A stretch of 39,285 bases of DNA from Anaerolineales bacterium (GTDB taxonomy: Bacteria; Chloroflexota; Anaerolineae; Anaerolineales; UBA11579), in assembly GCA_024710875.1 (NCBI GenBank), contig JANJTX010000163.1, positions 1-39,285 of the forward strand, given 5' to 3'. Under the pieces are notes generated by a model. That model made no database searches. It saw only the letters and a program-made list of their open reading frames with translations, and was not told the origin of the DNA. Shown in pieces: positions 1 through 39,285 of the stretch (positions are counted from its first letter, which is position 1; each line of letters opens with the position of its first letter). The translations under genes and the position numbers were made by a program.

Positions 1-291
1 AAACTCGGCCAGCGCCTCTGTACGTACCAGCGCTGCCCGCAGGCGGGTCATTTCACCTTCGGCCATCTCTGGAAAGCGGTTGTACAGCCACGCCCCGACC
101 ACAAAATCCACCACGGCATCGCCCAAAAACTCGAGCCGTTCATTGTCTTCGATCGCTTCGGGGTGTTCGTTCAGGTAGGAGCGGTGGGTGAGCGCTCGGC
201 CCAGCAGCAGCTGGTTTTTGAAGGGCAGATTCAGCCGTGCGGCAAATTCCTGGGGCGTTTCCAGCGCCAGGTCTCCCTGATTGGCATCCAT
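1..291 (-). CDS. rnc: Ribonuclease III, N-terminal part (gene runs off the window)
   Basis: Minus-strand reading from ATG at 291: [66 protein letters not shown]..., containing the RNase III signature [11 protein letters not shown]. Confidence 0.93.
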   Translation of the reverse strand, partial: [97 protein letters not shown]

Positions 292-452
292 CGTTCAGCC
301 TCCGGGGAACTCAGGGAGCGCCAGCCGCCCCACAAAGCGGGGGTCGGGAGGCTGGCGGCCCATCAGTTCAAAGTGGGATAACAGGCAGGTATTGTATCAG
401 AGCCGCCCCCTGGCGTGTCTTAAAGAATGGGGAAAGGCGGGGTTACAAATAG

Positions 453-492
453 ACAAGTAAACAAGTAAACAAGTAAACAAGTAAACAAGTAA
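453..492. repeat. Five perfect tandem copies of 8-mer ACAAGTAA
   Basis: Direct reading: acaagtaa x5 at 453-492. Confidence 0.95.
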
Positions 493-534
493 TACCCCCT
501 GATAGGTTGATTTTAAATCGCGAATCTACCTGCC

Positions 535-675
535 TGCTCCCCCTGGGTACTTGCCTACCTGCTTCCCCCTTGATACCTGTGTACCTGATACTTGTCTACT
601 TGTGTACCTGTATACCCGCCCCCCTGTCTCCCTGTTTCCCTGTGTACCTGTATTCCTACTTATACTCCCTCACCA
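535..675. repeat. Degenerate C/T-rich array of TACTTGT/TACCTGT-like units, inverted relative to the 453-492 array
   Basis: Repeated tacctg/tacttg/ccctgt units, e.g. tacttgtctacttgtgtacctgtatac at 589-615. The array runs into the fabF stop codon (656-658). Confidence 0.8.
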
Positions 676-1888
676 CCAACACGGCATTATGTCCGCCAAA
701 GCCAAAGGCGTTCGACATCGCCACTTTCACCGGCTTTTGGCGCGCCTCATTGGGCACATAGTCCAGGTCGCATTCCGGGTCGGGCGTGCGGTAGTTAATC
801 GTCGGCGGCACGACCCCGTCGCGAATCGCCTGCACGCACAGCAGCGTCTCCAGCGCCCCGGTGGCGCCCATCATGTGCCCGGTCATGGACTTGGTCGAAG
901 AAATCGCCAGCTTGTAGGCCTGCTCGCCAAAGGCCGCTTTTATCGCCGCCGTTTCAGATTTGTCATTCAGCGGCGTGGCCGTCCCATGCGCGCTGATGTA
1001 ATCCACCTCGTCCAGGTTGACCTTGGCCGTTTCCAGCGCCTGGCGCATCGCCTTCGCCCCGCCTAGCCCTTGCTCATGCGGGGCGGTGATGTGAAAGGCA
1101 TCTGCTGTCGAGGCATAGCCCGCCAGCTCGGCCAGAATCTCGGCCCCGCGCCCACGGGCGTGGCTCTCGGTTTCCAGCACCAGCAGGCCGCAGCCTTCGC
1201 CCACCACCAGCCCGTCGCGGTCCTTGTCAAACGGGGCTGGCGCGCCCTCGCCCGCGCCGCGCCGGGAGCACGCTCCCAGCCGGTCAAACGAAGACACGCC
1301 CACCGGTGAGATCGTACTTTCACTGGCTCCGGCAATCGCCACATCAATCATCCCGGCTCGCAACATCAGCCACGCCATGCCGATGCCATCCTGCCCCGAG
1401 GCGCAGGCCGAAGCCACGCTGAAGGCCGGCCCCTGTGGCCCGTGGTCAATCCCCACCAGGCCGGAAGCGCCATTCGACATCAGCATCGGAATCAGAAACG
1501 GGCTGACCTTGCGCGGCCCTTCTTGCAGCAGGTCGCGGTGGTTTTCCTCCAGCGAAGTCAGGCCGCCAATTGCCGAGGAAATCACCACCCCGATGCGCCC
1601 GGCATTGGCTTCCGTGACCGTCAGGCCGCTTTGTTTCAGGGCTTCCATCACGGCAATCGCGGCGAACAATTCATAGCGGTCGCGCCGCCGCACTTCCCGC
1701 GCCGGAATATACTCTTCAAAGTTGAGGTTCTTGACTTCAGCCGCCACCTTGACCAGAAAATCGGCTGAATCAAACAGCGTAATCGGCGCCACGCCGCTTA
1801 CCCCATTGCGAATGTTCTGCCAGGTTTCACTGACGTTATTGCCCACTGGCGATACTGCCCCCAGCCCGGTAATGACGACTTTTTCCAT
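656..1888 (-). CDS. fabF: Beta-ketoacyl-[ACP] synthase II
   Basis: MEKVVITGLGAVSPVGNNVSETW...; KAS Cys-His-His motifs SACASG, SAHGTATPLND, STKSMTGHMMGATGALE. Confidence 0.95.
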   Translation of the reverse strand: MEKVVITGLGAVSPVGNNVSETWQNIRNGVSGVAPITLFDSADFLVKVAAEVKNLNFEEYIPAREVRRRDRYELFAAIAVMEALKQSGLTVTEANAGRIGVVISSAIGGLTSLEENHRDLLQEGPRKVSPFLIPMLMSNGASGLVGIDHGPQGPAFSVASACASGQDGIGMAWLMLRAGMIDVAIAGASESTISPVGVSSFDRLGACSRRGAGEGAPAPFDKDRDGLVVGEGCGLLVLETESHARGRGAEILAELAGYASTADAFHITAPHEQGLGGAKAMRQALETAKVNLDEVDYISAHGTATPLNDKSETAAIKAAFGEQAYKLAISSTKSMTGHMMGATGALETLLCVQAIRDGVVPPTINYRTPDPECDLDYVPNEARQKPVKVAMSNAFGFGGHNAVLVVREYK

Positions 1889-1911
1889 TTCGTTCTCCTT
1901 CTTGCTGCGCC

Positions 1912-3003
1912 TTAGTGCGCTTTCAGCCCGTGCCCGGTCAGTACCACTACCACCGGGTCACGCGCCTGCTCCAATATCAGTTCCAGGGCCTTCCACACAA
2001 TCGCCGAGGTTGGCTCTACATAAAACCCCAAACGCGCCAGATGGTCACGCCCTGGCAGGATGTCCTCTTCTTCCACCGCCAGAAAGTGAATCGGCTGGTT
2101 CTGGCCGAGGCGCAGCAGGGCATCGCCCCGCACCGGCGTCCGCACCCGCACGCCCTCGGCCAGCGTATCGCCTTCGGTCACAAAGCCCAGCCCGGCCGCT
2201 CCGCGCTGGGTCAGCGCCCACAATGGTGCGCAGGCCATCGCCTGCACCCCCACCAGAGCCGGTACGGCGGCCGTCATACCGGCCGCTTGCAATGCATTAA
2301 AACCATACGCCAGACCGAGCAGCAAGCTGCCATGCCCGGCCGGAGCGATTACCGCCCCCGGCGCCTGCCCGAGTTGTTCGGTTACCTCGTAAGCCAGGGT
2401 CGCCAGCCCGGCCAGCCCGTGCGGCAGGTAGGCGTGGCTGGCGTAGGCCGCCCCCGCCTCCACCGCCCGCTGGGCGGCCTTGGCCGCCTCGGAGCGCGGC
2501 CCCATAATGCGCACGATTTCCGCCCCGTAGCGTTCAATCTGCGCCCGCTTGGGGCCGGCGGCATAGTCTGGCACGAACACCCGCCCGCGCAGCCCGGCCC
2601 GCGCCGCATAGGCCGCAAACGAGGCCCCGGCATTGCCGGAGGAATCTTCCACTGCTTCGCTCACCCCGCTTGCCAGCAGGTGGCTCATCTCCACCGCCGT
2701 CAGCCGGTCTTTGAATGAGCCGGTCGGGTTCTGCCCCTCGACTTTGAAATACACCCTGCGCCCGCCGACCTCGGCCGCCACCAGCGGCGTGTTGCCCTCG
2801 CCCAGCGTCACTTGCGGCGCGCCTTCTGGCAGCCCAAACGAATGCCGGTAACGCCAGATGCCCGGCGCGCCAGCATCCACCGCCTGTGGGTCATAGGTCA
2901 GCCCGGGCGCGGCCACATCGAATACGCCGTTGCAGGTCGGGCAGCGGTGGGCGAATTCTTGCGGCAGGCCGCGGCCGCAGTTGGTGCAGGCGTAAGCCGT
3001 CAT
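1912..3003 (-). CDS. Threonine synthase-like PLP-dependent enzyme with N-terminal zinc ribbon
   Basis: MTAYACTNCGRGLPQEFAHRCPTCNG (CxxC...CxxC), LGEGNTPL, PLP lysine region NPTGSFKDR, SSGNAGAS. ATG overlaps the upstream stop (ATGA). Confidence 0.88.
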   Translation of the reverse strand: MTAYACTNCGRGLPQEFAHRCPTCNGVFDVAAPGLTYDPQAVDAGAPGIWRYRHSFGLPEGAPQVTLGEGNTPLVAAEVGGRRVYFKVEGQNPTGSFKDRLTAVEMSHLLASGVSEAVEDSSGNAGASFAAYAARAGLRGRVFVPDYAAGPKRAQIERYGAEIVRIMGPRSEAAKAAQRAVEAGAAYASHAYLPHGLAGLATLAYEVTEQLGQAPGAVIAPAGHGSLLLGLAYGFNALQAAGMTAAVPALVGVQAMACAPLWALTQRGAAGLGFVTEGDTLAEGVRVRTPVRGDALLRLGQNQPIHFLAVEEEDILPGRDHLARLGFYVEPTSAIVWKALELILEQARDPVVVVLTGHGLKAH

Positions 3004-3710
3004 CGGTCCTCGGCGGTCGGGATGTACCCGCCTTCGACCCATTCGGCGCCGTCCGGCCCGACTTCTTTCTTCCACACCGGCACGATTTCTTTCAGCCGGT
3101 CGATTCCATACCGCGCCGCCTCAAACACGCCGGTGTCGCGGTGCCCCGCCGAGCAGGCAATCAGGACGGTGGGCGTGCCTGGCAGCAGCCGCCCGACCCG
3201 CTGCACAATGGCAATGCCTTCCACGCTCGGCCACTGCGCCCGGATTTCCTGCGCCACCTGTTTCATCTTGGCTTCGGCCATCGGGGCATAGGCTTCGTAG
3301 TCCAGGTGGGCGGTGGTGTGGCCGGCGCCGCGCGCCGTTTCGGCCCGCACCATGCCGCTGAAAAAACAGGCCGCCCCGGTACTCGGCAGGGTGATGGCCG
3401 CCAGCAGTTCGTTCATGTCCAGTTCGTCTTCCGTAATCCGAAAAATTTCCGGCCAGCCGCTGCCGCCGCTCACCGGCGGGAACAGGGCGATTTCCGCCCC
3501 GGCCGGGATGATTTCCTCGTCAAAAGCGTATTCCTTGTTTATCGCCACCAGAATCGTCGCCCCCGCCAGGGCCGGATATTGCTCGCCCAGCCAGCCCTTA
3601 AACGCCGCCACCGTCAGCCCCTCCGGCAGGGTCGCCGCCGCTTCCTTCGCCCCGACCTTATCCCGCAGCGTCGCAAAAAACAACAACTTCACCGCATTGC
3701 CTTCACTCAT
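3000..3710 (-). CDS. MoaD-MoaE fusion (molybdopterin synthase small and large subunits in one ORF)
   Basis: N-terminal MoaD-like VKLLFFATLRDKVG...ALFPPVSGG, followed directly by MoaE-like FRITEDELDMNELL...GAACFFSGMVR...LDYEAYAPMAEAKM...RVGRLLPG...DRLKEIVPVWKKE. Confidence 0.93.
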   Translation of the reverse strand: MSEGNAVKLLFFATLRDKVGAKEAAATLPEGLTVAAFKGWLGEQYPALAGATILVAINKEYAFDEEIIPAGAEIALFPPVSGGSGWPEIFRITEDELDMNELLAAITLPSTGAACFFSGMVRAETARGAGHTTAHLDYEAYAPMAEAKMKQVAQEIRAQWPSVEGIAIVQRVGRLLPGTPTVLIACSAGHRDTGVFEAARYGIDRLKEIVPVWKKEVGPDGAEWVEGGYIPTAEDR

Positions 3711-3856
3711 CTCAACCGATCCTTTGTAGCGGAGGCCCTTGTGGCCGCCCTGCTTGTCATTGCGAGGCCCTCCGGGCCGAAACTATCCTTTATTTACTAA
3801 TCCTAAGATTTTCTCCGCGTCTCTGTGCCTCTGTGGTTAAATCGTTAGAGTTCAAC
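3711..3856. repeat. Intergenic spacer with common-type interspersed motifs (minus: AACCACAGAGGCACAGAGACGCGGAGAAAA; plus: TTGTCATTGCGAGGCCC)
   Basis: Direct reading: tttctccgcgtctctgtgcctctgtggtt and cttgtcattgcgaggccctccgggcc. Recognised as motif types seen in many bacterial intergenic spacers. Confidence 0.55.
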
Positions 3857-4345
3857 TCACTCATTGCGCACATCCCCGCTCTGCCCGCCGGTCTTCTCCA
3901 CCAGCCGGATATTCTCAATCCGCATCGTCTTCTCGGCCGCCTTGGCCATGTCATAAATCGTCAGCGCCGCCACGCTTACCGCCGTCAGCGCCTCCATCTC
4001 CACCCCCGTCTGACCGCTGGTCTTGGCCGTGGCGGTAATGCGCACCCCCGGCAGAGCGTTATCCAGTTCGAACTCCACCGCCACATGCTGCAAGGGCAGG
4101 GCGTGGCAAAACGGAATCAACTCCGCGGTGCGCTTGGCCGCCGCGATCCCGGCCACCTGCGCCACCGTCAGCACATCGCCCTTTTTCAGCGCCCCCGCCC
4201 GAATCAAGGCCAGCGTCTCCGGCCGCATGTGGACCTCGCCTTTGGCGGTCGCCGTGCGGGCGGTCTCCGGCTTGCCGCCCACATCCACCATGCGCGCCTT
4301 GCCGTGTGCATCAATATGAGAAAGAGTCGGTTTTTCGTCAGCCAT
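3857..4345 (-). CDS. moaC: Cyclic pyranopterin monophosphate synthase MoaC
   Basis: [25 protein letters not shown]...[19 protein letters not shown]...[29 protein letters not shown]. Confidence 0.96.
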
Positions 4346-4365
4346 GCCGGAATTATACAGGCAAG
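4342..4365. repeat. 24-bp direct repeat copy 1, spanning the moaC start codon and -10 box
   Basis: ccatgccggaattatacaggcaag; matches 5865-5888 at 23/24 positions, including an 18-bp exact core. Confidence 0.9.
4352..4357 (-). promoter_or_regulatory. Predicted -10 box TATAAT of moaC, 6 nt before the ATG
   Basis: Minus strand CTTGCCTGTATAATTCCGGCATG. Confidence 0.6.
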
Positions 4366-4490
4366 GCGGCTATCCTATAAATGGTCGTGCTGAAAGGCCG
4401 TCACCAAATAGACAGCGGTCAGAAAAAACGCTAAATGAAATTTACGAATTGATTCTATGAGTTAGGTGTGAATAAGTGATGGGGACCGCA

Positions 4491-5765
4491 TCAATCTTGG
4501 CCCCATGCAATATCAAAACCTACAATTTCGCCAACTACTTCAGTCTCATTGGTTTGGATTGAAGTAATTGCCAAGAAGTGAAATGCTCCTGATGAATATG
4601 TACTTACAAACCAATTTCCATCAAAAGAAACCGAAGCATCGTATTGAGTATAGAATGTATCGCTAGTAACCCCTAGACTTTGCATAATTTGTAAAATTGG
4701 CTGTTCCCACAATATCTCCATACTCTGAGCATCAATTATGTATCAATGGCTTGGTTCATTATCTTCGTGTCCAAAGACCAGAACCCTTCCTTCATCATCT
4801 AGCCACTGTAGGCCATCTCTGTGTGACTCCAGGCCACAACAAAGTGGAGCATCAAATTTTACTGGCAGTTTCAAAACATCCCGACTTTCATTAATTAAAA
4901 ATATGTCCAAATTCCCATCCACCATTAGCAGTGATTCACCTGAGGGCGAAAAAGCCCACTCCAACATCTCCATTGACTCTGTATCGTCATCGGTTGTGAT
5001 TAACTCAATTCCTCTTGAGGAAACTCTAAAATTGCTATTAAGTTTGTCGGTGCACAATATTATCAAGTCCTCTGTTGCCTGGATACGATTACATCCGCCG
5101 CTTCCTTGCCAATTTGAATGTGCGGTTAGGTCCAGAATGACATAGTGATCATTGCCAAGGTTGCTCGAAACAATTATCTGAGATTGATTGGCTCCCCATC
5201 TAATCCTCACGTCTTCAGGGAGAAGGATTTCGCCTAACCAATCAGATGTATCCTCCCAAATACAAACAGGCCCTTGAAGGTTTAAGTTCGAAATCCACAA
5301 TTTGATTGATGTATTAACTGTGAGATAAGCTAGGAAATTGCCATTTATAGGGAATAAGACCGCAATAGCGTCTTTTGGATATTCAATGTCCGAAATTTCA
5401 TGTGGAGGCGCTATTTGATTGTTAGGAAACTGCAAATCAGGTGAAATTGCTAAGAATGTTGCCGGTTCAAGAATTGGTGACCAGAGATATAGATTCTGTG
5501 CTGTTATTTGTGCAGTCTTAAATAATAGATCCTCTATGCCTTCGTCAGTCGTTCGGCAATTTTCGTCATTCTGATTATCTTCAGGGATTGATATCGGCTG
5601 CAAAATGGCTGATGAACCTGCGTCTGATGGAGCAACATTGGTAGCAGTTAGCTGCTCATCACTATGCACTGGCATGCTTGTTGAGGGCTGCGCTATGCAG
5701 CTCCATAGAATCAATGCACACATACTTGCGATGAGAGGATTCAAGTTTTTCATATTCCAACTCAC
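4491..5765 (-). pseudogene. Secreted beta-propeller-like lipoprotein gene interrupted by an in-frame TGA at 4743-4745
   Basis: ORFs 4743-5765 and 4491-4721 share a frame. Joined reading: ...RVLVFGHEDNEPSH*YIIDAQSMEILWEQPILQ.... N-terminus has a lipobox-like segment (ALILWSC); markedly AT-rich. Confidence 0.6.
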
Positions 5766-5864
5766 AAGACTAAGACCAATTTGTGCCTCTAAGTAGGCAC
5801 ATTGAGTTTACGAATTTCATCATCATCCTCGTATGCGCTGATTACCCGCTAGCACTTTCGCACT

Positions 5865-5888
5865 CCATGTCGGAATTATACAGGCAAG
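5865..5888. repeat. 24-bp direct repeat copy 2, upstream of the lipoprotein ORF
   Basis: ccatgtcggaattatacaggcaag; one mismatch to 4342-4365. Confidence 0.9.
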
Positions 5889-6052
5889 CCTACCTTGCTA
5901 CGATTGCATCAACTTTTCTTTGCGTACTTTGCGTGGCTATCTTTATCGCCCACTTTGCGTGAGCCGCTTTTCCCCTGCCATTTCTCATTTGCAATTTGCG
6001 CCCCGTATTCACGCCCCCTTGCCAATTTCCAATTACCAATTACCATTTCAAC

Positions 6053-6757
6053 ATGCCCCCCGACTCCCCCCTCGCCGCCCGCTACGCCGCCCTGCAACAG
6101 CGCATCGCCGCTGCCGCCGAGCGCGCCAGCCGTGACCCGGCCGCCATCACCCTCATTGCCGTCAGCAAAGGCCAGCCGGTAGAGGCCATCCGCGCTCTCT
6201 ACGCCCTCGGCCAGCGTGACTTCGGCGAAAGTCGCCCGGAGCAACTGCCGCCGCGCGCCGCCCAACTGCCGGACTGCCCGGATATCCGCTGGCATCTCAT
6301 CGGCCCCGTCCAGAGCCGAAAAATCCCGCTGCTCCTGCCGCACACCCACCTGCTGCACTCGCTCGACCGCCCCGCTCTCGCCCAAAAACTGAACACCGCA
6401 GCCGCGGGCCGCCTGCCCGTCCTTCTGCAATTCAACGTCAGCGGCGAGGCCGCCAAATCCGGCTGGCCGGCCCACGACGAAACCCGCTGGCCGGACCTGT
6501 GGCGGGAAATCGAACCATTGCTGGCCCTGCCGAATCTGGACGTGCGCGGCCTGATGACCCTCGCCCCCTACGCCGAAGACCCCGAAGCCGCCCGGCCGCA
6601 CTTCCAGCGCCTCGCCCGTTTGCAGGCCGCTCTGCGCCAGCGTTTTCCCTCCGCCGAGTGGGGCAGCGTCAGCGCCGGCATGTCCGGCGATTTCGAAGTC
6701 GCCATCGAGGAAGGCGCCACCCATGTGCGCGTCGGCACGGCTCTTTTTTCGCCCTGA
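6053..6757 (+). CDS. YggS/PROSC family PLP homeostasis protein
   Basis: ITLIAVSKGQPVEAIRALYALGQRDFGESRPEQL...WHLIGPVQSRK...LLQFNVSGEAAKSG...LMTLAP...SAGMSGDFEVAIEEGATHVRVGTALF. Confidence 0.94.
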   Translation: MPPDSPLAARYAALQQRIAAAAERASRDPAAITLIAVSKGQPVEAIRALYALGQRDFGESRPEQLPPRAAQLPDCPDIRWHLIGPVQSRKIPLLLPHTHLLHSLDRPALAQKLNTAAAGRLPVLLQFNVSGEAAKSGWPAHDETRWPDLWREIEPLLALPNLDVRGLMTLAPYAEDPEAARPHFQRLARLQAALRQRFPSAEWGSVSAGMSGDFEVAIEEGATHVRVGTALFSP

Positions 6758-6800
6758 AATTGAAACGCGAGCCCCAAACAGGGTGGGTTATACTTGCCCT

Positions 6801-7067
6801 ATGTCGGCTGCTCTCGTTATCGCCCAGTTCATCTCCCTCACCGTGCGCGCCCTCACCTGGCTGGTGTTTGCCGATATAATCGTTTCATTCTTCCTGAACC
6901 CTTACCATCCGGTGCGCGCCACCCTCGACCGTATCGTCGAGCCGCTGCTCGCCCCCATCCGCCGTTTTATGCCCCCCACCGGCATGTTCGATTTCAGCCC
7001 GCTCGTTTTCATGCTGCTGGTGCAGGTGCTGGGCAATGTGCTGATCGGAATGTTGCTGTCACTCTAA
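6801..7067 (+). CDS. YggT family membrane protein
   Basis: Two-TM small protein: FLNPYHPVRATLDRIVEPLLAPIRRFMPPTGMFDFSPLVFMLLVQVL. Confidence 0.9.
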   Translation: MSAALVIAQFISLTVRALTWLVFADIIVSFFLNPYHPVRATLDRIVEPLLAPIRRFMPPTGMFDFSPLVFMLLVQVLGNVLIGMLLSL

Positions 7068-7089
7068 ATCTGGACCCAGTGAGGATGCC

Positions 7090-7401
7090 ATGATGTCACT
7101 CTCCAAGAAATTCAGCGATGGACGCAAAGGCTCGGCCCTGCCGGTGCGCGTGACTCCCCGCGCCAGCCGCAATGAGATTGTGGAAATCTTGAGCGACAGC
7201 ACCGTGAAGATTCGCCTGACCGCCCCGCCGGTCGAAGGCGCCGCCAACGAAGAGCTGATTAAATTCCTGGCCGAAGTGCTCGGCATCTCCAAGAGCAAGC
7301 TGGAAATCGTGGCCGGTGCAACCGGCCGCGACAAACTCATCTCGATTCTGGACATGGACAGCGAAGAAGTCCACCAGAAAATTCTCGAGCATCTTTCCTG
7401 A
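7090..7401 (+). CDS. DUF167 (YggU) family protein
   Basis: VRVTPRASRNEIV...VKIRLTAPPVEGAANEELIKFLAEVLGISKSKLEIVAGATGRDKLISI. Confidence 0.92.
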   Translation: MMSLSKKFSDGRKGSALPVRVTPRASRNEIVEILSDSTVKIRLTAPPVEGAANEELIKFLAEVLGISKSKLEIVAGATGRDKLISILDMDSEEVHQKILEHLS

Positions 7402-7425
7402 ATCGCTTCCCCCGCTTAAACACTG

Positions 7426-7460
7426 CGCGCCCCGTCTAATCGGCGGGGCGCGTTTGTTTT
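7426..7460. terminator. Rho-independent terminator-like hairpin between convergent genes
   Basis: 9-bp stem cgcgccccg/cggggcgcg (7426-7434/7444-7452) followed by tttgtttt. Confidence 0.7.
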
Positions 7461-7480
7461 GGATAGAGGCTTGACCGGCC

Positions 7481-10189
7481 CTAATTCAACCCCATCTTTT
7501 GCACACTCGGCAGGTCCACCCCGGCCGCCCCAATCAGCCACAAGGTAAAGAAAGCCGCTTCGCGCATCTCGCCATCCGGCCCGGTCAGCGCCTGGTACAG
7601 CACCGGCAGGTTGTTGCGCGCTGCGCTCGGGTGCTGGCGCAGCAGGTCCATCCCCGCCAGTTGCTCTTCCTCGCTGCCTTCGCGCAGCGCCAGCCCCACC
7701 GTCTCCCACGCCGATTTCTCGGTCACGCCCATGCCATGCTTGCTGGCAAAGGCAATCAGCCACGGGGTTTCATGCAGCGGCGGCTGGGGCGCGGGCACGC
7801 GCAAGCGGCCGACCTGTGCCATCGCTTCCAGCCCCTGTTGGGCGGCGTTGCGCACCACCCACTGGCTGTCCTCGACCTGCATCGTTTCCAGTAACTGAGT
7901 CGCCCAGGCTTCATGCCGCAGGCGCGCCAGACCGAAGACCACCGCCCGGCGCACCGCCAGGTCGTCCACCGTGGCGCCTTCCTTCAGCACGGCGTAGCCT
8001 TCTTCAGGGTGGTTGGCCAGCGCTTCGGCGGCCGCTTTGCGTAAAGTTTCATCGCCTTGCAAGAGGGCTGTCGTCACCGCTTCCAGGGCCGGGGTCGTGC
8101 CGATGGCCACCAGCGCCAGGGCCGCCGCCCGCCCCAGCAGGCCGGAGGCCTCGTACAGAATCTGGGTCAGCGGCTCCACCGCTTTGGTGTTACGCGTCAG
8201 GCCGCAACCCAGCGCCCCCAGAATGCGGCTGGAGGGGTTCGGCGCGCCCAGCATCTGCCGGAACAAAGACCCGATGCTTTTCTCGCCGGAGAAGGCCAGG
8301 GCGGTCGTCAGCCGCAGGCGCAGGCCGAGCGCCAAATCATCGCGTTGCAGCAGGCCGGCCAGCGTGCGCAGCAGGGTCGCGCGCCAGGCGGCGTTGGCCG
8401 GGGCGTGGCGCGGCCATTGCCCGGCAATCAGGGTCGTGCGCAGCAGCGGGTCATGGTCATCCAGCAGCGGATTCATCAGGCTGGAGATATCGCCATTGGC
8501 GGCGATGAATTCCAGCGCCAGGGTGCGACCGGCCCACGGCGGCTGCGGCAGCAGTTGGGTCGCCCCGCCGCGCGCCGCCAGACCGTTGCCCGCCAGGTAT
8601 CCCGCCACCAGCGGGTGACTGAATGAAATCCGCGAACCCGGCCGGTAGGTGAGCATCAGGCTCTTGACCAGTTCAGGCAGCATCCGGCGTACATTGCGCC
8701 CGGAGACTTCCTTGCCCTTGCGGCCTTTGCCTTTATCGGCCGGGGTGTCGTCCGCCAGGCTGTCAAGGTCTTCGGTCAGGAACGGGTCGGTCAGCAGGGC
8801 CGCGCCGCCGCTGGCGGTCGAGGCCGCTTCAGTTTTGAGGCTTTCGATCTCATCCTGGAAGTCGCTGGTTTCCAGCAGGGCATCCAGTTCGCTTTCAAAA
8901 TCGGCCAGTCCTTCTACCGGGCTGGCGCTGGCGGCCTCTCCTTCCGGAGCGGTTGGATCTTCAAACGAAGACACGAAGCGCCCGGCGGCGTTACGTGCAA
9001 TCACCGGGTTGAGGGTCAGGGTCATCTGGGCCGCCAGTTGCTCCATCGCCGGGCGGGCGTTGGCAATGTCGGCCGTCATCCGCCGGATGTAGGCATCCAG
9101 CGCGTCGGCCAGCCGCGGCCCGCGCCCATCGCCGGCATAGGCCGCCCAGGCTTTGAGCGTCAGCGCCAGCGGCGAGGCGGTGTCGCCGCTTTCCAGCAAC
9201 CAGCTATTCAGCACCAGTGGGTCAACCGCCGGCGGCAGGTTGGCCGCCCAAGGTTCATCCACCACATGCTCCTGCCACAATTCCGCCCAGCGTGCCAGGA
9301 AGGTTGCGGCTTCATCGCGGCTCCAGGCGGCCATTGCCACCGGATGCAGGCCCAGCGGCTCCATGGCGCTTAAATCTTCCGGCGCGGCCGCCGCAATCAG
9401 GCGGTTGCCCGGGTAGCGGTTGCGGATATCCACCAAAAACTCAATAATGCTGTGCTGGGCGGTGGGCGGCATTTCGTCCAGCCCGTCCACCAGCAGCAGG
9501 GCCAGCTCGTTCTCAAAAATCGCCGCCAGGAACTGCGGCAGTTGGGCTTCCACAATGGTGCTGACCTTTTCGGCCAGGGCGTTGTACAGCACGTCCAGCG
9601 GTTTATTGGCCTCGCGCGGTGGCAGGGCCAGTTCGGCGGCATGCACATACACCGGCACGCGCCGAGCCAGGTCGGGTTCCAGTTCGGCGTCCTGGCGGGC
9701 GGTTCGCAGCGCCAGCCGCGTGAGCGCCACCGTCTTGCCGCTGCCGGGGCGTCCCACCAGCAGCAGGTCAGCCCCCCGGCTCATGGCTTCCGCCAGGCTT
9801 AAGTTCAGCGCCCCAAACGCCGCCGGGGCCTCTGGCCAGTCAGGCAGGTAGGGCAGGGTCTGGGTGGTAATGTCTTCAATTGGGATTTCGCCGTCCGGCA
9901 CAATCGGGGCGGGCGGGGCCAGCAGCCGGGCGGGCAGCGCGATTTCATCCAGCGAGAATAGTGGCGCCGCCAGATGGTTGGTCTGTAGCATTTTGACCAC
10001 ATCGCCCCGGAAGCGCACTTCAATGCTGGTGGAAAGCCCGGCCTTCACCGAACTGACCTGTTCCTTTACGGCTTCACGCGTCTGGCGCAGTATCGGGCGC
10101 AATTGCTGCAGGAAGACCAGCAGCAGCACCCCGGCCAGAAAGCCCAGCCCAAACGAGGGCAGATGGATGGCGAAATTCAGAAAGTCCAT
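7481..10189 (-). CDS. Membrane-anchored NACHT/STAND-like NTPase with C-terminal HEAT-like repeats
   Basis: N-terminal TM (LGFLAGVLLLVFLQ); Walker A LLLVGRPGSGKT; Walker B LALLLVDGLDEMPP (NACHT-type DGLDE); C-terminal helical repeats (AVEPLTQILYEASGLLGRAAALALVAIG...LRKAAAEALANH). ATGA overlap with the upstream gene. Confidence 0.82.
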   Translation of the reverse strand: MDFLNFAIHLPSFGLGFLAGVLLLVFLQQLRPILRQTREAVKEQVSSVKAGLSTSIEVRFRGDVVKMLQTNHLAAPLFSLDEIALPARLLAPPAPIVPDGEIPIEDITTQTLPYLPDWPEAPAAFGALNLSLAEAMSRGADLLLVGRPGSGKTVALTRLALRTARQDAELEPDLARRVPVYVHAAELALPPREANKPLDVLYNALAEKVSTIVEAQLPQFLAAIFENELALLLVDGLDEMPPTAQHSIIEFLVDIRNRYPGNRLIAAAAPEDLSAMEPLGLHPVAMAAWSRDEAATFLARWAELWQEHVVDEPWAANLPPAVDPLVLNSWLLESGDTASPLALTLKAWAAYAGDGRGPRLADALDAYIRRMTADIANARPAMEQLAAQMTLTLNPVIARNAAGRFVSSFEDPTAPEGEAASASPVEGLADFESELDALLETSDFQDEIESLKTEAASTASGGAALLTDPFLTEDLDSLADDTPADKGKGRKGKEVSGRNVRRMLPELVKSLMLTYRPGSRISFSHPLVAGYLAGNGLAARGGATQLLPQPPWAGRTLALEFIAANGDISSLMNPLLDDHDPLLRTTLIAGQWPRHAPANAAWRATLLRTLAGLLQRDDLALGLRLRLTTALAFSGEKSIGSLFRQMLGAPNPSSRILGALGCGLTRNTKAVEPLTQILYEASGLLGRAAALALVAIGTTPALEAVTTALLQGDETLRKAAAEALANHPEEGYAVLKEGATVDDLAVRRAVVFGLARLRHEAWATQLLETMQVEDSQWVVRNAAQQGLEAMAQVGRLRVPAPQPPLHETPWLIAFASKHGMGVTEKSAWETVGLALREGSEEEQLAGMDLLRQHPSAARNNLPVLYQALTGPDGEMREAAFFTLWLIGAAGVDLPSVQKMGLN

Positions 10190-10890
10190 CAGCCGCTCAC
10201 CATGATGCGGCCGCAATCCGCACATTGCGCCAGTTGGTTAGGCGAGCGGGCGGCTTGCGCCTGGGCCGCCGTGAGGGTCGCGCCGCAGGCCGGGCACTCG
10301 GGTTCAGATACCGCTACCACCGCCAACCCTTTGCGGCTCTTGCGCAAACTTTCATACAATGTCAGCCCCTCGACGGCGATGTCCGGCAGCAGCCCGTTAC
10401 GGGCGCCTGCCAGTGTTTCCACTTCGGCCAGCAGGGCCTTCTGTTCAATCAGCATGGCCTGGTCTTCGGCCGCCGCGGTGGCCCGTGCCGCTTCCAGCGT
10501 TGCCAGGGCAGTCGCCAGCGCCCCTTCGGCTTCTTCAAAGACGACCATAGCTTCGAGCTGGATTTCCTCCAACCGCGCCAGGTGGCGGCCGAGGGCTTCG
10601 GCCTCGTGTTGCAGGTCGGCCAGTTCCTTGGGGTTGGTAATGCTGCCGCCGTACAGCGCGCGCTGGTTGCTATCGATTTTTTGCTGTTGGGCGCCTACTT
10701 CGGCCTCGGCGTTGCGCAGGGCGTTTTGGGCTTCGTGGTGGTGGATGCGAGCGCTTTCGTGTTCCCCTTCCGCTTTCTGTACCGTCGGGTTGCCGCGCAG
10801 GGCGGCTTCAATCTCGGCCAGCCGGGCGCGGGCGCGGTCCAGCGCGCTGTCGATTTTCTGTAACTCAAACAGGCGCAGCGGTTGGCTCAT
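10189..10890 (-). CDS. Coiled-coil protein with C-terminal C4 zinc ribbon (DUF164/CT398-like)
   Basis: LFELQKIDSALDRARARLAEIEAAL...YGGSITNPKELADLQHEAEALGR...ECPACGATLT...AQCADCGRIM. Confidence 0.85.
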   Translation of the reverse strand: MSQPLRLFELQKIDSALDRARARLAEIEAALRGNPTVQKAEGEHESARIHHHEAQNALRNAEAEVGAQQQKIDSNQRALYGGSITNPKELADLQHEAEALGRHLARLEEIQLEAMVVFEEAEGALATALATLEAARATAAAEDQAMLIEQKALLAEVETLAGARNGLLPDIAVEGLTLYESLRKSRKGLAVVAVSEPECPACGATLTAAQAQAARSPNQLAQCADCGRIMVSG

Positions 10891-10897
10891 AGGCCTG

Positions 10898-10903
10898 ATT
10901 ATA
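10898..10903 (-). promoter_or_regulatory. Predicted -10 box TATAAT, 7 nt before the ATG at 10890
   Basis: Minus strand GACCTATAATCAGGCCTATG. Confidence 0.55.
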
Positions 10904-10958
10904 GGTCGGGATGGGGCATCTGGCAAGCCGAGCCGGTCAGGTCGGGTAGAATGCAGGT

Positions 10959-12488
10959 ATGGTTGCGCCCGCTGACCGTCGCTTTCTGCTGATTACTCTG
11001 CTGGTCTTTTTATTGCTCATCGGCCTGCCCGTTTTGCTGGCCGCGGCCACTGCCGGCCCGGACGAAGTTTTCGGCGGCTTTCTTTACAACCCGATTGACG
11101 GCCACACCTATCTGGCCAAAATGCGCCAGGGCTGGCTGGGCGAGTGGCACTACCAGATTCCCTTCACCGAAGAAATCTCGGCCGGCGGCTATATCAATAC
11201 ATTCTACCTTGCGCTCGGCCACCTCGCCCGCCTGACTGGCCTGCCGCTGGTATTCGTGTTTCACTTCGCCCGCCTGCTCGGCGCAACCGCTCTCGTTTTC
11301 GCGCTTTACCGTTTCGGACGCGCCCTGTTTGACCAGTCCGCCAGCCAGCGCCAGTTTCTGCTGCTGGCCCTGTTCGGCTCCGGGCTGGGCTGGCTGGCGA
11401 CCGCCGCCCCGGAATTGCCGCCGGATTTCACTATCCCGGAGGCTTACCCGTTCCTCGCCGCCTATGCCAACCCGCATTTCCCGCTCGGCCTCGCTTTACA
11501 GGTTTGGCTTTTTGCCCCGCCCAAAGAGATGCTCACCGGGCGGCGCGCCATCCTTGTGTTTCTGGCCGCCGCGGCCCTGGCGGTTATTTCCTCATTCAGT
11601 TTCCCGGTCGTGCTGGTCGCCTGGGGTTTTTGGGCAATCCACCGTTACGGAGTCTTCCCCCGCAAGGATGCCTTTAAGTACACTCTGGCGATTGGTCTGG
11701 GCGGCGGGCCGGTCCTGCTCTATTACCTGAATGCCCTGCGGGCTGACCCGGTGCTGGCGGGCTGGTCGGCTCAGAACCTCACGCCTCTGCCGCCCCTGTG
11801 GCAGGTGGCGCTGGCCTTTGCCCCCGCTCTGTTGCTGGCGCTCCCCGGCTGGTGGGTGGCGGTGGATAAAAAATCGCATACCAGCATCTGGTGGCTGGTG
11901 GGTTTATGGGCCGCCCTGACTCCCTTGCTGGCAATTGCCCCGTTTGAACTTCAGCGCCGCTTTCTCTCCGGCTGGCAGGTGCCGTTGGCCGCCCTGGCGG
12001 TACTGGCTTTACAACACTACCTGACGGAAGCCCGCGCCCGGCAAGTCTGGCGGGTGGTCTTCCTGCTCGCCCTGCCGACCAATTTCATCGTCCTGCTCAC
12101 CGCCGGCTTTGCGATTGCCAACCGTCCACCCGAAATCTACCTTTCGGCGGGTGAGGTTGCCGCCCACCGCTGGCTGCTGGAAAACGCCCCACCCGGCGCG
12201 CTGGTATTGGCCGGGCCGGAGAGCGGCCTGTACCTGCCCGGCGCGGCCGCCGTGCGCGTACCTTACGGGCACCCATTTGAGACGCTGGACGCCGAGCGCA
12301 AGCAAGGCGATGTGCTGGCCTTCTTCGCTGACCCGGACGGTCAGGCGGCTTTCTTCTACCTGGCTGACCTTCAGCCGGAGTACATCTTTTACGGCCCGCG
12401 CGAGGCCGCCCTCGGTCCGCCGCCCACCGGTTGGCCCGTCATCTTTACCCATCAGGATGTCCGCATCTATGCTGTTGACCGCCCTTAG
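10959..12488 (+). CDS. Polytopic membrane protein of unknown function (glycosyltransferase-like)
   Basis: Long hydrophobic ORF: MVAPADRRFLLITLLVFLLLIGLPVLLAAATAGPDEVFGGFLYNPIDGHTYLAKM.... Confidence 0.75.
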   Translation: MVAPADRRFLLITLLVFLLLIGLPVLLAAATAGPDEVFGGFLYNPIDGHTYLAKMRQGWLGEWHYQIPFTEEISAGGYINTFYLALGHLARLTGLPLVFVFHFARLLGATALVFALYRFGRALFDQSASQRQFLLLALFGSGLGWLATAAPELPPDFTIPEAYPFLAAYANPHFPLGLALQVWLFAPPKEMLTGRRAILVFLAAAALAVISSFSFPVVLVAWGFWAIHRYGVFPRKDAFKYTLAIGLGGGPVLLYYLNALRADPVLAGWSAQNLTPLPPLWQVALAFAPALLLALPGWWVAVDKKSHTSIWWLVGLWAALTPLLAIAPFELQRRFLSGWQVPLAALAVLALQHYLTEARARQVWRVVFLLALPTNFIVLLTAGFAIANRPPEIYLSAGEVAAHRWLLENAPPGALVLAGPESGLYLPGAAAVRVPYGHPFETLDAERKQGDVLAFFADPDGQAAFFYLADLQPEYIFYGPREAALGPPPTGWPVIFTHQDVRIYAVDRP

Positions 12489-14328
12489 GCGCGGTTGGCC
12501 GCTACTGCTGGCCCCGCTGTTTCTGGCGCTGTCCGGCCTGAACGGTTTCCCGTACCCCGCGCCCGAGGCTCGCTTTTCAGACTTCGCCATTTCCCATTTC
12601 CCCAACGCCCTTCACATCCAGCGGACGCTGCTGCAAACCGGCGCGCCGTCGCTCTGGTCCGACCTGATTCTAAGTGGCTACCCTTTCTACGCCGACCCGC
12701 TCTCCGGTCTGCATTACCCGCCCGGCTGGCTGGCTTTCTTCTTCCCGCTGCCGTTTGGCCTCAATCTGGTCGCCCTGCTGCATGTGCTGGTCGGTGGCAT
12801 CGGCATGGCGCTTTTCCTGCGCCGGCAGGGGCTCGGCCAGCCGGCGGCCTTGTTCGGCGCGCTGGCTTTCCAATGGTTGCCCAAATTCTGGGCGCATTAC
12901 GGCGCCGGCCATCTCACCCTGCTCTACGCCTTCCAATGGCTGCCGTGGTTGCTGTGGGCCGCCGGGCAGGGCAGGGGGTTGCTGCCCGGCCTGTTCCTCG
13001 GCCTGATGGCCCTCGCCGACCCACGCGCCGCCGCCTATGGCGGGTTGCTCTGGTTGACTTACGCAATTGCGCATAGTCAAACAACCCAGAAGAACCTGCT
13101 GGACACGCTTAAATCACTGGCCCTGGCCTTCCTGCTGGCCGCGCCGCTGGCTCTGCCGCTGTTGCGCCTGCTGCCGCACACCACCCGCGCTGCGCTGACC
13201 CCCGCCGATGTGCTGGCCCTCTCGCTGCCGCCCACCCGCTTGCTTGGTTTGCTCGTGCCGGATTTCGGCGGCCCGGCTGAGTGGACGCTGTACCCCGGCC
13301 TCGTCGTGCTCTTTCTGTCGCTGGCGGCGCTGTTGGCCGGGCGCGGCCGCTTCTGGGGTGGGGTGGCGTTCGTCAGCCTGCTCTGGTCGCTGGGCGCCGC
13401 CCTGCCCGGCGCGGAATGGCTGGCGGGCTTACCTGGCGTTTCCCTGCTGCGCGTTCCGCCGCGGGCGTTATTCATCACTGGCTTTGCCCTGGCCGTGCTG
13501 GCGGCTCTGGGCCTGCAAGCCCTGCAAAATGGCCTACCCGCCGTATCCCTGCGCCGCCTGCGGCTGGCCTGGGTCGGGCTGGCGGGCCTGCTGATCATAT
13601 TCGCCGTTGGGGTGGCGGCCTTTTCTGGCGCGCTGCCATCCAACGTCGGCTGGGCTGCCGTGCTGGCCGGGTTGCTCGCCGCGCTCGGGCTGGCTTTTCT
13701 GGCCGGGCGACTGTCCCCTGCTCTTTTTGGCCGCGCCCTCCTTCTCTTGCTGCTGCTCGATCTGGCCGTCATGGCTGGCAGCCTGTTCAGTATGCGCCCC
13801 GCTGCGGTCGCCCTCGCTGAAGGCCGCCCGGCCGCCGAGTGGCTCGCCGCCCAGCCGGGTGACTTCCGCGTCTACTCGCCTTCCTATTCCATCCCCCAGC
13901 ACACCGCCGCCGACCTCGGTCTGCGTCTCGCCGATGGCGTGAACCCCCTGCAACTGACCGCCTACGCCGAATTTTTCGCCGCTGCCACCGGCGTGCCGCA
14001 GGCCGGCTACAGCGTCACCCTGCCGCCCCTGCCCGGCGACCCGGCCACCGCCAATGCCGCCTACACCCCGGATGCCGCTCGCCTGGCTGAGTTAGATGTG
14101 CGCTACATCGCCGCCGAATTCCCCCTCGCCGCCGCCGACCTTGTTCTGGTAGCCCAATTTGACAGCACCCGCATCTACGAAAATCTGGCAACCGCCAGCC
14201 AGAACCGCGCCCCCCAGCCCTTTCCCTCCTTCCCGCCCGAGCTGGCTGCCGGGCTGGTCTTGGCCGCCTTCGGCCTGCTCTGGCTGGGCTGGTCGGTCCG
14301 CCGCGCTACCTCCCACAATCCAGATTAG
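12469..14328 (+). CDS. Polytopic membrane protein, YfhO-like
   Basis: In-frame ATG at 12469: MLLTALRRGWPLLLAPLFLALSGLNGFPYP...FSDFAISHFPNALHIQRTLLQTGAPSLWSDLILSGYPFYADPLSGLHYPP; overlaps the previous CDS. Confidence 0.75.
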   Translation: MLLTALRRGWPLLLAPLFLALSGLNGFPYPAPEARFSDFAISHFPNALHIQRTLLQTGAPSLWSDLILSGYPFYADPLSGLHYPPGWLAFFFPLPFGLNLVALLHVLVGGIGMALFLRRQGLGQPAALFGALAFQWLPKFWAHYGAGHLTLLYAFQWLPWLLWAAGQGRGLLPGLFLGLMALADPRAAAYGGLLWLTYAIAHSQTTQKNLLDTLKSLALAFLLAAPLALPLLRLLPHTTRAALTPADVLALSLPPTRLLGLLVPDFGGPAEWTLYPGLVVLFLSLAALLAGRGRFWGGVAFVSLLWSLGAALPGAEWLAGLPGVSLLRVPPRALFITGFALAVLAALGLQALQNGLPAVSLRRLRLAWVGLAGLLIIFAVGVAAFSGALPSNVGWAAVLAGLLAALGLAFLAGRLSPALFGRALLLLLLLDLAVMAGSLFSMRPAAVALAEGRPAAEWLAAQPGDFRVYSPSYSIPQHTAADLGLRLADGVNPLQLTAYAEFFAAATGVPQAGYSVTLPPLPGDPATANAAYTPDAARLAELDVRYIAAEFPLAAADLVLVAQFDSTRIYENLATASQNRAPQPFPSFPPELAAGLVLAAFGLLWLGWSVRRATSHNPD

Positions 14329-14346
14329 AATTCAGGAATTCCCCTC

Positions 14347-15012
14347 ATGATCGAAGCCAAATTTATCCCCCTGCAATTCGCCGAACTCCCGCCCGAGGAA
14401 ATGGCCCGCCGCGCCCGCGCCTTCTATGAAGACATCCGCCGCCGCCGCACGGTACGCGAGTTTTCTGACCGCCCGGTGGCGCAGGAAATCATTGAAGACT
14501 GCCTGCGCGCCGCCGGTACCGCCCCCAATGGGGCCAACATGCAGCCCTGGCATTTCGTGGTCGTGCGCGACCCGGCGGTTAAGGCCCGCATCCGCGTTGC
14601 CGCCGAGGAAGAAGAGCGCGTTTTTTACGAAACCCGCGCCCCCCAGGAGTGGCTGGAAGCCCTCGCCCCGCTCGGCACCGACTGGCATAAGCCCTTTCTC
14701 GAAACCGCCCCCTACCTGATTGTGGTCATGGCCCAGTCCTACAGCCGCCTGCCCTCGGGTGGCAAGGTCAAGAATTACTATGTCCAGGAATCGGTCGGCA
14801 TTGCCGTCGGCTTTCTCATCGCCGCCCTGCACCAGGCCGGGCTGGCGACCCTCACCCACACCCCCAGCCCGATGGGCTTCCTGAATGAAATCCTCGGCCG
14901 GCCAGACAATGAACGCCCCTATCTGGTTCTGGTCGCTGGCTATCCGGCCGAAAACGCCCAGGTACCGGACATCGACAAAAAGCCGCTGGACGACATCGCC
15001 ACTTTCATTTGA
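14347..15012 (+). CDS. Nitroreductase superfamily, iodotyrosine deiodinase (IYD)-like flavoprotein
   Basis: [43 protein letters not shown]...[41 protein letters not shown]...[34 protein letters not shown]; colinear with animal IYD. Confidence 0.85.
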
Positions 15013-15019
15013 TGCCCGT

Positions 15020-17239
15020 ATGTTGAAACGCCGCCTGTCCTCACCGCTCATTCTGGTCTGGCTCACGCCGCTGGCCCTCTACGCCCCGATTTACCTCACT
15101 GGCCGCGCCATTTTCTGGGGTACGCCCCTGTTGCAATTCGCCCCGTGGTGGGCACAGGCCAGCCGCACCCTGCTGGCGGGCGAACTCCCGCTCTGGAATC
15201 CGCTGCTGGGTCTCGGCGCGCCCCTGCTGGCCAATTACCAGTCCGCCCTGCTTTACCCGCCCACCTGGGGCTACTTCATCGCCTACGCCTTAGGCGGCCT
15301 GCCGTTGATGGCCTGGCTGATGGCCCCGCTGGCCGCCTTGCATCTGGCCTGGGGCGGCTGGGGCATGGCGCGCCTCGCCCGCACCTTCGGCTGGAATCTC
15401 ACCGCCCAGACCGTCAGTGGCCTCGCCTTTGGCCTCTCCGGCTACGCCGTGGCCCGCGCCCATTTCTTAAGTATCAATGCCGCCGTGGCCTGGCTGCCGT
15501 GGCTGCTGCTGGCCGCCTACCGCCTCGCCACCCGGCCGGGCAAACGCCCCCTGCTGCTGTTCGCCGGGGTGTGCGCCCTGCAATTGCTGGCCGGCCATGC
15601 CCAGACCGCCTGGTACAGTCTGCTGCTGGCGGGGGGGCTGGCCCTCTTCTGGGGCGCGCAGGCCGCCGGCCGGGCGGGCCTGCTGCGCGCCGCCGGTCGT
15701 GTCATTCTGGCGGGCGGCTGGGCCGCCGCCCTCGCCGCCGCCCAGTTGCTGCCTACCGCCGAGTATCTCCTGCACTCGCAGCGCGCCGAGTCCTACAACC
15801 CGGAACTCGCCCTGCAATACTCTTTCTGGCCCTGGCGTTTGCTCACCCTCATCGCCCCCAACCTCTTCGGCAACCCCGCCCACGGGGATTACTGGGGCTA
15901 TGCGGCCTTCTGGGAAGATGCCGCCTACCTCGGCCTGCTCGGCCTGCTGCTCGCCCTGGCGGCTCTCTTCACCCGCCGCCCCACCGACCGCCCTTTGCGG
16001 CGCGCCCTGCTCGTCATCCTGCTGGTTTCCTTTGCGCTGGCCTTCGGCGATAACACCCCCCTTTACCCCTGGCTCTTTGCCCACATCCCGACTTTTGACC
16101 TGTTTCAGGCCCCGGCCCGCTGGCTGCTGTGGGCGACGGTCGCCTTTGCCTTGCTGGCCGGGCTGGGCGCTCATAACTGGCAGCGGCCGCAGGGGCGCGC
16201 CCTGTACTGGTCGCGCCTCGCCACCGCCGGGGCGGGGGCGGTCATGCTCGGCGCCGGCCTCGGCTATCTTGTCCTGCCCAACTTCCCACCCGCCCTCGCC
16301 GAGCGCCTCGTCACCTTCATCCCGGCCCTTGCTCTGGCGGGCTTCTGGGGGCTGGGAGCCGGCGCGCTGCATCTGCTTGCCCCCCAGACCGATGCGCCCA
16401 ATCCGCGCTGGGGCTGGGCTGTTGGCCTGTGGCTGGCCGCTGACCTCTTCGTGGCCGGCTGGGGGCTTAACCCCGCTGGTCCATTAAGCCTGTATGCTCA
16501 AACCTCGCCGCATGCCGCCACCGTTCGCAGCCTGTCCGGCGGCCAGCGCGTCTTTCTATTACCGCAGGATGAGCAACTCATCAAGTTTGAACATTTCTAT
16601 TCTTTTGAAAGTTTTGAGCCCGAGCAGGACTGGCACGCCGTCCGCCGCGCCGTACTGCCCAACACCAATTTGCTGGATGGCCTGCCTGCCGCCGCCAACT
16701 TTGACCCGCTGCTACCCGCCGGCTATGCTGAAATTCTGGATTGGTTCCGCCTGCCAGAAGGCGCAGACGAAACCGCCGCCCGGGCCGCCTGGCAGGCTTC
16801 GCTGGAATTTCTCAATGTCGGCCTTCTTGTCCGGCCGGATGCTGAAAACGTCCCGCGCTTCGCCACCGGGCTGACTGGCCTCTTCCACCCCCAATGGGCG
16901 CATTACTTCCCCGCCGCAGACAGCCCGCTGTGCTGTGGCGCTACCCCGCTCGAATACACCGTTACCGCCCGCACTGCGATTCGGGTCGCTTTGCAGGTCA
17001 ATGCTCCGGCTGCCGGGCGGCTCACCTTGGCCGAGTTGAACTACCCCGGCTGGCAGGCGGCGCTGGATGGCGAACCCATCCCGCTGAATTCCACCGAACG
17101 CCTGTGGACGGTTTCTCTGCCTGCTGGCGAGCATGAACTGGAATTCATTTACCGACCGTGGACGTTTTATGCCGGGCTGGCGGTCAGCCTGGTCGCTCTG
17201 CTTTTGGCTTTTTATATCTGGCGGCAGGATGGCGCGTAG
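15020..17239 (+). CDS. YfhO family polytopic membrane protein
   Basis: FWGTPLLQFAPWWAQASRTLLAGELPLWNPLLGLGAPLLANYQSALLYPPTW...; C-terminal LTLAELNYPGWQAALDGEPIPL.... Confidence 0.82.
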   Translation: MLKRRLSSPLILVWLTPLALYAPIYLTGRAIFWGTPLLQFAPWWAQASRTLLAGELPLWNPLLGLGAPLLANYQSALLYPPTWGYFIAYALGGLPLMAWLMAPLAALHLAWGGWGMARLARTFGWNLTAQTVSGLAFGLSGYAVARAHFLSINAAVAWLPWLLLAAYRLATRPGKRPLLLFAGVCALQLLAGHAQTAWYSLLLAGGLALFWGAQAAGRAGLLRAAGRVILAGGWAAALAAAQLLPTAEYLLHSQRAESYNPELALQYSFWPWRLLTLIAPNLFGNPAHGDYWGYAAFWEDAAYLGLLGLLLALAALFTRRPTDRPLRRALLVILLVSFALAFGDNTPLYPWLFAHIPTFDLFQAPARWLLWATVAFALLAGLGAHNWQRPQGRALYWSRLATAGAGAVMLGAGLGYLVLPNFPPALAERLVTFIPALALAGFWGLGAGALHLLAPQTDAPNPRWGWAVGLWLAADLFVAGWGLNPAGPLSLYAQTSPHAATVRSLSGGQRVFLLPQDEQLIKFEHFYSFESFEPEQDWHAVRRAVLPNTNLLDGLPAAANFDPLLPAGYAEILDWFRLPEGADETAARAAWQASLEFLNVGLLVRPDAENVPRFATGLTGLFHPQWAHYFPAADSPLCCGATPLEYTVTARTAIRVALQVNAPAAGRLTLAELNYPGWQAALDGEPIPLNSTERLWTVSLPAGEHELEFIYRPWTFYAGLAVSLVALLLAFYIWRQDGA

Positions 17240-18083
17240 ACTCTTCTGGCTGCCCCTGCTCGGGCTGTGGCTGCTGGCGGCCGCGCCCTCGCAACCCGCT
17301 TTCATTACGCCTACCCCAACCCCATCGGTCAGCGCCACCCCGCGCCCCTATTCGGAAGGCCCGCTGGTCATCGGCCACAGCGTGGAGGGCCGTCCGCTGG
17401 AAGTCTGGCGTTTTGGCACCGGCCCGCGCGCCTATCTGGTTATGGCCGGCATTCACGGCGGTTACGAAGTCAATACCAGCCAATTGGCGATTGAACTGAT
17501 AAATCACTTCGCCGTGAATCCGCAGGACATTCCAGCGGAAGCCACCCTCTACATCCTGCCGGTCTTCAACCCGGATGGCGCCCAGTACCCTTACCAGACT
17601 CGCGGCCGCGCCAACGCCAACGGCGTGGACCTCAACCGTAACTACCCCAACGAAGACTGGACTGCCCAGTGGCCCAAGTCCGGTTGCTGGAACTACCTGC
17701 CGATTCACGGCGGGGAACATGCCCTCTCCGAGCCCGAAACTGCCGCCCTGATGAATTTTGTCATCACTCACCAACCCCTGACCGCCCTCATTTCCTACCA
17801 TGCCGCCGCCCCCGGCTTCTACCCGGCCCTCGGTGGAGAATCTGAACAGCTCTCTATCTACCTCGCCGAGGCCAGCGGCTACCCTTACCCGCCGCCCTTC
17901 ACCGGCTGCCACATGACTGGCAGTCTGGCAGACTGGTCGGCCGGGCAGGGCGTCCCCGCCATTGATGTGGAATTGAGCGACCATTACCGCACCGAGTTTG
18001 AGATTAACCTGCGACTGGTGCAGGCCCTCCTGCTTTGGGAACTGCCCCCAGCCCCCAACCCAACCCCCAGCCCCACGCCGTAG
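17229..18083 (+). CDS. Secreted M14-type zinc carboxypeptidase-like protein
   Basis: Signal peptide, PTPTP linker, VMAGIHGGYEVNTSQLAIELI, LPVFNPDGAQ, GVDLNRNYPNEDW, SYHAA, IDVELSDH; overlaps the upstream CDS. Confidence 0.85.
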   Translation: MARRLFWLPLLGLWLLAAAPSQPAFITPTPTPSVSATPRPYSEGPLVIGHSVEGRPLEVWRFGTGPRAYLVMAGIHGGYEVNTSQLAIELINHFAVNPQDIPAEATLYILPVFNPDGAQYPYQTRGRANANGVDLNRNYPNEDWTAQWPKSGCWNYLPIHGGEHALSEPETAALMNFVITHQPLTALISYHAAAPGFYPALGGESEQLSIYLAEASGYPYPPPFTGCHMTGSLADWSAGQGVPAIDVELSDHYRTEFEINLRLVQALLLWELPPAPNPTPSPTP

Positions 18084-18185
18084 ACCGCCTCCGCAACGGG
18101 TAACAGAACTTCAAAACCCCCGTTTTCCAATTGGCGGAAAAGACAAAAGATTCGCATTTGCGAAACGCGCCTGCCTTTCTGGCTG

Positions 18186-18191
18186 TATAAT
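18186..18191 (+). promoter_or_regulatory. Predicted -10 box TATAAT upstream of the kinase-phosphatase cluster
   Basis: ggctgtataatcagag, 53 nt before the putative TTG start. Confidence 0.5.
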
Positions 18192-18244
18192 CAGAGAATC
18201 CTGCCTTCGTTGGCAGTTGCAAGTGCATATGGAGAGAGAGGAGG

Positions 18245-20140
18245 TTGGCCCTGACAGACCCGATTACCCGTAAACTGGGCGCAGATGAACCCAGTGGCCC
18301 CGGCAATCAGTTGCGCGCCGGCGATACGCTCATGGATCGTTATCAGATTCAGGAGATTATCGGCTCCGGCGGCATGGGCACCGTCTACCGCGCCCGCGAC
18401 ACCCATTTTCAGGCCATTCGCCTGGTCGCCATTAAAGAGATGATCAGCAACATCGCCGACCCGCTGGTGCGCAAAAACATCAATGGCATCTACGAGCGCG
18501 AGTCCAATATCCTCGCCACCCTGCGCCATCAATCCATTCCCCGCATTTATGATTATCATACCCACAATGACCGCGCCTATCTCGTCATGGAATATGTCAA
18601 TGGTCGCGACCTGGATGACATCCTCGCCGAGACCACCACTTTCTTCCCTGAAGAACAAATCCTGAACTGGGCTGTTGAATTGTGTGATGTGCTCCAATAC
18701 CTGCACGAGCACAAACCCGAACCGATCATCTTCCGGGATATGAAGCCCTCCAATATCATGATTAACCAGCAGAACCATATTGTGCTGGTCGACTTTGGCA
18801 TCGCCAAGGTCTTTGAAAGCGGCACCAAGAACACCATGGTCGGCACCCAGGGCTATTCCCCGCCCGACCAATACCGCGGCGAGGCTACCCCGGCCGTAGA
18901 CCTCTACGCCCTCGGTGCCAGCCTCCACCACCTGCTTACCCTGCGCGACCCGCGCCTCGAAGCGCCTTTTTCCTTCGCCGAGCGCCCCATCAAAGACATC
19001 AACCCCAATGTTTCGCCCGAAATGATCGCCGTGGTGGAAAAAGCCCTCCAGTACAGCCCGGATGACCGCTTCAAAACCGCCGCCGAGATGAAGCAGGCCC
19101 TTCTGGGCGTCGCCCAGCGCACCGGCACACTCATCCACAGCGGCTTCATCAGCCAGACCAGCGGCAGCAGCGCCCCCTCACGCGGGGTCAAGTCGCTGTG
19201 GGTCTTTGAATGCGAGGATGAGATTCGCGGCACCCCGCTCTTCAACGGCGGTACCCTCTATGTCGGTTGTTACGACCACAACCTCTATGCCCTGGATGCC
19301 GCCAACGGCGAATTCAAGTGGAAGTACGCCACCGATGGCGGTATCCCCGGCCGCCCGGCCTTCTACGAAGGTAACATCTACATCGGCTCAGAAGACCAGC
19401 GCCTGCATGTCATCTCCGCTCGCAGCGGCAGCGTGGTGTGGACGTATTTCAGTGACGGCCCCATCCGCTCTTCGCCCCGCATCGCCGAGGGGCACGCCTT
19501 CGTCGGTTCGGATGATGGCTACCTGCACGCCGTGAATGTCGCCACCGGCCGGGCCTCCTGGAAGGTGGAAACCGGCGCCGCCATTCGCTCCACCGCCTGG
19601 GTCTCGCAGGAATATGCCTATTTCGGCAATGAAGCCGGCGAACTGCTGTGTGCCAATTTCCGCGGCGAGGTCAAGTGGCGTTTCAAGGCCAAGCGCGCCA
19701 TCACCTCCTCGCCCATCATCGGGCCGGAAGCCGTTTATGTCGGCTCGCAGGATGGCACCCTCTATGCCATTGACCCCAACTCCGGCTGGGTACTCTGGCG
19801 TTTCCGGCTCGGCAAGGCCACCATCTCCAGCCCAACCCTTTCAGACAACCTGCTCTTTATCGGCGCGGCCGACAATGTGCTGTACTGCGTGGATTCGCGT
19901 ACCGCCAAGGAAGTCTGGCGTTTCACCGCCGAGCATCAGATCAGCGGCTCGCCGATTGTCTACAAGGACTTTGTCTATTGTGGCTCGGTGGATGGCCACC
20001 TCTACTGCCTTGAAATGCGCACCGGCCGCCAGAAATGGGCATTTGCTACCGAAGGGCCGATTACCGGCAGCCCGGCAGCCAACGAAGACATCATCTATAT
20101 CGGTTCAACCGACAAAAAAGTGTACGCCCTGCTGGCTTAG
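18245..20140 (+). CDS. Ser/Thr protein kinase (PknB-like) with C-terminal PQQ/beta-propeller repeats
   Basis: YQIQEIIGSGGMGTVYRARD, VAIKEM, IIFRDMKPSNIMI, VDFGIAK, GTQGYSPPDQY; then repeats such as LYVGCYDHNLYALDAANGEFKWKYATDGGIPGRPAF. Probable TTG start after gagaggagg. Confidence 0.93.
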   Translation: MALTDPITRKLGADEPSGPGNQLRAGDTLMDRYQIQEIIGSGGMGTVYRARDTHFQAIRLVAIKEMISNIADPLVRKNINGIYERESNILATLRHQSIPRIYDYHTHNDRAYLVMEYVNGRDLDDILAETTTFFPEEQILNWAVELCDVLQYLHEHKPEPIIFRDMKPSNIMINQQNHIVLVDFGIAKVFESGTKNTMVGTQGYSPPDQYRGEATPAVDLYALGASLHHLLTLRDPRLEAPFSFAERPIKDINPNVSPEMIAVVEKALQYSPDDRFKTAAEMKQALLGVAQRTGTLIHSGFISQTSGSSAPSRGVKSLWVFECEDEIRGTPLFNGGTLYVGCYDHNLYALDAANGEFKWKYATDGGIPGRPAFYEGNIYIGSEDQRLHVISARSGSVVWTYFSDGPIRSSPRIAEGHAFVGSDDGYLHAVNVATGRASWKVETGAAIRSTAWVSQEYAYFGNEAGELLCANFRGEVKWRFKAKRAITSSPIIGPEAVYVGSQDGTLYAIDPNSGWVLWRFRLGKATISSPTLSDNLLFIGAADNVLYCVDSRTAKEVWRFTAEHQISGSPIVYKDFVYCGSVDGHLYCLEMRTGRQKWAFATEGPITGSPAANEDIIYIGSTDKKVYALLA

Positions 20141-20163
20141 GCGTTACTCGGGAAGAAGGTACT

Positions 20164-21099
20164 GTGGCCAACTTTTTCAAAAAACTGTTTCCCCCCAAGA
20201 GAAGCGCCGCGCGGGATGTACCCACCGTGCCCCGCAATGCCGCCAACCTGCCCAGCGAGGCAACCACCGCCCCGCTCAACGAAGAGCAACTGGAGGAAAT
20301 GGCCCAGGCCTTCAACCGCGTGGAGCCGCCCCAACTGGTGGTTGGGGTGGGGCGCGACCAGGGCCGCCAGCGCGATAACAACGAAGATGCCATCTTCGCC
20401 CAAACCGCCACCGTTTCCACCAGCAAGGCCACCCTGCCAATGGGCATTTTCATCGTGGCCGATGGCATGGGCGGCCACGAAAACGGCCACCTCGCCAGTG
20501 ACCTGGCCGTGCGCAGCATGAGCACTTACCTCACCCAGCGTCTGCACCATCCCCTCTTTGGCATTGACCCGGAACCGCCCCAGGACAGCCTGCAGGAAAT
20601 TATGCGCCAGGGCGTCCGGCTGGCGCACGAGGCCATCACCCAGGGCGCCCCCGGCGGCGGCACCACCCTGACCGCCGTGCTGGTCATGAACACCCAGATG
20701 ACCGTTGCCCATGTCGGTGATACCCGCGCCTACGCCATTTACATGGATGGCCGCGTCCAGACCCTCACCCGCGACCACTCGCTCGTCAAGCGGCTGGAAG
20801 AACTCGGCCAGATTACCGCCGAAGAAGCCGCCGTTCATCCCCAGAAATCCATGCTCTACCGGGCTTTGGGGCAGGGCGAGCCGGTCGAAGCCGATGTCTT
20901 CACTGCCAGCATGCCGGAACCCGGTTACCTGCTCATCTGCTCGGATGGCCTGTGGGGCGTCGTCCCGGAAGATGAACTCTTCCACATCATCGCCAGCGCC
21001 CCCAACCCCCACACCGCCTGCCAGAACCTGATTGAAGCCGCCAACAACCACGGCGGGCCGGACAATATCACTGCTATTCTTGTTCGCCTGGTGGACTAA
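20164..21099 (+). CDS. PP2C-type Ser/Thr protein phosphatase
   Basis: Probable GTG start. GRDQGRQRDNNEDAIF, FIVADGMGGHENGHLASDLAV, TTLTAVLV, VAHVGDTRAY, LTRDHSLV, LLICSDGLWGVV, GGPDNITAILVR. Confidence 0.93.
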   Translation: MANFFKKLFPPKRSAARDVPTVPRNAANLPSEATTAPLNEEQLEEMAQAFNRVEPPQLVVGVGRDQGRQRDNNEDAIFAQTATVSTSKATLPMGIFIVADGMGGHENGHLASDLAVRSMSTYLTQRLHHPLFGIDPEPPQDSLQEIMRQGVRLAHEAITQGAPGGGTTLTAVLVMNTQMTVAHVGDTRAYAIYMDGRVQTLTRDHSLVKRLEELGQITAEEAAVHPQKSMLYRALGQGEPVEADVFTASMPEPGYLLICSDGLWGVVPEDELFHIIASAPNPHTACQNLIEAANNHGGPDNITAILVRLVD

Positions 21100-21108
21100 A
21101 GGGGCTGC

Positions 21109-22581
21109 ATGGCAACCGGTTATCTCGACAATTTTTACGCCCGCCTTGGGCTGCGCAAGAAAGCCACTGCCGAAGAAATCCGGATTGCCTACCATGCCGC
21201 CGCCCGCCACCTGCACCCGGATGTCAGCCCTGACCCGGATGCTACCGAACTCTTCCTGCAGGTTCAGGAAGCCTACGAAACCCTCTCCAACCCCCAGAAA
21301 CGCCTCGCCTACGACCAGCTGTTGCCGGATGATATAGACCCCCCGGCCGATGTCATGGTCAATGCCATCTACAGCCGCAGCGTCCTGCCCAGCATGAACA
21401 GCCCCCAGCTCGTTTATGTGTTGCTGGACCTGCTCTCGCGCCCCACCGCCGAAGACCGCCAGAAGCCGGCCCTCAATGTATGCCTGGTGCTGGATACCTC
21501 CACCAGCATGGCCGGCCCGCGGCTGGATATGGTCAAAGCCGCCGCCACCATGCTCATCCGCTCCCTCAAGCAGGAAGACTATCTGGCGGTCGTCACCTTT
21601 CATGACAAGGCCGAAGCCATCATCCCCGCCGAGCGTGGCATTGACCTCGGTCGCATTGAGGCCCGCATCAGTCAGATTGCTACCGGCGGCGGCACCGAAA
21701 TCCTTCACGGCCTGAAGGCTGGTCTGAACGAAATCAGCCGCAACCTTGGCCCCTCCTATGTCAATCATCTCCTGCTGGTCACCGATGGCAAAACCTATGG
21801 CGATGAGGCCGCCTGCCTCGAACTGGCAGACATGGCCGCCGGACGCGGCATCACCATCAGTGGCCTCGGCATCGGCAGCGACTGGAATGATGAATTTGTG
21901 GACCAGATGTGCCGCAAAACCGGCGGTACCAGCGCCTACGCCTCTCACCCCGAAGACATCAAGAAACTGCTCGAAAAACAATTTCAGAACCTCACCCGCA
22001 CCTATGCCAACAACGTCCTGCTGGACTACAAGCCCGGCTCCCAGGCTGAGCTGCGCTACGCTTTTCGGCTTTCGCCTGACCCGGCCGCGCTGGATATCAC
22101 CGCCCCGGTGGCGCTCGGTAACATCCCCCTCGGCCCCAGCCTCTCGGTGCTCATGGAGTTTCTGGTGCGCGAAGCGCCGGAGAATTCCCGCCCACTGACC
22201 CTCGCCGAGGGCGACCTTAAACTCAAGATTCCCACCCGCAAAATCCCGGATACCACTGCGCGGTTCGACCTTACCCGCATGGTGGCGCATGACCCGGAAC
22301 CCGAACCCCCGCCCCAGGTACTGGTTAAGGCCATGTCGCGCCTCTCGCTCTACCGCATGCAGGAAAAAGCCCACCAGGATCTGCAGGCCGGCAACCATGA
22401 AAAAGCCACCCAGCGCCTGGGGCAGCTTGCCCACCAGTTGCTCTCTGCGGGCCGGCCCGATCTGGCTCATACCGTCCGCCTGCAACTGAAAGAACTGGGA
22501 AAGGGCGAATCAATTAGCGAAGATGGCAAAAAGCAGATAAAATATGCTACGCGCTCTCTGGTCATGCCAGAAGTGGATTGA
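21109..22581 (+). CDS. J-domain (DnaJ) - von Willebrand factor A fusion protein
   Basis: N-terminal J domain with HPD (HLHPDVSPDPDATELFLQVQEAYETLSNPQKRLAYDQ), then vWA with MIDAS DTSTSM and LVTDGKTYGDE. Confidence 0.9.
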   Translation: MATGYLDNFYARLGLRKKATAEEIRIAYHAAARHLHPDVSPDPDATELFLQVQEAYETLSNPQKRLAYDQLLPDDIDPPADVMVNAIYSRSVLPSMNSPQLVYVLLDLLSRPTAEDRQKPALNVCLVLDTSTSMAGPRLDMVKAAATMLIRSLKQEDYLAVVTFHDKAEAIIPAERGIDLGRIEARISQIATGGGTEILHGLKAGLNEISRNLGPSYVNHLLLVTDGKTYGDEAACLELADMAAGRGITISGLGIGSDWNDEFVDQMCRKTGGTSAYASHPEDIKKLLEKQFQNLTRTYANNVLLDYKPGSQAELRYAFRLSPDPAALDITAPVALGNIPLGPSLSVLMEFLVREAPENSRPLTLAEGDLKLKIPTRKIPDTTARFDLTRMVAHDPEPEPPPQVLVKAMSRLSLYRMQEKAHQDLQAGNHEKATQRLGQLAHQLLSAGRPDLAHTVRLQLKELGKGESISEDGKKQIKYATRSLVMPEVD

Positions 22582-22597
22582 GGAGGCTGACTGAACT

Positions 22598-23116
22598 ATG
22601 ACTGTCCAATGCCCAAACTGCACCCACGAGAACTTTGATGGGGCATTGTTCTGCGCCGAATGCGGCACCAAACTCGTCAATGAAGACGGCCTGTCCACCG
22701 CGGCCATCCGCGCCACGGATAGCGGTGCCAACGGCGATTCGGCCGGCCCCGCGCCGGCTCCGGCCGCCCCAGTCCAGACTTCGGAAGCCCGCGTCAGCCT
22801 GCATGTCGTCCGCACCGGCCAGATTCTGCCGCTGGTGGGCCGCGATGAGTTCACCATCGGCCGCGTCAGCGAAGGCCAATCCATCCTCCCGGATATTGAC
22901 CTCACGCCCTTTGATGCCTATTCTCAGGGCGTCAGCCGACTGCACGCCACATTGCGCGTCAGCGGCGAGCGCATTATCCTCGTAGACCTCGGCTCGAGCA
23001 ACGGCACCCGCCTCAACAACCAGAAGGTACAATCTCACCGCGAATATGACTTGCACCACGGCGATATCGTTTCCCTTGGTCGCTTCAAACTGCAGGCCCT
23101 CTTGCGCCAGGACTGA
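22598..23116 (+). CDS. Zinc ribbon - FHA domain protein
   Basis: CPNCTHENFDGALFCAECGTKL; FHA: FTIGRVSEGQSILPDIDLTPFDAYSQGVSRLHATLRV...LVDLGSSNGTRLNNQKV. Confidence 0.92.
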   Translation: MTVQCPNCTHENFDGALFCAECGTKLVNEDGLSTAAIRATDSGANGDSAGPAPAPAAPVQTSEARVSLHVVRTGQILPLVGRDEFTIGRVSEGQSILPDIDLTPFDAYSQGVSRLHATLRVSGERIILVDLGSSNGTRLNNQKVQSHREYDLHHGDIVSLGRFKLQALLRQD

Positions 23117-23159
23117 CCTCCGCGGGCCCCGCTCCCTCAACATTGACCCAGGAGTTCCC

Positions 23160-23402
23160 ATGCCAGTAACTGTCATCATTCACATCGCCAACGAAGAACC
23201 CATTCTGGGCGAACTCGAAGAAGTCCCCGCCATTACTGATAACCTGCTCGTCGTTCAGAATGTTCGCCGCAAGGACGGCAAAGATGTCAGCTACCTGGCC
23301 GATGATGTCACCACCGTCATCTGGCCCTGGTCGCGCATCAATTTTGTAGAAATCATGCCCAGCGAAGAAGAAGACCAGATTATCGGCTTCGTCCGCGAGT
23401 AA
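23160..23402 (+). CDS. Small conserved acidic protein, possible Sm-like/beta-barrel fold, function unknown
   Basis: MPVTVIIHIANEEPILGELEEVPAITDNLLVVQNVRRKDGKDVSYLADDVTTVIWPWSRINFVEIMPSEEEDQIIGFVRE; gap of 3 nt to the next CDS. Confidence 0.7.
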   Translation: MPVTVIIHIANEEPILGELEEVPAITDNLLVVQNVRRKDGKDVSYLADDVTTVIWPWSRINFVEIMPSEEEDQIIGFVRE

Positions 23403-23405
23403 CCC

Positions 23406-24134
23406 ATGTCCGAAAGCGATTTCAGCAACCGCCGCATTCTGGTGGTGGATGATGAAGAGCGCATGGTGCGCTTCATCCGCCTTAATCTGGAACATGATGG
23501 CTTTGAAGTCGTAGAAGCCTACTCCGGCCAACAGGCCATGGACCGCCTGCGTCAGTCCCTGCCGGACCTCGTCCTGCTGGATGTGATGATGCCCGACTTT
23601 GACGGCTTTGAAGTCCTGCGCCTCATCCGAGAAAATAACGATGTTCCGGTCATCATGCTCACGGCCAAAGGCGAGGAGGACGACCGCGTCCACGGCCTCG
23701 AACTCGGGGCGGATGACTATGTCACCAAGCCGTTCAGCCCGCGCGAACTCGTCAGCCGGGTTAAGGCTGTGCTGCGCCGCACCGAGGGCGCCCGTAGCGC
23801 CACCAGTGGCGTCATCGAAGTGGATGACCGCCTCAAAATTGATTTTGGTCGCCGGGAAGTCTGGTTGCAGGGCGAACTGGTCAAATTGCGCCCCACCGAA
23901 TACCGCCTGCTCTATCATCTTGTCCAAAATGCCGGCTGGGTTATCAGCCACGATCAGATTCTCGCCAAGGTCTGGGGCTACGAATACCGCGACGAACCCC
24001 ACTATGTGCGCCTGTACGTCAATTACCTGCGCCAGAAACTGGAAGAAGACCCCGCCAACCCCAAATACATCCTCACCGAGCGCGGCGTGGGTTATCGCTT
24101 TGTGGATTTCAAGCGCGCCGCCCCGGCGGAGTAG
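23406..24134 (+). CDS. OmpR/PhoB-family response regulator
   Basis: [38 protein letters not shown]-terminal winged helix [34 protein letters not shown]...VGYRFVDF. Confidence 0.95.
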
Positions 24135-24150
24135 AATTTTCAGCCAAGCC

Positions 24151-24183
24151 AAACGGGCCGCGCAACTCGCGGCCCGTTTTCTA
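24151..24183. terminator. Bidirectional Rho-independent terminator
   Basis: Perfect 12-bp stem aaacgggccgcg/cgcggcccgttt, 5-nt loop caact, followed by tctatttt. Confidence 0.88.
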
Positions 24184-24218
24184 TTTTGCCTGTGTCAATT
24201 GCCAGCTTTCTACTGGAA

Positions 24219-25322
24219 CTAATGCTCCAGCATCTTATGGCGCGCCACCACGCTCTCCACCAGCCCAATGCTTAACATCAGCGAGAGCAGTGAACTGCCC
24301 CCATGCGAAATGAACGGCAAGGGCAGGCCGGTCACCGGCATTAAATTCAAATTCATCCCGATGTTCACCATCGTCTGGAACAGAATCCAGGTGGCGATCC
24401 CGTAGCAAATCAATGCGCCAAACGTATCATGCGCCAGGCGCGCCGCCCGCAAAATGCGCCAGATCATAAATAACAACACCCCCATGACCAGAACTGTACC
24501 CACAAAGCCAAACTCATGGGCCGTGGCCGCATAGATAAAGTCAGACTGTCGGACCTTCAAAAAGCGCAACTGCACCTGGCTGCCCTGGCCGTATCCCTGG
24601 CCCAGCCACCCCCCGGAGCCTATCGTAATTAACGCCTGGTTCACATTATAGGTAGCCCCAAAACTAGCGTTGGGGTCCGGGAACAGGAATTGCACCACCC
24701 GCTGCTGCTGGTAATCGGCCAGAAACGGGAACGCTACCATCGCCAGTATCAGCCCCAGCAGACCAAAAACCACTATCATCTTCCAGGGCAGGCCGCTGGC
24801 AAACAGCAACGCCCCCCAGATTACAAACAACACAATCGAGGTGCTCAAATCCGGTTGCAGCAGGATGAACATCGTCAGCCCGAGGGTTGTAATCAGGCTC
24901 CGCACCACCCAGCCTAGCGTACCGGCCTGGCTGCGGTTGCGCTCAAAAAAATCTGCCAGAATCAGGATCAGCGTCAGCTTGGCCAGCTCGGAAGGCTGTA
25001 TCAGCGCGAAGCCCACATCCAGCCAGCGCCGCGCCCCAAAAGCCGTCTCGCCGCCAAAGAAAATCAGCGCCAGGAAAAACACAATCACGGCGTACATCAC
25101 CCGGCTCAGGCTGATCCATAAGTGATAATCCATAATTGTGGTGAATAGAATCACCCCTAAACCGATAACCGCAAAGACAATTTGCCGTTCCACCGTCTGC
25201 AGTTCAATCAGTTCCGGGTTGCCGGCAATGGCCGAGTTAATCATTGCCACGCCAAAGATAATCAGCACCAGCACCGAGCCGAGCAGCAGAAAATCGAAGT
25301 GACGCCAGGTATTTAATCGCAT
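24219..25322 (-). CDS. rodA: Rod shape-determining protein RodA (SEDS family)
   Basis: FGARRWLDVGFALIQPSELAKLTLILILADFF, IPF-like GLPLPFISHGGSSLLSLMLSIGLVESV. Confidence 0.92.
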   Translation of the reverse strand: MRLNTWRHFDFLLLGSVLVLIIFGVAMINSAIAGNPELIELQTVERQIVFAVIGLGVILFTTIMDYHLWISLSRVMYAVIVFFLALIFFGGETAFGARRWLDVGFALIQPSELAKLTLILILADFFERNRSQAGTLGWVVRSLITTLGLTMFILLQPDLSTSIVLFVIWGALLFASGLPWKMIVVFGLLGLILAMVAFPFLADYQQQRVVQFLFPDPNASFGATYNVNQALITIGSGGWLGQGYGQGSQVQLRFLKVRQSDFIYAATAHEFGFVGTVLVMGVLLFMIWRILRAARLAHDTFGALICYGIATWILFQTMVNIGMNLNLMPVTGLPLPFISHGGSSLLSLMLSIGLVESVVARHKMLEH

Positions 25323-25400
25323 CGGGAAACACTCAAGAGCCGGGCGCAGCCGCGCCCTGGCTAACAATTTTAACGGATTTTGGGGCTTTGGGGCAGGGGC

Positions 25401-25655
25401 TTAGCGGCCGCGGCCTTTGCTGGCCGGCTTCAAGGGGATTTCTGCCACCAGGTGCTGGTCACGCCCGTCCTGGTTGACCTGAATGCGTACATGTTCGCGG
25501 TCTACCTGGATGTGGCGCGAAATCACTTCAATCAACTCATCCCGCAGGTCTTCCATCACCCCCGGTGGCAGGTCGGTGCGGTCATGAATCAACACCAGTT
25601 TAAGCCGTTCTTTGGCCTTATTGGCGCTCTTGCGTTTACTGCGCAGGAAGTCCAT
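25401..25655 (-). CDS. minE: Cell division topological specificity factor MinE
   Basis: AKERLKLVLIHDRTDLPPGVMEDLRDELIEVISRHIQVDREHVRIQV. Confidence 0.93.
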   Translation of the reverse strand: MDFLRSKRKSANKAKERLKLVLIHDRTDLPPGVMEDLRDELIEVISRHIQVDREHVRIQVNQDGRDQHLVAEIPLKPASKGRGR

Positions 25656-25660
25656 TGGCT

Positions 25661-26503
25661 TTAGCCTCCCCGCCCCATCAGGCGTGAAAGCCGGTTAAGC
25701 AAGCCGCCATCTGCATCCAGGTCCAGGAACGGCACATCCTCGCCCATCAGCCGCCGGGCGATGTTCCGAAAGGCCTGCCCGGCCCGGCTCTTGGGGTCCA
25801 GCACAATCGGCGAGCCGCTGTTGCTGCTCACAATCACATTCTCGTCTTCTGGCACCAGTCCAATCAACTCAATCGCCAGCAGTTCCAGAACATCCTCAGG
25901 GGCCAGCATATCGCCCCGTTTTACCATCGCTGCATTCAGGCGGTTGATGACCAACTTGGCCGGGCCTTTCTGTTCGGCCTCAATCAGGCCGATGATACGG
26001 TCGGCATCCCGTACTGCCGAGACTTCCGGGTTGGTGATAATCACCACTTCATCCGCCGGTGCAATCGCATTGCGGAAGCCGCGCTCAATCCCGGCCGGCG
26101 AATCAATCACAATGTAATCCACCTCGCCGCGCAATTCATCGGTCAGCCGAATCATATCCGAGGGCGAGAGGGCGCTCTTGTCGCGCGTCTGGGCGGCGGG
26201 AATGAGATACAGTTCCGGCAGCCGTTTGTCGCGAATCATCGCCTGGCGCAGTTTGCAGCGGCCTTCGACCACATCCACAATATCGTACACAATCCGGTTT
26301 TCCAGCCCCAGCACCACATCCAGGTTGCGCAGGCCGATGTCGCCATCAATACAACATACCTTCCGGCCTTCGGCCGCCAGAGCCGCCCCCAGGTTGGCAG
26401 TGGCAGTGGTCTTGCCGACCCCGCCCTTGCCGGAGGTAATCGTAATCACCCGCCCGCCACCGGCTGGTTTGGAGGAATTCGTAGAAGTTTTACGTGGGCT
26501 CAT
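25661..26503 (-). CDS. minD: Septum site-determining ATPase MinD
   Basis: VITITSGKGGVGKTTATANLGAALA, CCIDGDIGLRNLDVVLGLENR; C-terminal amphipathic GGLLNRLSRLMGRGG. Confidence 0.95.
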   Translation of the reverse strand: MSPRKTSTNSSKPAGGGRVITITSGKGGVGKTTATANLGAALAAEGRKVCCIDGDIGLRNLDVVLGLENRIVYDIVDVVEGRCKLRQAMIRDKRLPELYLIPAAQTRDKSALSPSDMIRLTDELRGEVDYIVIDSPAGIERGFRNAIAPADEVVIITNPEVSAVRDADRIIGLIEAEQKGPAKLVINRLNAAMVKRGDMLAPEDVLELLAIELIGLVPEDENVIVSSNSGSPIVLDPKSRAGQAFRNIARRLMGEDVPFLDLDADGGLLNRLSRLMGRGG

Positions 26504-26626
26504 AAACAGTTCTCACCATGCGTCAGATTCAGGCGTCGCCAACCAACCGGTCAGCCAACACTCGTTTATTATAGACTCTCGTCTTGAAATCGGCTGTTTC
26601 CCGGTCGCCCGGGTTTTTGCCGCGCT

Positions 26627-27307
26627 TCATTCCTGGCCGGGCAGGCTCCAGGGCTCGGCCACCACCTGCCCCTCGCGGATAAAAGCCATCTCCGGGCGGG
26701 GCGTCTTGCGGCTGGGCGGTGCCAGTGAAATGTGCTCGCCAATCCGCAACTGGGTGGGCGAAAGGTCCAGGGCGCACACCACCGCTTCCGGGTCGCCTTC
26801 GGCCCCGGCGTGCACCAGCCCCCGCAGGCGACCCCACACCACCACATCACCGCTGGCGATGATCTCGGCCCCCGGGTTCACATCCCCAATGATGGTGACA
26901 TGCCCGGGGTACTCCACCCGGCTGCCAGAGCGCAAGGTCCGCCGTACCAGCACCGCTTCGGCGCCTTCCGTTTCCGGGTCGCTGCTGGCCGGCGCGTCAT
27001 CCGCCCGCCCCTGGTGGATGCGAGTTGCCAGCCCCAGCGTCTGGGCAGTCTGTTCGGTGGTTGGCGAGTGGCTCAGCACCGCCCACAGGCTCAAGTTGTA
27101 ATCCGCCAGCAGGTCGCGCAGTTTGCCCAGCGTAGCGGCATTGAGGATGTGATTCTGCACATCCAACACCAACCGCGCCCCATTAAAGAAACTCGCTTTT
27201 TCGGCGATCTCTGCCAGCAGTGCCGCCTGCACTTCAGACCACGGCCCTTCGCCCAGGGTTACCAGCAGGCCCTCGCGTATACCTTTTATTTGCACAGTTG
27301 GAGGCAT
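26627..27307 (-). CDS. minC: Septum site-determining protein MinC
   Basis: RTLRSGSRVEYPGHVTIIGDVNPGAEIIASGDVVVWGRLRGLVHAGAEGD...AEPWSLPGQE; adjacent to minD. Confidence 0.92.
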   Translation of the reverse strand: MPPTVQIKGIREGLLVTLGEGPWSEVQAALLAEIAEKASFFNGARLVLDVQNHILNAATLGKLRDLLADYNLSLWAVLSHSPTTEQTAQTLGLATRIHQGRADDAPASSDPETEGAEAVLVRRTLRSGSRVEYPGHVTIIGDVNPGAEIIASGDVVVWGRLRGLVHAGAEGDPEAVVCALDLSPTQLRIGEHISLAPPSRKTPRPEMAFIREGQVVAEPWSLPGQE

Positions 27308-27498
27308 GCTAAGTTGTCCACCGAAAATCTTTAGACATGTCTTCCTCAAAACTTAACATGTGCGCTCTCGCAGATCCCAAATGGCTACTTTGAAGCAATC
27401 TTCCGGTTGCTTTTAATAGTTGGCCGCTTGGGTACCCTGCACATTAATATCACGTACGGCCAACTACGCTGTCCTTGTCCGTCCCGCACGCTGCCGGG

Positions 27499-27504
27499 AT
27501 TATA
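27499..27504 (-). promoter_or_regulatory. Predicted extended -10 (TGCTATAAT) for minCDE-rodA, just after the mrdA stop
   Basis: Minus strand GCTATGCTATAATCCCGG at about 27510-27494; would give a leader of about 185 nt before minC. Confidence 0.5.
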
Positions 27505-27517
27505 GCATAGCGACTTT

Positions 27518-29710
27518 TTACGGCTGGCCGCTGGCCGCGTCAATCGCTTTCAGCTCAAAGTAGGCTTCCAGTACCCGGTAGATCACTGGCCCGGCCACGC
27601 TGGCGCCTTCGCCGCCATTGTACAGGAAGGCCACTACCGCGATTTCAGGGTCATCGTAGGGGGCGTAGGCTACCGTCCAGGAGTGAGTTGGCCAGTTGCC
27701 CGGGATGCACAGGTTCTTCTCCAGCGCTACCGGGTCGCAGTATTCGGCCGTGCCGGTCTTGCCGGCTGCCGTCACGGTCAGGTTGGCGAACTGGCGCTCC
27801 AGTGTGCCGCTGGTGACCGCCGTGCGCATGCCAATTTGCATCATCTCGAATACCCAGGACTCAATCGTCTTCAGTTCGCCGGGTATTTCGCGGCAAGCCC
27901 CAATCCCGGAGGGGTTCTCATACGTCTGGATGCGGGCATCCGTGGTCAGGTCCCATTTCACATCCGGCGTAAACGGGCTGACCACATTGGCATCCGGCAC
28001 CACATTGCCGTCGGCATCCAGCCCCACCAGGTTGCCCGCCGCATCGTAGGCTGGTGTGAGCAGGTTGCCCAGGTCATCGGTCAGCACCGGCACTACATTG
28101 CCCTCGCCATCCACCACCTCGCGCACAATCGTCGGGCGCATCATCACGCCATCGTTCGCCACCACCGCCGCAGACATCAGCACCTGCAACGGCGTGGAAA
28201 TCACGAAGCCCTGCCCCACGCCGGCAATGTAGGTATCGCCGGTAGACCAGTTCTCGCCCTGATTAATTCGCTTCCAGGTGGGGTCCGGTACCAGCCCATC
28301 GGTTTCGTCTGGTAGTTCGATCCCGAGAAACTGGTCGTAGCCCAGCGCCCGCGCGTACGTCCCCAACCGACAGATCCCCAGCCCTTCCGGAATTTCATCC
28401 CGGTAGCCGCCTGCTAGTTTGTACAGACACACATTGCTGGAGTTGGCGATGCAGCCAATGAAATTCAGTGAGCCAAAACCCTCGCGGTTCCAGTCCACAA
28501 ACTCGCGCGCCCGGCCCGGGTCGTTGGCGTAAAAACTCTCGGTCACCGTAATTAGCCCCGGGGTTTGAATGATCTGGTCTGGCGTAATCACGCCTTCGTT
28601 CAGCGCCCCGATGCCAGTCACAATCTTAAACACCGAGCCCGCCGGCAACTGCGCCCCCACTGCCTTGTTCAGTAACGGATAGGTTTGGTCGGCCAGCAAT
28701 TGCTCGTAGTAATACTGCGGGATGAAACGCGCCAGCCGGTTATTCTCGTAACTGGGGTAAGACACCATCGCCAGGATTTCGCCGGTGCGTGGGTTCATCG
28801 CAATAATCACCGCGCTGGAAATCCGCAAGGTATCAAAATACTGGTTCCACAGGAATATCTCATTGCGGATGATGGCTTCGGAAGCCTCCTGCAGCCGCAT
28901 GTCAATCGTCAGCACCAGGTTCTGGCCCGGTACCGGTTGCTGTACCGGCGCGATGTCGCGCAAGGTCGCCCCGGCTACATCCACCTCCACCTCCCGGCGG
29001 CCGGGGATGCCCCGCAACACCGAGTCAAAGAACAATTCCAGTCCGGCATAGCCGATTTTGTCGCGATTGGGCAAAAACCCCTGCTCTCGCAACCGTTCTT
29101 CCAACACGGCTGGAATCGGCCCCAGATAGCCCACATACGCCGAAGTCAGTACCCCGGTCGGGTAATCGCGTACCGGCTCAATCTGGATCGAAACGCCCGG
29201 CCAATCGGCCGCCTTTTCCTGGATGACCAGCGCCACCTCGCGCGGCACATCACACTCCACCAGCACCGGCTGGTAGGGCGCAAAACTGGTGCCAATCGCC
29301 AGCATCTCGGCGATCCCCAGGTTGCCGCCGCATTGAATCAGCGGGTCCACTGCGATATCGCCGGCGCTGATGGGCAGGTCGGAATACAGCGCCAATTGGC
29401 GCACAATCTCGGCCACTTCGCCCGGGTCGGTGGGCAGCAGGGCCGGCGTAACCGCGATGTTGTATGAAGCGATGTTGCGCGCCAGCACAATCCCGTTGCG
29501 GTCATAAATCACCCCGCGCCGCGGCGGCAGGCTGATGCCTTCAGTGCGGTTGCCTTCCGCTTGTGCCTGCCATTCTGGCCCCTCCACGATCTGGAGCGTG
29601 AACAGTCGCACTACAAACACCACGAAAATGAGCAACGCCACCAATCCAAACAGGGTAACCCGTTGCGGGTCAAGCGCCGGTGGGCGTTGGTTGAGTTGGG
29701 GGCTATTCAT
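27518..29710 (-). CDS. mrdA: Penicillin-binding protein 2 (elongasome transpeptidase)
   Basis: PPRRGVIYDRNGIVLARN, active-site SxxK PAGSVFKIVTG, SSN, KTGTAEY; located between mreD and minC. Confidence 0.93.
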   Translation of the reverse strand: MNSPQLNQRPPALDPQRVTLFGLVALLIFVVFVVRLFTLQIVEGPEWQAQAEGNRTEGISLPPRRGVIYDRNGIVLARNIASYNIAVTPALLPTDPGEVAEIVRQLALYSDLPISAGDIAVDPLIQCGGNLGIAEMLAIGTSFAPYQPVLVECDVPREVALVIQEKAADWPGVSIQIEPVRDYPTGVLTSAYVGYLGPIPAVLEERLREQGFLPNRDKIGYAGLELFFDSVLRGIPGRREVEVDVAGATLRDIAPVQQPVPGQNLVLTIDMRLQEASEAIIRNEIFLWNQYFDTLRISSAVIIAMNPRTGEILAMVSYPSYENNRLARFIPQYYYEQLLADQTYPLLNKAVGAQLPAGSVFKIVTGIGALNEGVITPDQIIQTPGLITVTESFYANDPGRAREFVDWNREGFGSLNFIGCIANSSNVCLYKLAGGYRDEIPEGLGICRLGTYARALGYDQFLGIELPDETDGLVPDPTWKRINQGENWSTGDTYIAGVGQGFVISTPLQVLMSAAVVANDGVMMRPTIVREVVDGEGNVVPVLTDDLGNLLTPAYDAAGNLVGLDADGNVVPDANVVSPFTPDVKWDLTTDARIQTYENPSGIGACREIPGELKTIESWVFEMMQIGMRTAVTSGTLERQFANLTVTAAGKTGTAEYCDPVALEKNLCIPGNWPTHSWTVAYAPYDDPEIAVVAFLYNGGEGASVAGPVIYRVLEAYFELKAIDAASGQP

Positions 29711-30209
29711 TGGCTACCTCATCCGGGAACACAAGTTTCGCAAACTCGCCCATCAGGCCATATATTGGCAGGGCCAGCAGAAAATTCAGCAGCAGGCTGG
29801 GCAGCAAGACCTGGTTGAAGGCCTCGCCAAACCCAATCGGGGAGCCCAACACCCACAGATACACCCAGGCCAGCCCGTGCAAAAGCACCGTACCGGCCAG
29901 CGTGGCCAGGAACAGGTTGAGAATTGGCAGGTCCCACACCCGGCGCGGCAGGGAGATGGCCAGGCCGGTTATCGCCAGATAAGTCGCCAGCATCAGCCAG
30001 ATGGGCAGGTGCGTGGCCAGCCCTACCAGCAGGCCAGCCGCTACCCCCCAGGCCCATGCGCCCGGCAACCGGCGCCGCAGCGCCCAGCCCAGCAGCGTCA
30101 GCAAGGGCAGGTCCGCAATGCCTTCCAGCAGCGGCAAGCGCACCACCAGTGTGGTCTGTAATACGGTGGCAATTGCCAGGGCAATGAAACCCATAAAGGC
30201 GGGCAGCAT
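29703..30209 (-). CDS. mreD: Rod shape-determining protein MreD
   Basis: Small polytopic membrane protein between mreC and mrdA: ATVLQTTLVVRLPLLEGIADLPLLTLLGWALRR.... Confidence 0.85.
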   Translation of the reverse strand: MLPAFMGFIALAIATVLQTTLVVRLPLLEGIADLPLLTLLGWALRRRLPGAWAWGVAAGLLVGLATHLPIWLMLATYLAITGLAISLPRRVWDLPILNLFLATLAGTVLLHGLAWVYLWVLGSPIGFGEAFNQVLLPSLLLNFLLALPIYGLMGEFAKLVFPDEVANE

Positions 30210-30211
30210 CG

Positions 30212-31063
30212 TCAGGGGCTCCCGGCCGGGTCTGGAATCAGCGGGGTTACATCCAGCGGCCGGAAGTTGGTAATCACTAGCACAATCGTCAGCCGCCGGA
30301 AATCGGTAACCGGGTCCAGAGCGGCTTGCTGGAACAGGGCGGTGGCTTCCTGCCGTACGCTGGTCAGTTGCCCCACCAGGATGTTCGCCGGGTATTGCCC
30401 CCCCAGGCCAGAGGTCAGCACCAGGTCACCCGGCTGGAGGCTGACCGAGACCGGAATCTGTTCCACCGAGAGGGCGGCCGTCAGGCTGCCAGCCAGAATG
30501 CCATCCACCTCGGCGGGCTGAATGCGCACATCCACCAGCGAGCTGGGGTCAGTAATCAGTTGTACTCGCGCCGCGCTGGCGGTTACCGCCGCAATCCGGC
30601 CTACGAGGCCCTCAGCGCTCACCACCGGCATCCCGCGCCGCAGGCCATCATCTGAACCGCGATTTATGAGAATGTAATGCAGGAATGGCGAGGGATCTAT
30701 GCCAATTACCGCCGCGGCCTGGTACTCATTCTGGGGTTGGGCGCGGGCAAAATCCAGCAAGGCCGAAAGGATTTCCACCTCGGTCACCTGCTGCTGCAGG
30801 GCGATAATCTGGGTTTGCAGAGCGGCCACTTCTTCGCGCAGCTGGGCGTTTTCCTGTTGCAGGTTGGCCGTATCCGCCGGTGCGTTTACCAGTGTCTGAA
30901 ACGCCAGGAAGCGCGTGTTCAGCCACACCTGCACCGGTTCCAGCGGCCGTAACAGCGCGCCCGCCACCGGGTTCAGATAGCCACCGAAGGCCAGCACCAG
31001 CACGCCAATTGCCAACAGACCAACGGCCAGCGGTTGCCAGGAGGGGCGTTTGAAAGGTTTCAT
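30212..31063 (-). CDS. mreC: Rod shape-determining protein MreC
   Basis: TM, coiled coil (TANLQQENAQLREEVAALQTQIIALQQQ), AAVIGIDPSPFLHYILINRGSDDGLRRGMPVVSAEGLVGRIAAV. Confidence 0.93.
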   Translation of the reverse strand: MKPFKRPSWQPLAVGLLAIGVLVLAFGGYLNPVAGALLRPLEPVQVWLNTRFLAFQTLVNAPADTANLQQENAQLREEVAALQTQIIALQQQVTEVEILSALLDFARAQPQNEYQAAAVIGIDPSPFLHYILINRGSDDGLRRGMPVVSAEGLVGRIAAVTASAARVQLITDPSSLVDVRIQPAEVDGILAGSLTAALSVEQIPVSVSLQPGDLVLTSGLGGQYPANILVGQLTSVRQEATALFQQAALDPVTDFRRLTIVLVITNFRPLDVTPLIPDPAGSP

Positions 31064-31156
31064 GAGGTTGAGGGGAATTGTACCGGAGAAGCGACCGGCT
31101 TAAGTGTGCTTGAAAAGCCGTTTGCCATGAATCCCCCAAATGGAGGAATCCGCAGG

Positions 31157-32209
31157 CTAGATGCCGTCCAGCTTCAACAGCCAAGGCTTGAGGTTTTCAA
31201 AATCTTCCAGCACCAGGCCGGCCCCGCGCGCCACGCAGGTCATCGGGTCATCCGCCACCCACGCCCGGATGCGGGTCTCATCCGAAATGCGCTCGGCCAG
31301 CCCCTGCAATAGCGCCCCGCCGCCCGCCAGGCAGATGCCCAGATCCATCAGGTCAGCGATGATTTCCGGCGCAACTTCGTCCAGCGTGTCTTTGACCGTA
31401 TCAATGATGGTCTGCAACGAGCCGCTGATGGCCTCGCGCACTTCTACCGAGGAGATTTCGAGCGTTTCCGGCAGGCCGTTCACCAGGTTGCGGCCGCGCA
31501 CCACAAAGGTCTTTTCTTCCGGCAGCGGGTAAGCCGAGCCGATTTTCATCTTGACTTCTTCGGCCATCCGCTCGCCAATCAGCAGGTTGTACTTGTTGCG
31601 GATGTAATTCAGGATGTCTACATCCATTTCATCGCCCGCCACCCGCAGCGAGCGCGAGGTCACAATCCCACCCATCGAGAACACGGTCACTTCGGTTGTG
31701 CCGCCGCCAATGTCCACAATCATGCTGCCGCCAATTCGGTCCACCGGCAGGCCCACCGCAATCGCCGAGGCAGTCGGCTCTTCAATTAGGTAGGCTTCAC
31801 GTGCGCCGGCCAGCATGGCGGCATCATGCACTGCCCGTTTTTCCACTTCGGTCACGCCGGAAGGAATTCCGATGACTACCCGCGGGCGCGGCAACGGCAC
31901 CAGACTCTGTTGGTGTGCCTGCCCGATAAAATATTGCAGCATTTCTTCGGTAATCTCAAACTCGGAAATCACGCCATCCCGTAGCGGGCGCACGGCAATG
32001 ATGTTGGCCGGGGTGCGGCCAACCAGCGCCTTCGCCTCGGCGCCCACCGCCTGCACGGCGCGGGTTTTTTTATCAATTGCCACCCACGAGGGTTCGTTGA
32101 TAACAATGCCCTTGCCCCGTACATGCACCAGGGTGTTCGCTGTGCCGAGGTCAATGCCGATGTCCAGTGAGAAAAACCCCAGAAGCCAATTCAGGGGATT
32201 GAAAGCCAA
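31157..32209 (-). CDS. mreB: Rod shape-determining protein MreB
   Basis: DIGIDLGTANTLVHVRGKGIVINEPSWVAID...VVIGIPSGVTEVEKRAV...GGSMIVDIGGGTTEV; probable TTG start preceded by AGGAG. Confidence 0.96.
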   Translation of the reverse strand: MAFNPLNWLLGFFSLDIGIDLGTANTLVHVRGKGIVINEPSWVAIDKKTRAVQAVGAEAKALVGRTPANIIAVRPLRDGVISEFEITEEMLQYFIGQAHQQSLVPLPRPRVVIGIPSGVTEVEKRAVHDAAMLAGAREAYLIEEPTASAIAVGLPVDRIGGSMIVDIGGGTTEVTVFSMGGIVTSRSLRVAGDEMDVDILNYIRNKYNLLIGERMAEEVKMKIGSAYPLPEEKTFVVRGRNLVNGLPETLEISSVEVREAISGSLQTIIDTVKDTLDEVAPEIIADLMDLGICLAGGGALLQGLAERISDETRIRAWVADDPMTCVARGAGLVLEDFENLKPWLLKLDGI

Positions 32210-32273
32210 GAGCGTACTCCTATGTTAAAAGTTTGGCAGGCGGGGCATGCCAGCCCAGTCCGCCAAGCGCCGT

Positions 32274-32279
32274 ATTATA
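32274..32279 (-). promoter_or_regulatory. Predicted extended -10 (TGGTATAAT) upstream of mreB
   Basis: Minus strand CCCACATGGTATAATACGGCG. Confidence 0.5.
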
Positions 32280-32290
32280 CCATGTGGGCG

Positions 32291-34030
32291 CTACAGTTCC
32301 TGTTCGCTGCGGTCTTCGTGGGGGGTGATGACCAGCGTCTCCAGCAGACTGTTTTCGGCCGGTTCGCTCACTGCCGGCTCCGGCGGAATCGGCTGGCCGA
32401 GCGAGAGAATCGCCCGGTCTGCGCCCCAGAACACATTTGCCGTCCCGATTTCATCCAGCAGGCCAGCCCGCTCCAACTGGGTGTGTACCCGCGGTTGCAG
32501 CGCCGCCAGCAGCAGCCGCCCACCCCCACGCTGCTGGCGCTGCCAGATTTCGCGCAGCACCTCCATCCCGGTGGCATCCAGCAACGGTACGCCTCGCAAT
32601 GAAAGTATTACGGTCGCTTCCGGCGGGTCACCGGCTTCAATATCTTCCACCAGCCGCCGCGCCGCCGCAAAAAACAACGGCCCGCTCACGGTGTACACCA
32701 CAATTTCGCCCCCCGGGTGGCTGAAGGTGTGCCCCGCCTCGGCCAGCCGCCCTTCATCTAATGGTTGGCGCGTGACCTGCAATTCGCTCAACTGGGCCAT
32801 AAAAATCAAACTGCTGATGCCAAAGCCTATCAGAATCGCCTGGGTCAGGTCCAGCAGCACCGTCGCCGCCAGCGTAATCAGGAATGCCAGGACCGCATGC
32901 CGCAGCCGCCGCCCAAAATAGAACCGAATCGCATGCCATTCGTTCATGCGCCACGCCGTCACCATCAGCACCCCCGCCAGCGCCGCCAGCGGGATGCGCG
33001 CCATCCACGGCGCGAACAGCAAGGCCGCCGCCAGTAACGCCAGCCCATGCAAAATCGAAGCCATGCGCGTCACCCCGCCGCTTTTAACATTCACGCTGGT
33101 GCGCGCGATGGCCGCCGTGGCTGGCACCCCGCCAAAAAACGGGATGAGCATATTCCCCAGCCCCTGGCCGACGAGTTCCACACTGCTGTGCATCCGGATG
33201 CCAGTCATGTTCCCGGCCACCGCCCCGCACAGCAGGCTCTCGATCGCCCCCAGCGCCGCAATTGTCATCGCCGGCAGCCACAGCTCGCCCACCAGGTCCA
33301 GCCGCAGATCGCTTAGCCGCAGCCGCTGTTCCAGCAAAATCGTGCGCGGGATCTCGCCGATTGTCGGCGTATCCAGATGCAGTAGAACCGCCGCCAGCCC
33401 CGCCAGCAGGATAGCGGCCAGCGACCCCGGCACTCGCTGGCTAAATGGCAGGCGCGGCCACAACGCCATCAGCAGGATGACCCCCAGCGTTATCCCCACC
33501 GCCGCCAGATTGGTCTCCGGCAGGGCCGCCGCCACCTCCCGCAGTTTGGTCAGTACATTCTCGGCCGGCGGCGTGTGCAGCCCCAGCGCATTATCCAGTT
33601 GCCCCAGAGCGATGATGACCGCAATGCCGCTGGTAAAGCCGGAGATGACTGGCGCCGGAATCAGGCTCACGATGCGCCCCAGCCGCAACAGCCCCAGCAC
33701 CAGCACCATCGCCCCTGCCAGCAGGCCGGCCACAAACACCCCTTGCAGGCCGTAGCGCACTGCCAGCACAATCAGCACCGCCGACATCGCCCCGGTGGGC
33801 CCGCTGATCTGGTACGGCGCGCCGCCCAGCAGCCCAATCACCAGCCCCGCCAGAATCGCGGTCACCAGCCCGGCGGCCGCATCCGCCCCGGAGGCCACCC
33901 CAAAGGCCAGCGCCAGCGGCAGGGCCACCGCCGCTACCGTCAGCCCGGCCAGCAGGTCGCGTTGAAAAACGCCGGCATTGTATCCGGCGAACTCTTTGCG
34001 CAGCAGCACAATCCATTCTTTGACGAGCAT
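32291..34030 (-). CDS. SulP family anion transporter with C-terminal STAS domain
   Basis: DLLAGLTVAAVALPLALAFGVASG...GGAPYQISGPTGAM...; STAS: VYTVSGPLFFAAARRLVEDIE...VILSLRGVPLLDATGMEVLREI. Confidence 0.92.
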   Translation of the reverse strand: MLVKEWIVLLRKEFAGYNAGVFQRDLLAGLTVAAVALPLALAFGVASGADAAAGLVTAILAGLVIGLLGGAPYQISGPTGAMSAVLIVLAVRYGLQGVFVAGLLAGAMVLVLGLLRLGRIVSLIPAPVISGFTSGIAVIIALGQLDNALGLHTPPAENVLTKLREVAAALPETNLAAVGITLGVILLMALWPRLPFSQRVPGSLAAILLAGLAAVLLHLDTPTIGEIPRTILLEQRLRLSDLRLDLVGELWLPAMTIAALGAIESLLCGAVAGNMTGIRMHSSVELVGQGLGNMLIPFFGGVPATAAIARTSVNVKSGGVTRMASILHGLALLAAALLFAPWMARIPLAALAGVLMVTAWRMNEWHAIRFYFGRRLRHAVLAFLITLAATVLLDLTQAILIGFGISSLIFMAQLSELQVTRQPLDEGRLAEAGHTFSHPGGEIVVYTVSGPLFFAAARRLVEDIEAGDPPEATVILSLRGVPLLDATGMEVLREIWQRQQRGGGRLLLAALQPRVHTQLERAGLLDEIGTANVFWGADRAILSLGQPIPPEPAVSEPAENSLLETLVITPHEDRSEQEL

Positions 34031-34207
34031 CGGTCTCACGCTTTCGGCATCGGCAGAATCGGCAAAACGCCCGGATTCTATCACCAACATATCGCCTTCT
34101 GGGCAGCGTTCTTTGACCCTCTAGCCCCTTGTGGGTGTTCCAGTCCCCTATGAGCGTGCTGGCGGTTTATAAAATCTCTCGCTGCGTTCAGCAACATGAC
34201 GGGATTT

Positions 34208-34243
34208 CCGATGTAGGGGCAGGTTTCAAACCTGCCCCTACGG
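34208..34243. repeat. Perfect palindromic interspersed repeat GTAGGGGCAGGTTT-C-AAACCTGCCCCTAC
   Basis: gtaggggcaggtttcaaacctgcccctac at 34213-34241: 14-bp arms around a single c, plus ccg/cgg outer bases. Confidence 0.9.
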
Positions 34244-34313
34244 ATAGTGCTGGCGTTGTCCCCGCGTCCCCCAATCGTAGGCTGGCCGTAGTTGAAGCAC
34301 TAGCGGTTTTTGG

Positions 34314-34319
34314 TATAAT
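34314..34319 (+). promoter_or_regulatory. Predicted extended -10 (TGGTATAAT) for glmS
   Basis: ggtttttggtataatccgcg upstream of the ribozyme leader. Confidence 0.6.
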
Positions 34320-34370
34320 CCGCGTCCACGCACGGCAGGCAACCCGCCGGCGTGCCAACTGAATAGGAAA

Positions 34371-34664
34371 CGGACAGCGCATGGCCCGGCAAACCACCGC
34401 CGGGTGACGAGGTTGAGGGTTCCCTGCCGCAGGGTAGGGCACGGGCAGTCAGCACCAGGGATTGCCTAAAATCGAAAGTTCAGCGGAAGCCCTCCGGGAG
34501 CGCCACGCCCCCGATGTCCTTTCCTCCAACTCAAAATCTCACGGCCAACGCCGCCCCGGCAACGGGACGGACAAAACCGGCGGGAAGCGCGGCAGACAAC
34601 GGCGCAGTTCGCGCGCCGGAGTCTGGGTTTGCCTGCGGGCAAACCAGCACCACGGTTCATGGAG
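34371..34664 (+). ncRNA. glmS ribozyme/riboswitch (GlcN6P-responsive), with an unusual core insertion; 3' boundary approximate
   Basis: Core motifs in order upstream of glmS: cAGCGC, TGACGAGGTTGAGGGT, AATCGAAAGTTCAGCGGAAGCCCTCCGGGAG. The GAGGG/CCCTC pairing is present. Predicted cleavage near 34376/34377. Confidence 0.82.
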
Positions 34665-34674
34665 GAACCCCAAC

Positions 34675-36516
<1,842 letters not shown>

Positions 36517-36530
36517 TGCGCCCTAACTAA

Positions 36531-36567
36531 CAACGCGGGCTGGAAATTTCCAGCCCGCGTTGTCTTT
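36531..36567. terminator. Bidirectional terminator, 32-nt perfect palindrome between convergent genes
   Basis: caacgcgggctggaaa/tttccagcccgcgttg at 36531-36562, followed by tcttt. Confidence 0.85.
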
Positions 36568-36593
36568 AATCTCTGGGAATGATTGCCGCCCGG

Positions 36594-38396
36594 TTATGGC
36601 TTGCCCGGCGCCAGACTGATTAATACCTGCTCCGGCCCCACCTCCAGCGCCGTATCCACTTCGGTGGTGAAGATGGTGACTTGTCCGACCTTATCCACCG
36701 CGAACAGCGGCACCGCATCCGCGCCGTGTTGCTTCTTGAAATCCTCAAAATCAAAGTGGCGCGTTAGTTTGGTGGCTTTCACCCGCCCCCCACTTTTAAA
36801 CAGAGATTCCAGTCGCTGGAAATTTGCGGTTTCTTCAAACAACACCCGCCCGCGCAGGTGCAGTACGGCCCGCCCGGCCTTGTCCGCCGTATCCAACCCG
36901 GCCGTCGGTAGCTGGTAGACATTCGTGCGTCCAAAAGTTTCACTGAAATGCAGAGCCGCCAGCGCGTTCACCTCATCATTGCCGGTCATCGCCAGCAATC
37001 GTCCAATGCCGGTTAAATCCATTTCCTCAATGACTTCTTCGGCCAGTACATTGCCATAGTGCGCCAGCAGCCCTTCCATCTGGGCCTGGGCGACATTATT
37101 AAAATTCTTGTCCAGCAAGATCACGCGAATGCCCTGCTGGCATAGCACCTGGGCAATGGCGCGGTTCAAGCGGTGTGCGCCCACCAGCACCAGCCCCTGT
37201 GGATTCGGTTCGGAAAGCTTCAGAAAACGCGCCAGCGGGGCGGCGGTCAACCCATACAGGGCGACGGTGAAAATGATGGTGAAGAACACGTACGGTGCCA
37301 GCAGTCCCGCCTGCTCAAACCCCGCGGCTTCCAGCCGTTCTGCAAATAATGAGGCCACCGCCGCTGCCACAATGCCGCGCGGCGCCAGCCAGGAAAGAAA
37401 AACCTTGTCCCGTAAGGCAAACCCGGCCCGGGCGCTAGAAATCCAGATGGCCAGCGGGCGAGCCACCAATACCAGTGCCAGCAGGAACAGGAGAACCCGC
37501 CCATCCAGATATTGCAGGGCTTCAGGTTCCAGCCGCGCCGCCAGCAGGATGAACAGGCTGCCAATCAGCAAAATCGAAAGATTTTCCTTAAACTCCACAA
37601 TGTGGCGCACCGCCACCCAGCGCTGGTTGGCGAGGGCAATGCCCATCAGGGTAACCGAAAGCAGCCCGGCTTCCGGCCGCAGCAGGTCGGCCCCCGCGTA
37701 AGCCGCCATCACCGCCAGCAGCGCCACGCTGCCTTGCAGGTAATCCGGCACCCAGTGTCGGCGCAGCACAAAAATCAAACCCAGCGCCCCCAGTGCGCCC
37801 ACCAGCGCCCCGGCCCCCAGCGTGGCGACCATCCCCAGCAGGATGCTGCCGGGCGCCTGGGTCATTTCGCCAATCAGAATCGCTTCAAACACCAATACGG
37901 TCAGGGTCACGCCCAGCGGGTCAATCAAAATCCCTTCCCATTTCAGGGCAATGCCGCTTGGCCCGCTGGGCCGGATTTGCCGCAGCAGCGGGCCAATGAC
38001 CGTTGGGCCGGTAACGACCAAAATCGCCCCCAGCATCACCGCCATTTGTGTATCTAGATTCAAGATGTACCGCGCCGCCAGGCTGGTCACCACCCAGGTA
38101 ACCAGCGCCCCCACCGTAACCAGCCGGGTAATCACGCTGCCGGCGGCGCGCAATTCCCCTAGTTTGAGCGTCAGGCCGCCCTCAAACAGGATTACGGCAA
38201 TCGCCAGCGAGATGACCGGGAAAATCAAATCGCCCAGCAATTCGTTCACATGCAGCAGTCCGGTTACTGGCCCGGCCAGAATGCCGGTGAGTAATAGCAA
38301 CAATATCGCCGGCAGGCGCAAGCGCCAGGCCAGCCATTGGGCGCCAATTCCCAATATCAATATCAGCGCCAATCCAATCAGGGCGTGTTCTGCCAT
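36594..38396 (-). CDS. Cation:proton antiporter (CPA family) with C-terminal TrkA-N/RCK-like domain
   Basis: LPAILLLLLTGILAGPVTGLL, LFEGGLTLKLGEL, VVTGPTVIGPLLRQIRPSG, WEGILIDPLGV; C-terminal LVLVGAHRLNRAIAQVLCQQGIRVILLDKN. Confidence 0.92.
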   Translation of the reverse strand: MAEHALIGLALILILGIGAQWLAWRLRLPAILLLLLTGILAGPVTGLLHVNELLGDLIFPVISLAIAVILFEGGLTLKLGELRAAGSVITRLVTVGALVTWVVTSLAARYILNLDTQMAVMLGAILVVTGPTVIGPLLRQIRPSGPSGIALKWEGILIDPLGVTLTVLVFEAILIGEMTQAPGSILLGMVATLGAGALVGALGALGLIFVLRRHWVPDYLQGSVALLAVMAAYAGADLLRPEAGLLSVTLMGIALANQRWVAVRHIVEFKENLSILLIGSLFILLAARLEPEALQYLDGRVLLFLLALVLVARPLAIWISSARAGFALRDKVFLSWLAPRGIVAAAVASLFAERLEAAGFEQAGLLAPYVFFTIIFTVALYGLTAAPLARFLKLSEPNPQGLVLVGAHRLNRAIAQVLCQQGIRVILLDKNFNNVAQAQMEGLLAHYGNVLAEEVIEEMDLTGIGRLLAMTGNDEVNALAALHFSETFGRTNVYQLPTAGLDTADKAGRAVLHLRGRVLFEETANFQRLESLFKSGGRVKATKLTRHFDFEDFKKQHGADAVPLFAVDKVGQVTIFTTEVDTALEVGPEQVLISLAPGKP

Positions 38397-38519
38397 AAAA
38401 CGTTATTCCATTTCAAAGTGAGATAGCTTTAATATAACATGCCTGAATTTTTGCTCCCCGTAATGATATCCCTTTGTGCCTTCACCAATTCTTGCCCCAA
38501 CGCTTCAGCCCAGGCTGGC

Positions 38520-39080
38520 CTAGCACTGCCCGCAGGCGCACTCGGCGGTATGCGGATAGTAGTCAATAATCTGGCCGGTGCGGTCAAAGTGGAACTGGCA
38601 GCAATCCGTCAGCGCCTGGTGCAGTAATACCCGCCCGCGTTGCACCCGGCTCTTGGCCCCGCTCACCGAAAGCCCCAGTTTCTCGGCCAGCTCGGTTTGC
38701 TTCATCCCCTGAATTTCCGTTAATAGCAGCGCTTCCTGATAATCGCCCGGCAGGCAGGTCTGAATCATGCGTTGCAGGCCGGCCGCCAACCGCGCTTCCG
38801 GTTCGGCTTCCAGCGGTTCCGGCTCTTCGGCCAGGTCCTCGGGCAGCGGGTCGGTGGGGCGCCGCGCTCGGTAGTAATCCAGAATGGTGTTGCGCGCAAT
38901 CGTGTAAATCCAGGGCAGCACCCGTTCTTCCTGCTCCAGCGTGTGCAGCCGGGTGTGAATCTTAAGGAAGACCTCCTGTAGCAGGTCTTCCGCGTCCTGG
39001 GGGTCATCCACCCGCTTGCGGATGAAGCCCCCCAGGCGCTGCCCGAATTCTTCCCAGAGTGCTGTGGTCGTCAGGCTCAA
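38520..39080 (-). CDS. sigZ: SigZ-like ECF RNA polymerase sigma factor with Cys-rich C-terminus
   Basis: LWEEFGQRLGGFIRKRVDDPQDAEDLLQEVFLKIHTRLHTLEQEERVLPWIYTIARNTILDYYRARR...GMKQTELAEKLGLSVSGAKSRVQRGR; tail DCCQFHFDRTGQIIDYYPHTAECACGQC; probable TTG start. Confidence 0.88.
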   Translation of the reverse strand: MSLTTTALWEEFGQRLGGFIRKRVDDPQDAEDLLQEVFLKIHTRLHTLEQEERVLPWIYTIARNTILDYYRARRPTDPLPEDLAEEPEPLEAEPEARLAAGLQRMIQTCLPGDYQEALLLTEIQGMKQTELAEKLGLSVSGAKSRVQRGRVLLHQALTDCCQFHFDRTGQIIDYYPHTAECACGQC

Positions 39081-39285
39081 TTTCTTGTACCCTTTACCGT
39101 GATGCTGGCGAGGCCAAAACCCTCGCCCTTGCCATAATCATACTCCTGACGCGCCAGCACTTCAACCGGCTCAAAGCCCGCCGCCCGCACAATCGCCAGA
39201 TACTCGCCTTCCTGCAACGCCCCGGCCACACAGCCGGCCCACTCGGCCACGCTGGCCTGCACTTCGGCCGGCATCTCGCCGAAAA
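39077..39285 (-). CDS. arsM: Arsenite methyltransferase-like protein, C-terminal fragment (gene runs off the window)
   Basis: FGEMPAEVQASVAEWAGCVAGALQEGEYLAIVRAAGFEPVEV...LASITVKGTRN, resembling the ArsM C-terminal pattern (AWAGCIAGAL...EEY...AAGFEDVE). Confidence 0.72.
   Translation of the reverse strand, partial: FGEMPAEVQASVAEWAGCVAGALQEGEYLAIVRAAGFEPVEVLARQEYDYGKGEGFGLASITVKGTRN

Follow-up and report, generated by a model that had tools for sequence, protein, structure and literature searches.

Results

A glmS-class ribozyme with two additional hairpins in its core

The glmS gene of an Anaerolineales bacterium (GCA_024710875.1) is preceded by a glmS-class ribozyme that carries a module of two hairpins between helices P2 and P2.1. 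The RNA was found in contig JANJTX010000163.1, of which positions 1 to 39,285 of the forward strand were analyzed (39,285 nt, here called the window). The ribozyme spans 34366-34579 on the plus strand, 3' of a sigma-70-like promoter and 5' of the glmS start codon (ATG 34675). Its class and its added hairpins are established at the sequence level; self-cleavage and the ligand are inferred. The same module is present in most Anaerolineales and in some other Chloroflexota.

RF00234 (glmS) is the sole significant Rfam match in 34250-34750, covering 34365-34537 of the plus strand with 25.9 bits and an E value of 3.7e-4 (4e-4 when rounded) for a searched stretch of 501 bases. This covariance-model search, a check proposed in an initial annotation made without database searches, thus scored below the Rfam gathering score of 37 bits, which is an annotation threshold and not a biological feature; the default Rfam scan over the whole window listed no match. 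The window falls below the gathering score because the insert and P4 lie outside the Rfam model, and relatives of the same architecture exceed it (L005, 66.1 bits; L007, 56.0 bits; L358, 63.5 bits). Only 2 of 14 control genomes, those of Bacillus subtilis and Deinobacterium chartae, matched in the Rfam glmS search, indicating that the model is not promiscuous at the setting used. An RF_site1 match in the search of 34250-34750 was below its own cut-off and was rejected as chance.

The core motifs AGCGC, GACGAGG (34406-34412), AUCGA (34471-34475), and GCGGAAGC occur in the correct order upstream of glmS, at the positions that the initial annotation had listed. The class core letters AGCG (cleavage site), ACGAGG (34407-34412), AUCG, and GCGGANGCC are all present in the window and invariant over 54 aligned copies. 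Self-cleavage is predicted between A(-1) and G1 (A34376/G34377) within AGCGC, from the conserved position of AGCG in the Rfam alignment. P1 (GCCCGGC/GCCGGGU, 34384-34405, strands 34384-34390/34399-34405) and P2 (GAGGG, 34415-34419, with CCCUC, 34490-34494) meet the criteria of RF00234: in A4, an alignment of 99 glmS-type copies, 96.9% of P1 cells and 100% of P2 cells are paired with changes on both sides, as seen in 3 of the 5 pairs of the P2 5' strand. The two pseudoknot helices have complementary letters in the window. P2.1 pairs C34408-A34410 with 34472-34474 and is invariant, so it holds no covariation information; P2.2 pairs C2, G3, and C4 (34378-34380; numbering per PMC7125110) with GCG at 34483-34485, which is followed by the conserved GAAG up to 34489, and nt5 and nt53 covary across copies.

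The 3' part, described in the initial annotation as large and GC rich, turned out to be mostly a standard P3-P4 domain. P3 (34495-34513, strands 34495-34498/34510-34513) is paired in 90.5% of A4 cells, and the candidate partner for P3.1 lies in its loop (mean complementarity of 4.82, versus 4.22 +/- 0.06 in a partner-shuffled control). P4 (34542-34579) folds with an anatomy like that of Rfam P4, with a purine-rich internal loop (CCAACG/ACAAAA) and a GCAA tetraloop, yet its P4a has only 3 bp. P3.1 and P4 have support but are not decisively shown.

The location criterion of the class, the 5' untranslated region of glmS, is also met. The promoter, TTGAAG-16-TATAAT at 34292-34319 (+), lies about 57 nt 5' of the cleavage site and rests on a consensus match only (10 of 12 positions; 1 such site found versus 0.1 expected). 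A Shine-Dalgarno sequence, GGAGG, lies at 34661-34665, and glmS (34675-36516, 613 aa, MCGIVGYIG...) was delimited by its open reading frame and protein comparison; the mechanical start of this frame at 34462 is spurious. The protein is at most 76% identical to GlmS-like open reading frames of named Chloroflexota metagenome-assembled genomes (MAGs), and its nearest relatives come from MAGs named Anaerolineales, Anaerolineae, and Chloroflexota. Two further elements were observed in the region: a near-perfect palindrome, GTAGGGGCAGGTTTCAAACCTGCCCCTAC, 5' of the promoter at 34213-34241, with no other exact copy in the genome, and an 8-bp hairpin, GGTTTGCC-TGCG-GGCAAACC, between ribozyme and ribosome-binding site at 34626-34645, without a trailing T run.

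Position, fold, and covariation of the insert

The insert lies between the P2 5' strand (GAGGGUU) and AUCGA, adjoining the cofactor site. This junction measures about 3 nt in the Rfam consensus and in two Bacillota examples reading GACGAGG-P2-(~3 nt)-UCGA, namely, Acetoanaerobium (L368, 94.6 bits) and Paenibacillus (L367, 64.8 bits); in the window, it is filled by HP1, a linker, and HP2 (about 46 nt), followed by AAA. The A and U of AUCGA belong to the cofactor pocket in glmS crystal structures. Residue roles in the active site are partly given in PMC7125110 and PMC11602151. Given this pocket and the junction location, the insert is assigned to the core, where it separates P2 from P2.1. The initial annotation had stated that in bacterial ribozymes the strand after GACGAGG runs almost straight into AUCGA, which held for the Rfam consensus and both Bacillota examples; its own condition for refutation, that the insert might lie in a normally variable loop, was not fulfilled for any of these.

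HP1 (34422-34439) consists of 7 bp, CCCTGCC (34422-34428)/GGTAGGG (34433-34439), closed by a GCAG loop. It is followed by a CAC linker (34440-34442); HP2 (34443-34467), which pairs GGGCAGUC with GAUUGCCU (34443-34450/34460-34467); and AAA-AUCGA (34468-34475), which supplies the P2.1 3' strand and the cofactor-pocket sequence. The initial annotation had proposed two hairpins inserted in the core, and that claim held, with compensatory changes in about 200 relatives. Its HP2 was correct, and its HP1 register (CCCTG-CCG-CAGGG, 34422-34434) was ruled out in favor of the conserved, covarying one. Folded alone, the 46 nt of 34422-34467 form exactly HP1 and HP2 (-22.8 kcal/mol, z = -2.55), and 3 of 200 shuffled sequences fold equally well, which is modest support by itself. 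The reality of the hairpins is settled by covariation in relatives and not by folding energy.

MAFFT alignment of all 54 copies (A1) misregistered the P2/HP1 junction between the glmS type and a sister type found before other genes, and therefore two seeds, A2 and A3, were used. A2 (24 copies, preselected for HP1 pairing of at least 6/7) has 87.4% of cells paired over the whole structure and a covariation score of 0.556, versus 0.214 when shuffled and at most 0.225 when slid. In A4, 98.4% of HP1 cells and 95.9% of HP2 cells are paired, and 7/7 HP1 and 5/5 HP2 pairs change on both sides; the overall covariation score is 0.718, versus 0.229 after shuffling and no more than 0.195 after sliding. 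A5, comprising 100 sister-type copies (seed not selected on HP1), has 98.7% of HP1 and 97.5% of HP2 cells paired, every HP1 and HP2-base pair changes on both sides, and the score is 0.597 (0.229 shuffled, at most 0.194 slid). Comparison of homologous leaders, the second check proposed at the outset, thus supports both hairpins and rules out chance hairpins. Three biases apply to these values. A4 and A5 were fitted to models that contain the named helices, which favors high paired percentages; the seed of one model, R1, was chosen on HP1 pairing of at least 6/7, unlike that of the other, R2, although the slid controls are nevertheless far lower; and related sequences were counted separately and not as independent events.

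The linkers and loop are conserved as well. HP1 is almost fixed at 6 to 7 bp and mostly ends in a GNRA loop (69/99 glmS-type and 86/100 sister-type copies), the HP1-HP2 linker, YUAA in most relatives, is CUAA, UUAA, or CCAA in 92/99 and 97/100 copies, respectively, and GAAAAUCGA follows HP2 in 79 of the 99 glmS-type copies; the YUAA and GAAA linkers are kept across families. Within this set, the window copy is degenerate, with its CAC linker, its GCAG loop that is not GNRA, and UAAAAUCGA. Could it be a decayed, noncleaving ribozyme in what is now an ordinary 5' untranslated region? Its 25.9 bits against Rfam, its degenerate linker, and its weak P4a would fit such a reading. However, the core letters, P1, P2, P2.1, HP1, HP2, P0, and P3 are intact, a good promoter is present, and two congeners (G001 and G002; copies L019 and L155) share the fold while differing in their letters, which makes decay very unlikely.

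A helix across the cleavage site

A further helix, P0, pairs a 13-nt leader stretch before the cleavage site with sequence directly 3' of P3. In the window, its 5' strand GGAAA-c-GGAC (34366-34375) ends directly 5' of the cleavage site, and its 3' strand is GUCCUUUCC (34516-34524). The initial annotation had listed neither P0 nor the sister copies in front of glnA and genes for glutamate synthase. The positions of P0 are unpaired in the Rfam consensus. A duplex test and covariation establish P0: 85.1% of its cells are paired in A4, with 7/7 pairs changing on both sides, and 84.3% in A5, and the duplex reaches -11.7 kcal/mol in L002. Runs of at least 7 pairs occur in 84% of two-hairpin glmS copies versus 14% of shuffled sequences, in 6/6 copies without an insert, and in 55% of the sister type versus 17% of shuffled sequences. 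The register shifts between genomes, and the helix is weaker in the sister type. No such run was found in the 8 copies of f82, a family group outside the class, or in the single Clostridial copy examined. The presence of P0 in no-insert copies and its absence from f82 indicate that it is independent of the insert. If cleavage occurs as inferred, P0 would keep the 5' product paired to the ribozyme afterwards, an inference from sequence alone.

Distribution and variation in Chloroflexota

Among 61 near relatives, 50 match the Rfam model at E <= 0.1 and only 17 lie above the Rfam cut-off, meaning that the cut-off misses most copies of the two-hairpin lineage in this sample. R1, the model of the two-hairpin form built from A2, matches 215/251 genomes of the order and 90/301 genomes sampled across the phylum, which excludes an oddity of one genome. 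Because R1 picks up no-insert copies too, these tallies are not all two-hairpin. The architecture, which the initial annotation had called atypical, is so relative to the textbook ribozyme and is common within its own lineage.

Individual copies were also read letter by letter in the order, class, and phylum. Three have a single hairpin (L008, L024, and L079). Five from the same bacterial class lack the insert and retain P0 (L039, L041, L043, L045, and L047; family f64 and others), serving as natural no-insert controls. Members of f82 (L358-L365) also have two hairpins, in the form GCUAAC...GGAAC-AUCGA. On a contig labelled as a Spirochaetaceae MAG (L084), a two-hairpin ribozyme accompanies an Anaerolineae-like glmS (66% identity); the contig is probably misbinned, or else reflects transfer.

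This variation bears on a simpler explanation, namely, that the insert is an unconstrained loop expansion, functionless GC-rich hairpins arisen by chance in a tolerated loop. In its favor, length varies, especially in HP2, with up to about 118 nt between ACGAGG and AUCGA, and the one-hairpin and no-insert relatives imply that the module is dispensable for the class. Against it stand the both-side changes at all HP1 and HP2-base pairs and the constancy of HP1 length, of its GNRA-type loop, and of the linkers across families, and we consider loop expansion very unlikely.

A sister subclass upstream of glnA and glutamate synthase genes

The genome of the window has a second copy (L001, L309) on contig 25 (12494-12328, minus strand), scoring 28.5 bits by Rfam and 170.6 bits by R2, whose seed includes that copy. 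Both hairpins recur in it, built from other sequences, and it precedes a split glutamate synthase operon (PF01645, PF01645, and PF01493 [GXGXG]), followed by enolase-superfamily and cyclase genes. Across all classified copies, the contexts are glmS (110), glnA (60), an ada/eamA type (23), glutamate-synthase-like genes (21), and unassigned (2); outside the glmS context, 104 of 106 precede glnA, directly or in an ada-eamA-glnA operon, or glutamate synthase genes. These contexts are read directly from the contigs, and since copies were sampled by two ribozyme models, the proportions are not unbiased frequencies. In many genomes, a single glmS copy is accompanied by a single one of the glnA or glutamate synthase type.

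The ada/eamA operons end in glnA in 4/4 cases of the first set and in all sufficiently long stretches of the second. The possibility that ada and eamA are independent targets in family f11 was ruled out, as they head operons in which glnA comes last on every contig of sufficient length. In one family (L305-L308 and L371-L390), genes for an Ada-type AraC/O6-methylguanine methyltransferase and an EamA exporter open the glnA operon behind the ribozyme. Two other arrangements were observed. In L085, glnA lies beside glmS, each with its own ribozyme, a glnA type at 225-385 and a weaker glmS type at 1832-1985 in tandem; in L160 (G093 contig 134), the gene behind a glmS-type copy (AGCGCA) encodes a protein of 1143 aa that combines FAD-oxidase, 4Fe-4S, and glutamate synthase domains.

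The active-site helix and ligand of the sister type

In glmS copies, nt5/nt53 is C/G (25 copies) or A/A (81 of the rest) with hardly any exception, and nt4 is C in 108/110; the glmS-linked L329 has U4, as in the sister type. Copies before glnA or ada-eamA-glnA all have G, A, or U at nt4, nearly always followed by C5U6 or A5U6, together with A53, and glutamate synthase copies are mixed, with G, A, or U in 15/21. The sister type is also distinct in the nucleotide preceding ACGAGG and, in many copies, after UCG. Its nt4 could be accommodated if the bulge had shifted to position 4, leaving C5-G54 and U6-A53 as pairs, a possibility that we infer only from the letters. The same kind of bulge shift has been measured as a rescue, A6C rescuing C4A about 24-fold (PMC7125110).

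Do the sister ribozymes use another amine cofactor, such as glutamine, in place of GlcN6P? The consistent differences at position 4, before ACGAGG, and often after UCG would suit this idea, as would downstream genes for glutamine and glutamate synthesis. Amines other than GlcN6P give weak glmS ribozyme activity. However, the sister type retains AGCG, ACGAGG, AUCG, and GCGGA and with them the cofactor-contacting letters, the position-4 change is explicable by the P2.2 bulge shift with U6-A53, and L329 shares U4 while preceding glmS. We therefore regard a changed cofactor as unlikely. Because the core letters, including AUCG and GCGGA, are unchanged, GlcN6P is likely to remain the cofactor of the sister type, although both cleavage and ligand are inferred and a different amine is not excluded.

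Discussion

The Chloroflexota RNA shares with RF00234 (B. subtilis/T. tengcongensis type) the AGCG at the cleavage site, P1, the P2/P2.1/P2.2 double pseudoknot, P3, the place before glmS, and, on support that is not decisive, the candidate P3.1 and P4 with its tetraloop and purine internal loop. Unlike that type, it has two hairpins (~46 nt) at a junction that is about 3 nt long in the Rfam consensus and in L367/L368, P0 across a cleavage site that Rfam leaves unpaired, A.A in place of C-G at nt5/nt53, and sister copies that precede glnA or genes for glutamate synthase. McCown, Roth and Breaker (RNA 2011) reportedly described Deinococcus-Thermus glmS variants with extra catalytic-core stems and altered supporting substructures, a precedent that limits the novelty of the insert, and reportedly found all but two glmS ribozymes in glmS mRNAs. 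The glutamine riboswitch RF01739 (glnA RNA) is likewise a cis-regulatory RNA before glnA; it is an unrelated aptamer that is not known to self-cleave. It was absent from the Rfam matches of L001 and L012, of which glmS was the only one. No relevant report of glmS ribozymes before glnA or glutamate synthase was found in the openly licensed literature searched, subscription journals being outside its scope. We thus describe a new structural variant of the glmS class, whose position relative to the Deinococcus-Thermus stems was not compared, and a glnA/glutamate synthase regulon that appears unreported within that literature.

How might these RNAs work? In our preferred model, GlcN6P would repress glmS by binding the ribozyme and triggering cleavage between 34376 and 34377, after which the cleaved mRNA would be degraded. 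The core would be enlarged beside the cofactor pocket by HP1 with its GNRA-type loop, the YUAA linker, HP2, and GAAA, and P0 would clamp the leader 5' of the cleavage site to sequence 3' of P3. Module and P0 together may act as external supports for the double pseudoknot and the scissile strand, leaving the chemistry unchanged. The sister subclass, with the same module, would control operons for glnA and glutamate synthase, and GlcN6P, an end product of glutamine use, would in this way feed back on glutamine supply. We consider this model as a whole likely, in the absence of any biochemical evidence of cleavage or ligand; the stabilizing role and the mRNA decay are likewise inferred. A bolder reading, in which a duplicated and elaborated ribozyme class forms an Anaerolineales regulon switch for glnA, glutamate synthase, and glmS, and the sister subclass with its shifted active-site helix answers a different amine such as glutamine, is improbable; if true, it would be a natural cofactor change in a self-cleaving ribozyme.

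In the textbook view, the core of the glmS ribozyme is nearly uniform and its targets are almost solely glmS. Here, one bacterial lineage has conserved extra helices adjoining the active site and also uses this RNA class in front of genes for glutamine and glutamate synthesis. It is possible, judging from sequence alone, that a single RNA class exerts feedback on the entire branch from glutamine to amino sugars. If the sister ribozymes cleave with GlcN6P, nitrogen assimilation would be tied to the level of a cell-wall precursor by RNA alone; if they cleave with another amine, they would offer an example of how a ribozyme switches its cofactor.
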